This document shows, one piece after another, positions 1-64,000 of a stretch of DNA of 64,000 bases. The notes beneath the pieces are model-generated. The model made no database searches and had not been told where the DNA came from. It was given only the letters and a program-made list of their open reading frames with translations. Position numbers and translations under genes: made by a program. Every line of letters starts with the position of its first letter. The stretch's first letter is position 1. Source of the DNA: Eubacterium limosum (GTDB taxonomy: Bacteria > Bacillota > Clostridia > Eubacteriales > Eubacteriaceae); assembly GCF_000807675.2 (NCBI RefSeq), contig NZ_CP019962.1, positions 1 through 64,000 of the forward strand. The letters run 5' to 3'.

Positions 1-60
1 CATGGCATCTGGTGGCCCTTCCGCGTATATTTCAAGAGTTACTTTTTCACCGGTGATCAT
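1..60 (-). CDS. Phage head-completion protein, 5' end only (20 codons)
   Basis: Only the first 20 codons are inside the window, starting MITGEKVTLEIYAEGPPDAM. The ATG at 60-58 overlaps the TGA stop of the connector gene (ATGA), the usual sign of translational coupling in a phage head operon. By position it should be a head-closure or head-tail joining protein, but the visible sequence is too short to identify a family. Confidence 0.6.
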   Translation of the reverse strand, partial: MITGEKVTLEIYAEGPPDAM

Positions 61-449
61 CTAATGCCTCCAATTGCTGGCGAGATGCTCCCCGTGCGTT
101 GAGCGCCAATACCTATCAGCTTTTTTTCGGCCAACGTCATATAGATGTCCCCAGTTGGGTTGACATAAGTCTGAGATTCTGAGTAACTCCCTGCCGTCTG
201 CGCAAAGGTTGAAACAGGCGGTAGATCAATCGGAGACAGCATCGCCCGCTTAACCATCTCACAGTTAATCCCAACCAGCGCATCGCTTTGCAAGTCATTC
301 TCAGGGTCGATCTCAACCCCACTTTGCTCACAAAGAAGCGCTATTTTTGTGGCGGCATCGGACAACAGCATCTCGGCCCGTTCCTTTTCGACGTCTGACA
401 AAGGACGCCATCGTCTCTCCAAGTCCACTAATGTTGCGAACGCGACCAT
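57..449 (-). CDS. Phage head-tail connector protein (Gp15/Gp19-like)
   Basis: A 130-residue protein that probably forms the connector ring between portal and tail. The N-terminus (VDLERRWRPLSDVEKERAE) and the following helical segment with repeated acidic/aliphatic pattern resemble the Gp19/Gp15/Gp42 head-tail connector family, and the length is typical. It lies directly downstream of the capsid gene and of a small ORF, and overlaps the next gene by four bases. A good ribosome site (GGAGGTAGAAGC) precedes the ATG at 449. The family call rests on N-terminal pattern and synteny. Confidence 0.75.
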   Translation of the reverse strand: MVAFATLVDLERRWRPLSDVEKERAEMLLSDAATKIALLCEQSGVEIDPENDLQSDALVGINCEMVKRAMLSPIDLPPVSTFAQTAGSYSESQTYVNPTGDIYMTLAEKKLIGIGAQRTGSISPAIGGIR

Positions 450-460
450 GCTTCTACCTC

Positions 461-610
461 CTATTTTTCATCCGTTTCTTTAGCTTTTGTCTTTTTGACA
501 GCTTTAGGATTGTCTTTTATGATTGCATATCCTAATTTCAAAAAATTTTCAACACTGTCTGGGTTAACCAAAACCGTTTGACCAGTAATCGGACACATCA
601 TCGGGGTCAT
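461..610 (-). CDS. Small hypothetical phage protein (49 aa)
   Basis: Reads MTPMMCPITGQTVLVNPDSV and ends in a lysine-rich tail. A purine-rich GGGGG ribosome site lies about six bases before the ATG at 610, and the stop sits 12 bases before the connector start, so it fits exactly between capsid and connector genes. Small basic-tailed proteins at this position are common in Firmicute siphophages; the role is unknown. The single CPITG segment is not a full zinc site. Confidence 0.7.
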   Translation of the reverse strand: MTPMMCPITGQTVLVNPDSVENFLKLGYAIIKDNPKAVKKTKAKETDEK

Positions 611-624
611 ATTGTGCCCCCTTT

Positions 625-1503
625 TTATGCGTCTTTGTCGGTCAGCTTAACAAAGGCAGTGGTATCCGCCAGTCTAAAGCCGAGCTCAATTTCGGCGCGA
701 ACCGCAAACATATTCTGCTGGAATAAGTTGATTGTGTTTTCCCCATCGGTCAAAGTCGCCTGATCAGAGATCGCAATTTGTACGCCTTCGACCGTTCCAT
801 ATACCGCTTTCGTCCAGTCGCCAGCATAACCAATCGTATTAGCCCCATCACTGGCGCCCGCCAAATAAGCTGCCTTTACAACCTGCACGGGATTACCAAG
901 AAGAACCGGGATGCCGCCGTCGGCCACGCTGTTAATAAACAGTGGTCGTCCATTGCCATCCTTCGCGCTAAGCAGGATGCTCTTAGCCTGCGGGGAGATT
1001 GCATAACCGCCAATCACATGCCCTTCCGCAGACACCGCGGCGTCTGCTGCCACAAGTCCAGCCCAAGGGTCAGTTTTAATGTTGACGGATGTCACGTCAC
1101 TTAATTGGTCGAAGTCGCTCCCGGGCTTTGTGGTACCACCAAACACGGTGCTGTCAAAAGTTTTTGCCAATGCATAGGGCAGGCGTCGGATTAACTCAGC
1201 GTAAAGTGCGCTGACATCACGTCGAAACTGGTTGCTAAAAGGTTCGATGACTGCAATAGTGTAAGGCGCCAATGTTTTGGTTCCCAGTGTATGTCTGGAT
1301 ACGGGTTTCTTATCCGTTTCCCCTACCCAGGCAGCCGTAGGCTCGCCCGTAATTGTCTGAATTTTAATCCCAGGGCCCGGTAATTCAATTTTTCGGGCCA
1401 ACTGCATAACCGCAGAGCTTTCTAAAACCTTCCCCCAGATTTCAGTGGATACTGCTTCCGGCAACGCAACGCCGGTGGTTTTTCTGTTCATATCAATTGC
1501 CAT
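625..1503 (-). CDS. Major capsid protein, HK97 fold
   Basis: 292 residues. The sequence follows the HK97 gp5 (Phage_capsid) pattern: an N-terminal segment on an LPEAVSTEIW start, an E-loop-like region around residues 55-80 (EPTAAWVGETDKKPVSRHTL), a long spine-helix region (PFSNQFRRDVSALYAELIRR), and a C-terminal domain ending in FRLADTTAFVKLTD. There is no N-terminal delta domain; the separate scaffold gene just upstream probably replaces it. The preceding gene ends 18 bases away. Many copies of this protein would build the icosahedral shell. Confidence 0.9.
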   Translation of the reverse strand: MAIDMNRKTTGVALPEAVSTEIWGKVLESSAVMQLARKIELPGPGIKIQTITGEPTAAWVGETDKKPVSRHTLGTKTLAPYTIAVIEPFSNQFRRDVSALYAELIRRLPYALAKTFDSTVFGGTTKPGSDFDQLSDVTSVNIKTDPWAGLVAADAAVSAEGHVIGGYAISPQAKSILLSAKDGNGRPLFINSVADGGIPVLLGNPVQVVKAAYLAGASDGANTIGYAGDWTKAVYGTVEGVQIAISDQATLTDGENTINLFQQNMFAVRAEIELGFRLADTTAFVKLTDKDA

Positions 1504-1521
1504 GTTTTCTTTACCTCATTT

Positions 1522-2016
1522 CTACAATTTGTCGCCGAGTGCCTCGGCAAATAAATCCGCTGTTGTTGCGGTTTTGTGCTTTGGTTTTTGCCCGTCGCTT
1601 GGCACGACCGGAGCTGTTGGTTGTTCACCAATAAAAGCTTTCAGTTCATCAGCGTGGGCCATTAATTCTTCTTTTGTGCTGCCCCGCAGCAAATTAGCCG
1701 GAACCCCCGATGTGTCGGAGACTTCTTTTGCCCATCCTACCAGCTGCTCTCGTTGCTTATAAGCAGCGTTTTCTTTTTCCGCGTTTTCGAGGCGTTCATT
1801 TAACTTTTGCATCTCGGTCTTTTGGCTCTCTTCAAAAGCATCATACTTTTCCGCTTTCTCCTTATAAACCTCAAAACCTTCATACTTTTTGCGCTCCCTG
1901 GCAACGCGTGCGCCGATAATTTTGTCTAAATCTTCCTGGGACCTTATGGGCTCAAAAGTATTTTCTTGATGGTTGCTTTCGGTGGATTCAGTCCCATTAA
2001 TCAATTCTTCACTCAT
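1522..2016 (-). CDS. Phage scaffolding protein (DUF4355-like)
   Basis: 164 residues, very rich in Glu, Lys and Gln, with a predicted coiled coil from about residue 35 to 95 (ARVARERKKYEGFEVYKEKA onward) and a Pro-rich linker near residue 130 before a short C-terminal LFAEALGDKL helix. This composition, size and location immediately before the capsid gene match DUF4355 scaffold proteins, which chaperone capsid assembly and are then lost. A terminator-like hairpin lies upstream at 2080-2106, which may tune its dosage relative to the minor head protein. Confidence 0.85.
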   Translation of the reverse strand: MSEELINGTESTESNHQENTFEPIRSQEDLDKIIGARVARERKKYEGFEVYKEKAEKYDAFEESQKTEMQKLNERLENAEKENAAYKQREQLVGWAKEVSDTSGVPANLLRGSTKEELMAHADELKAFIGEQPTAPVVPSDGQKPKHKTATTADLFAEALGDKL

Positions 2017-2079
2017 TTTATCTCCTATCCCGCTTTTTGGCGTATCGGTGATTTCCGCTCACCGCGGCGTAAATTATAA

Positions 2080-2106
2080 TAAAAAAGAGCTATTAAGCTC
2101 TATATA
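2080..2106 (-). terminator. Intrinsic terminator between minor head and scaffold genes
   Basis: On the minus strand a GAGCT...AGCTC stem with a short TAATAG-type loop is followed by six T and more AT-rich sequence. It lies between the minor head gene stop (2114) and the scaffold start (2016). A second 6-bp hairpin (CGGTGA/TCACCG) follows at about 2045-2062. It could reduce read-through, or be overcome by late antitermination. Confidence 0.6.
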
Positions 2107-2113
2107 AACTGTT

Positions 2114-2833
2114 TTATTTGACGTTGTAGTCTTTTCGCATTTGCGCAAGTATATCCTTTGTGGTATTCGCATCCTTATCTGCCTTATCTGCCTCTTCGAC
2201 CCTTTTCCTTGATTCGAGGTACTGATCTTGCAGAGATTCGGGGTCATACCCTTCTACATCCTCCACTCCCGCAATGATCTGGCAATCGCAGTCGTTGTGA
2301 AACTGCATCATCTCTCCGGCTGTCTGTTTAGAAACATACACAAACCCCCGGCTGGCCAGCATCATGCAAAAAGCGCAGGTCTTTGCCCCAGCGGGAACCC
2401 GCGCAAACTTCACTTTGTTTTTTCTTGCATTGTCAATCATTGTTTGATGCGCATGGTTTTTCGTTTGCCGCGAAATATTTTTATTCACCTCCGGCAGTGG
2501 GTCAGCGCCCAGCGCGTCGTATCGATTTGCCGCAATCGCATACCGAATTGTTCGGTCTAAGCTATCAAGGTCAATCCATTCCGACGCCAGCGCGTTACTG
2601 ATGCCGGTCTGCTTCTCGAAGAACTCAGCGGCGTTCAGAGAAGCCGCGCCGCCGTATTGGCGTATCAGCCCCTCCGCAACGTCAAAGATCATGTCTTTGT
2701 ACGGCCAATAATTGCCGTCTTTTATGTTCAGCGTTTTTAAAAACCGACTAAATTTCTCCGACGCTTCCCCCGCCAGCTTAATAGTGGTTTGCCCGTAGCT
2801 TTCCAGTTCTCTACTACTCAGTATTATCTTCAC
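2114..2833 (-). CDS. Minor head protein (MuF / VG15-like)
   Basis: About 239 residues if started at the GTG at 2833; a TTG at 2869 would add 12 residues inside the portal frame, so the start is uncertain. The C-terminal half has the segment RVPAGAKTCAFCMMLASRGF followed by FHNDCDC, a Cys/His cluster typical of phage minor head / morphogenesis proteins of the VG15/MuF type. N-terminal helices probably contact the portal. The coding region overlaps the portal stop. The C-terminal tail is highly charged. Some relatives are annotated as capsid maturation proteases, but no protease motif can be shown here. Confidence 0.8.
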   Translation of the reverse strand: MKIILSSRELESYGQTTIKLAGEASEKFSRFLKTLNIKDGNYWPYKDMIFDVAEGLIRQYGGAASLNAAEFFEKQTGISNALASEWIDLDSLDRTIRYAIAANRYDALGADPLPEVNKNISRQTKNHAHQTMIDNARKNKVKFARVPAGAKTCAFCMMLASRGFVYVSKQTAGEMMQFHNDCDCQIIAGVEDVEGYDPESLQDQYLESRKRVEEADKADKDANTTKDILAQMRKDYNVK

Positions 2834-4241
2834 CCCCGTTACCGTTACCGCTCGCCATAAGCGCTTCAAGCGCCTTTCGGGACTGGAACTTTCGTTTATC
2901 GCTTAAGAGCCTTGTAATCTGGCTTTCTGTGTATCCGAGCTCCTCTAATGCCACCTGGCTTTCGGCAATCCACGGAATCGCGGACACCTGCTTAATAATT
3001 GCATCGGATTGGCTAACGACCGATGGAATCGCCGGGTTTCTAAAGCGTGGCTGCATTTTCTTTGCGTTATCCGGCAGGGCGTCGATGGTTGTATTCGCCG
3101 ATATCGCCGCCACCAGCAAACCGATATTTCTTAAGGCTGCCCCGTTTGTTTCGTTTAGACCTTCCGCCTCGATGATCAAATCCTCTTTTGCGGCATAGAT
3201 CGCTTCTGCTGACGCCGGGTTATCGTGTATCACGCCCAGCGATGATATCGGAATGCCTGTTTCTCCGGCAAATTGGGCGGCCAAATTTCGCATGTAGTCC
3301 ATGTGTGGCTGCATGGAAGCCTGGGGCAATTGCCCAAAACTCGGGATATCCCCGTCCTCGTCCTTCGATACCGCGAAGATACTTCCGATGTACGCCTCCC
3401 ACTTCGAATTTTCCTTAAAGAGCTGCGGATCTGCCCCCAAAAGATACTTTTGCGGGCTTGTGAAAAATTCGGATGATACCTCGGTTCTTACAGCCGTACG
3501 GATAGCGCTGTCTGTGATTGACATCACCGCCCGGCTCACCCGGCTTTTTCCGAAAGGCCTGTCAAGTGACGGCCTGTAAACCATGGGCTCCATTAGTGGC
3601 CGCCCCTGCTTGTGGGGCTTGTAGTCCGCATCCCACGTGTTGCCATTTCTGCTTATCTCAATGATTGCGCTATTCGTGTACAGGTTTATCTGGGTCGGCT
3701 CTCTCGTTTTTGGGTCGACGTCAACAATCGTCAGCCCGCTTTTTATTTTCTTCCGGCGGCTGTCCCACAGCGCGGCGGCTGTTTCGGCATCGTAAGCCGA
3801 CATCACCACCGGCGGATCGCCCGCACCACCTTTAGACACCGTAATAAAAGAGCACGAATGGATTAATTCGCTGGTTGTCGCCTGCCTGTAGAGCACCGGG
3901 AAATTATTTTGTTTTAAAATATCGTTGATGCCGTAGTCGTCCGCTTCGTCTGGCAGTACAAACCCATCAAAGCGGCTTCTGGCAGATAACATATCGACCG
4001 CTTTCGCTGGCCAGCCAAGCGCGCACTCCATTTTTTTTAGCACTGGCGGTACCGCGATGCCCAAGTCCTTGAGCTTATTTTTCTGGTCGTAGTATTTCTT
4101 TTTTAGCTGGTTTCTCCCCAGTTTCCACTGCCACACTTCGATTAGCTCGCTAAACGCCGTCTGGTCTTGCGGCAATAGCCCGCGAATGTTTCCGGGCTTA
4201 AAATTAAAAATGCTGTTCATCGGCACCCATTTTTCCGTCAT
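2814..4241 (-). CDS. Portal protein
   Basis: 475 residues from the ATG at 4241, which overlaps the terminase stop as ATGA and has an AGGTG ribosome site. The length, the N-terminal PGNIRGLLPQDQTAF segment, the YRPSLDRPFGKSRVSRAVMS motif near the middle, and the GIPISSLGVIHDNPASAEAI motif near residue 340 are typical of SPP1-like (gp6) portal proteins. The dodecameric portal is the DNA entry ring and docking site for terminase. It sits in the canonical order TerS-TerL-portal-minor head. Confidence 0.9.
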   Translation of the reverse strand: MTEKWVPMNSIFNFKPGNIRGLLPQDQTAFSELIEVWQWKLGRNQLKKKYYDQKNKLKDLGIAVPPVLKKMECALGWPAKAVDMLSARSRFDGFVLPDEADDYGINDILKQNNFPVLYRQATTSELIHSCSFITVSKGGAGDPPVVMSAYDAETAAALWDSRRKKIKSGLTIVDVDPKTREPTQINLYTNSAIIEISRNGNTWDADYKPHKQGRPLMEPMVYRPSLDRPFGKSRVSRAVMSITDSAIRTAVRTEVSSEFFTSPQKYLLGADPQLFKENSKWEAYIGSIFAVSKDEDGDIPSFGQLPQASMQPHMDYMRNLAAQFAGETGIPISSLGVIHDNPASAEAIYAAKEDLIIEAEGLNETNGAALRNIGLLVAAISANTTIDALPDNAKKMQPRFRNPAIPSVVSQSDAIIKQVSAIPWIAESQVALEELGYTESQITRLLSDKRKFQSRKALEALMASGNGNGGEDNTE

Positions 4242-5677
4242 ATCAACACCTGCTTTCTTTGTGGGTTTCGTTTGGTGGTGCACACCGACCAATAAGCCAG
4301 TGCCGCCGCCTCTATTAGCGTGCTGTCTACTTGCTTGCTGCCAAAAGACCACCCGCCATTGCTTCCGATCAATCTTTTTTCGCTCATTAACGCTGATTCA
4401 TTCAGGGCGGGCTGGTTGAAGTGCGTCACCGCGCCCTCCCGGATCGCGTTTAGTAACATGCTGGCCGCAGCCACAACGTCGCCGGACTTCGGGATTGTGA
4501 TCGCCCCTTTGGCGGTAATGCCACCCTCTCTTAGCCTTTCGACAAGTACCATCGACGCGTTGAGCCCGTCAATCGCGATAGTGGCCGCTTTGGTTTTTCG
4601 CTTAATCAACCAGTCTGCCAACCAAGAGATGCCGCCCGCCATGGAACGATTTTCGATGATTTCCACATGCGTCAGTCCTTTTTGTGGCTTTAATGCCACG
4701 GCCAGAGACACCGTTGCGCCATCGGCCGAAAATTTAACGGCATAGGCCAGCTTTCCATCTTTCGCCGGGCTTTCGGTCGCACATTTTTCCCATTCCTTAC
4801 GGTCAATCACGGCGGCAAACTGGTATTTTGGCAGCCAGTACCCAAGGCGCTCCTGCGCGAAGGATACTTCGTTCATGGTCGAAATTTCCGCCCGGACAAC
4901 GTCCACATCTAGGCGAATGCCAAGCGACGGGTTTGTGTCATACCATCTCTTTTCATCGCGGGTGTCCCCGACGCTCTCAACGCTCCATTCATTCCATGAT
5001 ACGTCCTTTTCTTCTTCGGTCAATGCCCCTTCCCGGATATGGGCGAATACGTCCCCAGATGTTTCTGGCCCCGGCGGTGTGCCGGTAAAGATAAATTGCG
5101 GGTTCTTAAGGGGGGAGCTGGACGCGGTCGCCATGATAGCTTTTAGTTGTGTATCCGTAAGCTCCTGAGCCTCATCGACGATGACCACATCGACTGTAAA
5201 ACCACGCCGCGAGGACTTGGTTCGCGTCGAAAAATAAATCCCCGCGCCATTCTTAAAGAAGATGGCCTCTTTTCCCGCTGCCCGCCGAACCGACGACACC
5301 CTGGCATTTAGTTCCGGATATTTGCACTCTGGATCATCTTTTTTTTCGCCAAAGAAGTGTTGGACACGGTCAAACAGTTGCGTGACCGTTGAATAATCGT
5401 GCGCAGTATAAAGTATTTTCTCGCCCCGAAACAGGGTTCCAAAATTAATCCGGCTTTCCAAAAGTGCCGTTTTGCCGTTTTGCCTTGGACAGGACAGTCC
5501 ATTTCGAATATGCACCCATTTTCCACTCACTCCCACCGCCAGCCAATCACTCAAGACATCCGCCTGCCAGTCATCTAATGTGATACCCATCGCACTCGAC
5601 AAGCGCATTGCTTTTTTGCAATCTGTGTCATCATACGGTTGGCTAATGTGTATCCTTGGTTTTCTGCTACCGCGCAT
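4238..5677 (-). CDS. terL: Terminase large subunit (packaging ATPase/nuclease)
   Basis: About 479 residues from the ATG at 5677. The ATPase has a Walker A-like CPRQNGKT near residue 65 and a Walker B VVIVDEAQE near residue 168, followed by a coupling-motif region FIFTGTPPG. The C-terminal half should hold the RNase H-like nuclease; acidic candidates occur at KFSADGATVSLAV and TIAIDGLNAS. It drives DNA translocation into the prohead and cuts at the packaging site. The start overlaps the small-subunit stop by 11 bases. Only a weak ribosome site precedes the ATG. Confidence 0.93.
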   Translation of the reverse strand: MRGSRKPRIHISQPYDDTDCKKAMRLSSAMGITLDDWQADVLSDWLAVGVSGKWVHIRNGLSCPRQNGKTALLESRINFGTLFRGEKILYTAHDYSTVTQLFDRVQHFFGEKKDDPECKYPELNARVSSVRRAAGKEAIFFKNGAGIYFSTRTKSSRRGFTVDVVIVDEAQELTDTQLKAIMATASSSPLKNPQFIFTGTPPGPETSGDVFAHIREGALTEEEKDVSWNEWSVESVGDTRDEKRWYDTNPSLGIRLDVDVVRAEISTMNEVSFAQERLGYWLPKYQFAAVIDRKEWEKCATESPAKDGKLAYAVKFSADGATVSLAVALKPQKGLTHVEIIENRSMAGGISWLADWLIKRKTKAATIAIDGLNASMVLVERLREGGITAKGAITIPKSGDVVAAASMLLNAIREGAVTHFNQPALNESALMSEKRLIGSNGGWSFGSKQVDSTLIEAAALAYWSVCTTKRNPQRKQVLI

Positions 5678-6092
5678 CGGACTCAAATTCAGCAAATAAA
5701 GCCTCAAGCTTCGATTCGCCGCCCTCGTCAGTTTTTGTTTCGGTCATTTCGTGGATGGCTTGGATGGTGTCGCGATATTCTTTTGATAGCTTTGCGATGA
5801 TTGTTGTTGGCGTGTCTTTAGAAAATAGGTTGTCATGCAGCATATCACGTAGCTCAATCAATCGCCTGAGCGTGTCACTGTCTCGGTCATTAAGATTTGC
5901 GCTTTCGATCAACGCCTCGGAGGTCATGACGGCTGCCGGCCTGTCGTCTTTTAGGCCCAATGCCTTCACGCGACTCTGGACGCTCGATTTTGATCGTCCC
6001 AACTCCGTTGCAATATCATTGAGAGAATACTTCGGATAATTCATACGTATGTATTCATCCTCTTTAATGGTAAACTTTCTTTTTCGTACGAT
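5667..6092 (-). CDS. terS: Terminase small subunit, probable non-ATG (ATC) start
   Basis: About 141 residues. The N-terminus (KRKFTIKEDEYIRMNYPKYS then LNDIATELGRSKSSVQSRVK) is a Myb/GcrA-like helix-turn-helix that should bind the packaging site; the C-terminus is acidic and helical. No in-frame ATG, GTG or TTG stands behind the strong AGGAGG at 6105-6100. The codon at the right distance (7 bases) is ATC at 6092. A GTG at 6143 lies inside a terminator hairpin and has no ribosome site, and the first internal ATG (6044) would cut off the first DNA-binding helix. Confidence 0.8.
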   Translation of the reverse strand: MVRKRKFTIKEDEYIRMNYPKYSLNDIATELGRSKSSVQSRVKALGLKDDRPAAVMTSEALIESANLNDRDSDTLRRLIELRDMLHDNLFSKDTPTTIIAKLSKEYRDTIQAIHEMTETKTDEGGESKLEALFAEFESDAR

Positions 6093-6110
6093 ACGATCAC
6101 CTCCTAAAAG

Positions 6111-6152
6111 AAAAAAAGCCCTATGCCGCCGGGGTGAAGTCACCAGGTAGGG
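6111..6152 (-). terminator. Intrinsic terminator upstream of terS
   Basis: On the minus strand a long stem with CCCTA/TAGGG outer and GGTGA/TCACC inner pairs ends in seven T. It lies between the HNH gene and the terS ribosome site. It is one of three terminators that punctuate this gene run. Confidence 0.7.
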
Positions 6153-6188
6153 AGGGTGTACCGCCCCATGCCGTCACGCTCAGACGCT

Positions 6189-6488
6189 TTACCAGTTTCT
6201 CGATTTTGGTATGGGCCGGTTGATGCTCTGGGTTACCTGTGTCTTGTTTGACTTTCTTTGATTGCAAGATCGATGTGTCAATTGTACGTTGTCTTTATCG
6301 TACGGGCTTCCGCCCTTTGATACGGGGATGATCTCGTCTACTTCCGCAGACATTGGGTGCGGTGTTTTTAAACTCTTATCTACTGGCTTGCCACACAGGG
6401 CGCAATGATCTTGCGTGGCTAAAACCCAACGCCTTATGGCGTCGCGCCTTGCCCCATTAGTTCTTCTTGGGTTTGGATATGTTGACAT
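6189..6488 (-). CDS. HNH endonuclease
   Basis: 99 residues with the HNH arrangement: a CALCGKPV zinc knuckle near residue 30, the segment VDEIIPVSKGGSPYDKDN, and LTHRSCNQRKSNK at about 70-82 supplying the second Cys pair. The usual DHI of the nuclease motif reads DEI here, a variant also found in other phage HNH proteins. HNH proteins encoded next to terminase assist cos cleavage by TerL in several phages, so it is probably part of the packaging machine rather than a homing enzyme. It is bounded by terminators on both sides. Confidence 0.88.
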   Translation of the reverse strand: MSTYPNPRRTNGARRDAIRRWVLATQDHCALCGKPVDKSLKTPHPMSAEVDEIIPVSKGGSPYDKDNVQLTHRSCNQRKSNKTQVTQSINRPIPKSRNW

Positions 6489-6520
6489 AAGGTGCCTCTC
6501 ATTCGTCGTTTCACAGTACT

Positions 6521-6553
6521 AAAAAGACCCCGGAGCCGGAGCTTACCGAGGTC
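6521..6553 (-). terminator. Intrinsic terminator after the methyltransferase gene
   Basis: Minus-strand stem GACCTCGG/CCGGGGTC with a GC-rich loop followed by TTTTT, located between the methyltransferase stop (6562) and the HNH start (6488). Confidence 0.75.
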
Positions 6554-6561
6554 GTGGTCCA

Positions 6562-7215
6562 CTACAAATTGTTAATTCTGTTCTGTGCGATTTTATAATA
6601 ATGCTCGTCAATTTCAAATCCGAGATAATTTCGATTGTTTCGAATGCAGGCTTCCGCCGTTGTACCGGACCCCATGAACGTATCCAAAATGACGTCTCCT
6701 TCCACAGAAGAATTTAAGAGCATTTTTTCAATCAAAGCAACGGGTTTTTGTGCGTTGTGAAGCTTTGTTGGCAGGGTGTAGTTAATTGGCTTTATTCGCC
6801 AAACATCGCGTTCATTGGCCGGAAAAGTACGCTTCCGTTTACCCTTAATCGCATAGATGATAAACTCATGAGAAAAACGATACTGCCCACCGCATTTAAT
6901 CCATTCATAATCCCAGACGATTAAGTTCGGAATTTCAAAATACTTTTTTAAGATTGGATATAAAAATGGGTAGGTGCGCCAATCCGTGTTAATATACATT
7001 GCTGCACCATCTTTCAAGACGCGCTTAAACTCACTAAAGAGAATCTCAAAAAATGGTTCGATTAGGTTGTTGTCGTTCCAGGCCCCTTGCTTTCCGTTGC
7101 TGGTAGTACCAATACAATACGGAGGGTCTGTTATAATCAGGTCGATTGCTTCATTCTCGATTTTTTTAATCCCTTCAAGGCAGTTCTGGTTGTATATTTT
7201 ATTAATTTCTAACAT
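6562..7215 (-). CDS. Site-specific DNA methyltransferase (N6-A/N4-C, beta class)
   Basis: 217 residues. The catalytic DPPY motif is at residues 30-33 and the AdoMet-binding FMGSGTT at about 181-187, in the order of beta-class N6-adenine/N4-cytosine enzymes (N6_N4_Mtase family). There is no cognate restriction gene nearby, so it is a solitary phage methylase that may protect phage DNA from host restriction or mark packaging or regulatory sites. The target sequence cannot be read from the protein. It is isolated between terminators at 7230-7256 and 6521-6553, like an independently expressed cargo gene. Confidence 0.92.
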   Translation of the reverse strand: MLEINKIYNQNCLEGIKKIENEAIDLIITDPPYCIGTTSNGKQGAWNDNNLIEPFFEILFSEFKRVLKDGAAMYINTDWRTYPFLYPILKKYFEIPNLIVWDYEWIKCGGQYRFSHEFIIYAIKGKRKRTFPANERDVWRIKPINYTLPTKLHNAQKPVALIEKMLLNSSVEGDVILDTFMGSGTTAEACIRNNRNYLGFEIDEHYYKIAQNRINNL

Positions 7216-7229
7216 TCCTTTCCTCCACG

Positions 7230-7256
7230 AAAAAAGACACCGGTTCCCCGATGTCT
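7230..7256 (-). terminator. Intrinsic terminator after the late-activator gene
   Basis: Minus-strand stem AGACATCGG/CCGGTGTCT with a tight GGAA-type loop and a run of six T. It closes the early operon downstream of the gene ending at 7319. Confidence 0.8.
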
Positions 7257-7318
7257 CTTAATTACATTTTTACATACTATCATAATAACATACAAAACTG
7301 TCCTGCGAGTACCCCTCT

Positions 7319-7729
7319 TTAAAACTTTTTATTTGACATCAAATAGTAGAACTTTCTTCTTCTGTCATAATACATCTTCTTTCCACATGGAATATCCATA
7401 ACGGTTTTTAAATAGTGATAACTGACATGCTCATTCGTAACCGCCTTTAAAATATACGGATAAATCTCAGAATCTGCTTCCATCGCCGTCTGTTCGATCA
7501 ACTGGCACTTTCTCTCAAGCTCGGCTCTTTTCATCGCTAAATAGGCCGTAGAATCCGATTTTCCCGTACCAAAAGGCATTCCCGTTAGTTCCTGCGCGCC
7601 AACGGTGTGCGTATTATACTTCAATTCGTCCTTCCACTCATTGTACTGGAGGCAAAAGTTATAAATTTCTAAAAAGCGGTACTTGCTGATCTGATATTTG
7701 TTTTTGTTTAATGGTCTGACATTTGGCAA
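7319..7729 (-). CDS. Phage late-gene transcriptional activator, RinA/ArpU-like
   Basis: 136 residues. It starts with a KYRFLEIYNFCLQYNEW helix and ends with a helix-turn-helix-like region (YHYLKTVMDIPCGKKMYYDR) and an aromatic/basic tail RRRKFYYLMSNKKF. This pattern and the position as last gene of the early operon, just before the packaging genes, match the RinA/ArpU group of Firmicute phage late activators with sigma-region-4-like helices. Assignment is by pattern and position. If right, it would activate or antiterminate transcription across the three downstream terminators. Confidence 0.65.
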   Translation of the reverse strand: MPNVRPLNKNKYQISKYRFLEIYNFCLQYNEWKDELKYNTHTVGAQELTGMPFGTGKSDSTAYLAMKRAELERKCQLIEQTAMEADSEIYPYILKAVTNEHVSYHYLKTVMDIPCGKKMYYDRRRKFYYLMSNKKF

Positions 7730-7784
7730 TGCTTGCGTCCTCCTTTTCTTTCACGCACTCCCCACTCTTCTCCACCGGACACTC

Positions 7785-7907
7785 TCACCGCTTTTCACAG
7801 AACTTGCACTTGTCCGGAATAATATCTTTAAAATTCTCCGCCTCACAGATTCCCGTTCGATCGTAGGTGCAGAACTGGTAGAGAATGCAGGTTTGACAAC
7901 TAGTCAT
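7785..7907 (-). CDS. Small cysteine-rich phage protein (40 aa)
   Basis: Reads MTSCQTCILYQFCTYDRTGI and ends with CKFCEKR. Six cysteines, including two CxxC pairs (residues 4/7 and 35/38), suggest a small zinc-binding domain. Its ATG lies inside the stop region of the upstream gene, giving tight coupling. Function unknown; it belongs to a run of similar zinc-knuckle early genes. Confidence 0.65.
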   Translation of the reverse strand: MTSCQTCILYQFCTYDRTGICEAENFKDIIPDKCKFCEKR

Positions 7908-8127
7908 TTTCTTTATACTGCTCATAAGTCAACTCAAAGATATCTGCCCGAACAGGATATACTTCCCCGTAGATGCCCTTTACAATGTAATCTCCTGGTT
8001 GGACAAATAGTGAGCCCTCCAAAGTTTTTATCTCGGTTGAAAATTGCAGAAAGTTTGCCCATTCAGGTGTTGGGTCTACACCAAACTGGAAAGCCTCCAC
8101 TGGGATTTGCTTTTTAACATATTTCAT
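7900..8127 (-). CDS. Conserved small phage protein (75 aa)
   Basis: Start chosen at the ATG at 8127 (MKYVKKQIPVEAFQFG), four bases overlapping the upstream stop. The segment QPGDYIVKGIYGEVYPVRAD followed by IFELTYE is a recurrent motif of a widespread Firmicute phage protein family of unknown role. Two beta-strand-rich halves are likely. No catalytic motif is visible. Confidence 0.75.
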   Translation of the reverse strand: MKYVKKQIPVEAFQFGVDPTPEWANFLQFSTEIKTLEGSLFVQPGDYIVKGIYGEVYPVRADIFELTYEQYKEND

Positions 8128-8528
8128 TCTTCCGCTCCTTCCCACGGCTCCGGCAACTCCCGCCAGGCGAGAACTTCATTGTAGACATGAAAGTATGGAA
8201 AAGGCGAACCCCATTCTTTGTATCCCATCCCGCGTCCACCAAGAGCCACTTCACAATAGGACGTTATGTCAACATTTAGTTCTCCATCAATATTGCTTTT
8301 ATACGTGATTAAAACTTCCCTGTCATCCTCCGGCAAATCCCCCTCAGCCACAACGTGCCATTTCTGTTCTTTTGCCTCCACAAGTGGACAGTCAACCTCT
8401 CGCCCATCTCCAAAGTTAACGAAGTGTCCAGTGAACGGACAAAACCCTGTAGTCATATCGCGATGTCTGTATAAACAGTCACACACTCCGCAGCTTCTGG
8501 GCATTTCCATATCAATCTGTACTGGCAT
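8124..8528 (-). CDS. Phage protein with N-terminal zinc motif and DUF551-like C-terminus
   Basis: 134 residues. The first 45 hold a Cys cluster (SCGVCDCLYR, then CPFTG and CPL). The C-terminal part ends VYNEVLAWRELPEPWEGAEE, close to the W-x-P-LP-P-P pattern of the DUF551 family of phage proteins. The two parts look like a fusion of modules that are often separate. It overlaps both neighbours by short distances. Function unknown. Confidence 0.7.
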   Translation of the reverse strand: MPVQIDMEMPRSCGVCDCLYRHRDMTTGFCPFTGHFVNFGDGREVDCPLVEAKEQKWHVVAEGDLPEDDREVLITYKSNIDGELNVDITSYCEVALGGRGMGYKEWGSPFPYFHVYNEVLAWRELPEPWEGAEE

Positions 8529-8763
8529 TTTCTTCCTCCAAATTTTCTACAATTTCAACGGTAGGTCTTTGCTTAAAATATTCAAGGGGTGTGTCCGGTT
8601 CACCATCAAACCCACCCCACACTGTGCATATTTTGGATTCATCCATCCCTAAATTAACGTCTTTGTATAGCCGCCCGTCTGCATCAATAAATACAGGCCT
8701 TGAGTGCTGATCAATTCCAATTTGTTTTAGTTTTAAAACATTTTTATTTGTTTCAAGTTTCAT
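8512..8763 (-). CDS. Hypothetical phage protein (83 aa)
   Basis: Starts at ATG 8763 (MKLETNKNVLKLKQIG). It contains IDQHSRPVFIDADGRLYKDV and a WGGFDGEPDTPLEYF segment seen in small phage proteins of unknown function. The start overlaps the preceding stop by four bases, and the end overlaps the next start by 17. No catalytic motif is visible. Confidence 0.65.
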   Translation of the reverse strand: MKLETNKNVLKLKQIGIDQHSRPVFIDADGRLYKDVNLGMDESKICTVWGGFDGEPDTPLEYFKQRPTVEIVENLEEENASTD

Positions 8764-9083
8764 TTTTCTTCCCTCCGCTCTCCCCAACTGCAAAAATCAT
8801 CATAGGTCATTTGCTGGTCGCGCATAAGAATATTGGGGTTTCTGCAATTTTCTGGCTCCCAGTAAACACACTCCCCGCACCGCACAATCTCCGGCGTGCG
8901 GGTGTTCCACATGTCTACCAACTCTTCCTCGTCTTGCTCTTCGATTTTTGCACCACAATCTACACAATAAACAGCAGTATAAGGATATATCCTTGCTTTT
9001 CCTTTTGCATTATATGTTATATCTTCGCATTGCTCTGTTTTTGCTTCTCCCCCGCAGAAGGGACATCTCTTTAGCTTGGTCAT
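8760..9083 (-). CDS. Lar-like restriction alleviation protein with extra zinc motif
   Basis: 107 residues. The N-terminus (MTKLKRCPFCGGEA, then YCVDCGAKIEE and MWNTR near residue 60) is the pattern of the Lar / restriction-alleviation family, a zinc-ribbon protein. After it comes a second Cys group (VRCGECVYWEPENC, FCSWGERRE), which is not part of the classic Lar length of about 60 residues. Lar of Rac prophage moderates type I restriction; whether this longer form does so is inference. Together with the phage methylase it points to anti-restriction capacity. Confidence 0.75.
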   Translation of the reverse strand: MTKLKRCPFCGGEAKTEQCEDITYNAKGKARIYPYTAVYCVDCGAKIEEQDEEELVDMWNTRTPEIVRCGECVYWEPENCRNPNILMRDQQMTYDDFCSWGERREEK

Positions 9084-9259
9084 TCTTCTACCTCCATGTA
9101 AAGCGTACTTAAATCTTCCGGCGTTTCTTCTATGTTGGATCGGGCTTCATCATACCATTCCAAATTATCAACACCGGCACATTCTAAAGCCCAGAGTTCA
9201 GCTCGGTTTTCAAGCAAATCCCGTAATTCTTCTTCCGCGATAATATATTCTTTACTCAT
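9080..9259 (-). CDS. Small acidic phage protein (59 aa)
   Basis: Start set at ATG 9259 (MSKEYIIAEEELRDLLENRA), which overlaps the upstream stop as ATGA. It has a strongly acidic helical composition with one long amphipathic helix. No recognised family and no catalytic residues; function unknown. Confidence 0.6.
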   Translation of the reverse strand: MSKEYIIAEEELRDLLENRAELWALECAGVDNLEWYDEARSNIEETPEDLSTLYMEVEE

Positions 9260-9414
9260 TCTTCTACCTCCCAATGTGCATTGATCTGATCCCACACCCA
9301 CTCTTCAAAATAGCAGTCAATGTCTTCCTTGCTCATGTCATCTGCCAATTCCACGGTTTCGCTCACTTTTGAATTTGCCATTCCGGTTGATACCATCATT
9401 TTTACTTTTTTCAT
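9256..9414 (-). CDS. Small phage protein (52 aa)
   Basis: Reads MKKVKMMVSTGMANSKVSET, then a segment with DMSKEDIDCYFEEWVWDQ, ending in HWEVEE. The ATG at 9414 and the stop at 9256 both show ATGA overlaps with neighbours, so the frame is well supported. The pattern (short beta start, W-rich helix) recurs in phage proteins of unknown role. Confidence 0.7.
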   Translation of the reverse strand: MKKVKMMVSTGMANSKVSETVELADDMSKEDIDCYFEEWVWDQINAHWEVEE

Positions 9415-9764
9415 TCTTCTACCTCCCGGTTCCAGCAGTCAGAACAATTAATGCTGTTGTAACAACCCTCCGGCTTTTTCTTTTCACCAAAAACAGCTAC
9501 CACACAGGCCGCCGGAACGCCATCCTCTTTTTCCGCATCTGGGAACTTCTCCAAAAACACGCTCATGTACGTCCTTACCGGATGTTCTTTTGCCCAGTTT
9601 TCGACGATGGCAACGGCTTCTTCGGGATATCTATGTTCTAATTCGGTGCAAGTGAGCTCGTGTCTGTTATAACATAATCCCAATTTACAATCTTTACAGG
9701 AATATGTATTGCACCCATTAGACATACGTCCCCTCTCCTTTAAATATTTTTCTGCATCCATCAC
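9411..9764 (-). CDS. Cysteine-rich phage protein (117 aa)
   Basis: Two zinc-like motifs flank a helical core: SCKDCKLGLC near residue 24 and CYNSINCSDCWNREVEE at the C-terminus. The middle contains AIVENWAKEHPVRTYMSVFL, a recurring motif in Firmicute phage early proteins. It overlaps both neighbours by four bases. Likely zinc-binding; role unknown. Confidence 0.65.
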   Translation of the reverse strand: MMDAEKYLKERGRMSNGCNTYSCKDCKLGLCYNRHELTCTELEHRYPEEAVAIVENWAKEHPVRTYMSVFLEKFPDAEKEDGVPAACVVAVFGEKKKPEGCYNSINCSDCWNREVEE

Positions 9765-10171
9765 TCCCGCACCCCCTTCTTAATCTCCTCGAATTTCTCC
9801 AGCATTTCGGGCACTGCTGCCAAGGCCGCCTTTTTTGTTGGGAAGCAATTACCCATGTTAAGCAGGGCAAGGTCATACATGTAATCACTGAAATGGTATT
9901 TTTCTACATCACCTTTACCATTAATAGTCCAAAACAACTCACCCTCTTTCGGCCTCCACGGGCGTTTTTGGAGTCTGTAATTTCCTTTCAATAAGTTAAG
10001 TAGCGCGGTTTCATGAAGTGTCCAGTTTCCACTTTCGTCTACAAGCCCATCACGCGTAATTTTGTAGGGACCCCAATCCGATTTTTGTCCAGTCTCATAG
10101 ATAAGATCAAATTCCTCATTAATCTCCACGCCCAGCATCCGGGCCACTTCTGGCATGTAGTTTTTACTCAT
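9761..10171 (-). CDS. Conserved phage protein (136 aa)
   Basis: Begins MSKNYMPEVARMLGVEINEE, with a central RPWRPKEGELFWTINGKGDV and a LLNMGNCFPTKKAALAAVPE segment. The modular pattern of P-K-x-G-x-x-(Y/F)W followed by GNCFxTKxxA is common in small phage proteins of unknown function. A good GGAGGTATAACA ribosome site lies before the ATG at 10171. Confidence 0.65.
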   Translation of the reverse strand: MSKNYMPEVARMLGVEINEEFDLIYETGQKSDWGPYKITRDGLVDESGNWTLHETALLNLLKGNYRLQKRPWRPKEGELFWTINGKGDVEKYHFSDYMYDLALLNMGNCFPTKKAALAAVPEMLEKFEEIKKGVRE

Positions 10172-10173
10172 TG

Positions 10174-10455
10174 TTATACCTCCATTTTGATCTGCCCCTC
10201 CAGAGGGCTTTCTAATTCCTTTGCTTTCCCACGCTTAACTAGTTCGACAACCTCTCTGCCCTTATAAGGCACATCTGGGTACAGTCCGCAGGCCATATAC
10301 GTCGCTTTCCAGTCTGTTCCTTCTCCACTGGAATCGCCGTACACCTCGCACTTCCGATAAGTGACGCTATATTGCTTGCGATAGAAATGCTCACAATCCT
10401 TACAGAAACCTGTTTTTGTGCCAAACAGGTAGTGCATTAACTCAATCTTTCGCAT
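10174..10455 (-). CDS. Hypothetical phage protein with CxxC site (93 aa)
   Basis: 93 residues with FCKDCEHFYRKQYS near residue 18 and further cysteines at about 36 and 56, suggesting one zinc site. The C-terminal half is charged and helical. The start lies 14 bases inside the upstream gene. Function unknown. Confidence 0.6.
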   Translation of the reverse strand: MRKIELMHYLFGTKTGFCKDCEHFYRKQYSVTYRKCEVYGDSSGEGTDWKATYMACGLYPDVPYKGREVVELVKRGKAKELESPLEGQIKMEV

Positions 10456-10924
10456 GGCTCCCCTTCCACTTCACCACATCGTCAATCATGTAGCTCTTGC
10501 GCAGAATCAATTCATTCCCCCGAATCGTCCGCAGCCGCACATCCACGCCGACGTGTGTGCCGTAAATCCTAATAATCTCTCCAGATTCCCACCGGATTTT
10601 ATTCTTTCCGTCAAAGGCCACCCGAACCATTTCGCCAACGGCCAAATTTCGCTTCAATTCCTCCATAGAGCGCCGATCCCGATAATTCCTAACCCGATCA
10701 TAGTCCACAACCGGAACAGGCTTTAACGACGCTTTGATCGGATTTCTCCATTCTGCCGGATCATACGGCCGCCCGATCCCCCGGCAGATTCTCTTGATGG
10801 TCCGCTCCGTACAGCTGCACCCACGCATCACGCTGGCAATGGTACATTCCGAGACGCCAGATAGTCGATGGAGCTGGCTGTTGGAGACTTTGTTCGTGGC
10901 GGCCCATTGTTTTAGGTCAAACAT
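10442..10924 (-). CDS. HTH-containing phage protein (about 160 aa)
   Basis: Start taken as ATG 10924 (MFDLKQWAATNKVSNSQLHR), which overlaps the upstream stop; a longer frame to 10975 has no better start. The first 55 residues form a helix-turn-helix (SNSQLHRLSGVSECTIASVM, then RTIKRICRGIG). The C-terminal half has a short SH3-like stretch around GEMVRVAFDGKNKIRWESG. It could be a DNA-binding regulator of the early region; the family is not recognised. Confidence 0.6.
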   Translation of the reverse strand: MFDLKQWAATNKVSNSQLHRLSGVSECTIASVMRGCSCTERTIKRICRGIGRPYDPAEWRNPIKASLKPVPVVDYDRVRNYRDRRSMEELKRNLAVGEMVRVAFDGKNKIRWESGEIIRIYGTHVGVDVRLRTIRGNELILRKSYMIDDVVKWKGSHAKD

Positions 10925-11255
10925 CCTTCTCCTGTCCTGCCTCCCATTCTCTGTAAATTTCAAACCACTGCTCAAGCGGCATGGTTACCAGCCATTCACA
11001 GTTATTTTTTCGGTGGAACACGGCTGGCAGCTTTTTATCGGCGTCCCGTTTGGCTTGGTCGACGGCGTCGTAAAGATTCAGCCGCTCAACGCGCTTACAC
11101 TCCACATGGACACCCGGCAGTCCGACCACGTCCTCACCTTCCAGCCCGTTATACTGCTGTCCGCGGCGGCAGTCATAGCCTTGCTCCCGGAATCGTCTTG
11201 CCAGCTCGCGTTCTCCCCGGGCGCCTTTCTGCCGGCTGTTAATCTTTGCTTTCAT
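10917..11255 (-). CDS. PDDEXK-type nuclease, Holliday-junction-resolvase-like
   Basis: 112 residues. The N-terminal GARGERELARRFREQGYDC and the segment DVVGLPGVHVECKRVERLNL fit the E...D...ExK active site of small PDDEXK nucleases, where the D is in GEDVVGLPG and the ExK in VECKR. Such proteins replace RusA in many phages and resolve recombination branches. It is encoded between a MazG-like gene and the HTH protein with overlapping frames. The specific substrate is inferred. Confidence 0.8.
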   Translation of the reverse strand: MKAKINSRQKGARGERELARRFREQGYDCRRGQQYNGLEGEDVVGLPGVHVECKRVERLNLYDAVDQAKRDADKKLPAVFHRKNNCEWLVTMPLEQWFEIYREWEAGQEKDV

Positions 11256-11538
11256 CCATCCGCTCCTTCAATCGTGCTATTTTAGCGTCAATATATGCCA
11301 GGGATTCCCCGAAATACAGGTCTAACTGCATCAGCATAATATAAACGTCGGCTTTTTCTTCCAGAATGTGCTGTTTAGCCCGGATCAGATCCGCGCCGTT
11401 AAAGTTTTGTCCGGCGATCTTCAGCTTGCAGATCTCTTTTGTCAATTCAGCCATCTCTTCCGCGGCCTTGGTGAGCTGGTTGTCAATGCCGTAATGGTCA
11501 AGTGCCCTTTTTAGGACCGCTTTCTGTTCTTTGGTCAT
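11239..11538 (-). CDS. MazG-like nucleotide pyrophosphohydrolase
   Basis: 99 residues, all-alpha. The metal-binding EExxE-type pattern appears as AAEEMAELTKEICK near residue 25, and a second acidic helix EEKADVYIMLMQLDL near residue 61. These are hallmarks of the MazG/all-alpha NTP pyrophosphatase group. It would hydrolyse (d)NTPs or alarmones; phage versions may adjust the nucleotide pool during replication. It is the first gene downstream of the repeat-rich gap at 11539-11868. Confidence 0.8.
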   Translation of the reverse strand: MTKEQKAVLKRALDHYGIDNQLTKAAEEMAELTKEICKLKIAGQNFNGADLIRAKQHILEEKADVYIMLMQLDLYFGESLAYIDAKIARLKERMDESKD

Positions 11539-11650
11539 TTCATCCTCCCGTAGGTCTCATAAATTTCTTGCAACTTATAGTTTTATTTTTTAATTGTTAT
11601 AAATTCTATTATTTTATTTAAATTTTAATTTAAAAAACTTATAGATATAA

Positions 11651-11860
11651 GTTCTCGCGGGTTCCCTCCGGCTTTCAAAAACCGGGAACCGCCGAAACGT
11701 AGTATTTATCAATGTTTTAGAGCATAGTTCTCAAAGTTCCCAAAGTTCCCATGCTTTTTGCCTTACGCGAGGGTTATTTTTTAAACTCGCAAAAGGTTGA
11801 TATTTTTTTTAAGCCATATATAAACCTTATTTCCGACGGGAACTTTGAGAACCGGGAACT
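11651..11860. repeat. Repeat-rich AT region, candidate replication origin
   Basis: The 330-base gene-free gap 11539-11868 contains six copies of GGGAAC in either orientation (11661, 11684, 11736, 11745, 11838, 11854). The 15-mer GTTCTCAAAGTTCCC at 11727-11741 is repeated perfectly as its inverse complement at 11838-11852, with an AT-rich centre between. The gap lies between the helicase and nucleotide-pool genes, the common place for a phage origin. A role as a regulatory operator is the alternative. No ORF is evident. Confidence 0.6.
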
Positions 11861-11868
11861 CAAACTTT

Positions 11869-13752
11869 TTAAAAATCATCGTCCAGCTCATTAAATCCCT
11901 CGATTTCCTGCATGTTTTTTAAGCATACTGTCCATGCGGAGGCGCCGTTGATTTTCTTTTTCTTGGTTTTTCGCCCTTCGTTGCACTGGATCAAGCCTTT
12001 TAGGTCTGCCCATTTTAAAAATGCGGTTCCATTATAATTGCAGTCCCGACACATTTGGTCGAATACATTCTTTATAATATACGTGTAGTTTTTCTCACGC
12101 ACACCCCAGCATTCTGTCGGGAAAAACTCGTCCCCTTCCTGTTTAAAACGGTGGTTATTTCGGACGATCTCACCTTGTATAAACTCATAGCACCGCTCAT
12201 TCTCCGAAATCTCCTTCTCAGACTTCAGCATAGCAGCCGTTTCCTCAATGGACAGATAAACCCCATCCTCAAACAGGCAATCTGTAGCGATCCGGTCAGC
12301 GGTTAGAATCAGGGACAGGGAGATGCTCTGTTTCTGCATTTTTCCGCTTTTTTCAATCTCAGCCAAAAGCTCCCCCTGAATACGGCATACCTCCTCGGCG
12401 CCGATGTTCTGCAGGATTTCAATGAACCTTTTGCCCGCGAAGCCAAAGTTTTCATTGAGCGTCCGTGCCACCTCGATGCCGTTCTCAAAGATTTTACTGT
12501 AGCCGGCTTCGACTTCGATGACGCGGTTGGCGGCGCCGGCCTGAGAGTATTCTTTGGTGATGGGCAGCTCCCCGGTGGTCAGAAAGGCACAGTGCCAGTT
12601 GTAGTTCCGGTTCAGGCCCAGGCTCCGGTTGGATCGGTCCTTGCCATTTCCCGAGCACATGGTGTAGATTAATGTTGAGAAATCACCCTTATACTTCTCC
12701 ATAACCTGGGCCGTATCGTCCATGATGTAAGGCAGATGGTTGAGCATATCGGCCCGCACTTCAATGGCCGTCTGGGTGGACAGGAAATCACCGGTAAAGG
12801 CACTCTCCATGGACGGGTTGCCCCAGATTGAGGCAGCCAGCATCAGACAGAGGGTTTTCCCACCCTCAGACTGCCCATGAAGATGGACGAAGAACGGCAG
12901 GGCATTGCACATTTTGATAATCACGCTGGCAAAGCTGGCGGCCATCATAATCCTTGGCTCAATCCGCCCCTCTGCGCGGACTTTTTTAACAAACGCATCC
13001 CATTTCTTTTCATTGCCGCACTGCCTTATATCACCGTATACATTGCGAAAACGCACATCACCGTCAAAGACAATGTTGCTGCAGTAGGGAACAAACTCCT
13101 TGATGGCGTTCTCTCCATGCCACCCCAGCTTGGAGGTAGACACCCACTCGGGCAGAAGGTCCATATTGAAGTTCTCCACGTCAGCCAGATAGCGAACAAG
13201 GTACTTGGCATTTTCACTGGTCACGGCCACCCCAGAATTGGCAAGCGAAATAATCTTGGTGCTGGAGGCGATCAGGTCCTTATCGCAGATGATCTCTTTC
13301 CAGCGCTCCCCTTTTTTGAAGGCAAGCTTGATCTTTTCATCCCCAGTCTCCAGGTTGGTGAACCGCTCAACGGGCAAGATAGGATGGTAGCAGGCCTGCA
13401 CCTCCCCGAACATGCCAAAGGTCCGGATGCCGGTTTCATCAGCAAACCAGTTCCCGCAGCGCAGGTCCGGATAACACTCACTGCCGAACTCGGTCCGCCG
13501 GTCCAGATTTTGAAGTATCCGGGCCCGGTTCTGCTCCTGGAGCTGTTTTTTCTGTTCCTGGAGCATTTTCTTTTCTTCTTTCTGGTAGGCTTTGAGCAAG
13601 CTGGTAAACTTTGTTTTCACGCCGAGCTCTGCAGCCCGGTCCGTCAGGTCATTAATGAGGCGCTGGCGGTAAATCTCGTCTTTTTCGTCAATAATCTCCT
13701 CAAAAGTGGTGTCTTCCAGAATGGTTTCCTTGGTTAATTTTTCGATTTGCAC
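11869..13752 (-). CDS. DUF927 replicative helicase / primase-helicase
   Basis: About 627 residues from the GTG at 13752, which has a GGGCGGTGA ribosome site. An N-terminal helical, Gln/Lys-rich region (residues 60-85) is followed by the DUF927 core. The P-loop LHGQSEGGKTL lies at about 291-301 and a Walker B-like LPYIMDDTAQVM about 50 residues later. The TGELPITKEYSQAGAANRVIEVEAG stretch contains the conserved arginine of the family. It is the phage DNA-unwinding motor, working with the CHC2 primase encoded just upstream. Confidence 0.88.
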   Translation of the reverse strand: MQIEKLTKETILEDTTFEEIIDEKDEIYRQRLINDLTDRAAELGVKTKFTSLLKAYQKEEKKMLQEQKKQLQEQNRARILQNLDRRTEFGSECYPDLRCGNWFADETGIRTFGMFGEVQACYHPILPVERFTNLETGDEKIKLAFKKGERWKEIICDKDLIASSTKIISLANSGVAVTSENAKYLVRYLADVENFNMDLLPEWVSTSKLGWHGENAIKEFVPYCSNIVFDGDVRFRNVYGDIRQCGNEKKWDAFVKKVRAEGRIEPRIMMAASFASVIIKMCNALPFFVHLHGQSEGGKTLCLMLAASIWGNPSMESAFTGDFLSTQTAIEVRADMLNHLPYIMDDTAQVMEKYKGDFSTLIYTMCSGNGKDRSNRSLGLNRNYNWHCAFLTTGELPITKEYSQAGAANRVIEVEAGYSKIFENGIEVARTLNENFGFAGKRFIEILQNIGAEEVCRIQGELLAEIEKSGKMQKQSISLSLILTADRIATDCLFEDGVYLSIEETAAMLKSEKEISENERCYEFIQGEIVRNNHRFKQEGDEFFPTECWGVREKNYTYIIKNVFDQMCRDCNYNGTAFLKWADLKGLIQCNEGRKTKKKKINGASAWTVCLKNMQEIEGFNELDDDF

Positions 13753-13766
13753 GGCTTCACCGCCCT

Positions 13767-14330
13767 TTACACGATACTTTCTACCAGATATTGCTGGTAT
13801 TCTAATTTGTGGCACGCCTCGACATAGAGCGGATGAAAAGGTTCATCCTCTGATTTCGGGGCGTATTTTATTTTGTTGGCGTCCAAACGCCAGAGTTCTT
13901 CCAATAAGGTCATCCGTATTTCTTCAGCTTTTTCCTTTTCCCGATCAGCGGTCCGGCGTTCATGCCGGAGCTTTGCGATGGCCCGGCGGCTCCGGAAAGC
14001 GCTGTCTTTTTTGTGTTGATTCCGAGAGGATTCTGCAGATTCCAATTCCGGGTAATCTTCCCAAAGCCTGAAATGCCCGTTGATCTCCTCCAGTGCCGCC
14101 TCAAAGGACAGGCCCCGGTACAGCTCCACAAAATGCACCAGACCGCCCTCCGCACCGCAGACAAAGCACCTGAACCCAAAGTCCGTAAAGCTAAAATTCC
14201 GGTCTTTTCCGTCATGAATGGGACACGGGATGCGGTGGTGTCGGGCATTGCTACCTAAACCGTACATCCCGAGGATCTCCCGCATGGTCAGAGTGGCCTT
14301 GATGAGATCGGCCTTTTCCTTGGTGGTCAT
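13767..14330 (-). CDS. DNA primase, CHC2 zinc-binding protein
   Basis: 187 residues. The zinc finger is clear: Cys36, His39, Cys55 and Cys58 in PCPIHDGKD...FRCFVCGAEGG. Only the zinc-binding module and a long charged helix are present; there is no Toprim domain, so catalysis must come from another protein or this acts as a primase accessory. It ends 14 bases before the DUF927 start and overlaps the ERCC4-gene stop by four bases. Confidence 0.85.
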   Translation of the reverse strand: MTTKEKADLIKATLTMREILGMYGLGSNARHHRIPCPIHDGKDRNFSFTDFGFRCFVCGAEGGLVHFVELYRGLSFEAALEEINGHFRLWEDYPELESAESSRNQHKKDSAFRSRRAIAKLRHERRTADREKEKAEEIRMTLLEELWRLDANKIKYAPKSEDEPFHPLYVEACHKLEYQQYLVESIV

Positions 14331-14776
14331 GGCTGCACGCCCAGCAGCTCTAAAATTTTAGGGCCGGACTGCTCCGGCGTGCAGAACTCAAAGCGGACGC
14401 CGTGGCGGATCTGAACGGAATTCAGGATTTTATACAGGGTTTCGCCTTTTACCTTTCCATGAACGTTATGCCAGTCTTTTGCGTCCTCCAGGCATTTTGC
14501 TTTTTTGTCAATCACCAGAAAGATCAGCTCAATGCCATGCGCCTTTGCCTCAACAATCTCCCGCTTAACGCGGTCATGATCCTTTGAGGCGAAGTTCCCC
14601 GCACACTCTTCAAAGCCTTTTTTAGTGTCAATCACCCGCGACATATTGGTCAGCAGGCCATAATCACCATATGGAAGCTTGGACCGCAGGACGTTGATCC
14701 CGCGGTCTTTGAAATATTGGTGGGCTTCTTGATACTTACCTTTTTTTTGTCGTGTATCTTCAATGATGGTCAGCAT
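14327..14776 (-). CDS. ERCC4-domain nuclease
   Basis: 149 residues from ATG 14776 with a GAGGC ribosome site. The fold is recognised by TIIEDTRQKKGKYQEA (residues 3-18), LPYGDYGLLTNMSRVIDTKK (about 35-54) and DHDRVKREIVEAKAHGIELI, i.e. the D-x(n)-GD-x(n)-(E/D)xK pattern of XPF/ERCC4 nucleases. The motif here reads VIDTKKG instead of the canonical ERK, so activity should be tested. Probably a structure-specific nuclease in phage recombination. Confidence 0.8.
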   Translation of the reverse strand: MLTIIEDTRQKKGKYQEAHQYFKDRGINVLRSKLPYGDYGLLTNMSRVIDTKKGFEECAGNFASKDHDRVKREIVEAKAHGIELIFLVIDKKAKCLEDAKDWHNVHGKVKGETLYKILNSVQIRHGVRFEFCTPEQSGPKILELLGVQP

Positions 14777-14791
14777 GTCTTGCCTCAACGA

Positions 14792-15310
14792 TTAGAAAGG
14801 GAGTTCATCGTCTGGAAGCGGGTTGAAACCTGCCATTGGATTTCCGGGGTCTTTGATGGGTTTAAAATCCGGAACCTTGAATTCACCTTTTCGAATGGCG
14901 TCCACGGAACGGGTCGCTTCGACATAATAACGCTTTTTGCTTTTCCCATCCTGCCCAATATATTCCTCATCACCGATGGTTAGCCCGACGGTTTTTGACA
15001 ATAGGTTGTTTTCATCATTATTAAAAACAAAGCCTGGGTTACTTTCTTTTACGGCAGTTAAAAAACCTTTGAAAAATGGCTGTGCTTTAGGTTTATAGGA
15101 GCGAATAAAATTTCCTGCCCAAAAGTTTAAGGAAGCGGCCAGACGGGTGAAATAAGATTGATGTTCTCCTTCGAGAATATCGAACTCAACTTTTAAATAT
15201 TCCTTATCCGGGAAGTCTTCCACCCCTGTAATCACACAGATGTACCCACCTGCTGGCAGGCGTTCAAATTCTTCGGCTTCTTTTACGTTGTTCCAATCAA
15301 TGTTTTTCAT
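14792..15310 (-). CDS. DUF669 phage protein, SSB-like
   Basis: 172 residues. The start MKNIDWNNVKEAEEFERLPA with GGYICVITGVED is the DUF669 pattern, and the protein ends in DDELPF, an acidic-aromatic tip like that of single-strand binding proteins that recruits partner proteins. In phages DUF669 genes sit next to AAA_24 recombinases, as here. Probably a ssDNA-binding partner in recombination. Confidence 0.85.
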   Translation of the reverse strand: MKNIDWNNVKEAEEFERLPAGGYICVITGVEDFPDKEYLKVEFDILEGEHQSYFTRLAASLNFWAGNFIRSYKPKAQPFFKGFLTAVKESNPGFVFNNDENNLLSKTVGLTIGDEEYIGQDGKSKKRYYVEATRSVDAIRKGEFKVPDFKPIKDPGNPMAGFNPLPDDELPF

Positions 15311-15313
15311 GTT

Positions 15314-15955
15314 TTAAAATTCCTCCAATGCTTTAATTACTTTCGTGATATCATTATCGATTTCTTTGTCCTCAAAAGCGCCCATGGGGCTCTTGGCCGT
15401 GCTGTTATCCGACTGGGTTTCAAACAGATATTTCCCGTCCACACATTTTGCCAGTAATACGGTCGTAAACATGGACTCAATGCTGATCTTATCCAGCTTC
15501 TTCCCGCTGGTCTTCATCCGGGTGAACGCAAAGCCGCTGTCGTCCCGTTCGGTCTGGGTGTGCGCGGTAAAGATCACGGTCAGATCCTCCCGGAGCTGCT
15601 GCCCCATGGCGACCATCTCCTTCACTGAAAAGGCTAAATCCTGCCATTTGTCATAGCCTTTTTCTTTCATGCGTTTAAACTCATCATCAATCATCACCCA
15701 GTTAAGGGTATCGATGACAATGGTTTTAATCTGGGGCTTTTCTGCGCTGATCTTGACTAACGTCTGCGTGATGGCGTCCGCATTGCTGGAGGCCCAGTAG
15801 TTGCCATTTTCCTTGTTGTACTGCTTCCGCCAGCCCTTCCAGGACAGACCTTTTTTGTCGCAGTCAATGTAAAAGGTGGTTTTGGGGTTCAGGTTGCGCA
15901 TGGACGTGGTTTTCCCGGAACCGCTTTCCCCCATGATTAAAATCATTCTTGACAT
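15314..15955 (-). CDS. AAA_24 / Sak4-like recombination ATPase
   Basis: 213 residues. Walker A MGESGSGKTTS at about 8-18, Walker B-like TIVIDTLNWVMID near residue 80, and an LTVIFTAHTQTE segment (sensor-like) near 125. These fit the phage AAA_24 family, which includes Sak4 single-strand annealing proteins. With DUF669, the ERCC4 nuclease and the resolvase-like protein it forms a phage recombination set. Confidence 0.85.
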   Translation of the reverse strand: MSRMILIMGESGSGKTTSMRNLNPKTTFYIDCDKKGLSWKGWRKQYNKENGNYWASSNADAITQTLVKISAEKPQIKTIVIDTLNWVMIDDEFKRMKEKGYDKWQDLAFSVKEMVAMGQQLREDLTVIFTAHTQTERDDSGFAFTRMKTSGKKLDKISIESMFTTVLLAKCVDGKYLFETQSDNSTAKSPMGAFEDKEIDNDITKVIKALEEF

Positions 15956-15957
15956 CT

Positions 15958-16155
15958 CTATTCCTCCTTATCAAACACAACTCGATCAACAGACTGCGTG
16001 ATGATCAAGCTGGCGATGTCCTTCATGGACAGCGTGCTTTCATTATAAATATCCACCAGTGCGTTGTAGGCTTCCGCCGAAAGTCGGATAACGCACCGCT
16101 CTTCTTTAACTATCGGCGCCTTTTTGCGGGCCGGAATATGAATCTTATCATCCAT
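15958..16155 (-). CDS. Small phage protein, ribbon-helix-helix-like (65 aa)
   Basis: 65 residues. The central VIRLSAEAYNALVDIYNEST, then a SMKDIASLIITQSVD helix, has the strand-helix-helix pattern of small RHH DNA-binding proteins. The N-terminus is basic (RKKAPIVK). It overlaps no neighbour and ends three bases before the ATPase start. Role unknown; could regulate the recombination genes. Confidence 0.65.
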   Translation of the reverse strand: MDDKIHIPARKKAPIVKEERCVIRLSAEAYNALVDIYNESTLSMKDIASLIITQSVDRVVFDKEE

Positions 16156-16157
16156 TT

Positions 16158-16382
16158 TTAGTCCTCCTCCTCGATAATTTCAATCGGGCAACTCTCCCCG
16201 ACACCGTGAAACGGGTACAGCAGCCACTCCTGTGTGATCCGGCAGCTGTGCCGTTTGGCATAGTCCTCATATTTTAGATAAGGGCAATACTGGCATCGGA
16301 CGCAGTCTTCCGGAAACGGAATGTTAATGACCGCTCGGCCAATCGTATAATAGGACACCCCGTTCTTAAATCGATCGTCCAC
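16158..16382 (-). CDS. Cysteine-rich phage protein (74 aa)
   Basis: Contains PFPEDCVRCQYCPYLKYEDY, then a CRITQEW segment, and GESCPIEIIEEED at the end, giving a C-x2-C-x2-C cluster plus two more Cys. It looks like a zinc-binding knuckle of a widespread phage family of unknown function. Confidence 0.65.
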   Translation of the reverse strand: MDDRFKNGVSYYTIGRAVINIPFPEDCVRCQYCPYLKYEDYAKRHSCRITQEWLLYPFHGVGESCPIEIIEEED

Positions 16383-16524
16383 GATGACTCACCTCCATCG
16401 TCTCCCGTACATACCGAAGCACAGTCTCAATATCTGCCGACAGGTGCGGGTTGCCTTTTAGCATCTTGATTTTATAGGCCTCAAGGCGTTTAGCCGCCTC
16501 AAGCACTTTTACGTTACGTTTCAT
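16366..16524 (-). CDS. Small phage protein (52 aa)
   Basis: Start set at ATG 16524 (MKRNVKVLEAAKRLEAYKIK) because GGAGGAAGACG lies directly before it; longer open sequence overlaps the zinc gene upstream. Mostly one helical hairpin, ending VSHRGRSI. Unknown function. Confidence 0.6.
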   Translation of the reverse strand: MKRNVKVLEAAKRLEAYKIKMLKGNPHLSADIETVLRYVRETMEVSHRGRSI

Positions 16525-16702
16525 CGTCTTCCTCCGCATCCACCCGCTCCACGCAGTTTTCACAGCCGAAAACCGCTCCAGAACAGTCCCGGTAAAAATA
16601 ATCGCACTCGCAGCCGCAGGCTGGGCAATGCGGCGGATATTCGATGTCCACATCGGGGTAACCGGTCTGGAGCGCTCTGGTAATGTCAGGATGCTCGATC
16701 AT
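16514..16702 (-). CDS. Zinc-ribbon-like phage protein (62 aa)
   Basis: 62 residues with HCPACGCECDYFYRDC and FGCENCVERV, giving two CxxC pairs plus additional Cys. A small rubredoxin-like zinc knuckle is likely. It overlaps both neighbours by 11-17 bases. Function unknown. Confidence 0.65.
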   Translation of the reverse strand: MIEHPDITRALQTGYPDVDIEYPPHCPACGCECDYFYRDCSGAVFGCENCVERVDAEEDDET

Positions 16703-17000
16703 TTCGCATCTCCTCAGCTATAGTAACGCTTTTTAACGCCTTTACACGCTGGAGCATTTCGGCAAGACTGATCTCGCTATAGCGCGATTCATTCACATCT
16801 AAATCAATTTCAGCTCGATATGTTTCTCCACTCTCGCCCAAAACCCATCCTTTAGGATGGACATCAATCTCAATTACAGAAACGTGTGGGCTTATATCAA
16901 GAAAAACACATAAATCCCCCTCCTTGTTTTTTTCTTCTCCGTTTATTTCCATTACAACATCAAAGATTTCCGTTAATATTTTTTTCTTTTCAATATCCAT
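16686..17000 (-). CDS. Hypothetical phage protein (104 aa)
   Basis: 104 residues, acidic. It begins MDIEKKKILTEIFDVVMEIN with a beta-rich centre (HVSVIEIDVHPKGWVLGESG). No recognised family. The gene overlaps the upstream zinc-ribbon gene by 11 bases. Confidence 0.6.
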   Translation of the reverse strand: MDIEKKKILTEIFDVVMEINGEEKNKEGDLCVFLDISPHVSVIEIDVHPKGWVLGESGETYRAEIDLDVNESRYSEISLAEMLQRVKALKSVTIAEEMRNDRAS

Positions 17001-17163
17001 TTTGCTTTCCTTTCCGCCGCTTCACCAGCGCCTCTTTGCGCTGTTTCCATGATTCCCGGACACAGTGCGGGCACACAAACGGCTCGTCTAAAATCGGCCA
17101 ATGCGACTCATAAATCAGGCCGCACTGGGTGCATTGCTTCTCATACGGAAAATACATTTGCAT
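16990..17163 (-). CDS. Zinc-ribbon phage protein (57 aa)
   Basis: Start at ATG 17163 behind TTTGGAGGAAAA. Reads MQMYFPYEKQCTQCGLIYES, then VCPHCVRESW and a basic tail KRRKGKQNGY. Two CxxC pairs (11/14 and 31/34) form a compact zinc ribbon; the basic tail suggests nucleic-acid binding. It overlaps the next gene by 11 bases. Confidence 0.65.
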   Translation of the reverse strand: MQMYFPYEKQCTQCGLIYESHWPILDEPFVCPHCVRESWKQRKEALVKRRKGKQNGY

Positions 17164-17209
17164 TTTTCCTCCAAAGGGTATATACTTTTATTAGTTAGTT
17201 TTGATATTG

Positions 17210-17243
17210 GCTGGGATGACGTGTGGGCGTCACCCGGCTTTTC
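17210..17243 (+). terminator. Hairpin with T-run on the plus strand
   Basis: GCTGGG-TGACG pairs with CGTCA-CCCGGC and is followed by TTTTCTTATT on the plus strand. All nearby genes read leftward, so it would stop an antisense transcript or act only as a hairpin in the leftward mRNA just after the SPFH gene (stop at 17247). Confidence 0.4.
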
Positions 17244-17246
17244 TTA

Positions 17247-18140
17247 TTAATTTCCTACAAAACTAGAAATGTCCAACATTGTATTGCCATCCATTACCTT
17301 TGGCATTTCGCCATTCCATTTATCAAGGAACTGTTTCTGTAAGACCTCTGGACTAATGGATTCCTGTAATTTTCGATTGGCTTCAGCTTCCGCATTGGCC
17401 TTTTCGATGTTTTTCTTGTTTTCTATTTCTTGCTGTTCATAAGCCAGTTGCGCTTTCTGTTTATCTGCGATGGCCGTTTTATAACTTTCCTCAAAATCGG
17501 CTTCGTTAATGGTTACCTTATTGATGTGTAAAACCCCTTCTCCATATTTGCCGTTAACGGAGTCTTGAAGGGCTTTACAGACCGCAGGCTCAATCATGCC
17601 ACGATTGGTTGCTTCCGCGTCCTGCAGCGTCGCTGAGGCGCTTTTGATGGCCGATGAAACCAATGCGTTGCTGATTAAAGATTCTTTATAATCCGCTACA
17701 TTCGCAAAAATCCATGCGGACTTTTCTGGCTCAATCTGGTAAGAAACCACAATGTTTTTGTACCAAATGGCGGTACGATTTGCGGTCTCTCCCCAAACCT
17801 GATCTTCGATCGTCTTGTCTTGAAGCTTGTTGTTCACGGTCTCGATTTGCTGAACAAATGGGATTTTAATGCTAAAACCGTTCTGTACAGGCTGATCGCT
17901 AATCTGTCCGAAAGTTGTTCGAACACCTGTGTAGCCTGTCTTAATCACAACAACCATTTGCGAAGAAACCAGGCATATCACACCTGCCAAAACAAGCGCC
18001 ATTACGGTCTTTCCGACTCTCTTTCTAGCCGCTTCCTTCTTTTCTGCTGCCATATAAAAAATCTTGTCTTCTTGCATATATTTAAAAACGAACGCGGCAA
18101 TAAGTAACAGCGCACCAAAAATTAATAAAATCCACATCAT
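17247..18140 (-). CDS. Prophage-encoded SPFH / prohibitin-family membrane protein
   Basis: 297 residues. Two N-terminal hydrophobic segments (about 3-20 and 47-64) precede the SPFH/Band_7 domain (VVVIKTGYTGVRTTFGQISD to about residue 215), then a charged coiled coil rich in E, K, A and Q (about 225-265) and a short hydrophobic C-terminus. Prohibitin-like proteins form ring or cage assemblies at the membrane and associate with proteases. In the phage it could scaffold lysogeny or replication functions at the membrane, or guard against superinfection; this is inference. A 440-base gene-free region lies upstream. Confidence 0.88.
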   Translation of the reverse strand: MMWILLIFGALLLIAAFVFKYMQEDKIFYMAAEKKEAARKRVGKTVMALVLAGVICLVSSQMVVVIKTGYTGVRTTFGQISDQPVQNGFSIKIPFVQQIETVNNKLQDKTIEDQVWGETANRTAIWYKNIVVSYQIEPEKSAWIFANVADYKESLISNALVSSAIKSASATLQDAEATNRGMIEPAVCKALQDSVNGKYGEGVLHINKVTINEADFEESYKTAIADKQKAQLAYEQQEIENKKNIEKANAEAEANRKLQESISPEVLQKQFLDKWNGEMPKVMDGNTMLDISSFVGN

Positions 18141-18461
18141 AATTTCTCTCCTTATTTAACCCGCGGTATTTTCCCCGCCGCGTTGCCGGTTTTCAAAATC
18201 CATTAAAGCAATTCAGGCAGACCACCCGCTGCCGTGCCGGGATTGCCCGTAGGCAATGACAAAATCATTACTCATTTTTTTACGACTTAAATTGGAGTGA
18301 GCGGATTACCCGACGCTCCCCGGGACTGTTAATAAATAGCTTTACAAACCGATTTAGTTTTTTTTATTTCCGCGTTTTGAGCCTGCGGATAAGGCTTAAC
18401 TTAAAGTGGTAATATGGCGTCGCACGGCTTTGCTAGGGTGGAATCCCTGTGTATAAGATCA
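18141..18461. other. Gene-free region upstream of the SPFH gene
   Basis: No convincing gene. It holds a hairpin GGAG(TGA)GCG/CGCTCC near 18295-18322 and a GC-rich block near 18165-18250. A 20-codon minus ORF at 18213-18275 looks like the start of a phage primase-type protein and may be a relic. The SPFH ribosome site (AAGGAGAGAAATT) is at its left end. Confidence 0.4.
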
Positions 18462-18490
18462 TTGTTTTTTCTCCGTTTCTGTGGTAGAAT
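18462..18490 (+). promoter_or_regulatory. Promoter of a rightward small RNA in the prophage
   Basis: TTGTTT at 18462-18467 and TAGAAT at 18485-18490, spaced by 17 bases, with a TG one base before the -10 (extended -10). It faces right, against all neighbouring leftward genes, and is followed within 100 bases by a terminator. Confidence 0.65.
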
Positions 18491-18496
18491 AATCGT

Positions 18497-18584
18497 GTCG
18501 TTTACTACATGGTCTCTTTATAGCAAAATTGCTTTGGAGACCCGAGGCCCCACTCATAGCACACTCTTTTTATGGGGCCTTTTT
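18497..18584 (+). ncRNA. Candidate prophage small RNA (about 88 nt)
   Basis: The transcript predicted from the promoter at 18462-18490 contains a hairpin with GGTCTC at 18511-18516 pairing with GAGACC at 18537-18542 (inner AGCAA/TTGCT pairs). A terminator follows: GGCCCCA 18546-18552 with TGGGGCC 18573-18579 and five T. No ORF or ribosome site is present. It is encoded opposite to the early operon, and its end overlaps the stop of a small membrane-peptide gene. A regulator of lysogeny acting by base pairing is plausible; the target is unknown. Confidence 0.6.
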
Positions 18585-18726
18585 ATTTGTTAAAATCTTT
18601 TGCAACCACGATCACCAACCAGGCGATTGTTCCAATTCCAATCCCGATCAACCCAAGCGCAAAACCGTAAATCTTTGCGCCTGTCTGGCATAACGAAATC
18701 AAAATTTCCAACATCAATCCTTCCAT
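18583..18726 (-). CDS. Small membrane peptide of the prophage (47 aa)
   Basis: Reads MEGLMLEILISLCQTGAKIY followed by a Gly/Ile-rich transmembrane stretch (FALGLIGIGIGTIAWLVIVV). Single-span. It overlaps the upstream peptide gene by 13 bases. The stop lies in the terminator of the opposite-strand small RNA. Function unknown. Confidence 0.55.
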   Translation of the reverse strand: MEGLMLEILISLCQTGAKIYGFALGLIGIGIGTIAWLVIVVAKDFNK

Positions 18727-18815
18727 AGCCACCCCTTCCGGACTACCAGGCAGATGCCGCTGTAGACAGCGATGCCGAGGAGGACGAAGGGTAGGCCTGC
18801 TGTTGATAGGTTCAT
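18714..18815 (-). CDS. Small membrane peptide of the prophage (33 aa)
   Basis: Reads MNLSTAGLPFVLLGIAVYSG then ICLVVRKGWLWKD, a single hydrophobic span with a basic end. Its ATG overlaps the upstream stop as ATGA, which supports translation by coupling. Function unknown. Confidence 0.5.
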   Translation of the reverse strand: MNLSTAGLPFVLLGIAVYSGICLVVRKGWLWKD

Positions 18816-18943
18816 GCGATCCCCTCCAGTTCCATGATCTTTATAGCCGTTTCCAGTGCCGATTTTCCGCTATTTTCTTTCAAAGCTTTATCCAGCCGTC
18901 GGTAGAGTTTTTCTAAGGCTTTCGCTTTTTCAATATCGTTCAT
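18812..18943 (-). CDS. Small helical prophage protein (43 aa)
   Basis: Reads MNDIEKAKALEKLYRRLDKA and continues as a charged amphipathic helix ending LEGIA. The ATG at 18943 overlaps the stop of the excisionase-like gene. No family recognised. Confidence 0.5.
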   Translation of the reverse strand: MNDIEKAKALEKLYRRLDKALKENSGKSALETAIKIMELEGIA

Positions 18944-19158
18944 GAGGCGGCCTCCTGATCAAAAGTTCCATGATGCCCGATATACTCTTCCAACAGCTTT
19001 GGTGAAATATGGTACGTGTATTTTCCTCCTGGGTTCTGCACAAAAGAGCCAATATTCAAGGTTCCCTGCCGCATTGCTCGTCTTACATAGTCTTCAGTAG
19101 CACATAAGCGTTCAGCCGCCTCTTTCACCGAAAGGCGTTTTTCCGGATCATATCTCAT
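18940..19158 (-). CDS. Excisionase-like winged-HTH protein
   Basis: 72 residues. The start MRYDPEKRLSVKEAAERLCA, with TEDYVRRAMRQGTLNIGSFV following, is the MerR-type HTH of excisionase / helix-turn-helix DNA-binding proteins. A beta hairpin (KYTYHISPKLLEEYI) completes the wing. It is transcribed from the Cro side of the switch and may act as Xis for the integrase encoded on the opposite arm, or as an early repressor. A structured leader lies upstream at 19178-19304. Confidence 0.7.
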   Translation of the reverse strand: MRYDPEKRLSVKEAAERLCATEDYVRRAMRQGTLNIGSFVQNPGGKYTYHISPKLLEEYIGHHGTFDQEAAS

Positions 19159-19177
19159 TCTGTTTTCCTTTCCCCCA

Positions 19178-19304
19178 CCGGTACGATTAACAGGGCCGCG
19201 TTATGGTAAAAGTCTGTTAGCGTGTGTTTAACCAAGGCAAGCTTGATACGTTCTATATTTTGAGGAGGATTTAACGAGGGTTGCGACCCTGTTAATGCTA
19301 CCGG
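19178..19304. other. Structured leader with competing stems between Cro-like and Xis-like genes
   Basis: An 18-base arm at 19178-19195 (CCGGTACGATTAACAGGG) is the near-perfect inverse complement (16 of 18) of 19287-19304. The right arm also pairs locally with 19271-19281 (TTAACGAGGGT with ACCCTGTTAA), so the two folds exclude each other. The region sits in the leader of the excisionase-like gene on the leftward mRNA. The arrangement recalls phage C4 antisense-type control; this is inference. Confidence 0.55.
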
Positions 19305-19316
19305 CGGGTTTTTGAT

Positions 19317-19505
19317 TTAATCTTCTAAAAAATACTCAATCGGAACACCAAAGTAATCGGCGAGAATTTTTAGTTTGTCGATCTTTGGAACACTTCTCCC
19401 CGTTTTCCAATCTGAAAGTGTTGCTGTGGAAATTCCCGTTTCTTTTGCTACCTTATATGATGTAATCTTATACTTTTCTAGCAACATTTCGTATTTTCTA
19501 TACAC
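19317..19505 (-). CDS. Cro-like Xre repressor, GTG start
   Basis: 62 residues, a single HTH_3 domain (YKVAKETGISTATLSDWKTG, then DYFGVPIEYFLED). The start is GTG at 19505 behind GGGGGGAAAGG; the alternative ATG six codons later would remove the first helix. It closely resembles both HTH copies of the divergent repressor, so the three probably recognise the same operators. Expected to control the early leftward promoter. Confidence 0.85.
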   Translation of the reverse strand: MYRKYEMLLEKYKITSYKVAKETGISTATLSDWKTGRSVPKIDKLKILADYFGVPIEYFLED

Positions 19506-19539
19506 TCCTTTCCCCCCTTTCTACAAAATAGCTTGCAAG

Positions 19540-19703
19540 TATTACGGAAATGTGATATATTTTAGTTGCGAAACAAAAACAAATATCACATTTATCCGTG
19601 ACACTCGACTATCTTTTATATACCTCGGTTTTCCTTGGTATGCTGTAACTATATCACGCATTTCTTAGATAGTCAAGGTGTTTTATCACGTATTTCTTTG
19701 ATA
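19540..19703. promoter_or_regulatory. Lysogeny switch operators (four TATCAC-type sites)
   Basis: The 230-base divergent gap holds four related sites: TATTACGGAAATGTGATA at 19540-19557 (reverse orientation), TATCACATTTATCC from 19584, TATCACGCATTTCTTAGATA at 19652-19671 and TATCACGTATTTCTTTGATA at 19684-19703. The last two are 32 bases apart, about three helical turns. They are the likely binding sites for the Xre proteins on either side and probably overlap both promoters, whose elements I could not place with confidence. Confidence 0.65.
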
Positions 19704-19736
19704 TTGTTAATTTAATATGATACGGAGAGATAAATT

Positions 19737-20348
19737 ATGTATGAACGCTTTGCGCTTTTATTAGCTGAAAATAACGTTACCCCATACAGAGTGTCAAAGG
19801 ATACGGGTATAGCCACTGCAACCTTATCCGATTGGAAAAACGGCAGAAGCACTCCTAAGAATGACAAGCTTCAAAAAATTGCCGACTATTTCAATGTCTC
19901 ATTAGATTGGCTTACTGGAAATTCAGATTATAGAAATGTGCAAGATTTAATTAAATCTGAGTCAAATGACAACGGATACCTTGCTTTTTCGAAACTTTTA
20001 AATGAGAGGGGCGTAACAGCCTATAAAGTATCAAAAGAAACAGGGGTTACCCAATCCACTTTAAGTGACTGGAAGAGAGGGCGCAGTACCCCAAAAACAG
20101 ATAATATGAAAAAAATCGCTGATTATTTTGGTGTCTCAATCGATTATCTTATGACCGGAAAAGAATCCAACGACGAGAATACCTCTACCGAAAAAGACTA
20201 CGCTAAAAACGAAACCGAAAGAAAATTACTTGTGCTTTGTCGAAAAGCAAATGATGTTTCAGAGGAAGAACGCGAAGATATCATTAATCTCTTTGAGAAT
20301 ACAATTGATTTATACTTAAAAGCCAAAGGAATCAAAGGTGATGAATAA
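19737..20348 (+). CDS. Tandem-HTH phage repressor (CI-like)
   Basis: 203 residues with two complete HTH_3 domains. The first is at about 3-58 (YRVSKDTGIATATLSDWKNG) and the second at about 83-138 (YKVSKETGVTQSTLSDWKRG), each followed by a near-identical DYFxVSxDxL segment. The C-terminal 60 residues are charged and helical, with no LexA-type protease domain. The next gene, an ImmA-like protease, overlaps its end, so induction should work through ImmA cleavage as in ICEBs1 and related phages. Two HTH copies in one chain could bridge two operators. Confidence 0.88.
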   Translation: MYERFALLLAENNVTPYRVSKDTGIATATLSDWKNGRSTPKNDKLQKIADYFNVSLDWLTGNSDYRNVQDLIKSESNDNGYLAFSKLLNERGVTAYKVSKETGVTQSTLSDWKRGRSTPKTDNMKKIADYFGVSIDYLMTGKESNDENTSTEKDYAKNETERKLLVLCRKANDVSEEEREDIINLFENTIDLYLKAKGIKGDE

Positions 20349-21051
20349 CGGTTATGCGAAAAAGCCGGACTTTGACAAGTGTATCGAGGCCGCCACAGAC
20401 CTACTCTACCGACAGGATGACCTTTTCATATTTCATCTTGACATAAGAAAATTAAAGTATGACCGAACCATATATTTTGATTCTGTTCAAGGTTATTGTG
20501 TACGGGTTGGTGTTCCGATCCGGCGGGTAATGTTTGGGAAAAACAGACTTCTTAAAGAAGGATGTACCGTTAAAGGCGATGATTTTTATCTTGTACTCTA
20601 TAATGAAGACCGTCGTTCCTTTGAGCGGCAGCAATGGACCATGGCGCACGAAATTGGCCACATTTATTTAGAGCACGAAAAAGACGAAGATAAAGAAGAA
20701 GCAGAGGCGCATTGCTTCACCGGACAGTTGTTTATGCCCGACTACAGCCTATACCGGATCGTCAAGGATTTTAATGGCGCCTGTGCTGATATAGCCGAGA
20801 TATTCCGAGTCTCAAATGCCGCCGCCCAAAGAAGATGGAACACCTTTTTCAGAAAAAGAACCGTCCATGCCGGAAAAAAAGATCAGGCCATCTGGGAAAT
20901 GCAGAGAGAAAAAGTAGAACTGTATTTTTACTGTAAACAAAACGGGCTTGCCTTTAATCGCGAATTTTTTAAATATGGAAAGAAACGGGACCTTCTAAAA
21001 ACAGCAGATGTGATCAGCTCATTTTCAGAACTTTCAAATCTTTTTGTTTAA
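20341..21051 (+). CDS. ImmA/IrrE-type metallopeptidase
   Basis: About 236 residues from the ATG at 20341 (a GTG at 20338 is also possible). The zinc-binding HEIGH is at about residues 103-107, with the third ligand expected among the Glu residues of EEAEAHCF about 16 positions later. The LFMP segment that follows is typical of the ImmA/IrrE domain. In ICEBs1, ImmA cleaves the repressor ImmR to start induction. Overlap with the repressor gene supports the same partnership here. Confidence 0.88.
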   Translation: MNNGYAKKPDFDKCIEAATDLLYRQDDLFIFHLDIRKLKYDRTIYFDSVQGYCVRVGVPIRRVMFGKNRLLKEGCTVKGDDFYLVLYNEDRRSFERQQWTMAHEIGHIYLEHEKDEDKEEAEAHCFTGQLFMPDYSLYRIVKDFNGACADIAEIFRVSNAAAQRRWNTFFRKRTVHAGKKDQAIWEMQREKVELYFYCKQNGLAFNREFFKYGKKRDLLKTADVISSFSELSNLFV

Positions 21052-21130
21052 CAAAAAACTCTTCCATTCTGCCGACATTGAGATAGTGATATGATACTAG
21101 GACAAAACTTTAGTAAAATGCTAGAAAACA

Positions 21131-21159
21131 TTTTCATCTATCCTCTATTAGTGTATAAT
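21131..21159 (+). promoter_or_regulatory. Promoter of the Ltp-like / PH-domain lysogenic genes
   Basis: TTTTCA at 21131-21136 and TATAAT at 21154-21159, spaced 17 bases, followed by TTTTTAGGAGGAAAAAG before the ATG at 21192. It gives the Ltp-like gene its own start, apart from the repressor operon. Confidence 0.6.
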
Positions 21160-21191
21160 GATAATATCTATATTTTTAGGAGGAAAAAGAA

Positions 21192-21815
21192 ATGAATGAA
21201 GAAATGAACAACGGCGGTAGTGTTGAAAAAACACCTTTTTACAAGAAGAATTGGTTTGTAATTTTACTGATCATCTTTATACCACCCGCTGGGCTCATTA
21301 TGATGTGGGTTAATAAGCAATTTGGAAAAACAGCAAGAATTGTATTAACAATAGTTCTTGCTATTTATTCGATCATTTGGTTGACCACATTGTTCACTCC
21401 CAAGCCAACACAAACAACACAGCCAGAACCAACCACACAAAGTCAAGCGCAGCCAAGTGCTAACGTGTCCGCAACCGCAGCACCGACACCTGAACCGACA
21501 CCTGCTGTTCCAACAGAGTATAAATCGGCTCTAAAAAAAGCTAAATCTTACAGTGACACCATGTACATGTCAAAACAGGGTCTTTATGATCAACTCACAT
21601 CGGAGTACGGAGAAAAATTTTCAGCTGAAGCTGCCCAATATGCGGTTGACAATTTAGATGCGGACTATAATTACAATGCCTTGCAAAAAGCTAAATCATA
21701 CCAAGAAACCATGTCCATGTCCCCAGAAGCAATCAGGGATCAATTAACGTCTGAATACGGTGAAAAGTTCACCCAAGAAGAAGCGGATTACGCAATTGCT
21801 AATCTTCCGCAATAA
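21192..21815 (+). CDS. Membrane-anchored Ltp-type protein, superinfection-exclusion candidate
   Basis: 207 residues. Hydrophobic segments at about 21-38 and 48-68 anchor the protein; a Pro/Thr-rich linker (70-108) follows. Then come two Ltp-type repeats of about 45 residues (ALKKAKSYSDTMYMSKQGLY and ALQKAKSYQETMSMSPEAIR, each with QLTSEYGEKF). These repeats form the helix-turn-helix domain of Ltp of Streptococcus phage TP-J34, which blocks DNA injection by other phages. The lipobox of the classic form is absent and is replaced by transmembrane segments. Expression during lysogeny fits. Confidence 0.8.
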   Translation: MNEEMNNGGSVEKTPFYKKNWFVILLIIFIPPAGLIMMWVNKQFGKTARIVLTIVLAIYSIIWLTTLFTPKPTQTTQPEPTTQSQAQPSANVSATAAPTPEPTPAVPTEYKSALKKAKSYSDTMYMSKQGLYDQLTSEYGEKFSAEAAQYAVDNLDADYNYNALQKAKSYQETMSMSPEAIRDQLTSEYGEKFTQEEADYAIANLPQ

Positions 21816-21820
21816 GTAAA

Positions 21821-21852
21821 ATCGTCCCTGTGTTTTGATGAACAGGGACGAT
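21821..21852 (+). terminator. Hairpin terminator after the Ltp-like gene
   Basis: An 11-bp stem (ATCGTCCCTGT with ACAGGGACGAT) around a 10-base loop. The following T-run is weak (CACTCAATTTC), so termination may be partial and allow the PH-domain gene to be read. Confidence 0.55.
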
Positions 21853-21898
21853 CACTCAATTTCTACAAAAGCTACTAAAAAAGAATAATCAGGAGGAA

Positions 21899-22393
21899 AT
21901 GATGGCTTTAAAAGATTTAATGGACAAAACCAGCAATCTGATGGAAAAAACATCAAAATCAGCAGGCGGCGGAATTGCTCAAGGATTAATGGGAAACGCC
22001 CAGGAAATGAACAAGGAAAAGGTACAGTCTGAATACGGTATGTATTTAATGTCTGGTGAAACGGTAAAAATCGGGTATCAACTACTGAGAGACGTTTTTG
22101 TTGTTACTGATCGCCGGATCATTGATTTTGACAAGCAAGGCGCTACAGGTAAAAAAATGAGCATCAAGTCGATTTATCTTGATTCAATCGTAGGCGTTGA
22201 AGCTGAGACCGCTGGCGCTGGTATTGATGATAGTGAAATCACTATTCGCTATATTACGACCCCGTACCATAAAGCGCACTCATTAAGCATGGACTCTCGC
22301 AAATTCGAATTTCCAAAAAAATATGATATAACCAATCTGTATAATCATTTACAGCAGATTGCTTATGATAATTACGTTCGTATAAACCAGTAA
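21899..22393 (+). CDS. PH-domain protein of the prophage
   Basis: 164 residues. An N-terminal amphipathic helical segment (KDLMDKTSNLMEKTSKSAGG, then a short Gly-rich link) precedes a bacterial PH-like domain (GETVKIGYQLLRDVFVVTDRRII to DITNLYNHLQQI). Such domains occur in membrane-associated bacterial proteins such as YvbH. It follows the Ltp-like gene behind AGGAGGAA and may be cargo that changes the lysogen envelope. Exact function unknown. Confidence 0.75.
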   Translation: MMALKDLMDKTSNLMEKTSKSAGGGIAQGLMGNAQEMNKEKVQSEYGMYLMSGETVKIGYQLLRDVFVVTDRRIIDFDKQGATGKKMSIKSIYLDSIVGVEAETAGAGIDDSEITIRYITTPYHKAHSLSMDSRKFEFPKKYDITNLYNHLQQIAYDNYVRINQ

Positions 22394-22403
22394 ATAAAAA
22401 TAA

Positions 22404-22531
22404 CGCCCCCTACCCTGCAAGGTAAGAGGCGATAACATAGATTCCCGGGATAGGACCGGTACAATCTACCCTAAGCAAGTTAATTGTACCACATTATCCC
22501 GGTATTTTCCAATATACCGGGCATTTTTATG
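22404..22531 (+). promoter_or_regulatory. Structured leader / attenuator upstream of the integrase
   Basis: A hairpin at 22404-22431 is followed by a nested pair: CCGGGATA 22445-22452 with TATCCCGG 22495-22502, enclosing GGTACAAT 22458-22465 with ATTGTACC 22483-22490. The strand 22498-22502 is also the left arm of a terminator: CCCGGTAT 22498-22505 with ATACCGGG 22514-22521, then CATTTTT. The two folds cannot coexist, the logic of a riboswitch or attenuator. The integrase start lies 30 bases downstream. The RNA class is not one I recognise. Confidence 0.65.
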
Positions 22532-22560
22532 CCCAAAAACAGAAAAAGGAGTGATATTTT

Positions 22561-23607
22561 ATGCGATTACCAAACGGTTATGGGGGCGTTTCAAAGCTTC
22601 CTGGCAACCGGCGAAATCCTTGGCGGGCAAGGGTTACGATCGGCTGCGAGTTACTTCCAACCGGAAAAACAAAGCAACTTTACAAATCAATTGGGTACTA
22701 TCCCACCAGAAAGGCAGCACTAGAAGCCCTCGCTGATTACAACAAAAATCCTTATGATCTTGCACAAGATCAATTAACATTTAAAGAAGTATATGAAAAG
22801 TGGTCTGAGGAACATTTTGAGGCCATTGTCCCGAGCGCGGTTCGTACCTGGAAAAGCGCGTATCGTTATTGCGAACCGCTTTATAACATGAAAATGAAAG
22901 CGATCCGCGTAAATCATCTCGAGCAAACAATTAAAAATGCAAAGGTAGGCGATTCCACAAAGGGACGCATAAAGTCCCTCTTTAATCTCATGTACAAATA
23001 TGCTATGAAACATGAAATAATCGATAAGAATTACGCTGAGCTTTGTGATAGCATCAAGGCGCCAAAACCTAAAATTAAAAGGACCGTTTTCACGGATAAA
23101 GAGCTTCAAGTCTTATGGGATAATCTCGAATTTCCATTCGTTAAAATGATACTTATAGGAATCTATTCAGGGTGGCGCCCTCAAGAGTTGGCATCTTTAA
23201 AAACTGAAGATATCAATCTGGAGGAACGCACAATGTTCGGAGGGCTCAAAACAGATGCTGGAAAAAACCGTTGCGTCCCCATTCATTCGAAGATATTTCC
23301 TCTTATTTCATCGATATATGATAAAAGGAATAAATACCTTTTTAATGATGAAAATGGACAGCAAGGGACGTACATGACATATGAAAAATATCGTGGTCGC
23401 TTTAAAAAGATTAATGCCAAATTTGGCTTTGATCACAAACCACATGACACAAGACACTCTTTTGTAACTTTCGCCAAAGAGGCAAATATGGATGAATATA
23501 TTCTCAAATTAATCGTAGGGCATGCGATCGAAGATGTTACCGAGAAAGTCTATACACACCGTACAATGGAACAGCTAAAAAGCGAAATTGAAAAGATCAA
23601 TAAGTAA
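22561..23607 (+). CDS. int: Phage integrase, tyrosine recombinase
   Basis: 348 residues. An N-terminal AP2-like arm-binding domain (RLPNGYGGVSKLPGNRRNPW) is followed by a core-binding helical domain and the catalytic domain: Arg in YSGWRPQELASL, then HDTRHSFVTFAKEA, LIVGHAIEDVTEKVYTHRTM with GH and the nucleophilic Tyr. The R-H-R-H-Y pattern is complete, so the enzyme should be active. The ribosome site is AAAAAGGAGTG. It marks the right arm of the prophage and would insert or excise it with the Xis-like protein. Confidence 0.93.
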   Translation: MRLPNGYGGVSKLPGNRRNPWRARVTIGCELLPTGKTKQLYKSIGYYPTRKAALEALADYNKNPYDLAQDQLTFKEVYEKWSEEHFEAIVPSAVRTWKSAYRYCEPLYNMKMKAIRVNHLEQTIKNAKVGDSTKGRIKSLFNLMYKYAMKHEIIDKNYAELCDSIKAPKPKIKRTVFTDKELQVLWDNLEFPFVKMILIGIYSGWRPQELASLKTEDINLEERTMFGGLKTDAGKNRCVPIHSKIFPLISSIYDKRNKYLFNDENGQQGTYMTYEKYRGRFKKINAKFGFDHKPHDTRHSFVTFAKEANMDEYILKLIVGHAIEDVTEKVYTHRTMEQLKSEIEKINK

Positions 23608-23728
23608 CAATAAACTTAAATAAAAAAAGGTCTATAATACTCACTTAAGACACAAAATATCACTTGAACCCGCATAAAACTGTCATTCCTGCTTCCATCG
23701 AGGAAGCTATGAAATAATTCCGACAAAC

Positions 23729-23761
23729 AAAAAACCTGCGATTCATCTCGCAGGTTTTTTT
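23729..23761. terminator. Bidirectional terminator at the prophage/host junction
   Basis: AAAAAACCTGCG pairs with CGCAGGTTTTTTT around an 8-base loop, giving A/T runs on both sides. It serves the integrase from the left and the PLC-like gene from the right. Confidence 0.85.
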
Positions 23762-24359
23762 AATGGACTAAAAAGCCCGGTTCCACATTAAAGGCGGCGT
23801 AGTAGCGTGTGGTCATGATAGTGCCGACGGTCTGGAGGCAGGCGGACAGGGCACCCTCTGCCTGGGCCCTGTAGGAGGGTCTTCCGGCCAGATAGGCATC
23901 GTTCATCTCCTCAATCTTCCGAAAGATGTCGCCGGTTCCGGAAACGGAAAAGCTTCTGGGCTGCCGCATGGTCTCGCCCAGCTCCTTTTCGTGGAGCATA
24001 CAGTAGCGGTACAGCCTTTTCTCAAACAGAATATGTTCCTTCAGGTTTCCTTCATAGCGCTCGGTATGGGCCTCGCAGAAAAAATCCGCGCAATAGTGGC
24101 AGATGCTGCCAAGGCGCTCTGCCAGAAAAAAACCGGCGTCGAAGTCCATAATGTCGCCAGCCTTAATGGCCGCGTCGATGGCATATCTCAGATGCTCAGA
24201 GGCATATTTCCTTTCATGGGGATGAAAGACAAAGCTAAAAGTGAGGTCCGGCGCGATATTTCCAAGCAGAAAGCCGGCACGGTTCAATGTGATTCCATAG
24301 TTTTCGTCAAGGTATTTCCAGATAATTTCTCCAAATATCAGGTGTGTTGGTTTGTTCAT
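23760..24359 (-). CDS. Zinc-dependent phospholipase C-like protein
   Basis: 199 residues. The ordered histidine/aspartate set fits the Zn_dep_PLPC fold: THLIFG at the start, LLGNIAPDLTFSFVFHPHER near residue 32-51, HLRYAIDAAI and RLGSICHYCADFFCEAHTER near 83-102. These His and Asp residues would hold a multi-zinc centre. There is no signal peptide, unlike secreted alpha toxins, so it is probably cytosolic and its substrate is unknown. It is the first host gene beside the prophage. Confidence 0.8.
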   Translation of the reverse strand: MNKPTHLIFGEIIWKYLDENYGITLNRAGFLLGNIAPDLTFSFVFHPHERKYASEHLRYAIDAAIKAGDIMDFDAGFFLAERLGSICHYCADFFCEAHTERYEGNLKEHILFEKRLYRYCMLHEKELGETMRQPRSFSVSGTGDIFRKIEEMNDAYLAGRPSYRAQAEGALSACLQTVGTIMTTRYYAAFNVEPGFLVH

Positions 24360-24831
24360 TAAGTGTTCAGCTCCCCTGTATTAAACTTGATTTACCTTTA
24401 TAATACACCATAAAAGTTAAGAAAATACAATCCAAATTATGAAGATTTTCCTAAGATTTTACATTGCATTTATTATTTTAACACAAACCCGATAAGTTAT
24501 TTACCCTTAACAAGTAAATTTATTCTGGAAAACCTTTTCTAAAATATTAAAACCGCAACGCCTTAAAACAAGACATTACGGTTTCAGCAGCAGTTAAAAT
24601 TATTTCCATAAACCAGTCTATAACAACTAACATCGGGAGGTAGTACTTCAAAACATACATAACCTTTAACCTCTGATAGACATTTTTTAATAAATATTTA
24701 TTTTCGTTCAACTTTGTTTGTATAAAAGATTCTTCGCCGTTAAAAAATCCCTTTAACTCTGAGAAGTTAGTGATTATGCGTTGTTATGGAAATTTCTGGC
24801 CTCCAAAATTCTATATGAACAGTGCCACAAT
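24360..24831. other. AT-rich gap between PLC-like and hemolysin III genes
   Basis: 470 bases without a firm gene. It holds one possible small membrane-peptide ORF on the minus strand (24547-24660) with a hairpin AAACCGnAA/TTnCGGTTT at its 3' end. No tRNA or repeat seen. Confidence 0.4.
24547..24660 (-). CDS. Possible small hydrophobic peptide (37 aa)
   Basis: Reads MYVLKYYLPMLVVIDWFMEI and ends CFKALRF, with a hydrophobic core and a basic tail. AGAGGTTAAAGG lies before the ATG, and a terminator-like hairpin overlaps the 3' end. The size and composition recall type I toxin peptides or small membrane proteins, but acidic residues in the middle are atypical. Coding status is doubtful. Confidence 0.3.
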   Translation of the reverse strand: MYVLKYYLPMLVVIDWFMEIILTAAETVMSCFKALRF

Positions 24832-25488
24832 TCAGGCCGGCATTAAAATATAGCGGAAAACAGCGTAATAGTGGCAAAGACTCCCCATCATGACAAAGAC
24901 ATGGAACACCTCATGAAAACCGAATTCCGGCCATATATTGGGCTTTTTAAGGCCATACATAACCCCGCCCACCGTGTACATAATACCGCCGAGCAGTAAA
25001 AACACAAATCCGCCGGTGGGCAGCGCATCGTAGAGCGGCTTGAGGGCAAAAAGGGCAAACCAGCCCATGAAAATATAGAGGCCTGTGTTCAGCCACCGGG
25101 GCATATTGATCCAGAAAACCATCATCAGCACACCAATCACCGCAACCGCCCAAATCGCACTCATCAGCGCCACCCGGGTGACACCTGTCAGGCACAGAAG
25201 GCAGAACGGCGTATAAGAGCCGGCGATCAGCAGGAAAATCATGGAATGGTCTGTCTTTTTCATGCGTATGATTTTTTCAGGTGAACCGTGGATGGCATGG
25301 TAGGTGAAGCTGGTCGTATACAGGGCGATCAGGCCAAGTCCAAAGGCCAGCACCGAGGTCAGTGTCAGGGCATTGACTTCTTTTTCAACAGTGATAAGGA
25401 TCAGCATGGCAATGGTGCCGATCACGGATAAGACGGCTCCGATCAAGTGGGTCAGCGCACTCATCGGGTCTCTGAATTTTTCGATCAT
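24832..25488 (-). CDS. Hemolysin III family membrane protein (PAQR-like)
   Basis: 218 residues with seven hydrophobic segments. The conserved features are the N-terminal DPMSALTHLIGAVLSVIG, the SFTYHAIHGSPEKIIRMKKTDH motif, and the C-terminal GFHEVFHVFVMMGSLCHYYAV. The His and Asp positions match the metal-binding site of the Hly-III/PAQR family. These are inner-membrane proteins; TrhA is linked to membrane homeostasis. It stands alone between its neighbours. Confidence 0.9.
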   Translation of the reverse strand: MIEKFRDPMSALTHLIGAVLSVIGTIAMLILITVEKEVNALTLTSVLAFGLGLIALYTTSFTYHAIHGSPEKIIRMKKTDHSMIFLLIAGSYTPFCLLCLTGVTRVALMSAIWAVAVIGVLMMVFWINMPRWLNTGLYIFMGWFALFALKPLYDALPTGGFVFLLLGGIMYTVGGVMYGLKKPNIWPEFGFHEVFHVFVMMGSLCHYYAVFRYILMPA

Positions 25489-25581
25489 TTTGTGTTACTC
25501 CTTATATAGTTTTTAAAACTATGTATTGCGTTCTTTAAAATATATCACAACCTGTATACAATGTCAAATACGTTTTTGATG

Positions 25582-25610
25582 TTGTCTTTTTTGTGGCTTT
25601 AGCGTAAAAT
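25582..25610 (+). promoter_or_regulatory. Promoter of the DUF1836 gene
   Basis: TTGTCT at 25582-25587 and TAAAAT at 25605-25610 with a 17-base spacer. AAGGAGG follows before the ATG at 25636. Confidence 0.6.
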
Positions 25611-25635
25611 AAATAGAAATAACAAGGAGGTCTCC

Positions 25636-26208
25636 ATGACAGAAGAACAAATTTTTGACTTGATTGACAGCCTGCAGCTCGACAGCCAGATCACCATACA
25701 GGATATCCCGGATCTGGACCTTTACATGGACCAGCTCATCACGCTTTTTGAAAAACACCTGGCTCCCACAAAGCGCAGGCCTGAGGACAAGCTGCTGACT
25801 AAGACCATGATCAACAATTATACTAAAAACAAGATTTTAATCCCGGCCCAGAAGAAAAAGTACACGGTGGACCACGTGCTTCTCATGCTCTTGATCTACC
25901 AGCTAAAACAGGTAACCTCCATGGAGGATATCAAAACGCTTTTTGGCTTTCTCAAAAAAGGAGAGACAGTGGATCACGAGAAGCTTCAGTTTGTTTACCA
26001 GAAATTCCTGAATAGCCAGGCTGGACAGCTTGGCGCCGTAAAGGACGATGCCCGCCGTATCGCTGAAAATGCCAAAGAAAAAACCGCCGACTCCGATATG
26101 GAATCGACGGATTCAATGCTGATGTGTCTGTTGCTGTTTCAGCAAAGCCTTAATTACAAACGCCTCGCTGAAAAGCTTCTGGATGAAATGGCCCCGGACA
26201 CGGAATAA
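25636..26208 (+). CDS. DUF1836 family protein
   Basis: 190 residues. The centre (LTKTMINNYTKNKILIPAQK, then KKYTVDHVLLMLLIYQLKQV) is the DUF1836 signature, a HTH-like region with a conserved N-Y motif. The C-terminus is helical. The family is common in Clostridia and has been thought regulatory; target unknown. Its stop abuts the convergent M23 gene (26209) with no space for a terminator. Confidence 0.8.
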   Translation: MTEEQIFDLIDSLQLDSQITIQDIPDLDLYMDQLITLFEKHLAPTKRRPEDKLLTKTMINNYTKNKILIPAQKKKYTVDHVLLMLLIYQLKQVTSMEDIKTLFGFLKKGETVDHEKLQFVYQKFLNSQAGQLGAVKDDARRIAENAKEKTADSDMESTDSMLMCLLLFQQSLNYKRLAEKLLDEMAPDTE

Positions 26209-27342
26209 CTATTCTACGTAGTTCCAGTTTTGTCCCGGATAATAAGCCAATGGATCGACAAAGTTATCATTGACCATCCATCCAAAGTGAAGATGGGGCC
26301 CGGTGGAATTACCAGTGCTGCCCACATAGCCGATGATGTCGCCTTTGGAGACAGTCGCACCCACTGAGGTAGCGATTGAAGACATATGGCCGTACAGCGT
26401 GGCCAGCTTATTACCGCTGCCGTCTGTCCCCATGTTGATGACCACACAGAGACCGTAGCCACCGTTATCCCCGGCGATGGACACAGTGCCGTCTCCGGCC
26501 GCCAGGATTGGGGTGCCATAGCTCACAGCCACGTCAACGCCTTGATGGTTAGACCATTCGCCCGTAATCGGGTGGATACGTCCAGCAAAGGGACTGCTGA
26601 TATTAAAGGCCTGAGAGTTATCCGGTGAGATTGGCCAATAATACTCACCTGTCTGGATAAAATCACTCGCCTTTTCTCCGCCCATCTGCTGGGCAATACT
26701 GTCCGCCGCTGCCTGTTCAGCCGCGATACCAGCCTTGTATTCCTCAATCAGCGCCTGGTTTTTTGCCAACAGCTGATTCTGCTGTTCCTTTGCCTCATTT
26801 TGAACCGCTTTGGCCTGTTCTGCCGCTGCTTTATCCGCTTCCAGGCCAGCATTTTTTTCTTCCAGTTCTTTTTTCGTATTTTCAAGAGCGGTTACCGCGT
26901 CCTTATCAGCCTGCATGACATTTTTCATCATATCGGCCCGGGCGATAAAATCCGTGAAATTATTAGAGGAGAACAGTACCTGAAGGTAACCGTCATTCCC
27001 GTACATGTACATGACACGGAGACGTTCTTCCAGTTCCTTTTCCTGTTTGTCCTGCTGTTCCTGCAGCACGGCGATCTGCGCCTTACGGTCTGCCATACGG
27101 GCGTCCAGATCAGCGATTTGGCTGTTGATGGCATCGATGGCCGCATTTGACTCGTTGACCTGTTTTTCAATTTCAGTCATACTGGTTTTAGTCGCCTCCA
27201 TCTGAGACGACATATCTTTAATTCTCTGCGCACTTTCTTTCAGCTTTGCCATCAAATCGTCATTCCCCTCCGCGAAAACAGGGGTGCAGATCATCAGAAA
27301 ACATAATAATCCTGCCAGAAAACCACACATTTTTTTCTTCAT
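26209..27342 (-). CDS. Secreted M23 peptidoglycan hydrolase with coiled coil (EnvC/PcsB-like)
   Basis: 377 residues: signal peptide 1-24 (LAGLLCFLMICTPVFA), a long coiled coil about 28-215, then an M23 domain about 245-375. Zinc and catalytic residues are visible as His266-x3-Asp270 in NHQGVD, His319 in YGHM, and His350/His352 in GPHLHF. It should cleave peptide cross-links during cell separation. FtsX is encoded 50 bases upstream in the same direction; FtsEX activates PcsB, CwlO and EnvC-type enzymes, so these are probable partners. Confidence 0.9.
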   Translation of the reverse strand: MKKKMCGFLAGLLCFLMICTPVFAEGNDDLMAKLKESAQRIKDMSSQMEATKTSMTEIEKQVNESNAAIDAINSQIADLDARMADRKAQIAVLQEQQDKQEKELEERLRVMYMYGNDGYLQVLFSSNNFTDFIARADMMKNVMQADKDAVTALENTKKELEEKNAGLEADKAAAEQAKAVQNEAKEQQNQLLAKNQALIEEYKAGIAAEQAAADSIAQQMGGEKASDFIQTGEYYWPISPDNSQAFNISSPFAGRIHPITGEWSNHQGVDVAVSYGTPILAAGDGTVSIAGDNGGYGLCVVINMGTDGSGNKLATLYGHMSSIATSVGATVSKGDIIGYVGSTGNSTGPHLHFGWMVNDNFVDPLAYYPGQNWNYVE

Positions 27343-27391
27343 AGACCTTACTCATCTCTCCTTCTTCGTACTAACAATTACACATTTATCT

Positions 27392-28321
27392 CTAAGCATT
27401 TAAGAATTTCCTGATTGAGAACAAACTGCCAAAGGCGCCGATAATAATACCGTACACCAGACAGAACACAAAAATCGGGCCCATAATCAGCGCCGGAGAT
27501 ACCAGGTCGCTGTTCATCGGCATATTAACCGCGTTGGTGACATAGGCAATGGCATAGTAGTAGCCTGTGCGTATGATCAGCATGGCTACCAGCGCCCCGA
27601 GACATCCGAGGAAGGTCCCTTCCAATATAAAGGGCAGCCGGATATACCAGTCCGTTGCACCAACATACTTCATGACCCCTATTTCCCTTCTTCTGGCAAA
27701 GCAGGTCAGCTTGATGGTGTTATAAATAATGAAGACTGAAATGACGGAAAGCACTGCCAGTATGACAATACACAGCGTATTGCTGAACTTGCTGAAGCTT
27801 ACCAGCGCATTGACGTATTCCTCACCATATTTAACATAATCGACTCCCTGGGACGTCAGCCCCTCAGCGTAGCTTTTAACACTCTCCAGATCCTCAGGAT
27901 TCTGTACCTGGACAATAAACGATGCGGCCATCGGGTTATTGCTGCTGTCATAGCCCTTTAAAAGGCCTGAATAATCATCGAGGCTCGAAGAGAATTTTTC
28001 CAGGGCTTCGTCCTTGCTCTCAAAGGAGATGCCTGTCACCTGGCTGTTACCGCGAAGCGCCGTCTCAACCGAGGTTTTCTGATCCTCTGTGTATTCTGTT
28101 TTCATAAAAACACGCAGCTCCATAGCGGATTCCACATTTTCTGTAATGTGCTGGAGATTCACGGTGAAGATCACAAAAATCCCCAGAATGATCAGAGCCG
28201 CGACAACAGAAAGAATGGAGGCGATACTCATCAGATTATTCCGCTCAATGCTTTGAGCCGTATCTCTGAAAATACTTTTCAGCATCGAAAAAAAATGATG
28301 CTCCTTTTTTCTTTTTCCCAT
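27392..28321 (-). CDS. ftsX: Cell division protein FtsX
   Basis: 309 residues from ATG 28321 (GAGGGAG ribosome site). Domain order: cytosolic N-terminus, TM about 32-52, extracellular loop of about 130 residues with VESAMELRVFMKTEYTEDQK at its start, then three C-terminal TM helices around FARRREIGVMKYVGATDWYI, the FtsX/MacB hallmark. No ftsE ATPase is adjacent: upstream is a DUF1638 gene. FtsX therefore relies on an FtsE encoded elsewhere or another ATPase. It regulates the downstream M23 hydrolase. Confidence 0.92.
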   Translation of the reverse strand: MGKRKKEHHFFSMLKSIFRDTAQSIERNNLMSIASILSVVAALIILGIFVIFTVNLQHITENVESAMELRVFMKTEYTEDQKTSVETALRGNSQVTGISFESKDEALEKFSSSLDDYSGLLKGYDSSNNPMAASFIVQVQNPEDLESVKSYAEGLTSQGVDYVKYGEEYVNALVSFSKFSNTLCIVILAVLSVISVFIIYNTIKLTCFARRREIGVMKYVGATDWYIRLPFILEGTFLGCLGALVAMLIIRTGYYYAIAYVTNAVNMPMNSDLVSPALIMGPIFVFCLVYGIIIGAFGSLFSIRKFLNA

Positions 28322-28507
28322 TAACATTCTCCCTCTCATCTGCACCCTCTTAGACGCAAATTATTACACAGCCCTCATAAAATTTTACAAATTATTTATT
28401 TCTGCTGTACTATTATAGGTCATTTTACTTATAAAAAACTTTAAAAAACGTTGAAATCTGAAAGTATTGTAACAGTTATATTTAAATTGTAACAAAAAAA
28501 ACAAGTT

Positions 28508-29188
28508 TTAGCAAGGCAAACGTAAGCTTGCGCCGTCAAAATCATGATAGGTAGTCTCACGCCCCGGTGGGATCACGCAAAAGTGTTCCTCATCCCAGTT
28601 ACCCATCAGCAGTTTTTCGATGGGGCTGATGTCCCCCTGCTTGACAACCGGTTCCAGCTTAATGGTCTCAGCGATCTTATCCACCCTTGGCTTCGCCTGG
28701 TTAAGATCATAGGCGCCGGTGTCAATGAGCATCAGATATTTGTAATGCCGGTAGATCATGTCCATGATTTTCCGGGCCCGCTTTTCGCCAAAGCGTTTGT
28801 AATTGTAGTCGATCTCCCACTCTAGGCTCTGCTTGCCGTCCAGCCAGCCCCTTGTCAGAAAATAGGTGGTGGTCCGCACCCGCTCCAGATTTTCAAGGTT
28901 CGACAAAAACATGTCAATACAGTCCCCATATTTGGGAATGATCATGGTCGCGCTGCTGCTTTTTAATCCCACCAGGCCATTGCCACAGTTGCCATAAGCA
29001 AACAACAGCTCCTCGGCCTCCGGCTCTGCCTTGTCAATCTCTGCCTGAAGAGCGTCCCTCAGGTTTTCAGGGTAAGCGTGCAGTGTGTTATCCATCCAGA
29101 CGGTTTCAATGTCGACGCCGCATTTTTCCTTAATGAGCTCGACTTCATCCTTAATCGTCTCACAGGCCAATAATTTTCTTCTTTTCAT
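28508..29188 (-). CDS. DUF1638 family protein
   Basis: 226 residues. Features: MKRRKLLACETIKDEVELIK, VDIETVWMDNTLHAYPENLR, LLFAYGNCGNGLVGLKSSSA and IIPKYGDCIDMFL. The conserved Cys and His pattern (YGNCGNG, DC) suggests a metal or cofactor site. DUF1638 genes often lie near corrinoid methyltransferase genes in methylotrophic anaerobes, so a C1-metabolic role is likely but unproven. It is divergent from the formyl-THF cyclo-ligase gene. Ribosome site GAGGGGATTGCAAA. Confidence 0.8.
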   Translation of the reverse strand: MKRRKLLACETIKDEVELIKEKCGVDIETVWMDNTLHAYPENLRDALQAEIDKAEPEAEELLFAYGNCGNGLVGLKSSSATMIIPKYGDCIDMFLSNLENLERVRTTTYFLTRGWLDGKQSLEWEIDYNYKRFGEKRARKIMDMIYRHYKYLMLIDTGAYDLNQAKPRVDKIAETIKLEPVVKQGDISPIEKLLMGNWDEEHFCVIPPGRETTYHDFDGASLRLPC

Positions 29189-29307
29189 TTTGCAATCCCC
29201 TCATTACTTTTTCAAGTCCCGTTTTTCATTTTCCTCATTCATAGATAAGTATAGCGCATTTAACCCCGCGATGCAAAAAATTTTCTCTATCAACCGTGTA
29301 AAAGAGA

Positions 29308-29316
29308 TGATATAAT
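29308..29316 (+). promoter_or_regulatory. Extended -10 promoter of the folate gene pair
   Basis: TGATATAAT (TG, one base, TATAAT) at 29308-29316, about 30 bases before the AAAGGAG of the cyclo-ligase gene. The -35 is poor, typical of extended -10 promoters. Confidence 0.6.
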
Positions 29317-29352
29317 GGGAGAAAATGCAGGTATAATCACAAAGGAGAAATT

Positions 29353-29916
29353 ATGGATAAAAAAGCTTTTCGTCAGGAAACCTTAAAGAAACGTTCTGAC
29401 ATTTACTCAAAGGAAATCGACGCACAGATCATTGACAATTTCATTCACTCCGACGCATACAAAGACGCGGACTGGATGATGCTCTACGTGAGCTTCGGCA
29501 CTGAAATCCACACCCACGCCCTGATTGAGAGGGCACTGGCTGAGGGCAAGCATGTGGTCGTGCCGATCTGCAACACCGCGGACCACACCATTATCCTGTC
29601 TGAGATTCTAAACTTCCCGGGTGATCTGGAGGAAGGGCATTATGGCATCCTGGAGGTTAAGGACGACTGCCGCCGCGTGGTCGTGCCCGAAAAGCTGGAT
29701 CTGGTGCTGGTACCCGGCATGGCTTTTACCGAAGCGGGCAACCGCATGGGCTTTGGCGGAGGCTATTACGACCGTTTTCTTGAAACCATCCGGCCCGACT
29801 GCAAAACCGTCGCGCTGATCCGTGAAGATTTTATTTATGATGAAATCCCCATGGAACCCCATGACAAGAGTGTTGACATCATCATTACCGAAGACCGGGT
29901 CAAGACCTGCCGGTAA
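29353..29916 (+). CDS. 5-formyltetrahydrofolate cyclo-ligase
   Basis: 187 residues, the normal length. The N-terminal KKAFRQETLKKRSD supplies the ATP-binding basic residues, and the C-terminal signature VPGMAFTEAGNRMGFGGGYY, with DRFLE following, is complete. It converts 5-formyl-THF to 5,10-methenyl-THF with ATP, returning a storage folate to the C1 pool used by the Wood-Ljungdahl pathway. FolC follows 21 bases later in the same operon. Confidence 0.93.
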   Translation: MDKKAFRQETLKKRSDIYSKEIDAQIIDNFIHSDAYKDADWMMLYVSFGTEIHTHALIERALAEGKHVVVPICNTADHTIILSEILNFPGDLEEGHYGILEVKDDCRRVVVPEKLDLVLVPGMAFTEAGNRMGFGGGYYDRFLETIRPDCKTVALIREDFIYDEIPMEPHDKSVDIIITEDRVKTCR

Positions 29917-29937
29917 CCAAGGAGAAAAAACAGAAAA

Positions 29938-31254
29938 ATGAATGTACAGGAAACCATTGACTTTATAGAATCCAACGGGAAGCTTGGCATCCGGCTGGGC
30001 CTTGAAAGCATTGGCCTGCTGCTCGGTGAGCTGGGCAACCCGCAGGACAAGCTGAAATGTATCCACGTGGCTGGCACCAACGGCAAAGGCTCCGTGAGCA
30101 CCATGCTCTCCACCATTCTCAAAACCGCCGGGTACACCACAGGGCTCTACACCTCCCCGGCCCTCGAAACTTTTAACGAGCGGGTTCAGCTGAACAATGT
30201 CCCTATTCCGGATGACGACCTGATGCAGGTAACCCAAAAAGTTCAGGCCGCCTGCGACGCACTGGTGGCAAAGGGTGAGCCGCACCCCACTGGCTTCGAG
30301 ATCGAAACCGCCCTGGCCTTTGAATATTTTTATGAAAAAGGAGCGGATCTCTGCGTGATCGAGGTTGGTATGGGCGGACGGCTGGACGCCACCAACATCA
30401 TCCCCTCGCCCGAGGCCGTTGTCATCATGAGCATCAGCCTAGACCACACCGATTATCTCGGTGACACCATCGGAAAAATCGCCGGTGAGAAGGCCGCTAT
30501 TATTAAGGAAAGGACAAATGTCGTCATCTACCCTCAGGAAAAGGAAGCTGAAGACGTCATCGTAAGCTATGCCCAATCCATGAAAGCGCCCTTCACAATC
30601 GTCAACCCTGCCGATATCTGCCGGATTTCCGAAAGCCTTGACGGGCAGGTCCTGAAATATAAAAAGCCCGGCGGTATTGCCGGACTGGATACGTTCAGGC
30701 TGAAGCTTCTGGGTGAGCACCAGATTTTAAACTGTCTGACTGTACTCAATACCCTGGAAATCTTATTAAAAAAAGGGTATGCCATTCCCACATCAGCCAT
30801 TACCGCCGGGCTTTCAGACGTCACCTTTCACGGACGCTTTGAGATCCTTCACCGCGACCCCATTATTCTGATTGATGGCGCCCACAATCCGAACGGCATC
30901 GAGTATTTTGTCAAAAACATCAAAACCTATTTCCCAGGAAATAAGATCAATCTTTATTTTGGCATGCTGGCCGACAAAGACATCGACCTGGCCCTTAAAT
31001 ACCTCATGCCCGTCACCAGCGACGTCCACGCCCTGACACCCGAAAACGATCGTGCACTTCCGGCCGATAAGATGGCTGAGCTGATTCACCGCGAGTACGG
31101 CAAAAATGTCAATTTCTACGACACCATCGAAGCCGCGGTGGACAGTATCGACCTAAGCGCAGAAGACCGCATCAACGTGTTTGTCGGCTCACTTTATATG
31201 ATTGGAGTCGCCCGCACTGCCATTGTAAAAAGGTTGAAAACCGAGCAAGCCTAA
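29938..31254 (+). CDS. folC: Folylpolyglutamate synthase / dihydrofolate synthase
   Basis: 438 residues, Mur-ligase family. The P-loop VAGTNGKGSV is at about 44-53, the metal-binding VIEVGMGGRLDATN near 140, the SLDHTDYLGDTIGKIAGEKA segment after it, and LIDGAHNPNG near 315. It adds glutamates to folates, which retains them in the cell and sets the affinity of C1 enzymes. Co-transcribed with the cyclo-ligase; a strong terminator follows. Confidence 0.93.
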   Translation: MNVQETIDFIESNGKLGIRLGLESIGLLLGELGNPQDKLKCIHVAGTNGKGSVSTMLSTILKTAGYTTGLYTSPALETFNERVQLNNVPIPDDDLMQVTQKVQAACDALVAKGEPHPTGFEIETALAFEYFYEKGADLCVIEVGMGGRLDATNIIPSPEAVVIMSISLDHTDYLGDTIGKIAGEKAAIIKERTNVVIYPQEKEAEDVIVSYAQSMKAPFTIVNPADICRISESLDGQVLKYKKPGGIAGLDTFRLKLLGEHQILNCLTVLNTLEILLKKGYAIPTSAITAGLSDVTFHGRFEILHRDPIILIDGAHNPNGIEYFVKNIKTYFPGNKINLYFGMLADKDIDLALKYLMPVTSDVHALTPENDRALPADKMAELIHREYGKNVNFYDTIEAAVDSIDLSAEDRINVFVGSLYMIGVARTAIVKRLKTEQA

Positions 31255-31256
31255 AC

Positions 31257-31290
31257 AAAAAGAGCCTGACATCCGCCAGGCTCTTTTTTA
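31257..31290. terminator. Bidirectional terminator (folC / ABC exporter)
   Basis: AAAAAGAGCCTG pairs with CAGGCTCTTTTTT around an ACATCCGC loop. It serves folC from the left and the ABC permease gene from the right. Confidence 0.85.
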
Positions 31291-31300
31291 ATGCCGGTTG

Positions 31301-32989
31301 TTATTCCACATCCATCATCTGCATCCGTTCTTCCAGATGCTTTTTAACCACCATCAACAGCAAAACGCTGATGACAATGGAGACAACAGCGAAAAAGCTG
31401 TACCCGAAGACCGGCGCGATGAAAAATCCTGTTGCGGCGGAGATCCCCACTACCAGAAGCATGTAGACCCAGCCCACCATCATGGCAATCATGACATTCA
31501 TGTTGTTCTTGACTGCCTTCTGCGGATTGTCCCAGTTAAGCAGCGGGCGCATCATATCCACAATCAGGCCAAAGGCCAGCAGCGGGAAGGAGCCAATGGT
31601 GCCAAGCACCAGCGAAATGATCACGGTCCCAAGGGTCAGCGGCGCGATGAACGCCAGCAGAATGAGCGTAAAAACAATGCCCAGCAGCTGAATGCACAGG
31701 GCGCTCAGGCCACGCCCGATCATCTGATCCAGCGGGCGCACTGGCACGATACAGGTCAGCCAGATGTTTTTGCCTTCCCGGGAAAAGGTTGAGGCCGTGG
31801 TGCAGGCCACGCTTCCGAAAAACATGAAAACAATGACCAAAATCAGGTTCATGGCATCGGGCATCGCCTTATAAAAATCTGACGCAAGGGTCATAATGTC
31901 CATACCTCCGGATTTTCCGAAAAACATGGACATCAGAAACACCAAGGGCACTACCACCACAATCGATACATTGTTAAAAAAGTAGATCGGCGTCCTCAGC
32001 AGGAGGCGCATATCCATTTTAAACACTGCCAGCGCCGGAGCGGAGCGGTGAGACAGGGATTTTTGGAGCTTCGTGGCAGACAGGGCTTTTTTTCCCTTGC
32101 CGCTTTCCTTGCCAGAGATCAGCCCCTTTACATAGACCCTTTCCCCCACAAAAACCATCAGGGCAAAGGCCGCCGCGGTGAGAATAAGCAGCCCCAGCAG
32201 GCTGAGCATCCCTGTCAGGGTAATGCGGTTGAGGCTCTGGGCCACCAGCAGGCTGACCGGATACATTCGGGTAATCGTCTTAAGCAGATAACCGTTGTCT
32301 GCGAGCATGCTGCTGACCATCGTCATGGGGTCATCGCTGCCGCCGGCCATGCTCGACAGGTACATCTGCAGACCTAAGAAAAAGGCCAGCACCGCAAACA
32401 GGGCGACGATCTGGAAAACATCCTTCTTTCCCTTAAAGCTGTTGCTGCGCATCAGCAGCATAATCAGCAGGGTTTCAAGCGCCAGAGGCAGCACCGGCAA
32501 TATGACAATAACGATCAGCGCCATAATGTAATAGAGGATGCCCATTCCCTGCCCCATGCCGTAAATAACAGCCGGAGGCAGCATAAGCGCCGCGGACAGC
32601 AGCACCTCCATAAAAATGATGCTGCCGAATTTACCGATGATAATATTTCTTGGCTTAATGGGCAGGGGCAAAAGCATTTCGACGCCGCCGGAAAAGTAAA
32701 ACTCTGCCATAATATAGGCGAGGCCAAAGAAAATGATCACCACTGAAATCATGGTATAGGCCATGGGCAGAAGCACAGATTCCTGACCGATGGCTGCCAT
32801 GCCCGTATACATCATAGCCATATATGCCACGTACAGGCCATAGAGCGGCAGCATAGCTACCAGCACCAGGGCAGGCAGCCCAACCTGCTTAAAAAAGGCC
32901 TTTTTATTGTTTTTACGGTTATACTGGATCAGAGACAATCCCAGGTTGGTATTGATAAAGAGCTTGGTTAAGCTGATAATTTCTTTCAT
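31301..32989 (-). CDS. ABC exporter permease (ABC-2-like, 562 aa)
   Basis: 562 residues with roughly twelve hydrophobic segments in two halves: the first about 30-295, then a soluble basic stretch (SGKESGKGKKALSATKLQKS), then about 335-550. The PIKPRNIIIGKFGSIIFMEV segment near residue 115 and the corresponding PVRPLDQMIGRGLSALC segment in the second half look like duplicated coupling helices. The ATG overlaps the stop of the ATPase gene. Substrate unknown. Confidence 0.85.
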   Translation of the reverse strand: MKEIISLTKLFINTNLGLSLIQYNRKNNKKAFFKQVGLPALVLVAMLPLYGLYVAYMAMMYTGMAAIGQESVLLPMAYTMISVVIIFFGLAYIMAEFYFSGGVEMLLPLPIKPRNIIIGKFGSIIFMEVLLSAALMLPPAVIYGMGQGMGILYYIMALIVIVILPVLPLALETLLIMLLMRSNSFKGKKDVFQIVALFAVLAFFLGLQMYLSSMAGGSDDPMTMVSSMLADNGYLLKTITRMYPVSLLVAQSLNRITLTGMLSLLGLLILTAAAFALMVFVGERVYVKGLISGKESGKGKKALSATKLQKSLSHRSAPALAVFKMDMRLLLRTPIYFFNNVSIVVVVPLVFLMSMFFGKSGGMDIMTLASDFYKAMPDAMNLILVIVFMFFGSVACTTASTFSREGKNIWLTCIVPVRPLDQMIGRGLSALCIQLLGIVFTLILLAFIAPLTLGTVIISLVLGTIGSFPLLAFGLIVDMMRPLLNWDNPQKAVKNNMNVMIAMMVGWVYMLLVVGISAATGFFIAPVFGYSFFAVVSIVISVLLLMVVKKHLEERMQMMDVE

Positions 32990-33711
32990 TTTTCCGTCAA
33001 CTCCAGGAAGATATTTTCTAAGGATTCCTTACTGCCCACCTTTGCCCGGATTTCATCCATGGTGCCGATTTCGATAATCTGTCCTTTGTTGATAATAGCG
33101 ATCCGGTCACAGAGCTTTTCGGCGACATCCAGCACATGGGTGGAAAAAAACACTGATTTTCCACGGTCGCACATTTCCCGCATAATTTTCTTTAGCTCAA
33201 AGGAGGCTTTGGGGTCCAGGCCCACCATGGGCTCATCGAGTACAAAAAGATTTGGGTCGTGGATTAAAGCCCCGATCAGGGCAATTTTCTGCTTCATCCC
33301 ATGAGAATAAGAACTGATGGGATCCCCCACTGCCTTGTCAAGCTCAAAAATTTTCAGATATTTTTCCGCACGTGCTGCCCGGTCTGCCTCCGCCACCTGA
33401 TAAACGTCGGCCATAAAGTTCAGGTACTCGATCCCCTTGATCTTTTCAAAAAGCTCAGGATTATCCGGCACATAGCTGAACTGCTGCTTGGCGCCCATGA
33501 TAGCCTGGCTGTTGTCCACACCGTTGATAAATATCCGTCCACTGTCTGGCTTAAGCAGGGTAACAATCATTTTAATGGTCGTGGTCTTGCCCGCGCCGTT
33601 TGGTCCCACAAATCCGAAAATCTCACCTGGCCGCACCTCAAAGTGAATATCGTCAACGGCCTTTACTTTTTTGTCGCCGTAGGTTTTTGAAACATTTTCG
33701 ATCTTTAACAT
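32986..33711 (-). CDS. ABC transporter ATP-binding protein
   Basis: 241 residues. Walker A VGPNGAGKTTT at 35-45, signature region SSYSHGMKQKIALIGAL near 137 (YSHGM in place of LSGGQ), Walker B LFVLDEPMVGLDP near 160, and switch His in FFSTHVLDVAE. Such ATPases power ABC-2 exporters; the permease is encoded immediately downstream with an ATGA overlap. The substrate could be a lipid, peptide or drug. Confidence 0.93.
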   Translation of the reverse strand: MLKIENVSKTYGDKKVKAVDDIHFEVRPGEIFGFVGPNGAGKTTTIKMIVTLLKPDSGRIFINGVDNSQAIMGAKQQFSYVPDNPELFEKIKGIEYLNFMADVYQVAEADRAARAEKYLKIFELDKAVGDPISSYSHGMKQKIALIGALIHDPNLFVLDEPMVGLDPKASFELKKIMREMCDRGKSVFFSTHVLDVAEKLCDRIAIINKGQIIEIGTMDEIRAKVGSKESLENIFLELTEK

Positions 33712-33800
33712 TTAGGTCACTCCTTTTGATTTGTTACCCCTATTATAATCGCTACCCATTTGGTTAGCTTTTATAAAGTTTAAAGAAATGATAAAGATTA

Positions 33801-33837
33801 AAAAAATCCCCTGTCTTATCTCAGACAAAGGGATTTT
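33801..33837 (-). terminator. Terminator of the NCS2 permease gene
   Basis: Minus-strand stem AATCCCTTTGTCT with AGACAGGGGATT followed by a T-run, directly after the stop at 33846. Confidence 0.75.
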
Positions 33838-33845
33838 CAGTGTTA

Positions 33846-35219
33846 CTATTCTGCAACCGCTTCGGGATTTTCTTTGCTTTTTTCCGCTGCTGGCGCCTTA
33901 ACCTCCATATCCTTTGGCAACACCAGGTTCAGGATAATGGCTACTACAAAGACAATGGCCACACAATTATTCGCAAAAACCTGCTGAACCATCTGAGGAA
34001 AGATCGTGAAAATTTCAGGAACCTCAGTAAAGCCGATTCCAACGCTCAGTGAAAGAGCCACAATGATGGTATTGCGCTGGTTGAAGCCACAGCGGGTGAT
34101 CATCTGGATACCGCTGACAACAATGGTGCCAAACATCATGATGGTGCAGCCTCCCAGCACCGCCTCGGGCAGTGTCGCGAAAAGCTTTCCGACCACTGGT
34201 ACAAGCCCGGCCAGAATCATGACACAGGCGCCGGTCATAATGGTAAAGCGGTTGACCACCTTCGTCATGGCAATAAGGCCGACATTCTGGCTGAAAGAAG
34301 TAATGGGCATACAGCCAAACAAAGAGGAGATGGCGCTCATATAACCATCGCAGGCCAGCGAACCTGAGATTTCCCGGTCTGTCACATCTCTGCCCAGGCC
34401 AGTCACAGTCATGGCAGAGGTATCCCCAATGGTCTCAGTGGCTGAGACCAGAAAGATCAGGGTCACAGCAATGATGGCGCCCAGATTAAACTCTGGAACA
34501 AAGGGCATAAACTGCGGCAGGGCGATCACACCCACACTGTTCATATCTGAAAAATCCACAGCTCCCATAAAAATCGCGAGAATATATCCGACCATCAGAC
34601 CAAACAGCACAGAGAGCTGCTTCCAGTAGGACTTTGCAAAAATATTAAACAGCAGACAGCACACCAGTGTCACGCTTCCCAAAATCAGATTCTGAGCCGA
34701 GCCAAAGGTTTCACTGCCGCTGCCGCCCCCAAAGGAGGTTGCGCCCACAATCAACAGGGAAAATCCGATAGAGGTGACCACACAGGCCGCCACAATGGGC
34801 GAGATAATCCTCCGCCAGTATTTGGCGAAAAGTCCCAGCGTCCCCTCGATGAGCCCGCCGACAAGCACCGCGCCCATGGCGGCCGCGTAGCCGTAGGTGG
34901 CAGAGACATAGCTCAAGATAGTGACAAAGGTAAAGCTGATCCCCATGACAATGGGAAGACGGGCTCCCAGCTTCCACAGAGGATAAAGCTGTACCAGCGT
35001 CCCAATCCCGGCGATGAACATGGCGTTCTGTACCAGCATGGCCTTCTGATCCTCGCTGAGACCAGCGACATTGGCCACGATGAGGATCGGGGCAATATTG
35101 GCCACAAACATGGCCAGCACATGCTGCACGCCAAAGGGAATGGCCTTTGAGACCGGTACACGGCCGTCAAGCTTGAAAATATTGCTGACGCTGGCCGTTA
35201 CATTTTCTTTTTCCTTCAT
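33846..35219 (-). CDS. Xanthine/uracil-type permease (NCS2 family)
   Basis: 457 residues with 12-14 membrane segments. NCS2 hallmarks: the N-terminal KAIPFGVQHVLAMFVANIAP, and the central signature region FLVSATETIGDTSAMTVTG, then DGYMSAISSLFGCMPITSFSQNVGLIAMTK. The conserved Glu of SATETIGD and the Q-N-V-G motif line the substrate site. The NxG pattern (QNVGLI) fits xanthine/uric acid members rather than uracil. It would import purine bases, which some acetogens and clostridia ferment. Monocistronic by its terminators. Confidence 0.88.
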   Translation of the reverse strand: MKEKENVTASVSNIFKLDGRVPVSKAIPFGVQHVLAMFVANIAPILIVANVAGLSEDQKAMLVQNAMFIAGIGTLVQLYPLWKLGARLPIVMGISFTFVTILSYVSATYGYAAAMGAVLVGGLIEGTLGLFAKYWRRIISPIVAACVVTSIGFSLLIVGATSFGGGSGSETFGSAQNLILGSVTLVCCLLFNIFAKSYWKQLSVLFGLMVGYILAIFMGAVDFSDMNSVGVIALPQFMPFVPEFNLGAIIAVTLIFLVSATETIGDTSAMTVTGLGRDVTDREISGSLACDGYMSAISSLFGCMPITSFSQNVGLIAMTKVVNRFTIMTGACVMILAGLVPVVGKLFATLPEAVLGGCTIMMFGTIVVSGIQMITRCGFNQRNTIIVALSLSVGIGFTEVPEIFTIFPQMVQQVFANNCVAIVFVVAIILNLVLPKDMEVKAPAAEKSKENPEAVAE

Positions 35220-35314
35220 TTCATTTCTCCTTGTAATTTCTCGGTAACTTAGTAAGTATATCCGATATGACTGTCTGTTTCAAGAAAATCTTAAGACGGC
35301 TTTTCTAAATATTT

Positions 35315-35355
35315 AAAAACCCCGCGGGATCGCAAACGGCGAACTCGCGGGGTCT
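35315..35355 (-). terminator. Terminator of the DAACS symporter gene
   Basis: Minus-strand stem CCCCGCG/CGCGGGG with an inner TCGC/GCGA pairing and a TTTTT run, right after the stop at 35362. Confidence 0.8.
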
Positions 35356-35361
35356 TGCTTA

Positions 35362-36567
35362 TCAGGCTTCTGCCTGCTTTTCACTATGCTTCTGGTCCAC
35401 GGCGTCCACCACAATGGCGATGGTCTGGTCACCCATAATATTCGTCGCTGTCCCAAAGCTATCCTGGGAAAAATGCAGTGATATAATGAGGGACTGCATG
35501 CTTTCGGTAAAGCCGAGCATAGAGCCGATAATACCAATAGCCGCCATAACACCACCGCCCGGAACCCCCGGAGCAGCCACCATGGTAACGCCCAGCATCA
35601 GGATAAACGGCAGGTAAAGGCCAAAATCCGGCGACATTCCGCTTGCCAGCATAATTCCCATGGTTCCAAGCACCAGGCAGACGGTATCACCGGCCAAATG
35701 GATAGTCGCGCACAGAGGAATGCAGAAATCTGCCACGTCCTTCGTAATTTTGTTTCTATAGGCACATTCCAGATTAACCGGAATGGTCGCCGCTGACGAT
35801 TGAGTCCCCAGTGCGGTAAAATAAGCTGGAATCATATTTTTAATCTTCCTGAACTGATTTTCTCTTGTTAAAAGCGATGCGATGCCAAACTGAACAAGGA
35901 GATAAACCCACTGAAAAGCAAGGATCATGACAAAGAGCATGACGAACATCTTAATGGTAGAAAAAAGCTCTCCCGACGCGGCAATACCGGCAAACTGCGT
36001 AGCGATATAAACCGGGATCAGCGGGATAATGATCTTTTTCAGCGTGAGTGTAATAATCTGCTGTAAATCCTTCAGACAGCCCAGCAGGCGTTCACCCTTA
36101 ATATTTGCAAGGCCGATCCCCAGCACAAAAGCCAGGATCAAAGCGGTCATGACGCCAAATACTGGATCGACGCTGATGGTAAACAGTGGTGAAAAGGCCG
36201 TTCCACTGGTATTCATACTGCTGATGGGGCTGATCCACTGCGGGAGTACAGCGTATCCAAAAAAATACGCCAGCAGGCCCGCAAGCACCGTAGAGCAGTA
36301 AGCCAAAAGCAGCGTAACAAGAAAAAGTTTATTGGCCTTCTGGCCAAGATCCGCCAGACCGACTGCCACAAAGGAGACAATTAAAAGCGGGATCAAAAAT
36401 TGTAAAAAAGTGCTGAACAGCGAGGTGAACGTCGCTGAGATTTCGATGACCAGGCGAAAGGCCGGGGCATCGCTTACGTTAAAAAGATTGCCGAGGGAAC
36501 CGACCAGTATCCCGATCAGAATCCCCAGCAAGAGCTTCGGCAAAATGCCTAAATTGATTTTCCCCAT
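35362..36567 (-). CDS. Dicarboxylate/amino acid:cation symporter (DAACS)
   Basis: 401 residues from ATG 36567; a GTG directly after the DUF1015 stop (36597) would add 10 residues. AGGAGG lies 12 bases before the ATG. It has the family pattern of eight membrane segments and two re-entrant hairpins: a Ser-rich turn (ALGTQSSAATIPVNLECAYR) near 270 and the C-terminal PGVPGGGVMAAIGIIGSMLG. Relatives import Glu, Asp, Ser/Thr or C4-dicarboxylates with Na+. Location behind serC-serA-DUF1015 suggests serine/threonine (SstT-like), by inference. Confidence 0.85.
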   Translation of the reverse strand: MGKINLGILPKLLLGILIGILVGSLGNLFNVSDAPAFRLVIEISATFTSLFSTFLQFLIPLLIVSFVAVGLADLGQKANKLFLVTLLLAYCSTVLAGLLAYFFGYAVLPQWISPISSMNTSGTAFSPLFTISVDPVFGVMTALILAFVLGIGLANIKGERLLGCLKDLQQIITLTLKKIIIPLIPVYIATQFAGIAASGELFSTIKMFVMLFVMILAFQWVYLLVQFGIASLLTRENQFRKIKNMIPAYFTALGTQSSAATIPVNLECAYRNKITKDVADFCIPLCATIHLAGDTVCLVLGTMGIMLASGMSPDFGLYLPFILMLGVTMVAAPGVPGGGVMAAIGIIGSMLGFTESMQSLIISLHFSQDSFGTATNIMGDQTIAIVVDAVDQKHSEKQAEA

Positions 36568-36597
36568 AATGGCCCTGAACCTCCTCAAGCGCTTCAC

Positions 36598-37839
36598 TTA
36601 ATCCAGGTTATGGATGAAGAGCCCGCTTCGGAGTTTAGGTTCAAACCAGGTGGATTTTGGCGGCATGAGCAGATCAGCGTCTGCGATGGCCATCAGCTCG
36701 GAAATCGCGGTAGGATACATTGAAAAAGCCACCTTCATGTCCTCGCCGGCACGGCGCTCAAGCTCGCCAAGGCCCCGGATGCCGCCGACAAAGTCAATAC
36801 GCTTATCGGTACGGATATCCTCAATGCCTAAAATGGGTACCAGAATATTGTTCTGCAGGATCGCCACATCCAGGCTGCCCACCGGATCGTCGGCGGCATA
36901 AGTGCCTTCCTTGGCGGTCAGCAGATACCATTTGCCCTCCAGGAACATCCCAAAGGTGCCCTTTGCAGGCGGGTGGACAGGCTCTGTACCCTTTTCTTCC
37001 ACGTCAAACTGATTTTCCAACGCTTCGATGAACGCATCTGCGGTCAAGCCGTTCAGATCCTTTACCACACGGTTATAGTCCATAATGGCAAGCTGTTCAT
37101 CCGGGAAAAGTACAGACAGGAAGTAATTAAATTCTTCATCTCCGGTATAATCCGGGTGCTCCTCGCGGCGCATAAGGCCTACCTTAACGGCAGAAGCGCA
37201 GCGGTGATGTCCGTCGGCAATGTAAAAATTACCGACTTTTTTGAAATTCTCGACCAGACGGCCAATGGTTTCTTCGTTGTCAATGACCCAGACACGGTGG
37301 ATAACGCCATCGTCGGCTGTAAAGTTAACTACCGGTTTGTTTTTCATGGTTTCGGCAATAATGTTGTTGATATCCTCCTGTCCGCGGTAGGTCAGGAAGA
37401 TAGGGCCCGTGTTGGCGTTGCAGGCATCCACATGCTTAATACGGTCCTGCTCTTTATCCTCACGGGTAAGCTCGTGTTTTTTAATGGTGTTGTCCAGATA
37501 CTCGTCGATGGCCGTACAGGTGACCAGGCCTACCTGGCTTCTGCCGTCCATAACAAGCTCATAAAGATAAAGGCTCGGCGTTTCATCCTGAGCGATGACC
37601 CTGCGGTCATACAGCTTCTGAAGGTTCTTGGCTGCCTGCTCATACACAAAGGGATCGTACATATTCATGCGGTGATCCAGGGTGCTCTCCGGACGATCGA
37701 CTCTCAGAAAAGAGTCATACTTGCCGTAAACGGCAGCAGCCGCTTCCTCACGATTATAGACATCGTAAGGAAGGGCTGCCACATCAGCGGCTTTTTCCGG
37801 AACAGGACGAACGGCTTTAAAGGGTCTGATAGTTGCCAT
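36598..37839 (-). CDS. DUF1015 family protein (serine operon)
   Basis: 413 residues. Marks of DUF1015: the N-terminal ATIRPFKAVRPVPEKAADVA with ALPYDVYN, a GNFYIADGHHRCASAVKV segment in the middle (DGHHR is invariant), and a C-terminal LLMPPKSTWFEPKLRSGLFI. The His-rich motif resembles the fold of ParB/sulfiredoxin-like or kinase-like proteins; some archaeal relatives (SerK-type) are free-serine kinases, so a serine-linked enzymatic role is plausible. It is encoded 18 bases after serA, a conserved order in Clostridia. Confidence 0.9.
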   Translation of the reverse strand: MATIRPFKAVRPVPEKAADVAALPYDVYNREEAAAAVYGKYDSFLRVDRPESTLDHRMNMYDPFVYEQAAKNLQKLYDRRVIAQDETPSLYLYELVMDGRSQVGLVTCTAIDEYLDNTIKKHELTREDKEQDRIKHVDACNANTGPIFLTYRGQEDINNIIAETMKNKPVVNFTADDGVIHRVWVIDNEETIGRLVENFKKVGNFYIADGHHRCASAVKVGLMRREEHPDYTGDEEFNYFLSVLFPDEQLAIMDYNRVVKDLNGLTADAFIEALENQFDVEEKGTEPVHPPAKGTFGMFLEGKWYLLTAKEGTYAADDPVGSLDVAILQNNILVPILGIEDIRTDKRIDFVGGIRGLGELERRAGEDMKVAFSMYPTAISELMAIADADLLMPPKSTWFEPKLRSGLFIHNLD

Positions 37840-37857
37840 ATCGCGTTCTCCTTATCC

Positions 37858-39027
37858 TTATTTTAAAACACGGACGCGGGTGACGCCTTCAATGGTTTTT
37901 AACGCTTCTTTCACGTTATCGCCCACTTCACTGTCGACGTCGATCATGGTATACGCCCATTCACCTCGGTTTTTGTTGGTCATGTCAGAGATATTGATGT
38001 TGTGTCCCGCGAGCACAGCAGTGATCTGACCGATCATGTTCGGAATGTTTCGGTGATTGACGGTGATGCGGTGTACGCTGTTGCATACACCCATGCTGCA
38101 ATTCGGATAGTTTACAGAGTTTACAATGTTACCATTTTCGAGGTATTCGCGCAGTTCTTCTACAGCCATAACTGCACAGTTTTCTTCACTTTCCGGTGTG
38201 GAGGCACCGAGATGGGGAATGTTGATCACATTCGGCATCTTTAAAGTTTCTTCATTTGGGAAATCCACAACATATGCGGCAACGGTTCCGTCTTCAAGAG
38301 CAGTCTTGATGGCTGCATCGTCGACCAGACCGCCGCGGGCAAAGTTCATGAGACGCAGGCCTTTTTTCGTTTCCTTTAAAATGTCTGCATCCACAAAGTT
38401 CTTGGTTTCTTCCATGAAGGGTATATGTAAGGAAATATAGTCGCAATTTTTGAAGATTGCTTCCTTGCTTGTGGACCGTTTTACTTTTCTGCTTAATCCC
38501 CAAGCATGTTCAATGGATAAGTAGGGGTCGAAGCCGTAGACCTTCATACCAAAATCTACTGCCATGTTTGCTACCAGTACCCCGATAGCGCCAAGGCCGA
38601 CAACGCCCATTTTTTTACCGTACAATTCCGGCCCGACAAAGGCCTTCTTTCCCTTTTCTACAGCTGCTCCGACATCGCCGGTTTCATCCAGCAGTGTTTT
38701 CGTCCATTCGACGCCGTCCATCACCTTACGGGAGGACATCAGCATCCCCAGCGCCACCAGCTCTTTAACCGCATTGGCGTTGGCTCCCGGAGAATTACAG
38801 ACCACGATCCCCTGTTCAGAGCATTTATCGATTGGGATATTATTTACACCCGCGCCTGCGCGGCCGATAAACTTAACGCTCTCGGGAATGTCCATATCGT
38901 GCATTTTTGCACTTCTCACGAGAATGGCATCAGGTGCTTCTACAGCATCTGCAACAGTGTAGTTTTCGTCTAATAACTTAAGACCTCTTTTAGAGATATT
39001 ATTGAGGGTTTGTACTTCAAAATTCAT
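37858..39027 (-). CDS. serA: D-3-phosphoglycerate dehydrogenase with ACT domain
   Basis: 389 residues. NAD-binding GLGAIG at 144-149, catalytic Arg in NFARGGLVDD near 231, Glu and His near PHLGASTPESEENC at about 275-290. The C-terminal ACT domain (about 318-389, HRITVNHRNIPNMIGQITAV) gives feedback control by serine. The first step of phosphorylated serine synthesis. It lies 136 bases downstream of serC; the gap holds no clear terminator. Confidence 0.95.
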   Translation of the reverse strand: MNFEVQTLNNISKRGLKLLDENYTVADAVEAPDAILVRSAKMHDMDIPESVKFIGRAGAGVNNIPIDKCSEQGIVVCNSPGANANAVKELVALGMLMSSRKVMDGVEWTKTLLDETGDVGAAVEKGKKAFVGPELYGKKMGVVGLGAIGVLVANMAVDFGMKVYGFDPYLSIEHAWGLSRKVKRSTSKEAIFKNCDYISLHIPFMEETKNFVDADILKETKKGLRLMNFARGGLVDDAAIKTALEDGTVAAYVVDFPNEETLKMPNVINIPHLGASTPESEENCAVMAVEELREYLENGNIVNSVNYPNCSMGVCNSVHRITVNHRNIPNMIGQITAVLAGHNINISDMTNKNRGEWAYTMIDVDSEVGDNVKEALKTIEGVTRVRVLK

Positions 39028-39163
39028 TTGTAATTACCTTTCAATTCAGCTGCAGCAAATCCTGGCCTACTTCGACACTACCCAGGCTTTACTACACGCA
39101 GTATTTGGTGCGCCTGCAATACGGACGCCGGTGCTCAACGTGCTGTCAATGAATGTTTTTTAT

Positions 39164-40252
39164 TTATTTGTTTTCTGTTTCAAACTTCTTCATAAAGTTG
39201 ATGAGTGCGTCTACGCCTGCCATTGGCATTGCGTTGTAAATGCTGGCACGCATACCGCCGACAGTGCGGTGGCCCTTCAGGTTTTCAAGGCCTGCTGCTT
39301 TGGCTTCCTTAACAAATTTCGCGTCCAGCTCTTCGTTTCCGGTTACAAAAGGCACATTCATTAAAGAGCGGTCTTCTGGAACAACGGTTCCCTTGAACAT
39401 GGCGCTGTTATCCAGGAAATCATACAATTTCGCAGATTTTTCTTTGTTAAAGGCTTCCATGGCTGCAACACCGCCCTGTGCTTTTACCCAGTCGTAAACG
39501 AGCTTGCAGATATAAATGCCATAGCACGGCGGGGTATTGTAGCAGGAGTCTGCATCCACGTGTGTCTGATAATTCAACATGGTCGGTGTCATGTCCATAG
39601 CATGTCCAACAAGGTCTTTACGGATAATTACCGCGACCACGCCGGCCGGTCCCATGTTTTTCTGAGCACCTGCAAAGATCAGTCCGAACTTGGATACATC
39701 GTATACTTCAGACAAAATATTGGAAGACATGTCTGCGATCAACGGCACATCGCCTGTTTCCGGCAGATTGTCTGGTCTGAAGCGCGTTCCGTAAATGGTG
39801 TTGTTGACACAGATATAAAAGTAATCCGCATCTTTTCTGAAGGTTGCGGCATCCAGCTTGGGGATGTAAGAAAAAGTCTTATCCGCAGAGGATGCAACGG
39901 CCTGAGCGTCACCATAACGTCCGGCTTCCTGGAAAGCTTTTTTAGCCCAGTTACCAGTGATCACAAAGTCAGCCTTGCCAGTCTTTGTCATCAGGTTTAA
40001 CGGGATCATGGCGAACTGTGTAGAACCGCCGCCCTGTAAGAACAGGATGTCATAATTGTCCGGCACGCCCATTAATTCCTTGTACAACGCCTTAGCGTCA
40101 GCCAAAATTTCAGAAAATGCAGCAGAACGATGGCTCATTTCCATGACAGACATTCCGGTTCCACCATAGTTGAGCATTTCTGCTGCGGCTTTTTCAAGCA
40201 CTTCTACCGGCAAAGCAGATGGACCGGCAGAAAAATTGTAAACTCTTTCCAC
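39164..40252 (-). CDS. serC: Phosphoserine aminotransferase
   Basis: 362 residues, the usual size. Family signatures: NFSAGPSALPVEVLEKAAAE at the start, SHRSAAFSEI, and the PLP lysine in FAGAQKNMGPAGV near 195. It converts 3-phosphohydroxypyruvate to phosphoserine. Start codon is GTG at 40252 behind TTTTAGGAGGAATTTAT. A consensus-like promoter lies 60 bases upstream. It leads the serC-serA-DUF1015(-symporter) operon. Confidence 0.95.
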   Translation of the reverse strand: MERVYNFSAGPSALPVEVLEKAAAEMLNYGGTGMSVMEMSHRSAAFSEILADAKALYKELMGVPDNYDILFLQGGGSTQFAMIPLNLMTKTGKADFVITGNWAKKAFQEAGRYGDAQAVASSADKTFSYIPKLDAATFRKDADYFYICVNNTIYGTRFRPDNLPETGDVPLIADMSSNILSEVYDVSKFGLIFAGAQKNMGPAGVVAVIIRKDLVGHAMDMTPTMLNYQTHVDADSCYNTPPCYGIYICKLVYDWVKAQGGVAAMEAFNKEKSAKLYDFLDNSAMFKGTVVPEDRSLMNVPFVTGNEELDAKFVKEAKAAGLENLKGHRTVGGMRASIYNAMPMAGVDALINFMKKFETENK

Positions 40253-40310
40253 TATAAATTCCTCCTAAAAATTTGGTATGATTTCTGCATCATTTTAGGT
40301 GCATTGTCTA

Positions 40311-40339
40311 ATTATAAATTAACCGCTCCCCTTTTTCAA
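40311..40339 (-). promoter_or_regulatory. Promoter of the serC operon
   Basis: On the minus strand TTGAAA (40339-40334) and TATAAT (40316-40311), spaced 17 bases. The 58-base leader contains only a ribosome site; no T-box or serine riboswitch pattern. Confidence 0.75.
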
Positions 40340-40664
40340 GATAAAGTAACCAATATTCCTGTTAAATCCGCATTAAAACCTTTGCAGTTTTTTTCAGACT
40401 TAATCCTCTGTTAAACGCAAAAGGATCGGTGCACTTCTGTGCCAGTCTCTGACAGCAAACATAATTTTTTCAAGAGAATTTGTTCTTTTTCAGCAAAAAA
40501 AGAAACATTACCATCATTTTGCCGTTCTTTTGTGGCACTTCATATGTTGTAATCATATATAAATAAATTTCATTCTTTTGCCAAGTGCTCTTCTTATGCT
40601 TATATGCTCAGGGAGGAGGGAAAAGTACAGTATTTGGCATTGCTAAAAATTAAGGAGAAAACAG
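40340..40664. other. Gene-free region upstream of the LRR protein
   Basis: About 320 bases with no ORF. It holds TTTGTGGCACTT at 40529-40540, repeated exactly upstream of the secreted protein gene at 56031, a long AT-rich stretch, and a GGGAGGAGGG purine block at 40611-40620. The ribosome site is TAAGGAGAAAACAG. A promoter for the LRR gene is expected here but its -35/-10 are ambiguous. Confidence 0.4.
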
Positions 40665-43600
40665 ATGAAAAAAAGAAAAAAATTAAGCGCACGTATTCTG
40701 TCGCTTTTGCTGATGGTGGCTTTGATGTGTTCTATGCTGCCTGCAGGTGTCTTTGCAGCCGGAAACACCGCTGTCGTTGATCCTGTCGGCACAGTAGCCG
40801 AAAACGCTGAAAATATCCAGGATAAAAATGACCCTGTACTCCTGGACAATACTGCCGTTACATCCAATGACAAACTTACAGAGGATGCTGAGTCCAAAAA
40901 TCCTACCATCCCCGACAATTCAGTGATTCCATCAGACTCCGAGGCTAAAGCTTCTGCAGAAAATTCTACTCCATCTGAAGATACCGCCTCTGTCACCAAT
41001 CCTGATTATTCCTATGACGAAAAAGGCAATCTCATTATCAACACAGACAAAGGTACTGCTGAATGGCGAAATGACAAAACGATTGATAAAGAACAGGTTG
41101 TGTCGGTCATTATCGAGGAAGAAGTCAATAGTATCAGCGACGGAGCTTTTAAGGGCTGCACCAATTTGACTGGCGTAATTTTAAGAGACGAAAAGACGCC
41201 ACCCGCATTGGGCGTCAATGTTTTTGAAGGAATGCCCTTATGGTTCTCAATTATTGTACCTACAGATACAAGCATTGACATTTACAAAAACGCCGATGGA
41301 TGGAAAGACTATGCATCACATATTGTTTATAACCGCGGTGGATGGTCCTTTGAAAAAGAAACAGGGACACTTTATATTTATATCAACAAAGCCTTTACAG
41401 ACTGGAAAGCAAATGTAAGCATCAACCCAAAGGAAGTCAGGAATTTAGTGATAAGAAACACCGCAAACAATATCCCTGATGACGCTTTCAGTAATTGCGT
41501 AAATCTTGAGAAGGTCACCGTTCTGTCTTTCCTTCAAAGTATAGGCGAATCCGCTTTCGAGGGCTGTTTCAGCCTGACTGATTTCAAAATGCCGGAAAGT
41601 GTTGCGACCATCGGCGACAAGGCCTTTAAGGATACCAAGATATCCAATATCGAGATTCCTGCAAAAGCAGAAATCGGCGAAAGCGCCTTTGAAAACTGTA
41701 CTAAGCTGAGCGAAATTATCCTTCCCGCTGGAATCAGCAAAATCAGCACTTCAACTTTTAAAGGCTGTACCGGATTAAACTTTGCGATGATCCCACACAC
41801 CGTCTCTTCCATCGGTGATGAAGCTTTCTCAGGCTGTAGTGCCCTTGAGGTTATTTGGGTTAATACTCAAACCCCCGCCAGTCTGGGGATTAATGCTTTT
41901 GACGGATTACCAGAAAAAAAAGCCCGTATTATGGTGCCTAAAGAGGCCGTCGATAAATATAAAGATCTTTGGCCCGACTACAAAGAGATTATTTGCGCTT
42001 TTGACACAGGCTACACTTTTGAAAACGGAACCCTTACAGTCACTGCAAATGCCGGTACTGTCTTATGGCGTACCGATGAATCCATCGGAGAAGAAAATGT
42101 CCAGAAGATCATTATTCAGGACACTGTTGACACCATCATAGCAGGCGCCTTTCAATCCTGTAAAAACCTGACAGAGGTCGAGTTGTCCAATAAAGTGACA
42201 ACCATCGGTGAGAAAGCCTTTCGGCGTTGTGTAAACCTAATGTCTGTCCGGCTTCCAAACAGCGTGACAAGAATTGAGTCAGAAGCCTTCTCATCCTGCG
42301 ATAATCTGGTATCTATCAATATACCCGAGGGGCTCACCACCATTGAAAAAGAAACCTTTTATGGCTGCGACAACCTCGCATCCATTGACATCCCCTTCAG
42401 TGTCGTAACAATTGGAGACTCCGCCTTTGAATTCTGCGTATCCTTAACCGAAATAAGTATTCCTGAAAATGTAAAAAATATTGATGCCGAAGCCTTTAAG
42501 CACTGCCGGGCACTCAAGAATGTTGATCTGCCCAATGGGCTCAAAACCCTTGGTGTCATGGCCTTTGCCTATAACACCAGCCTGGACTCTATTCTGATTC
42601 CAGAACAGATAACACATATTGAAAAATATACTTTCCTTGGCTGTACTGCTCTGGACTTTGTGTCCATCCCATCCTCAGTCACTTCGATCGGAACAAGTGC
42701 TTTCGGCGACACCAATAGCCTCAAAACTGTTTTGGTCACCAGAAATATCCCTGCAACTATGCAGGATTCCGCCTTCGGCATGAGCCTTCCTGAGGGGGCT
42801 GAAATTTTTGTCCCCACCAGTTCCGTTGAAGCCTATAAAAAAGCTAACTATTGGATGAATTACGCAGCAAATATTACTGGTTTTGAAAACGGCTATGAGT
42901 TTGATCAGGAATCTGGTAAACTGACAATCAAAACAGAGCTGGGCGCAGTTCTGTGGAAAGAAAATGGAAATAATATCAAGCCCGAAGACATTCAGCATCT
43001 TGTCATTTTAGATACAGTCCAAACCATTCCTGAGGAAGCTTTTGATGGCTGTACAAATCTAAAAACAGCAGAAATTGCCAATAGTGTCACAACTATCGAC
43101 AGCCATGCCTTTTCAGGATGTACTAGTCTGACTGCCATCAACCTGCCTGTAAACCTCGAGACCATTGGCTGGGGTGCTTTTTCTGATTGCAACAACAGCG
43201 CACTAACTGAAATCATTATCCCGGCAAATGTAAAAACTATCGGAAATTACGTTTTTCTTGGCTGCACGAACGTTAAAACCTTTGTGGTTAAAGGTGAAAC
43301 TCCTGCAAAACTAGGTGGCAGAGCCTTTGATGTAGATAGAACAGACTTTACTATTCTTGTACCAACTGGCAAGCTCGCTACTTATCAAACAGCCTGGAGT
43401 GTTTACGCCGATCAGATAAAGGCTGTAGAAGAAAAAGTTGCTTTCCTGAATCTGAGCGCTAACGGGGCTTCTGGTACAGCAACTACCACCGAATTGACCC
43501 TGTCCTTTGACAAAGACATTCAAGCATTGACTGAAAGTGACATCACCCTGATCGGTGCAGCTAAAGGCACTCTGGAAAAAGGCAGCAAAACTGGCGAATA

Positions 43601-43883
43601 CAAACTGTCTATCTCCGGCATTACCGTTAAAAACGGAGACACCGTCACCGTAAAGGTAGACAAAGCTAAAGAAGGCTATCTGATTGAACCAGGCAGCAGA
43701 AATGCTTCAGTATCTGTCAAACAGCCTGCACCAGGCCCAACGCCATCCCCAAATCCAAATAACGGCGGTGGCAATGTGAAAACCGGCGTAACCGATACTC
43801 AGACCGGCGCTGCATGTGCAGCAGTTTTTCTGGGCATTGCCGGCTTAGCTGCTCTGGGCTTTAAACGTAGATTTAATAAATAG
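40665..43883 (+). CDS. Secreted leucine-rich-repeat surface protein (BspA-like)
   Basis: 1072 residues. Signal peptide 1-32, a Ser/Glu/Asp-rich spacer to about 105, then LRR_5 (BspA-type) repeats such as AFSGCSALEVIWV and AFEFCVSLTEISIPENVKNI. The repeats are grouped into four modules, each opened by a beta segment of the form G-Y-x-F-x-x-G-T-L (near residues 108, 226, 446, 745) and the first, third and last closed by a segment like VPTDTSIDIYKNADGWKDYA. An Ig-like domain occupies about 925-1025. The C-terminus has NVKTG, a hydrophobic span and KRRFNK, a wall/membrane anchor without a clear LPxTG. Confidence 0.88.
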   Translation: MKKRKKLSARILSLLLMVALMCSMLPAGVFAAGNTAVVDPVGTVAENAENIQDKNDPVLLDNTAVTSNDKLTEDAESKNPTIPDNSVIPSDSEAKASAENSTPSEDTASVTNPDYSYDEKGNLIINTDKGTAEWRNDKTIDKEQVVSVIIEEEVNSISDGAFKGCTNLTGVILRDEKTPPALGVNVFEGMPLWFSIIVPTDTSIDIYKNADGWKDYASHIVYNRGGWSFEKETGTLYIYINKAFTDWKANVSINPKEVRNLVIRNTANNIPDDAFSNCVNLEKVTVLSFLQSIGESAFEGCFSLTDFKMPESVATIGDKAFKDTKISNIEIPAKAEIGESAFENCTKLSEIILPAGISKISTSTFKGCTGLNFAMIPHTVSSIGDEAFSGCSALEVIWVNTQTPASLGINAFDGLPEKKARIMVPKEAVDKYKDLWPDYKEIICAFDTGYTFENGTLTVTANAGTVLWRTDESIGEENVQKIIIQDTVDTIIAGAFQSCKNLTEVELSNKVTTIGEKAFRRCVNLMSVRLPNSVTRIESEAFSSCDNLVSINIPEGLTTIEKETFYGCDNLASIDIPFSVVTIGDSAFEFCVSLTEISIPENVKNIDAEAFKHCRALKNVDLPNGLKTLGVMAFAYNTSLDSILIPEQITHIEKYTFLGCTALDFVSIPSSVTSIGTSAFGDTNSLKTVLVTRNIPATMQDSAFGMSLPEGAEIFVPTSSVEAYKKANYWMNYAANITGFENGYEFDQESGKLTIKTELGAVLWKENGNNIKPEDIQHLVILDTVQTIPEEAFDGCTNLKTAEIANSVTTIDSHAFSGCTSLTAINLPVNLETIGWGAFSDCNNSALTEIIIPANVKTIGNYVFLGCTNVKTFVVKGETPAKLGGRAFDVDRTDFTILVPTGKLATYQTAWSVYADQIKAVEEKVAFLNLSANGASGTATTTELTLSFDKDIQALTESDITLIGAAKGTLEKGSKTGEYKLSISGITVKNGDTVTVKVDKAKEGYLIEPGSRNASVSVKQPAPGPTPSPNPNNGGGNVKTGVTDTQTGAACAAVFLGIAGLAALGFKRRFNK

Positions 43884-43902
43884 ATTCTTTTATAACCAAT
43901 TT

Positions 43903-43936
43903 AAAAAGACCAGCGCAGTCCTGCGCCGGTCTTTTT
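43903..43936. terminator. Bidirectional terminator (LRR gene / cdaR)
   Basis: AAAAAGACCAGCGCAG pairs with CTGCGCCGGTCTTTTT, with one internal mismatch and a two-base loop. It closes both convergent genes. Confidence 0.85.
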
Positions 43937-43943
43937 ACTTTCT

Positions 43944-45167
43944 TTATTCAATGGTCACCGTTGTCCTGGCCGGTGTGATGCTTTTAATCTGCTCAGATGG
44001 AAGTGATATCTGGATTACCACCTCCTGATCTCCCTTTCCGAGACCGTTCAGATCAACGAAAGCTTTTATGTTATCCGCAGTCAGCTTGTTAAGCTCGGTG
44101 GCTGTACCACTCAGCTTCACAACTACCGAAGAATCCTTTACCTTGGCGGCGGTGAGCCCCTGACTCACATTTCGGGTCTCAATACTGCTGATCGTGAAGC
44201 TCTTTTCAATAATCGGTTCAATATTGACAGTAACGGTGGCCTTATCGCCATTATCCAGGAAAGAAGCCCCATCCGGCAGTTTCAGAGTAACCTCCTTGGT
44301 CACCGCCTTATTGGCCCCTGAAACATCCACCGGGTCAATCTGAATGTTCTGGATCGTGTCCAAAACCTCCTGCTTGGCGCCGACCATTTTCTGGGTCGGG
44401 TCAACCGTCACGCTGGTCACCTTGTAGCCCGACTGGGGATCTCCCGTCGTTGTCGGCGGAGTGATGTTGACGGTTTTGGTCTTACCCACCTCAATATTAA
44501 CGCGGACAACATCCGGCTCGCACTCAACGCCGCTGACAATATTTCCATCTTTATCATAAGGTGTCACTTCCAGCATTCTGGAGGTATCCTCAGTCAGGCC
44601 ATTTACATTGGCAGTGACAGCAATTTTATCAATGGCCGCAATGCGGTCTTCGGCGCCAGTTACCTGAACCTTTTCTGTGCTGGTGGCTGAGATCACAGCA
44701 TTGTCATTACCAGGCTTACCCTGAGTAATGACCTCTACATCCTTTTCGGACTCAATAACGTTGTCCACCACCAGATGCAGCGTACTCGGGTTAACCTCCT
44801 TCAGAATAACGGAATTGGACAGCCCCTTGATGACAATCTCAGGGTTGTACTCGCCCTTTTTATCAATATCCTTCAGATCTACCTCTGCGGTGATCTCATT
44901 GGTATTGATCTCCTGCAGGCTCCTGTCTGTCCCCTGCACGCGCAGGTTAACATAATAATTACGGTTATCCTCAAGCACCAGGTGTTTTTCCTGCAGGGTC
45001 TCCATATTTGTAAAGGTAACTGGAATGGCGTTAATATCCTGAGGAACAATATCATTGCTGTTCCCGTTGATGAACAGCCAGAGGATAATGGCCAGGACCG
45101 CTGAGCTCAGCAGCCTTATGGTTTTTTCATTAATCGATATCTGTTTCTTTTTCTTCTTCGTTGCCAT
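43944..45167 (-). CDS. cdaR: YbbR-domain regulator of diadenylate cyclase
   Basis: About 407 residues from ATG 45167, which has GAGGAAAAAAAG before it; an upstream ATG (45218) has no proper site. A lysine-rich N-terminus, one TM (SSAVLAIILWLFINGN) and then four extracellular YbbR domains (e.g. IPVTFTNMETLQEKHLVLED; KTVNITPPTTTGDPQSGYKV). CdaR binds and modulates CdaA at the membrane. It overlaps the cdaA end by 38 bases, the conserved order cdaA-cdaR. glmM is not in the window directly downstream. Confidence 0.9.
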   Translation of the reverse strand: MATKKKKKQISINEKTIRLLSSAVLAIILWLFINGNSNDIVPQDINAIPVTFTNMETLQEKHLVLEDNRNYYVNLRVQGTDRSLQEINTNEITAEVDLKDIDKKGEYNPEIVIKGLSNSVILKEVNPSTLHLVVDNVIESEKDVEVITQGKPGNDNAVISATSTEKVQVTGAEDRIAAIDKIAVTANVNGLTEDTSRMLEVTPYDKDGNIVSGVECEPDVVRVNIEVGKTKTVNITPPTTTGDPQSGYKVTSVTVDPTQKMVGAKQEVLDTIQNIQIDPVDVSGANKAVTKEVTLKLPDGASFLDNGDKATVTVNIEPIIEKSFTISSIETRNVSQGLTAAKVKDSSVVVKLSGTATELNKLTADNIKAFVDLNGLGKGDQEVVIQISLPSEQIKSITPARTTVTIE

Positions 45168-46008
45168 CTTTTTTTCCTCGGAATTTAAAGAATCCTTTTT
45201 CACTGTCGTTTTCGTCATCCTTTGCCATAAAACGGTCTGTCAAAAGCTGATCAACCATTGCCGGCGTCATGTTCCGGGTCAGTGTGCCCTTTTCCGTATA
45301 TGAAATAGTACCCGTCTCCTCTGAAACGATGATGGTAATGGCATCGGATTTTTCCGAGATTCCCAAACCTGCCCGATGTCTGGTTCCCAACTCACTACCC
45401 AGATAGCGGTTGTCGGATAAAGGCAGCAGACAGCCTGCAGCCCGGATCTGATTTGTCCAGAGCTTCACCACCATTGCGCCGTCATGAAGCGGCCTGTTCG
45501 GTGTGAAGATATTTTCAATCAGCTCCTGGCTGATGTCTGAGTCCAGTTCGATGCCCGTATCCACAATGTTGTTCAGCCCAGTGTTCATCTCGCAGACAAT
45601 CAGCGCTCCGATATGCTCCTTCGAGAGGTTTCCCACAGCCCGGCTGATCTCGCCTATATCGCTCAGCATTCTCGTCCTGTCACGATTACTTTTCCTGAAA
45701 ACCTGTTTAAAAGCTTTATTATTTCCCAGCTGTTCAAGGGCAGAGCGCAGTTCGGGCTGGAACACCACCACAAAAATAATGAACGCGAAGGTGAACATGC
45801 TGTTGATTAAGTAGTTCAACGTTGTAAAACCCAACCAGTTGCTGAGTGGGGATAGAATCAGTAAAATAATGATTCCTTTTGCCACCTGCTCTGCTTGGGT
45901 ACCACGTATCCACATCAAAACCTTGTATATTAAAAAAGTAATGATGATAACCTCGATGACGCTGCTGACTGTTATTCTTGATTGTATATATAAACGTAGT
46001 TCTTCCAT
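45130..46008 (-). CDS. cdaA: Diadenylate cyclase CdaA
   Basis: 292 residues from ATG 46008. Three N-terminal TM helices (about 15-90), a short linker, and a DAC domain with the catalytic LHDGAMVV and TRHRAGLG motifs (DGA and RHR). It makes cyclic di-AMP from two ATP. The C-terminal tail is highly charged (KDDENDSEKGFFKFRGKKDG). An upstream ATG at 46038 lies just behind a TATAAT box, so it is probably not translated. Downstream overlaps cdaR. Confidence 0.95.
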   Translation of the reverse strand: MEELRLYIQSRITVSSVIEVIIITFLIYKVLMWIRGTQAEQVAKGIIILLILSPLSNWLGFTTLNYLINSMFTFAFIIFVVVFQPELRSALEQLGNNKAFKQVFRKSNRDRTRMLSDIGEISRAVGNLSKEHIGALIVCEMNTGLNNIVDTGIELDSDISQELIENIFTPNRPLHDGAMVVKLWTNQIRAAGCLLPLSDNRYLGSELGTRHRAGLGISEKSDAITIIVSEETGTISYTEKGTLTRNMTPAMVDQLLTDRFMAKDDENDSEKGFFKFRGKKDGNEEEKETDID

Positions 46009-46040
46009 ACCGTTGTTATCCCCATATATAGTATGCATTT

Positions 46041-46046
46041 ATTATA
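46041..46046 (-). promoter_or_regulatory. Probable -10 of the cdaA promoter
   Basis: TATAAT on the minus strand, 33 bases before the chosen cdaA ATG; the matching -35 (TTATAA, 17 bases away) is weak. Supports the start choice at 46008. Confidence 0.5.
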
Positions 46047-46130
46047 CACTATTTTTTCTTAAGTTATAACCGGATTCAGACAAGTTTTTTTCATTTTACA
46101 ATTTTGATACACTTCTTTACAAAAATAACG

Positions 46131-46158
46131 TTTACAAATTCAGAAAAGGTGGTATAAT
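46131..46158 (+). promoter_or_regulatory. Promoter of the CBS-protein leader RNA
   Basis: TTTACA at 46131-46136 and TATAAT at 46153-46158, spacer 16. Strong match. Transcription should start near 46165, 285 bases before the CBS gene and divergent from cdaA. Confidence 0.8.
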
Positions 46159-46164
46159 AATACC

Positions 46165-46426
46165 ATAATCAATTACAAAGAAGATTACTTTAAGTGTTTC
46201 TACAGCATTGTAGCTAACGTCAAATAAAAGAATTAGAAGCCACAATCTCGCTGTCGAGGTATACTGGTAAGTTCATTATACTTTATTTGGAAAAGAATCT
46301 ATCTGAGTGAATTGATAAAATTTACAGGAAAGGGGTGAGACCACCAAAAATGCAAACTGAACCAAAGAATTAAAACCGGTTCCATCGTACAAAGGTACAG
46401 AGATATGGAACCGGTTTTAATTTTTT
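46165..46426 (+). ncRNA. Candidate leader / attenuator RNA upstream of the CBS gene
   Basis: About 262 nt from the promoter to a terminator whose 14-base arms (46372-46385 and 46405-46418) pair perfectly, with an inner GTAC/GTAC stem, followed by six T. Small hairpins precede it: CTACAGCATTGTAG at 46200-46213 and CTCG/CGAG at 46247-46258. The terminator ends 24 bases before the CBS start, so read-through must be regulated, or the RNA is a free sRNA. It is not a T-box, and the conserved blocks of the ydaO c-di-AMP riboswitch were not found. Family unknown. Confidence 0.6.
46350..46373 (+). CDS. Possible seven-codon leader peptide (MQTEPKN)
   Basis: ATG at 46350 behind AAAGGGGTGA at 46329-46338, stop TAA at 46371-46373 overlapping the first base pair of the terminator stem. 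The geometry would let a translating ribosome touch the terminator. Too short to prove from sequence; it may be chance. Confidence 0.3.
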   Translation: MQTEPKN

Positions 46427-46449
46427 GATTGATGCAAAGGAGCACTTCT

Positions 46450-46878
46450 ATGAAAAATCATCTTTTTTATCTGATTCCCAAAAGTGACGTCATTTTCTTA
46501 TATAATCACCAGTCCTTCGAGGAGGCCTATGACCTTTTTCTGAAAAGCGGCTACACAGCCATGCCGGTCATCAACAAGCGCGGGCAGTATGTGGGCACTA
46601 TTTCCGAGGGCGACCTCCTGCGCACGCTGGCCTTGAGCATGGAGCATCCTGAGATCACCTTAAAGGACTTTACCGTCAAAGACATTGATTTTAAAACCAA
46701 GTCCGAGGCAGGCCGTGTCGATGATTCCTTTGAAACCATCCTGGAGATGGCCACTCATCAGAACTTTGTCCCGCTGGTCGATGACCAGAATGTATTTATC
46801 GGTATCCTGCGCAGACAGGAGCTGATTAAGGAGCTGCTGAATTACCTCAAAGAGATCGACGCCCCCATCGAAGGATAG
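46450..46878 (+). CDS. CBS-pair protein, candidate c-di-AMP receptor (DarB/CbpB-like)
   Basis: 142 residues from ATG 46450 (AAAGGAG site). Two CBS motifs: SGYTAMPVINKRGQYVGTIS near 35-54, with EGDLLRTLA after it, and NFVPLVDDQNVFIGILRRQE near 109-128. No other domain. The size and motif layout match small stand-alone CBS proteins such as DarB (B. subtilis) and CbpB (Listeria), which bind c-di-AMP and act on Rel and pyruvate carboxylase. Position between cdaA and pyc strengthens this. Ligand binding is inferred. Confidence 0.75.
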   Translation: MKNHLFYLIPKSDVIFLYNHQSFEEAYDLFLKSGYTAMPVINKRGQYVGTISEGDLLRTLALSMEHPEITLKDFTVKDIDFKTKSEAGRVDDSFETILEMATHQNFVPLVDDQNVFIGILRRQELIKELLNYLKEIDAPIEG

Positions 46879-46883
46879 GGTGT

Positions 46884-46925
46884 TAAAAAACCCGCATTGT
46901 CATTTTACGGCAATGCAGGTTTTTC
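46884..46925. terminator. Bidirectional terminator (CBS gene / pyc)
   Basis: AAAAAACCCGCATTG pairs with CAATGCAGGTTTTT around a TCATTTTACGG loop. It serves both convergent genes. Confidence 0.85.
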
Positions 46926-46928
46926 TTG

Positions 46929-49900
46929 TTATTCCATTGTGATAATCAATTCGCCGGACTGGACACTTTGTCCTTCGGACACATAGATTTCTTTGATTTT
47001 TCCTGCGGCATGGGCTACAATTTCTGTTTCCATCTTCATGGCTTCAACGATGATCAGCGGCTGGTTTTCTTCCACTTCGTCGCTTTCATTCACTAATACC
47101 TTCAAGACTGTACCAGGAATTCCGGAGCCGATTTCCTTCGGATTGTTTTTGTCCGCCTTAAGCATGGTGCTCTTTTCCTTGGAGAACAGGCTTCGCTTAT
47201 CTTCGATATAGATTTCACGGCGGAAACCATCGACTTCAAAGAGGACAGGGCGGTAGCCTTCTTCGTTGGGCTGGCCCATCTTGACCATGCGGATAATAAA
47301 GCGTTTCCCTTTATCCACTTCAACCTCAGCGGTTTCACCTTCCTTGAGTCCATAAAAGAAAGCGTGTGTATCCATACGCATGAAATCACCGTAATCCTGG
47401 TAGAATTTTACATAATTCTTAAAGACCTTGGGGTACAAGGCCGCACTGGTTACCTCACGTTCTGCCAGCTCAATGCCAAACTCATCGCGGTATTCCTCGC
47501 GGATCGCCTCAAAATCTTCCGGCGGGAGCAGTGTGCCCGGGCGGACGGTGATGGGCTCAATACCTTTCAGGACAATTTCCTGAAGCTTCGGATCAAAACC
47601 GCCCTCAGGCTGGCCGATCATCCCCTTGAAATAATCCACAACCGAATTTGGGTAAGCGAGATCCTTTCCCTTATCGTAGATATTATCCTTGTCCAGACCG
47701 TTTTGTACCATGAAGATCGCCATATCCCCAACCACCTTGGAGGAAGGAGTAACCTTGACAATATCGCCCAGCAGTACGTTGGCTTCCATATATTTCTGCT
47801 TAACTTCTTTGAACTTATGGCCGAGACCAAAGCTTTCGACCTGGCTTTTCAGATTAGAATACTGACCGCCTGGAATTTCCAGCTTGTAAATTTCCGCACT
47901 TCCGGATTTCAAGCCAGATTCAAACTTACCGTAAACCTGACGGGTTGTCTCCCAATAATCGGAAATCAGCTGGAGATCGTCCTCGCTCATGCCCGTATCA
48001 CGCGGGGTATTGGCCAGAGCCGCAACCACAGAGTTTAAGGACGGCTGGCTGGTCAGGCCGCTCATGCTGCTGAAAGCCGCATCGGCGATATCTACACCTG
48101 CCATGGTGGCCATAAGAATGGCCGCGACGCCGTTGCCCGCAGTATCGTGCGTGTGCAGGCGAACCGGGATCTTCACTTCTTCCTTCAGGGTTTTGATCAG
48201 CTTGAATGCTGCTGCCGGTTTTAACAGGGCAGACATATCTTTAATGGCCAGGATGTGCGCACCGGTTGCCTCAATTTCATGAGCCATGCGCACATAATAG
48301 TCCAGATCGTATTTAGTTTTTTTAGGGTCCAGAATATCGCCGGTATAGCACATGGCGACTTCGCAGACCTTGCCGGTTTTCAGGACTTCCTCGATGGAAA
48401 CCTTCATCCCCTCCATCCAGTTGAGGGAGTCAAAAATACGGAAGACGTCAATCCCGCCCTCGGCGGATTCTTTGATAAACTTACGCAGTACATTGTCCGG
48501 ATAGTTTTTATAACCGACCGCGTTGGCCCCGCGCAGCAGCATCTGGAACAGGATGTTTGGAATACGCTTGCGCAGCTCGTCCAGTCTTCTCCATGGAGAT
48601 TCCTTCAGGAAATTATAGGCTACGTCAAAGGTAGCGCCGCCCCACATTTCCAGTGCAAAAATATCCTGTCCAAGATAGGCGGTTTCCTTGGCGATCTTGA
48701 TCATATCGCGGCTGCGGACACGGGTGGCAAACAGAGACTGGTGCGCGTCGCGCAGTGTGGTGTCGCCCAGAAGCAGCTTGTCCTGGCTCTGAATCCATTT
48801 AACCAGGCCATCCGGACCCTGTTCATCCAAAATCTGCTTGGTACCGCGAAGCTCGATGCCTCTCGGAATTTCTGGGATTTCCGGTTCATCAAAATCCGGT
48901 TTGTTACCAAAGGTTTCATTGACAGCCATTTCGCCAAAGTAACGGATCACGTCGTAGGCCTGGCTCTTTTCTGCCTGAATATTGAACAGCTCAGGGTGAT
49001 CATCAATGAATTTGGTATCACAGTTGCCGCTCTTAAACATATCGTGTTCCAGAACGTTGATCAGGAAGTCCTTGTTGGTCTGAACACCCTCGATCTGCAT
49101 TTCCTTAAGGGCACGAAGCGCCTTGCGGCGAGTATCCTCAAAGGTTCTGGAATAAGAGGTGGATTTCATTAAGAGGCTGTCATAGTAAGGAGTGATCTCG
49201 CCGCCGGTAAAGCCGTTGCCGGTATCGAGACGGATACCCGCACCACTGGCGGTACGGTAAACGTCCAGACGGCCCGTATCCGGCATAAAATGGTTTTTGG
49301 GGTCCTCGGTGGTAACACGGCACTGGATAGCATAGCCGCGGCTTCTGACGCCTTCCTGGCTCTTGATGTTAATCTCATCCGAATCCAGTGGATAGCCCTC
49401 AGCGATCATGATCTGGGACTGAACCAGGTCGATACCTGTGACCAGTTCGGTAACAGTGTGCTCTACCTGGATTCTCGGGTTCATTTCAATAAAGTAATGA
49501 TCGCCTTTTTTATCCACCAAAAACTCAATGGTACCGGCGTTGCGGTAATTGACCGCCTTTGCCAGCTTCAAAGCATCGGCACAGATGGCCTGACGCTGTT
49601 CCTCGCTGATGCTGAGTGACGGCGTAAACTCGATAATTTTCTGATGGCGTCTCTGGATCGAGCAGTCACGTTCAAAAAGATGGACTACATTGCCGTAAGC
49701 GTCGCCCAGAATCTGGACTTCAATATGCTTTGGCTCTTCCAAATATTTTTCAACAAAGATGGTGCCGTCGCCAAAGGCCTTGGTAGCCTCACTCATAGCC
49801 GAATGGTATTCCTTTAACAGGTCCTTTTCGTCGCGAACGATACGCATACCGCGTCCGCCGCCGCCGGCTGCAGCCTTAAGCATGATCGGATAACCCGCCA

Positions 49901-50357
49901 CCTTTGCAAATTCCGCTGCCTCCTTGTCTGAGGTAATCGGCTTTTCTACGCCTGGAATGGTGGGCACATTGACGGATTTAGCCACAATTTTAGATTGGAT
50001 CTTATCGCCCATCTGTTCCATCATGGTGTGGGTTGGTCCAATAAAGGCAATCCCTTCTTCTTCACAGCGTCTGGCAAACTCTGGATTTTCGGACAGGAAT
50101 CCATAGCCTGGATGGATAGCGTCCACTTCCTTTTTCTTGGCCAGAGAGATAATCTTGTCCATATTCAGGTAGGCTTCGACCGGACCGGTAGTACCGGTAA
50201 TCAGGTAAGCCTCATCCGCCTTGGAACGAAACAGAGACATCTTGTCCTCCTGGGCATAGATGGCAACTGTCTGGATACCAAGCTCCTGACATGCACGAAT
50301 AATACGAATGGCGATTTCGCCGCGGTTAGCAATCAATACCTTGTTAAATTTTTTCAT
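46929..50357 (-). CDS. pyc: Pyruvate carboxylase
   Basis: 1142 residues from ATG 50357 (a TTG two codons earlier is also possible). Single-chain type: biotin carboxylase about 1-450 (AAAGGGGRGMRI glycine loop; ERDCSIQRRHQKIIEFTPSL; FIEMNPRIQVEHTVTE), carboxyltransferase about 525-800 (LLGDTTLRDAHQSLFATRVR; RLHTHDTAGNG), and C-terminal biotinyl domain with EAMKMETE. It makes oxaloacetate from pyruvate for the incomplete TCA branch. In Listeria and Lactococcus the enzyme is inhibited by c-di-AMP. It ends beside the CBS gene. Confidence 0.96.
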   Translation of the reverse strand: MKKFNKVLIANRGEIAIRIIRACQELGIQTVAIYAQEDKMSLFRSKADEAYLITGTTGPVEAYLNMDKIISLAKKKEVDAIHPGYGFLSENPEFARRCEEEGIAFIGPTHTMMEQMGDKIQSKIVAKSVNVPTIPGVEKPITSDKEAAEFAKVAGYPIMLKAAAGGGGRGMRIVRDEKDLLKEYHSAMSEATKAFGDGTIFVEKYLEEPKHIEVQILGDAYGNVVHLFERDCSIQRRHQKIIEFTPSLSISEEQRQAICADALKLAKAVNYRNAGTIEFLVDKKGDHYFIEMNPRIQVEHTVTELVTGIDLVQSQIMIAEGYPLDSDEINIKSQEGVRSRGYAIQCRVTTEDPKNHFMPDTGRLDVYRTASGAGIRLDTGNGFTGGEITPYYDSLLMKSTSYSRTFEDTRRKALRALKEMQIEGVQTNKDFLINVLEHDMFKSGNCDTKFIDDHPELFNIQAEKSQAYDVIRYFGEMAVNETFGNKPDFDEPEIPEIPRGIELRGTKQILDEQGPDGLVKWIQSQDKLLLGDTTLRDAHQSLFATRVRSRDMIKIAKETAYLGQDIFALEMWGGATFDVAYNFLKESPWRRLDELRKRIPNILFQMLLRGANAVGYKNYPDNVLRKFIKESAEGGIDVFRIFDSLNWMEGMKVSIEEVLKTGKVCEVAMCYTGDILDPKKTKYDLDYYVRMAHEIEATGAHILAIKDMSALLKPAAAFKLIKTLKEEVKIPVRLHTHDTAGNGVAAILMATMAGVDIADAAFSSMSGLTSQPSLNSVVAALANTPRDTGMSEDDLQLISDYWETTRQVYGKFESGLKSGSAEIYKLEIPGGQYSNLKSQVESFGLGHKFKEVKQKYMEANVLLGDIVKVTPSSKVVGDMAIFMVQNGLDKDNIYDKGKDLAYPNSVVDYFKGMIGQPEGGFDPKLQEIVLKGIEPITVRPGTLLPPEDFEAIREEYRDEFGIELAEREVTSAALYPKVFKNYVKFYQDYGDFMRMDTHAFFYGLKEGETAEVEVDKGKRFIIRMVKMGQPNEEGYRPVLFEVDGFRREIYIEDKRSLFSKEKSTMLKADKNNPKEIGSGIPGTVLKVLVNESDEVEENQPLIIVEAMKMETEIVAHAAGKIKEIYVSEGQSVQSGELIITME

Positions 50358-50444
50358 TTGCAACTCTCACTTCACTATAAAATTACAGCCTGCCGCGCTT
50401 GGTTAAGCGTGACAGACCAGTGCATAAATATTTATTGTTACTCT

Positions 50445-50473
50445 ATTATATATAAACCTTCAGCCAATGAAAA
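50445..50473 (-). promoter_or_regulatory. Promoter of pyc
   Basis: Minus-strand TTTTCA (50473-50468) and TATAAT (50450-50445), spacer 17. The leader of about 85 bases contains a palindromic GCTTAACCAAGCG-like element. An AT-rich inverted repeat at 50492-50515 (AATAAAAACA/TGTTTTTATT) upstream may terminate the aro operon. Confidence 0.65.
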
Positions 50474-50530
50474 GAAAAATTTTTGTTATTTAAAATAAAA
50501 ACAAGTGTTTTTATTTGAAAAACACAATTT

Positions 50531-50824
50531 TCAAACCTTCTTCGTATCCTGTTCATCAATATATGCCTGCTGAACCCTCTTGCTCTGGTCCATAACGGCA
50601 TGAATAAACTCTGTATAATATTTTTTATAATCCGCGTTTTCTAATTTTTCTGTGTTTTTTTTCACGACCTCTGCCTCCCGTTTGGGATCGAATATTTCTC
50701 CATGATTTGTGAATTTATATTCAGCCACCTGGTAGACAAGATCGAGCCGTTCCTCAAAAAGAGCGCGCATTTCTGTGTCAACTTCGTCGATACGCATCCG
50801 GATTTCTTCAATTGATTTTGCCAT
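50531..50824 (-). CDS. aroQ: Chorismate mutase, AroQ type
   Basis: 97 residues, all helical. The active-site pattern is visible: IEEIRMRIDEVDTEMRALFE near the start with the catalytic Arg, then LDLVYQVAEYK (Lys), FDPKREAEVVKKN (Arg-Glu) and HAVMDQSKRVQ (Gln). It makes prephenate from chorismate, the branch to Phe and Tyr. It follows aroC with a 10-base gap in the shikimate operon. Confidence 0.92.
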   Translation of the reverse strand: MAKSIEEIRMRIDEVDTEMRALFEERLDLVYQVAEYKFTNHGEIFDPKREAEVVKKNTEKLENADYKKYYTEFIHAVMDQSKRVQQAYIDEQDTKKV

Positions 50825-50834
50825 ATTTACTCCT

Positions 50835-51908
50835 TTATACCAAAAAATCCAGCATACAAAGCGCTGTGACAGCCTCCACTACCGGGCAGGCTCTCAGGAC
50901 AATGCAGGGGTCATGCCTGCCCTGTATCTCAATTTCAGCATCCTTTTTAGCTGCCATGTCAATGGTCTTCTGGGGCTGCGCGATGGAAGCCGTAGGCTTA
51001 AAGGCTACCCGGTACACAATGGGCATGCCGTTTGTAATCCCTCCGTTAATTCCGCCGTTGTTGTTTGTCGTAGTCTTAACCCTGTCACTATCCATGTAAA
51101 AGGGATCATTGGCCGCAGAGCCACGAAGCTCCGTAATATCAAAGCCCAGTCCAAATTCAACACCTTTTACCGCAGGCACCGAAAACAGCAGTGCGGACAA
51201 CCGGCTTTCAACGGAATCAAACAGCGGGTCACCCACTCCGGCCGGCATGCCTGTTATGTAGCCCTCGATCACACCGCCCACAGAGTCCTGATCCTTAATG
51301 GCCTCGAGGATTTCATCCTTCATCGTCTCCTCCAGCGTCTTTGTATACAGTGGAAACAACGGGTTTTCGTAACAGAGTGATCCGTATTCTTCAGGTTTCA
51401 GATCTCTTTTATCCTGGACGCTGCCAATGGATAAAATCCGGCTGCCGATTTTAACCTCGGGAGCAATCTGAGCCAGCGCTGCCTTGGCAACAGCACCGGC
51501 AAAAACGATGGGCGCTGTAAGACGTCCTGAAAAATGTCCGCCTCCCCGATAATCCTGAAAACCGCCGTAGCGCATCCAACCGCTGTAATCGGCGTGTCCC
51601 GGGCGCATGAGATCCTTCGTGCGGGCATAGTCCTTGGAACGGGTATTGCCGTTTCGGATGATTCCAGTAAGCGGAGTGCCTGTGGTTTTCCCTTCAAAAA
51701 AACCACTGACAATTTCCACCTCATCCGCCTCCTTACGCGGGGTAGCCAGACGGCTGCTGGAGGCGGCACGTCGTTTCATTTCCGCTGCAACTTTCTCCAG
51801 GTCCACTGCCACGCCAGATGGAAGACCATCGATGGTCGCCCCTATGGCGGCTCCGTGAGATTCCCCAAACACTGAAACTTTGATCTTATTCCCCCAGATC
51901 GAACTCAT
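50835..51908 (-). CDS. aroC: Chorismate synthase
   Basis: 357 residues from ATG 51908, overlapping the end of aroA by 23 bases; a longer frame has no support. Signatures: VSVFGESHGAAIGATIDGLP at the start, DYSGWMRYGGFQDYRGGGHF near 110, and the FMN-site GGINGGITNGMPIVYRVAFK near 300. It forms chorismate from EPSP, with reduced FMN. Operon with aroB-aroA-aroC-aroQ. Confidence 0.95.
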   Translation of the reverse strand: MSSIWGNKIKVSVFGESHGAAIGATIDGLPSGVAVDLEKVAAEMKRRAASSSRLATPRKEADEVEIVSGFFEGKTTGTPLTGIIRNGNTRSKDYARTKDLMRPGHADYSGWMRYGGFQDYRGGGHFSGRLTAPIVFAGAVAKAALAQIAPEVKIGSRILSIGSVQDKRDLKPEEYGSLCYENPLFPLYTKTLEETMKDEILEAIKDQDSVGGVIEGYITGMPAGVGDPLFDSVESRLSALLFSVPAVKGVEFGLGFDITELRGSAANDPFYMDSDRVKTTTNNNGGINGGITNGMPIVYRVAFKPTASIAQPQKTIDMAAKKDAEIEIQGRHDPCIVLRACPVVEAVTALCMLDFLV

Positions 51909-53187
51909 GGATAACACCTCCCATTTTCTTGAAATCTTCCCAGAAATCCGGATAAGATTTCCGTACACTCTCGGCGCCTGTTATCGTAAGCTTATCCTGA
52001 CATGCAAAGCTAGCAATAGCGGCTGCCATTGCAATACGGTGGTCATTGTGGCTGTCCACCACACCCCCTGTAAAATATTTAACACCTTCAATGGTCATCC
52101 CCTCAGGATGCTCCGTAACTTTTGCCCCCAGAGTGGTCAGCACTTCATTCATGGCAGCCAGCCGGTCCGACTCCTTAAAACGCAGGCGGGCCGCGCCGAC
52201 GATCTCTGTCGTCCCCACGCTCAGGGCTGCCAGTACAGTGAGCACCGGTACCAGATCCGGACATTGCGAAACATCCACCACCGCACCATGAGTGCTTCCC
52301 GGTTTGGTCACGTATCCCGTTTCAGTCTGGGCTACGCTCCCCCCCATAGACTGAATGATTTTCACAATGGCTTTATCGCCCTGGGATGAATCTGACTGCA
52401 AATCCTCACAATCCGTTTTTTCACCCAGAATACCGCCCACCAGCCAGAAAGCACCTTGGGAAAAATCACCCTCTACCCGGTAATCCCGGGCCGCATACCG
52501 CTGGTTCCCGGCAACGCGAAACAAATGGTAATCCTCATTGACCACAGCAATGCCGAACTTTTCCATAATATCCAAAGTAATGTCAATATAAGGCCTGGAT
52601 TCCAGCGGCGTAGTGATTTCGATGACCGAATCTCCGTCAAGCAGCGGCAGCGCAAACAGCAGGCCTGTAATAAACTGTGAAGAAATGCTGCCGTTCAGGC
52701 GGTAAGTGCCCGGCTTTAAAGTACCCGTAAAGCACAGAGGCAGTTCCTGGCCTTCAGTCTCTTTCTGATAGGTAATGTCCTGTTCCTCAAAAATATCGTA
52801 GTAGGGCTGCATAGGCCGTTCTACCAGCCGTCCGCGGCCGATAACTCTGGAGTCTCTGGCTTTTAACGCCAACAACGGAATGATAAAACGCAAAGTGGAG
52901 CCAGACTCAATACAGTCAATGGTCTTACCCTCTGTATCCGGACGGCTCACACCGGTAATCGTCAGAGTAAAACGCTTTCCTTCATTTTCTTCATATTTGA
53001 TTTCTGCTCCCAGGGTTTCCATAGCCCTACAGGTTGCGGTGATATCATCGGACAAAAGAATGTTGGTGATGACGCTGGTCCCCTGTGACAGAGCCGCGCA
53101 CATAACCGCCCGGTGACTGACGCTTTTGGACGGAGGAATACAGATCGTGCCGCCCAGCTTTTTAGGTGTAATTTCGACTTTTTTCAT
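51886..53187 (-). CDS. aroA: EPSP synthase (3-phosphoshikimate 1-carboxyvinyltransferase)
   Basis: 433 residues. PPSKSVSHRAVMCAALSQGT near 18, ESGSTLRFIIPLLALKA near 90, NGSISSQFITGLLFALPLLD near 165, and the C-terminal RFKESDRLAAMNE and DSHNDHRIAMAAAIA. The active-site set is complete. The region near residue 92 reads SGSTLRFIIP, like class II-type sequences. It joins shikimate-3-phosphate and PEP. Eleven bases separate it from aroB. Confidence 0.95.
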   Translation of the reverse strand: MKKVEITPKKLGGTICIPPSKSVSHRAVMCAALSQGTSVITNILLSDDITATCRAMETLGAEIKYEENEGKRFTLTITGVSRPDTEGKTIDCIESGSTLRFIIPLLALKARDSRVIGRGRLVERPMQPYYDIFEEQDITYQKETEGQELPLCFTGTLKPGTYRLNGSISSQFITGLLFALPLLDGDSVIEITTPLESRPYIDITLDIMEKFGIAVVNEDYHLFRVAGNQRYAARDYRVEGDFSQGAFWLVGGILGEKTDCEDLQSDSSQGDKAIVKIIQSMGGSVAQTETGYVTKPGSTHGAVVDVSQCPDLVPVLTVLAALSVGTTEIVGAARLRFKESDRLAAMNEVLTTLGAKVTEHPEGMTIEGVKYFTGGVVDSHNDHRIAMAAAIASFACQDKLTITGAESVRKSYPDFWEDFKKMGGVIHEFDLGE

Positions 53188-53198
53188 GCTGTCCCTTT

Positions 53199-54266
53199 CT
53201 ACTGAAATAACTGAATGGCCTGGTCCTTATGGATTTTTACGATCTCTGCCTTGCCTATTTTAGTAATGATGCACATATTTAAAACGTCGTTCTCAAATTT
53301 TTTATCTGAATAAAGAATCTCCTTGACACGGTTCAGGTCCATTTCCGGCATTTCATAGGGAAGTCCGTAGGTTTCCAGAATCAACTGAAGGTTTCCAAGG
53401 GTCTCCGGCGTGGTAATCCCCTCGCGCACGCTCATTTTAGTGATCTGGTACATGCCGATGGCTACCGCCTCGCCGTGGGAGTATTCTTTGAATTCAAAGT
53501 AGGACTCAATGACATGGCCGATGGTATGCCCAAAATTGAGAACACGGCGCAGGCCTTTTTCCTTTTCATCACTTTCGACCACATTGCGCTTGATCTGGAC
53601 ACACTTGGCGATAATTTCTTCCATATCCTCCAGCAGATCCTCCTGGTACTCAAAGCCCATGAGGCGTACAAAAAGCTTAGCAGAGCTGATACATCCGTAT
53701 TTGATCACCTCGCCCATACCGTCAGTCAGGTAATGGTCCTCAAGCGTATCCAGAAACTGCGGATCGATGACTACTGCCTTGGGCTGGTGGAACGCGCCAA
53801 CCAGGTTCTTGCCAAAGCCCAGATCTACCCCAACCTTTCCGCCCACACTGCTGTCTACCTGGGCCAGCAAAGAGGTTGGAATCTGGACGAAATCAATGCC
53901 GCGCATAAAGGTAGCAGCGCAGAAGCCAGCCAGGTCTCCGACTACGCCGCCGCCCAGGGCCACGATAGCGTCGGAACGCGTTATGCCCATATCCATGAGC
54001 TGATAGTAAATTTCCTCTACCTGGGCCAGGCTTTTGGATTCCTCGCCCGCTGGAATCACAAGGGTATACACAGATGCACCCAGACTTTTGATCTGCTTTT
54101 TCACATTGCTCAGATACAGCTTGGCAACGTTCTTATCGCTGATAATCACAATGCTGCGGTAGCTGCCGAAAATTTCATCCATCTCAAACAGATGCTCCTT
54201 CAGGCCATTGCCGATCATAATTTTATACTGATGCTTGTTTTCAGTCGTACAGGTTAATTCCTTCAT
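53199..54266 (-). CDS. aroB: 3-dehydroquinate synthase
   Basis: 355 residues. NAD+ and metal-binding marks: VALGGGVVGDLAGFCAATFM (near 100), RGIDFVQIPTSLLAQVDSSV, FGKNLVGAFHQPKAVVIDP, and RRVLNFGHTIGHVIESYFEF with the zinc histidines near 247-251. It closes the ring of DAHP to 3-dehydroquinate. It leads the aroB-aroA-aroC-aroQ operon; aroF/G, aroD, aroE and aroK are not in this window. Confidence 0.95.
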   Translation of the reverse strand: MKELTCTTENKHQYKIMIGNGLKEHLFEMDEIFGSYRSIVIISDKNVAKLYLSNVKKQIKSLGASVYTLVIPAGEESKSLAQVEEIYYQLMDMGITRSDAIVALGGGVVGDLAGFCAATFMRGIDFVQIPTSLLAQVDSSVGGKVGVDLGFGKNLVGAFHQPKAVVIDPQFLDTLEDHYLTDGMGEVIKYGCISSAKLFVRLMGFEYQEDLLEDMEEIIAKCVQIKRNVVESDEKEKGLRRVLNFGHTIGHVIESYFEFKEYSHGEAVAIGMYQITKMSVREGITTPETLGNLQLILETYGLPYEMPEMDLNRVKEILYSDKKFENDVLNMCIITKIGKAEIVKIHKDQAIQLFQ

Positions 54267-54322
54267 GGTTTCGCTCCTTTATCTATAAAATACTGTATGC
54301 AATTTCGCTGATTTGAATAATT

Positions 54323-54328
54323 ATTATA
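54323..54328 (-). promoter_or_regulatory. Extended -10 of the aro operon promoter
   Basis: Minus-strand TGATATAAT: TATAAT at 54328-54323 preceded by TG one base away; the -35 is poor. The transcript start would be about 50 bases before the aroB ATG. The gap 54267-54579 contains this and the opposite hdeD promoter and no ORF. Confidence 0.6.
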
Positions 54329-54443
54329 TCATACTTTTACTAAAGTGAGGGGAGAACCTTACCGTAAAGCATTTCAAACTTCTGTTTATTGCCTGGAATT
54401 TTTATTACAATTATCAAGAAAGCTTCAAATTAAGAAAACTTCG

Positions 54444-54472
54444 TTGCATTTTACGGCATAATCCGGTATGAT
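54444..54472 (+). promoter_or_regulatory. Candidate promoter of the HdeD-like gene
   Basis: TTGCAT at 54444-54449 and TATGAT at 54467-54472 with a 17-base spacer, 107 bases before the ATG. A second TATAAT lies close to the ribosome site near 54556 and could be an alternative -10. Confidence 0.5.
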
Positions 54473-54579
54473 AAACATATAAGCAACCAGGTTGACTATA
54501 ATGTTATTTACCATTTACCGCGGGTATATAAAATAAAACAATGATAACAAGCACTTTATAATAGAAAGGAGTCTTTACT

Positions 54580-55173
54580 ATGTACGAAGAACCTAAAGGA
54601 CCAATCGAAACTCTGGAAGAGGATCTGGAAAAAACCATCAAGCACTGGTGGATGTTTTTAATTCTCGGCATTCTGGCCATCGGCGTAGGCATCTGGCTGT
54701 TTTTCACTCCCATGCAAGGGTACGCGGCATTGACGGTGTTCTTTGCCTTAACCTTTTTAATTTCGGGCCTTGCCTCTGTTTTTGTCACCATCTTTAATCG
54801 TAAAACCATTCCGGCCTGGGGCTGGAATCTGGTGTCCGGCATTCTCATGCTGGTGCTTGGAATTATTCTGGTGGCAAACCTGAATCTTTCTGCTGATGTA
54901 CTGGCGTTTTACGTCGCCTTTGCTGTAATGTTCGGCGGATTTAATACCATCGGCTTTGCCTTTACCACAAAATCCCTCGGGGACAGCGGCTGGGGTTGGA
55001 ATCTGGCACTGGGTATCCTGGTCGTCATCCTGTCCATCGTCCTTCTGCTGCACCCGGTATTCACAGCGCTGACCATCACCATCTGGACCGGCATTGCCTT
55101 TGTGAGCCTGGGCGTTTCCTTCTGTATGCTCGCATACCGTTTGTCCAAAACCAACAGTCTGCTGAAAAAATAA
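54580..55173 (+). CDS. HdeD-type membrane protein (DUF308)
   Basis: 197 residues. About six hydrophobic segments in two repeats (WWMFLILGILAIGVGIWLFF and WGWNLVSGILMLVLGIILVA, then NLALGILVVILSIVLLLHPV), the tandem DUF308/HdeD layout. HdeD in E. coli is linked to acid resistance at high density; in Firmicutes the role is unknown. It is followed by a terminator and a MarR gene. Confidence 0.85.
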   Translation: MYEEPKGPIETLEEDLEKTIKHWWMFLILGILAIGVGIWLFFTPMQGYAALTVFFALTFLISGLASVFVTIFNRKTIPAWGWNLVSGILMLVLGIILVANLNLSADVLAFYVAFAVMFGGFNTIGFAFTTKSLGDSGWGWNLALGILVVILSIVLLLHPVFTALTITIWTGIAFVSLGVSFCMLAYRLSKTNSLLKK

Positions 55174-55185
55174 ACTGTCATAAAA

Positions 55186-55218
55186 CCCCGGAACTAATAT
55201 CTTATTGGTTCCGGTCTT
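55186..55218 (+). terminator. Terminator after the HdeD-like gene
   Basis: CCGGAACTAAT pairs with ATTGGTTCCGG, followed by TCTTTA. The MarR gene starts 28 bases later. Confidence 0.65.
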
Positions 55219-55245
55219 TATCATAGTTTGAGTAAGTGAGGTATT

Positions 55246-55845
55246 ATGATGAAAAAGGAAAAAAAGAGTAAGAAACCAGCTGACAAGAAGAATTCAAAGA
55301 AAAAGAACGGCAAGAAAAAAGAAATTCTGAAAACTGGGGAAGCGCAGAAGACCAAGACCGCTGCCGACTCCAAGTCCAGGAAAGATTTGAAGCAGGCACT
55401 GGCTGAAATCACGGCCAAGTACCAGCTCATCGAAGATCTTCCGCGTTTCTACGGCGGGGAAATTCCCCTTTATATTTCCGAAACCAGTGCGCTCCGTGTC
55501 ATCGGCGGCACTCCCGGCCTTAATCTGACCGCCATCGCCACAGCGCTGGGCGTCTCTAAAAGCGCAGTCTCCAAGAGCACCGGCAAACTCATGGAAAAAG
55601 GGCTGATCACCAAAGAACGCGCCCTTCGCGAGGTCATCTTTAATCTGAGCAATGAAGGGCAAATACTTTACGACCGGATGAATAATGACGAAAAGTTGCT
55701 TTTTAAAGGCCTTGATACCTATCTGAAAACTTTGAGCCCGGATGACGAAAAGGCTGTATCTGACTTCTTAGACCACATCCACCTGGAGCTTGAAAAAGCA
55801 GTCAACAAGCTCAGGGAACCTCTTGAGGATATTGACGAAAAATAA
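55246..55845 (+). CDS. MarR-family regulator with lysine-rich N-terminal tail
   Basis: 199 residues. The first 50 are almost all Lys, Ser, Ala and Glu (KKEKKSKKPADKKNSKKKNG), unusual for MarR proteins of about 145 residues. The rest is a normal winged HTH: GLNLTAIATALGVSKSAVSK, STGKLMEKGLITKERALREV and a C-terminal dimer helix. The basic tail may add non-specific DNA or RNA contact. It may control the HdeD-like gene next door; this is positional inference. Confidence 0.85.
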   Translation: MMKKEKKSKKPADKKNSKKKNGKKKEILKTGEAQKTKTAADSKSRKDLKQALAEITAKYQLIEDLPRFYGGEIPLYISETSALRVIGGTPGLNLTAIATALGVSKSAVSKSTGKLMEKGLITKERALREVIFNLSNEGQILYDRMNNDEKLLFKGLDTYLKTLSPDDEKAVSDFLDHIHLELEKAVNKLREPLEDIDEK

Positions 55846-55861
55846 AACCATGTTTTGTTGG

Positions 55862-55898
55862 GATCGGTGCAGATTTGCGCCGGTCTTTTTTGTTTTTT
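55862..55898 (+). terminator. Terminator after the MarR gene
   Basis: GATCGGTGCAG-type arm pairs with GCGCCGGTC around ATTT, followed by six T. Confidence 0.7.
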
Positions 55899-56030
55899 TA
55901 AGAATTCACATCATTTTTTCTTAATTTTATTTCATTTGTGGCACTTTTGTGGTTCCCCATCATTTATACTGTAATCAAAAGAAAGAATCAGCCGCTGCTG
56001 GTTCGAAAACACAGAAAAAGGAGAAAGAAT

Positions 56031-56564
56031 ATGCGTATTAAAAAATTATTGGTTACCATGAGTTTAGGACTCGTGCTGCTGACTTCCGCCGGAGCGCCGG
56101 CATTGGCGAAAGATCTTGATGAGAACACTCAGGAGGGCTCCTCTGAAATCTCCGGAAGCATTGCGTCAAGGTATACCGTAGAAATACCTGCCGAGATTGA
56201 GATGGGGACAATGCAGAGAAACAGGGATTCCCAGGCTCCCTTTTCTATTACTGCCAGAAATGTTGCCCTGCCAAGTGATGTAAAACTGCAGGTCCGCGTT
56301 AATGGCGACGGTATAAATGACGAATTTATACTTAAAAGCTCAGACAGCAAAATTTCTTACAGGCTTTTTAAAAGTGCTGAACCAAATGATATAGAAATTG
56401 CAACACATGATATTTTTGCCGAATTCTCAGGTACTATTGGTCAGGATGGCGACACCCAAAGCGGATTGGTTCAGGTAACACCTCAAGATACAGTAAACTC
56501 TGGAATCTATGCTGGAAATCTGAACTTTACCTGTGCCATCAACTTTCCCACAGTAACCCCTTAG
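56031..56564 (+). CDS. Secreted protein of unknown function (177 aa)
   Basis: Start set at ATG 56031 (MRIKKLLVTMSLGLVLLTSA) behind AAAAAGGAGAAAGAAT; signal peptide about 1-27 ending APALA. The mature part is beta-rich: RYTVEIPAEIEMGTMQRNRD, KLQVRVNGDGINDEFILKSS, TPQDTVNSGIYAGNLNFTCA. This I-P-x-x-I-x-x-G-T pattern, ending on a beta strand with F-x-C, resembles WxL-like or fimbrial-type extracellular beta proteins, but I cannot name the family. A membrane-anchored protein follows 100 bases later. Confidence 0.75.
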   Translation: MRIKKLLVTMSLGLVLLTSAGAPALAKDLDENTQEGSSEISGSIASRYTVEIPAEIEMGTMQRNRDSQAPFSITARNVALPSDVKLQVRVNGDGINDEFILKSSDSKISYRLFKSAEPNDIEIATHDIFAEFSGTIGQDGDTQSGLVQVTPQDTVNSGIYAGNLNFTCAINFPTVTP

Positions 56565-56665
56565 CAGCACCCATCCTGTCACTCTAATCAACATTAAAAA
56601 TAAAAGTCTGAAAATTTTACGGCTCACTGCAGCATACATTTTTAAACTCAAAAGGAATCCTCACA

Positions 56666-57142
56666 ATGGAAAACAAGAAAACAAACATGACCCATATCTG
56701 GCCCATCCTGCTCATGCTGGTCATACTCCTCGCAGGAGGTGTCATCTTTTACCTTTTAAACCAAAAGGCACAGCCTGTAGAAATGGAACAGACCGTAGTC
56801 GCCCTGACACCTACATCACAAAAGCCCGCCCCCTCTAACATCGCCATCCCGGGCTATCCTGAACTCACCCTCATCAGCGACACAGGCGTCATTCCCGCAG
56901 TTTTTGAAAATCCTGAGGGTAATCCCTGCTATTTCAAGCTGGATCTAATACTCTCCGATACCGGACAAACCATATGGTCCTCAGAAAACTTCAAACCCGG
57001 CACCGGTATACAAAGTCCTACAGCTGCTTTTATTCCCGAATCTGGCGTTTACAATGCCGAGCTCCGTTATACGACCACCAGTCTCGACGACCTAAGACCC
57101 CTGAACACTGCGGTTACAAAGGCGCGGTTAACTGTTCAGTAA
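56666..57142 (+). CDS. Membrane-anchored extracellular protein (158 aa)
   Basis: One TM near the N-terminus (WPILLMLVILLAGGVIFYLL), then a Thr/Pro linker and an extracellular beta domain (GNPCYFKLDLILSDTGQTIW, SSENFKPGTGIQ, YNAELRYTTTSLDDL). The domain resembles small Ig-like beta sandwiches that accompany secreted partners. Pairing with the 56031 gene suggests a two-part surface system. Family not recognised. Confidence 0.7.
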   Translation: MENKKTNMTHIWPILLMLVILLAGGVIFYLLNQKAQPVEMEQTVVALTPTSQKPAPSNIAIPGYPELTLISDTGVIPAVFENPEGNPCYFKLDLILSDTGQTIWSSENFKPGTGIQSPTAAFIPESGVYNAELRYTTTSLDDLRPLNTAVTKARLTVQ

Positions 57143-57143
57143 T

Positions 57144-57179
57144 AAAAGGCCTGTGATTCATTTTGATCACAGGCCTTTT
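57144..57179. terminator. Bidirectional terminator (surface pair / URO-D operon)
   Basis: AAAAGGCCTGTGATCA-type arm: AAAAGGCCTGTGA with TCACAGGCCTTTT, loop about TTCATTTTGA. It ends both converging transcripts. Confidence 0.85.
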
Positions 57180-57182
57180 AAA

Positions 57183-58508
57183 TCATAACAGTTTAGTCAT
57201 AAATGCCCATATATTATCTTGATATTTCGTCAAAATCGGAGCCATCACATTTTCCAGTCCTTCCGGTACCGAGTAACCGATATTCCGGTATTTTGTCTCA
57301 GCCAAGGCAAGCACTCTCCTTGTTTCACTATGCGCCTCTGCAGGTCTTGATCTTTCTCCAGCATTCGCATAATTTGAGTTTTGAACAACATACTCTAATA
57401 CTGCTTTATAATTGTCCAAATTAACATCCGACATAACAAAAGGATTCTTGTCAAAGTTAAAGATGTAATTCCCCCCCGGAGCCATAATATCAATGAGTTC
57501 CTTTGCTTTATCAACACATTCCTGTTTTGTTGCCGTTTTGAGATAAGTAACCGGATACAGGCCTGAGAGTATATGTTTCTTGCCGAGCTTATCCTTAACT
57601 GTCTGCGGGTCGCCGTATTCAAAGCAAAAACGTGTTCCCTCAGGCAATTCCCAGAGATAATCCAGATAACGTGTCCAGTCTGCTTCGCAAAAGATATAGC
57701 AGGGTTGTCCAGCATCATGAAGCGCCTCAACAAGTCTGTGAAAGGATGGCCAGTAAAACTTATCAAATTCTTTGTTCCTCAGATATGTCGCCATGTGAAG
57801 CGGCATAAAGGTTTGACCGTATTTATGTGGATTGGCCGGAAGACCTTTTTCAAACAGAAACGGCAGTACTGCATCGCAGGCTTCAGCGATCTTTTCGGGA
57901 CAGCGTTTAATATCTTTTGTGATTCCTGTAAAACCGCGTAAGAAATCAGCAAGATAATCAAAAGGCGCTGTAACGCCCCCAAGCGAGCCAATCGGCGGTG
58001 TATAAAAAGTATATTTTTCTCTCAGTTTTTTTACAATTGCAGCATGTTTGTTCTGGTAATCATTATGAGCCAGCAATGCCTCGGCAAAGGAAAGAGCCCT
58101 GCTTACACTGTCCTTTCCCCAGTTTGTAAAAAGCTTTGGAAAAACAGTTTCAATAATAAAATCCCGCGGATTTTTTATAAAATCATCATAATCCTCTGGT
58201 TCCATACCCATCACCTCGGGATGCTGCATAAAGCCACTGTCACCCATAACATATGTTTTAGCGCCCAAAAGCGTAAGATAAGCAGGGTAACGTGGCGTTC
58301 CCAACGGAGCAGACTCTAATGGCAGCTCACCGCAAAGCCTGTCTGTGGCTTCATAAACACCATCAAGCGTCCACTGCGTTTTTCCAAGATCCAGTCCTCC
58401 GTATTGAATACAAAATTCCAAAGGTAAAACCGCACCTATCGGAACACGTTTTGGAATAACGCCATCATAAACATCCGTAAAATTTTTTTGGATTGCATCT
58501 GTTTTCAT
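57183..58508 (-). CDS. URO-D-family protein, methyltransferase-like (copy 1)
   Basis: 441 residues in the uroporphyrinogen decarboxylase superfamily, which includes MtaA/MtbA-type corrinoid methyltransferases. Family segments: DGVIPKRVPIGAVLPLEFCI, FTPPIGSLGGVTAPFDYLAD with FLRGFTG, FCEADWTRYLDYLWELPEGT, LSGLYPVTYLKTATKQECVD and APGGNYIFNFDKNP. The zinc motif HxC of MtaA/MtbA is not present at the expected place (IFCEAD), so a different chemistry or donor is possible. Third gene of a tight operon with SLC13 and copy 2. No corrinoid protein nearby. Confidence 0.85.
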   Translation of the reverse strand: MKTDAIQKNFTDVYDGVIPKRVPIGAVLPLEFCIQYGGLDLGKTQWTLDGVYEATDRLCGELPLESAPLGTPRYPAYLTLLGAKTYVMGDSGFMQHPEVMGMEPEDYDDFIKNPRDFIIETVFPKLFTNWGKDSVSRALSFAEALLAHNDYQNKHAAIVKKLREKYTFYTPPIGSLGGVTAPFDYLADFLRGFTGITKDIKRCPEKIAEACDAVLPFLFEKGLPANPHKYGQTFMPLHMATYLRNKEFDKFYWPSFHRLVEALHDAGQPCYIFCEADWTRYLDYLWELPEGTRFCFEYGDPQTVKDKLGKKHILSGLYPVTYLKTATKQECVDKAKELIDIMAPGGNYIFNFDKNPFVMSDVNLDNYKAVLEYVVQNSNYANAGERSRPAEAHSETRRVLALAETKYRNIGYSVPEGLENVMAPILTKYQDNIWAFMTKLL

Positions 58509-58527
58509 TTTTTACCTCTCTTATTTT

Positions 58528-59904
58528 TTAAACCAGGCCGATTAACAGCCAGTATGGTACAACGACCACCATCATAAACACCATTGACATTGCCATTTTA
58601 ATGCCGCATATTTTCATGAAATCTTTTGTGGCGATTAAGCCAAAGGACACATAGAAGAGTGGAAGCGCCCATTCATAGGGGAAAATGACTTCCGCACCTG
58701 CCGCCTGAATGGTATAAAACACCGCAAACGGGTTAATCCCAAGCGTCATACCAATTTGAGTAAAGGCAAGGGTAAAAGTAGCATATATGGCCATTGGTGT
58801 TAGTGCAAAATTAGAAATAACACAGATAATCCAGATAACTGCTATCATAACAAAAATGTTAGTACCAGACATCATCGGCAAAACTAAATCCGCAATGATC
58901 TTGCCAAATCCCATGGCATTAGCAACCGCACCAATACTCAGACAGGTGGCTGTAAAGAAAATCATGGAAAAATCAATTTTTTGAATATCTTCTTTAGTGC
59001 CTACGTTAAATCCTGGAAGATACATAATACAGCCCGCCAGTAAAAATCCCCACGAAATGTCCAGATTATGTAAGCCTGAGGTCAGCATATAAACCAGTAA
59101 GCAGAGACTGATAACAACGCCCTTCTTTTCATCTCTGGTCATTTTCCCCATTGCTTTCAGCTCTTCAGATACAAACTCCATCTGGTAAACTGTATCCTTT
59201 GGCTTACAAAACCGGCCAATCGTAAACACAACAATCGGAATCCAGAGGACAAATGGAATATTGTGAATAAAATAATCCAGGAAGGAAATGGATGGATTGG
59301 TAATAGAAGCCGCCATATTCGGAATAACCGCAAAAGATGGATTGTAAATAAACTGTAATGGAATATAAGCTGAGAAAAAGCCTGCCATCATAATGCCGGC
59401 TGATTCTTTTGATTTCCCCAGGTTAAGAGCTTTACAAATACCAAAGGTTAAACCTGCAAGGGGTAAAATCGCTTTACCTGGCGCCAATAAGTTTATTGCT
59501 AAACCGGAAAGCATAATACCAATCAGCAAACCGTAATAGGATTTACCTGTTTTTTCAATGATCCAATAAGCAACACGCTTTAACAGCCCAATACGAATCA
59601 AAATATTCGCAAACAGAAATCCACCGATAAACATCCAGGGAATGGTACCAAACCACGGTGAAAAAACCACATTAGCCGGCGCTAAATTGGCCAGAATATA
59701 AAATACTGGAAGTATCATGGCCGGAATCAAATTTGGAAGTACTTCAAAAGCAAACATCAAAATTGTACAAAATGTTGCCGCACTAAAAAGCCTTATCTGC
59801 CATGTGAAAACATCGTTAACTGGTATTAATAGGATAATAACAGGTATCAAAATAATGATAGCCCATTTGACCACTTTTGCATTTACCTGTAATTTACTTT
59901 TCAT
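58528..59904 (-). CDS. SLC13/DASS-family anion transporter
   Basis: 458 residues with about 11-12 hydrophobic segments. DASS hallmarks: the N-terminal WAIIILIPVIILLIPVNDVF, the two substrate/Na+ regions NLLAPGKAILPLAGLTFGIC near 140-160 and SNFALTPMAIYATFTLAFTQ near 360-380, and a central charged loop (KPKDTVYQMEFVSEELKAMG). Members carry dicarboxylates, citrate or sulfate with Na+. Flanked by two URO-D-family genes at 19 and 22 bases, so it likely imports their anionic substrate. Confidence 0.88.
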   Translation of the reverse strand: MKSKLQVNAKVVKWAIIILIPVIILLIPVNDVFTWQIRLFSAATFCTILMFAFEVLPNLIPAMILPVFYILANLAPANVVFSPWFGTIPWMFIGGFLFANILIRIGLLKRVAYWIIEKTGKSYYGLLIGIMLSGLAINLLAPGKAILPLAGLTFGICKALNLGKSKESAGIMMAGFFSAYIPLQFIYNPSFAVIPNMAASITNPSISFLDYFIHNIPFVLWIPIVVFTIGRFCKPKDTVYQMEFVSEELKAMGKMTRDEKKGVVISLCLLVYMLTSGLHNLDISWGFLLAGCIMYLPGFNVGTKEDIQKIDFSMIFFTATCLSIGAVANAMGFGKIIADLVLPMMSGTNIFVMIAVIWIICVISNFALTPMAIYATFTLAFTQIGMTLGINPFAVFYTIQAAGAEVIFPYEWALPLFYVSFGLIATKDFMKICGIKMAMSMVFMMVVVVPYWLLIGLV

Positions 59905-59926
59905 TATATTCTCCTTATTTTTGAGA

Positions 59927-61264
59927 TTACAAGCTCCTTAAGAGCATATTCATCAGGACTGTATCATATTTTCTCAACTGTCGGCTCATCACCTCATCTA
60001 TGTCGGTGGTATCCCTTTCGGAAAAATTATTTTCAAGATATTTGGTTTTTAACTCAGGAATGGCCGGGCAGGTTACAGTTCCATATCTTTTCCTGTCAAT
60101 GGCGAGCTCTCCTGCATTTGTATACCATGTGTTTTCGGCTACATAGTCAATGACGGCAATATAGTTTTCAAGGTTAATACTGTTCAGGCTCAAAGGATTT
60201 TTATCGAAACTGAATATGTAGTTTCCCCCTGGAGCCAGAATATCAATATACTCCTTGGCTTTATCAATGCACTTCTGTTTTGTTGCGGTTTTCAGATATG
60301 TCAGGGGATATAAACCGCTGATAATATGTTTTTTCCCCAATGTATCTTTAATTTTCTGCGCATCCCCATATTCAAATATAAACCGCGTTCCTGGAGGCAG
60401 TTCATAAAGATAATCCAAATAACGCATCCAGTCATTCTCGCAGAACAACTGGCAAACCTGCCCATGACAGTACAAATATTCAATAAACTTCTTAAGAGAT
60501 GGCCAATAAATATTCTCAAAATCTTTTGGCCGGATATATCCTGCAAAATGCAATGGAATAAAGGTAGACCCCAGAACCGATACATTTTGCGGCAGCCCTC
60601 TGAAAATCTGAAATGGCAGCAGTGCGTCACATGCCATTCCGATTTTTTCAGGCATCCTCCTTAAATCTGATGAGATGCCTTTAAAACCTCTTAAAAAATC
60701 ACCGAGTAAATCAAAAGGGGCCCGAACTACTGCTGAAGAACCCGCGGGCGGTGTGAAAAAGCCATACTTCTTTCCCAGTTTCTGAGTCAGCTGTCCAACC
60801 TGTACGGCTCTCTCATTAAAGGCAGTCGAAGCTTTCGCCAAAATAAATGAACGCTGAGCCGCATCACAGTCGAGCCCTTTAAACATGCGCGGCAAAACCT
60901 TTTCCATAAAAAAATCCATTGGATTTTCAATAAAGCGATCATATTCTTCAGAAAACAGCGTGACACAATCCGAATGCTGAATACTTCCAGAGGATGTCAC
61001 CTGGTATCCCTGTGAATCCAATATTTTAAAAACAGCTGGATTCTTTTCCTCCCCGCCAACGGGCATGGCGTCCGTATGAATCTTTCTGCAGAGAATATCA
61101 TAAGCATCCTCTGCCTCTTCGAATGTCCATTGTGCTTTTACCATTGACAAACCTGCGTAATCAATGCAGGCCTCAAAGGGCAGCTTGGCTGAAATTGGGA
61201 TCCTTTCTGGAATGCGCCCCTCATAAATACTTTTAAAAAGTTCTGTTTTGGAATTTATCGTCAT
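59927..61264 (-). CDS. URO-D-family protein, methyltransferase-like (copy 2)
   Basis: 445 residues, clearly a paralogue of the 57183-58508 protein over its full length (EGRIPERIPISAKLPFEACI; FTPPAGSSAVVRAPFDLLGD; FCENDWMRYLDYLYELPPGT; ISGLYPLTYLKTATKQKCID). The HxC zinc motif is again lacking. The two may act on different substrates or as a heterodimer. It is first in the operon, behind AAAAGGAGTGGT, divergent from the regulator at 61524. Confidence 0.85.
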   Translation of the reverse strand: MTINSKTELFKSIYEGRIPERIPISAKLPFEACIDYAGLSMVKAQWTFEEAEDAYDILCRKIHTDAMPVGGEEKNPAVFKILDSQGYQVTSSGSIQHSDCVTLFSEEYDRFIENPMDFFMEKVLPRMFKGLDCDAAQRSFILAKASTAFNERAVQVGQLTQKLGKKYGFFTPPAGSSAVVRAPFDLLGDFLRGFKGISSDLRRMPEKIGMACDALLPFQIFRGLPQNVSVLGSTFIPLHFAGYIRPKDFENIYWPSLKKFIEYLYCHGQVCQLFCENDWMRYLDYLYELPPGTRFIFEYGDAQKIKDTLGKKHIISGLYPLTYLKTATKQKCIDKAKEYIDILAPGGNYIFSFDKNPLSLNSINLENYIAVIDYVAENTWYTNAGELAIDRKRYGTVTCPAIPELKTKYLENNFSERDTTDIDEVMSRQLRKYDTVLMNMLLRSL

Positions 61265-61371
61265 TTTTTACCACTCCTTTTGATTTTATGAATAAAATAA
61301 CCAATTACGATATACCGTGCGTTAAAATCTTTTTATCCCGGGTTTTCTATGAAATTTCATTCTTTTTCTGA

Positions 61372-61400
61372 ATTATACTTGGCGCAGAGGACAAAAGCAA
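61372..61400 (-). promoter_or_regulatory. Promoter of the URO-D/SLC13 operon
   Basis: Minus-strand TTGCTT (61400-61395) and TATAAT (61377-61372), 17-base spacer. The transcript would have a leader of about 100 bases containing a CCCGGG element. The weak -35 suggests need for an activator. Confidence 0.65.
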
Positions 61401-61414
61401 TGGTTTACACACAC

Positions 61415-61459
61415 TTGTCAATTGAGGAATTTGACAAAAAAATTGACAGCAGATATAAT
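61415..61459 (+). promoter_or_regulatory. Consensus promoter with overlapping palindrome for the regulator gene
   Basis: TTGACA at 61431-61436 and TATAAT at 61454-61459, spacer 17: a full consensus promoter. The palindrome TTGTCAA...TTGACAA at 61415-61437 overlaps the -35 and is a candidate autoregulatory operator; a third TTGACA starts at 61443. The divergent operon promoter lies 15 bases to the left. Confidence 0.75.
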
Positions 61460-61523
61460 AAAAAGTAAATATATAATCTGAAAGGCCACTTATAATTAAC
61501 CTCCGAAGTGGTATGGTCTTTAT

Positions 61524-62960
61524 ATGAATAACAATCCGCCTTCGCATTTGTTTTTATTGATGGAATGCTTCCGTACGCGTATAAAAGATCTTGCGGAGGT
61601 TCTTCATGTTAACGATTCTCTTGTCAGTAAATGGCGCAATCACAAACGTCTTATTAACCCCAAATCAGATTATGCAGACTTAATATGCCAGTACTATCTT
61701 AGTCTTGACCAGGAGAATAATTTTCATACTATAAAAACACTTTTATCGGACGATTATGAACAGATCGATAAAGCTGATGAGAATGTCCTTCCACATCTCT
61801 TAAAAAAATGGCTTACAGAGGTTCCAGACCAGCTTGACGATTCAAAGATCACTCTGGACTCTAACAGCTATACCACCCAAATTTCTGTTTACCACTACGA
61901 TAGTGGCCGTGAAAAAGCCGTCTTAAGAATGCTGGAAACCCTGAAAAATTTACCTCCAAATCAAGAGTTTCTGATTTTTGACTGCGAAGAAAACTCATGG
62001 CGGCAGGAGGATTCCAGCTTTTTAAAGAAAAGAAAAAAATTATTATATGAAGTCATCAATCGACATCACCTTCAAATTATTCATACTTTTAATGCAAAGT
62101 ATACGGCTTTAAAAAATCTTTTTTTGCGGGATATCAGCTTAAACTTAAACCATAAGGTTGACACCTGTTATATTCCCTTGCAGTTAGTCCCTAATTTTTT
62201 ATCAGACATGCTCATTATAAAAGATAAGGCTGCATTAATTTGCCAGTTCAATGAGAGGTTTACCATACAGCGTTATGCCGAATATCATTCAGATATTCGA
62301 ACGATCCGTTATTATCAACAATTCTATAATGATCTTAAATCGAAAAGCATCCCCATTTACACACAATACTACCTTGATCACTACGAAGACATCATTAACT
62401 TTTTAAAAAGCAAGGTCTGTATTGAGGGCTGTTTATACTATATTTCTCCCCTGCCATTTCCATTTAATACCGATGTTAAAAGTCTTTTGAGGTATACGCT
62501 TAACGCTCAGGATACCCTCCACATCTGGGAATCTGCATTAAAGCAAGGGCCGGTCAGGCATATTTACTGTATAAAAGATATTGAAAATTTTGTAAAAATC
62601 ATACAAAAAAGCCCCGAACCAGAGGCTCAGGACTTACTCAAAATTTTTCTTAAACAAATTAGCGATCTTATGCATCTTGTTGGCAAATCTTCTGAATTTG
62701 AAATTGCTCTTCTTCAGGAATTACCCAAAACAGAAGGAGCAAGCCCCATATTTCTGATTAAAGATAACCGCTATGCCCTCGGCTATAAATATGAAGCATT
62801 TTCAGGACGTTTCCACGCCCTTATCTCAGAAGATTCTACCGCTGTGTTTATATTGTTCCAATACTATGATGAATTTTGGACAAATATCCCCTCAATTCAA
62901 AAAAACAAGGATTGGATTATCAATAAATTAAAAGCTGTTTTCGAGCTTTCAAGGGAATAA
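61524..62960 (+). CDS. HTH regulator with large unknown effector domain (478 aa)
   Basis: Residues about 10-55 form a Xre-like HTH (TRIKDLAEVLHVNDSLVSKW with RNHKRLINPKS). The remaining 420 residues show no family I recognise; they include KAVLRMLETLKNLPPNQEFL and a C-terminal domain with RYALGYKYEAFSGRFHALIS. No transmembrane segment. Divergent from the URO-D operon, with a shared 260-base region, so it should control it in response to the substrate. The ORF is AT-rich relative to its neighbours. Confidence 0.75.
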   Translation: MNNNPPSHLFLLMECFRTRIKDLAEVLHVNDSLVSKWRNHKRLINPKSDYADLICQYYLSLDQENNFHTIKTLLSDDYEQIDKADENVLPHLLKKWLTEVPDQLDDSKITLDSNSYTTQISVYHYDSGREKAVLRMLETLKNLPPNQEFLIFDCEENSWRQEDSSFLKKRKKLLYEVINRHHLQIIHTFNAKYTALKNLFLRDISLNLNHKVDTCYIPLQLVPNFLSDMLIIKDKAALICQFNERFTIQRYAEYHSDIRTIRYYQQFYNDLKSKSIPIYTQYYLDHYEDIINFLKSKVCIEGCLYYISPLPFPFNTDVKSLLRYTLNAQDTLHIWESALKQGPVRHIYCIKDIENFVKIIQKSPEPEAQDLLKIFLKQISDLMHLVGKSSEFEIALLQELPKTEGASPIFLIKDNRYALGYKYEAFSGRFHALISEDSTAVFILFQYYDEFWTNIPSIQKNKDWIINKLKAVFELSRE

Positions 62961-63062
62961 AAATCCGCGAAAATACAATAACAAATTTATTTTATTTTTG
63001 TCACAATTTTGCCATAATCACATTCTATAATAAAGACAAGAAAAAAATAAGGAGTGTTCCAA

Positions 63063-63515
63063 ATGAAAATGAACAAAAAAGTAATCGCTGGCTTTGTGGT
63101 TGGGGTGGTGCTGCTCACAGGCACCACAGCGCTGGCAGCCGGAAACGGCGGGCGTTTTATGCAGGAGTACGGCGCGCAGCACACCGCAGCTGTATGTGAT
63201 ACGGACGGCGATGGCCTCTGTGATGTCACCGGCAATCCTGTCGGTTCTGGCAACTGCTCTGGCAATGGCAACTGCACCGCTGCTCCAGCAGTGGAGACAA
63301 CCCAGGTTCCTGCTGACAGCACTGGAACGCCGGATACAGCTGTACCATCCACAGCAGGCCATCATGCCTACGGTGACAGCGACGGCGATGGAATCTGCGA
63401 TGTCACTGGCAATCCTGTCGGCACAGGCTGTCAAAATGGCAGCGGCAACGGACCCCGTGACGGCAGCGGCCATCACGGCGGGAACGGACGCGGCGGCGGA
63501 CGTCATTGCCAGTAA
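63063..63515 (+). CDS. Small secreted protein with two DxDGDG repeats
   Basis: About 150 residues from ATG 63063 (an ATG at 63054 is less likely; AAGGAGTG precedes). Signal peptide 1-26 (VIAGFVVGVVLLTGTTALAA). Two copies of CDTDGDGLCDVTGNPVGSG / SDGDGICDVTGNPVGTG, each with a DxDGDG calcium-binding loop like dockerin or thrombospondin-type repeats, separated by a Thr/Pro linker. The tail is Gly, Asn and His rich. Probably a Ca2+-binding envelope protein; partner unknown. The promoter may use TATAAT near 63027. Confidence 0.7.
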   Translation: MKMNKKVIAGFVVGVVLLTGTTALAAGNGGRFMQEYGAQHTAAVCDTDGDGLCDVTGNPVGSGNCSGNGNCTAAPAVETTQVPADSTGTPDTAVPSTAGHHAYGDSDGDGICDVTGNPVGTGCQNGSGNGPRDGSGHHGGNGRGGGRHCQ

Positions 63516-63530
63516 ACCAGCCAACGCATT

Positions 63531-63572
63531 AAAAAAGCATGGCGCCCCATTATACGGCGCCATGCTTTTTTA
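63531..63572. terminator. Bidirectional terminator
   Basis: AAAAAAGCATGGCGCC pairs with GGCGCCATGCTTTTTT around CCATTATAC. Very stable stem serving both convergent genes. Confidence 0.9.
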
Positions 63573-64000
63573 TTTTCCGGGTTCAAGTTCTTTATTATAG
63601 ATTAGCGTTTCCTTTGAGTAAATGTGCCGCTCATAGACTTTAGTACCGGGCTTTTCAAGCTCACGCATCAAAAACTGATAATAGGCCCCGGGTGTTACGA
63701 TTCCAGGGATGACCGGCTTGTCAAAATTGGTGTTCTCAAACAGAGAATCCGCTACCTTGACACAGTTAGTATCCACAGCAAAGTAGGTTTTCAGGGTTCC
63801 TTTTTTAAATTTATAAAAGGTCGCATCGTTTCCTTTATAGATCTGGTCAGCGATGTCGCTATAGTCCTTTTCAGGCAGAAGTCCCTGCTCCATGAGCTGG
63901 GTATCGCAGTACCATTCCGCCATATTTTCCCGCATGATGTCAAAATTCTTTTTTATCTGGAGAAGCTCCTCCTTCTCAAAGGCCACCTTAAAGGCAATGA
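63570..64000 (-). CDS. Unknown protein, 5' end beyond the window
   Basis: At least 142 residues are open to the window edge (reading IAFKVAFEKEELLQIKKNFD), so the apparent GTG at 63986 need not be the start. It contains EWYCDTQLMEQGLLPEKDYS and FAVDTNCVKVADSLFENTNF, and ends ELEPGK. No recognised family. The stop lies in the shared terminator. Confidence 0.6.
   Translation of the reverse strand, partial: IAFKVAFEKEELLQIKKNFDIMRENMAEWYCDTQLMEQGLLPEKDYSDIADQIYKGNDATFYKFKKGTLKTYFAVDTNCVKVADSLFENTNFDKPVIPGIVTPGAYYQFLMRELEKPGTKVYERHIYSKETLIYNKELEPGK

Follow-up and report, generated by a model that had tools for sequence, protein, structure and literature searches.

Does the clustering of a diadenylate cyclase gene, a candidate c-di-AMP receptor gene and a pyruvate carboxylase gene in Eubacterium limosum mean that c-di-AMP controls the supply of oxaloacetate in this acetogen? 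Two routes for such control have been shown in other bacteria, namely direct binding of the nucleotide to the carboxylase and action via DarB. We analyzed a window of 64,000 nucleotides (contig NZ_CP019962.1, positions 1 to 64,000), in which the initial annotation had suggested a local control circuit at 45130..50357. The features considered here were as follows.

37858..40252, minus strand: serC and serA, the downstream part of a conserved block in some genera
43944..45218, minus strand: cdaR, YbbR-repeat regulator of CdaA (Pfam YbbR, 118.8 bits)
45130..46038, minus strand: cdaA, diadenylate cyclase (TIGR00159, 238.6 bits against a cut-off of 188.8; PF02457, 142.9 bits)
46131..46158, plus strand: promoter of the sigma-A type, TTTACA-16-TATAAT, running away from cdaA (TG precedes the second hexamer; consensus matched at 11 of 12)
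46163..46426, plus strand: predicted structured RNA of about 264 nt, with closing helix P1, variable interior, ribosome-binding core, mini-ORF and terminator
46327..46342, plus strand: conserved core GGAAAGGGGTGAGACC, an extended Shine-Dalgarno sequence (duplex with the 16S 3' tail)
46350..46373, plus strand: seven-codon ORF MQTEPKN and stop
46368..46426, plus strand: intrinsic terminator, its 5' arm beginning at the mini-ORF stop codon (fold and sequence)
46450..46878, plus strand: stand-alone CBS-pair gene, 142 aa, clostridial CbpB/DarB-like (NF041630, 75.2 bits; phmmer; tree)
46894..46916, no strand assigned: hairpin followed by a T tail, in the gap where the CBS gene and pyc converge (sequence scan)
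46929..50357, minus strand: pyc, pyruvate carboxylase, ATG at 50357 (PRK12999.1, 1726.8 bits)
50531..54266, minus strand: chorismate mutase, aroC, aroA and aroB, the upstream part of the conserved block

Profile scores confirmed the gene identities and order first proposed, with cdaA-cdaR leftward, the CBS gene rightward and pyc leftward. Both the TIGR00159 score and the DAC domain by which CdaA is recognized were found, cdaA was the sole PF02457 match found in the 4.42 Mb genome, and its translation contains the DGA and RHR motifs. By homology, CdaA is predicted to make the c-di-AMP of the cell. The cdaR gene overlaps cdaA and lies mostly to the left of 45130..50357. In the cdaA-cdaR(-glmM) operon of Firmicutes, cdaA and cdaR overlap in the same orientation; the E. 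limosum locus is alike in overlap and orientation, but here the pair is followed by an LRR gene and serC-serA. The listed ORF of the CBS gene begins with TTG at 46429, and the likelier start is ATG at 46450, preceded by AAAGGAG.

The gene order of the locus was compared among relatives. The order pyc/CBS/cdaA was kept in 5/5 genomes of Eubacterium sensu stricto examined, but the three-gene set was not kept beyond them. Although the CBS gene stood back-to-back with cdaA, accompanied by cdaR, in all 20 loci of the Eubacterium/Acetobacterium type, pyc adjoined the two in the five Eubacterium loci and was absent from the other 15; Acetobacterium keeps the CBS-cdaA divergence with pyc elsewhere. 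Within the order, 55 genomes carry both pyc and cdaA; tandems of pyc followed by cdaA within 1 kb occurred in 19 of them (families f1 and f5), usually as part of a longer aro-pyc-cdaA-cdaR block, and at 12 kb in one further genome. Fourteen of these 19 tandems had no CBS gene between pyc and cdaA, and the adjacency also occurred in genera in which no CBS gene was found. The aro genes and cdaA accompany pyc with roughly equal frequency. In the class sample, about 150 listed matches per gene, out of a larger number, were inspected by eye; among the matches listed, every full-length pyc lying 20 kb or less from cdaA belonged to f1 or f5. One other member of the family (G163) has a CBS gene near pyc, with one 109-aa ORF between them, and no cdaA was found in eight CBS loci examined from other lineages. 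The gene order at this locus is more than chance; synteny within related families can also persist through descent alone. The circuit first proposed is partly supported: the pyc-cdaA and CBS-cdaA neighbourhoods are long-standing, but the three-gene set is limited to Eubacterium sensu stricto. Three genomes of family f10 (G200, G248 and G305) carry a gene for a 464-aa PYC/OadA-like alpha subunit about 4.4 kb upstream of cdaA; several genes separate the two, and these cases were left out of the pyc-cdaA count.

According to PMC10243994, c-di-AMP directly inhibits the pyruvate carboxylases of Listeria, Enterococcus and Lactococcus. The E. limosum enzyme resembles the inhibited carboxylases (L. 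monocytogenes, L. lactis and E. faecalis) in enzyme family and domain order, but none of the five contact or space residues of the Lactococcus site was kept, with A/F/L/M/M in place of Q712/Y715/S745/G746/Q749 (LlPC numbering). Position 745 was I or L in 22/22 carboxylases of the compared loci, the small S745/G746 pair was found in none of the 22, and Q712 and Y715 were each kept in four. Direct inhibition of the Listeria type, which the initial annotation had cited as background, was therefore judged unlikely from the pocket residues, and binding of c-di-AMP by the E. limosum carboxylase itself is not expected.

The CBS protein matched the CbpB profile NF041630 over positions 10-142 of 143 as a stand-alone CBS pair, but its score missed the curated cut-off of 125. 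In the class sample, this profile was matched at E<=1e-8 in 90 of 293 genomes, and the cut-off was passed in one of the 293. Pfam reported just the first CBS repeat, and phmmer matched the protein to solved CBS chains including DarB and CbpB. In the tree, the solved DarB/CbpB proteins grouped together (99/96), as did the Eubacteriaceae CBS proteins (100/100), which fell outside the DarB/CbpB group and lay next to f5 proteins within a clostridial branch, in a topology whose root and long branches are uncertain. Of the nine c-di-AMP pocket residues, taken from PMC8549634, seven were kept (Ile19, Tyr45, Thr/Ser46, Ala47, Phe115, Ile128 and Arg131), and T130 and R132 (DarB numbering) were changed to R and Q, respectively. 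That paper describes R132 as a main-chain contact and T130 as a contact via water, and reports that CbpB T130I permits growth of Listeria without c-di-AMP. The seven kept residues suggest that c-di-AMP, or an adenine nucleotide related to it, is probably still a ligand of the CBS protein.

The partner-binding face differed more. Thirteen positions were chosen from the regions where DarB binds Rel, including E34, H35, L38 and G72-I76, as given in PMC9848473; two of the 13 were identical to DarB in the E. limosum protein, against 12 in Listeria CbpB. L38 of DarB corresponds to D in E. limosum, and the L38F variant of B. subtilis DarB loses activation of pyruvate carboxylase and retains binding. 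Because the face is unlike that of DarB, neither Rel nor pyruvate carboxylase can be taken as the target. CbpB/DarB (B. subtilis YkuL and L. monocytogenes CbpB) remains the nearest described family, likewise a lone pair of CBS repeats some 145 aa long, but the claimed likeness does not extend to orthology: a plain DarB orthologue was rejected on score, clade and partner face. The neighbours also differ, with cdaA beside the E. limosum gene and ccpC beside the CbpB/DarB gene (ccpC operon, PMC7900238).

The initial annotation had missed the RNA at 46163-46426(+), between cdaA and the CBS gene. Copies running divergently to cdaA were found in 13 genomes belonging to four genera, with a similar promoter at the same place in all 12 cdaA-side copies used for the model, and paralogues occurred at other loci with unlike neighbours. 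The predicted duplex of the core with the 16S 3' tail had an energy of -18.1 kcal/mol here and of -11.7 to -20.0 across nine representatives. Seven codons and a stop were found in 25/27 copies. A simple terminator scan did not list 46368..46426, the loop of which is above the limit of the scan. The P1 helix is proposed because its position is constant among copies; its duplex stability was equalled by at least 25 of 300 shuffles in 7/12 copies, and the fold of the 5' domain gave z values of -0.08 to -3.26 against shuffles over 12 copies, not clearly better in most. When the 12 RNAs were aligned with MAFFT, the only consensus structure was a five-pair stem at the terminator.

Known classes were considered for this RNA. 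It had no match at gathering score in Rfam 15 and was rejected as a known Rfam family; sub-threshold overlaps concerned the terminator region, and SAM_alpha reached 19.4 bits in one copy. It was also rejected as 6S RNA, which this genome carries at 1775843, and as a plasmid or phage element (no match at E<=1e-5). Weak R1 matches in G336 (L180) and G315 (L184), in which the core and ORF were not seen, were dropped as chance. If confirmed, the RNA would represent a new, undescribed family, predicted from sequence and folding, whose unit comprises a structured domain, a ribosome-binding site, seven codons and a terminator. We tentatively suggest a new class of structured mini-mRNA in which a closed domain exposes a ribosome-binding sequence that is nearly perfect, together with a seven-codon ORF that has its stop inside the terminator; translation of the mini-ORF would decide between small RNA and read-through, and in Eubacterium the element would be wired to a c-di-AMP-receptor-like gene standing back-to-back with the only c-di-AMP synthase.

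The end of the terminator lies 23 nt before the CBS ATG; in G004 this gap is longer, and other signals could fit there. A consensus scan that recognizes one promoter type listed no plus-strand promoter-like site between 46159 and 46449, and the CBS gene is therefore probably expressed by read-through of the RNA. Overall, we consider it fairly probable that in Eubacterium two rightward elements, the structured RNA and the receptor-like CBS gene, lie between pyc and cdaA of an old chromosomal block (aroB-aroA-aroC-chorismate mutase-pyc-cdaA-cdaR). The CBS protein would be a clostridial CbpB/DarB relative with an altered partner-binding face, and the carboxylase would be without direct binding. 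CBS transcription would start at the cdaA-divergent promoter and pass through the RNA and beyond its terminator, so that the amount of receptor would track the frequency of read-through.

This reading was weighed against a circuit in which the apo-CBS protein would bind the carboxylase and switch it on until displaced by c-di-AMP, and in which this control would explain why the genes stay together. B. subtilis works in this way (PMC8822347), and the contiguity in Eubacterium and the G163 arrangement agree with it. However, the altered face with D at position 38, the 15 CBS-cdaA loci without pyc and the persistence of pyc-cdaA where no CBS gene was found make such a circuit unlikely; co-transcription is also excluded, since pyc and the CBS gene converge with a hairpin between them. 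Given the missing carboxylase pocket, the changed CBS face including L38 and the limits of synteny, an effect of the DarB type cannot be transferred from B. subtilis, although it is possible; the gene order permits, and does not show, a link to carboxylase activity. A stronger contender, which may well apply but which we do not prefer, is that the CBS protein partners CdaA/CdaR or another target (e.g. ion transport) and that pyc is a bystander of inherited synteny; the Acetobacterium arrangement fits this, whereas the CBS loci of other lineages without cdaA do not. Inhibition of the carboxylase by c-di-AMP from the neighbouring synthase, established in the three genera named above, is very improbable with the pocket residues gone. 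This acetogen lineage, with a link hinted at by gene order, a direct route made unlikely by the sequence and a receptor whose partner face differs, is a good place to ask whether a third route exists.

The RNA could also be merely a long leader of the CBS gene, as its short distance from the CBS start would allow. This is improbable, because the copies beside cdaA in g5, g8 and g9 have no same-strand ORF of >70 aa before the convergent neighbour, and the paralogues lie beside unlike genes. Leader-peptide attenuators have a short ORF overlapping a terminator, and the RNA resembles them in its ribosome-binding site, few-codon ORF and stop at the terminator base. It differs from them in the g5, g8 and g9 copies at cdaA with no same-direction gene behind, in its large 5' domain and in its several paralogous loci.

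Inspection of the window located cdaA-cdaR, the gene for a stand-alone CBS-pair protein (CBS gene) and pyc, all where the initial annotation had placed them, and a 264-nt element between cdaA and the CBS gene, hereafter the RNA.

Features of the locus (window coordinates)
43944–45218, minus strand: cdaR
45130–46038, minus strand: cdaA, diadenylate cyclase
46131–46158: near-consensus promoter of the RNA
46163–46426, plus strand: the RNA, comprising a closing helix, an extended ribosome-binding site, a 7-codon ORF and a terminator that ends at 46426
46450–46878, plus strand: CBS gene
46929–50357, minus strand: pyc, start codon ATG 50357

The start of the CBS gene is best put at ATG 46450, which has AAAGGAG 5' of it, rather than at an upstream TTG. 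The CBS gene and pyc converge and are separated by a hairpin. The cdaA product was the sole DAC-domain protein found in the 4.42-Mb genome. The window belongs to the Eubacterium limosum/callanderi group, and the CBS protein was 98% identical to its counterpart in E. callanderi FD. A large BspA-type leucine-rich-repeat protein gene (40665–43883, plus strand) adjoins cdaR, with no counterpart at that position in three compared loci (L022, L037, L038).

We examined gene order in 67 genomes of the order, 55 of which carried both full-length pyc and cdaA. Same-strand pyc lay upstream of cdaA, at most 1 kb apart, in 19 of the 55 (by genus: g1, Eubacterium sensu stricto, 5/5; g2, 1/1; g4, 1/2; g5, 4/5; g8, 1/1; g9, 2/2; in family f5, 5/6). 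In the g4 exception the genes were on separate contigs, pyc being 317 nt from a contig end, and in the fifth g5 genome they were 12 kb apart. Among the 55, they were more than 90 kb apart on one contig in 8 and on separate contigs in 27. The usual order was aroB-aroA-aroC-chorismate mutase-pyc-cdaA-cdaR; serC-serA lay near cdaR in g1, g3, g4 and g9 and was absent from the examined stretches of g2 and g5. The block was broken on the pyc side in Acetobacterium and G023, where pyc is elsewhere, and on the aro side in G004 and G318, whose examined stretches lacked the aro genes. Given this block and its distribution, the pyc-cdaA pair is common to two families, yet part of a larger unit. In three f10 genomes (L215, L216, L217; G200, G305, G248), a gene for a 464-aa PYC/OadA-like alpha subunit, 37–38% identical to the C-terminal half of PYC, lay about 4.4 kb upstream of cdaA-cdaR, and a biotin-carrier-like stretch was also present there.

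The CBS gene was divergent from cdaA in 20/20 Eubacterium/Acetobacterium-type loci, with starts 173–474 bp apart by alignment; these loci were selected for having the CBS gene, and two come from MAGs with no name beyond Firmicutes or Bacillota. The initial annotation had read the three-gene linkage as a local control circuit for oxaloacetate supply. The pyc-cdaA and CBS-cdaA neighbourhoods lend this partial support, but pyc occurred in only 5 of the 20 CBS-cdaA loci, the Eubacterium ones (of the remaining 15, three are contigs no longer than 10.4 kb). The order pyc-CBS-cdaA was conserved in the Eubacterium loci, whereas no CBS gene lay between pyc and cdaA in any of the 14 adjacent cases outside g1. 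None was found in 15/15 examined genomes of other f1 genera (E<=1e-3), and cdaA was present in 0/8 CBS loci examined from other lineages. The original observation was confirmed and extended. The cdaA-CBS-pyc linkage was not described in the accessible portions of the literature on c-di-AMP in E. limosum, acetogens or cdaA/pyc gene clusters. In G163 (family f38; L092 6058–10777), a single 109-aa ORF separates a CbpB-like CBS gene from pyc; by eye, this was the only such case outside Eubacterium among the class-table matches listed.

The nearest NCBIfam model to the CBS protein was CbpB (75.2 bits; runner-up, 27.3), and CbpB-like proteins occurred in 90 of 293 genomes of a class-wide sample (E<=1e-8), the cut-off being passed by 1. 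Seven of nine c-di-AMP contacts, taken from the Listeria structure (PMC8549634), were kept (DarB numbering: I19, Y45, T46, A47, F115, I128, R131), and two were changed (T130 to R, R132 to Q). We infer from these residues that the protein may bind c-di-AMP. For the partner face we chose 13 positions within the contact regions of the DarB-Rel structure (PMC9848473), and 2 of them were kept. L38 to F in B. subtilis DarB abolishes pyruvate carboxylase activation while binding is retained (PMC8822347); the CBS protein has D there. A 49-protein tree separated the solved DarB/CbpB group (99/96) from the Eubacteriaceae proteins (100/100), which adjoined f5 proteins inside a clostridial branch; its root and its long branches are uncertain. 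The c-di-AMP site of Lactococcus pyruvate carboxylase requires Q712, Y715, Q749 and small S745/G746 in LlPC numbering (PMC10243994); the window PYC has A, F, M, L and M, respectively. Across 22 PYC genes of the compared loci, position 745 was I or L in all, 746 was M in 21 and S in one, and Q712 and Y715 were each kept in four.

Of these findings, the RNA is the most novel. It had no Rfam match at gathering score, no match to plasmid and phage sequences, and no earlier description in the openly available literature searched. Thirteen genomes in four genera have it divergent from cdaA (g1, 5; g5, 5; g8, 1; g9, 2); at cdaA in g2, g3, g4, g6 and g7 it was unmatched. The G023 copy (E 3.5e-12) was an independent find because the other 12 built the model, and it remains by cdaA though pyc is 12 kb away. 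The best duplex of the 5' end, with a stretch 20–23 nt before the core, had an identical position in 12/12 copies despite sequence differences between genera. Shuffles gave the same geometry in 6.6–10% each (~5e-5 when one copy per genus is counted and these are treated as independent); the energies by themselves were unremarkable in 7/12.

In nine representatives, pairing of the core (typically GAAAGGRG-TGAG-CC) with the 16S tail ranged from -11.7 to -20.0 kcal/mol, compared with -9.3 for the CBS site and -6.0 for the pyc site. Next come ATG/GTG, six further codons and, at the terminator base, a stop. Exactly seven codons were present in 25 of 27 copies (13 at cdaA and 14 paralogous; two missed by pattern were read by hand), with eight in G014 and the stop lost in G015. 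Among 19 representatives without G014, the eighth codon was TAA in 11, TGA in 5, TAG in 2 and AAA in 1; the other two frames had stops in 14/19 and 17/19. Codons 4 and 6 encoded glutamate in 13/19 and 15/19, using both GAA and GAG. The choice of copies was not blind to the mini-ORF, since the search models included this region.

The RNA is probably transcribed. Because the scan listed no plus-strand promoter-like site between 46159 and 46449, the CBS gene would rely on read-through of the RNA; translation of the mini-ORF would hinder the terminator. No same-strand ORF of >70 aa followed the RNA in g5, g8 and g9.

RNA matches of at least 40 bits were confined to family f1 among 391 genomes of the class, the best outside being 25.3 bits (G281). 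In g1, g9, g4 and 5/6 Acetobacterium copies kept, the paralogues lay 3' of a gene pair resembling TIGR03960/TIGR03936, the family scan covering two loci; a promoter-like site lay 357–535 nt upstream in 7/11. The window's own genome has two 3'-module paralogues (L171 3705–3772 and 10385–10453; G000 C1 near 3746200 and 3752900), the former after a TIGR03960/TIGR03936 pair and the latter, judging by eye, after a likely two-component pair. In the paralogous RNAs L182, L183, L173 and L171, a hairpin with a loop close to GCATATAGAGAC is visible by eye about 100–190 nt before the core; both arms of its stem vary, for example from CTTA/TAAG to CCTG/CAGG (uncounted). The interior of the Acetobacterium copies L179 and L181 apparently carries degenerate repeats around TTCCTGGATTTAGAAAA, also judged by eye.
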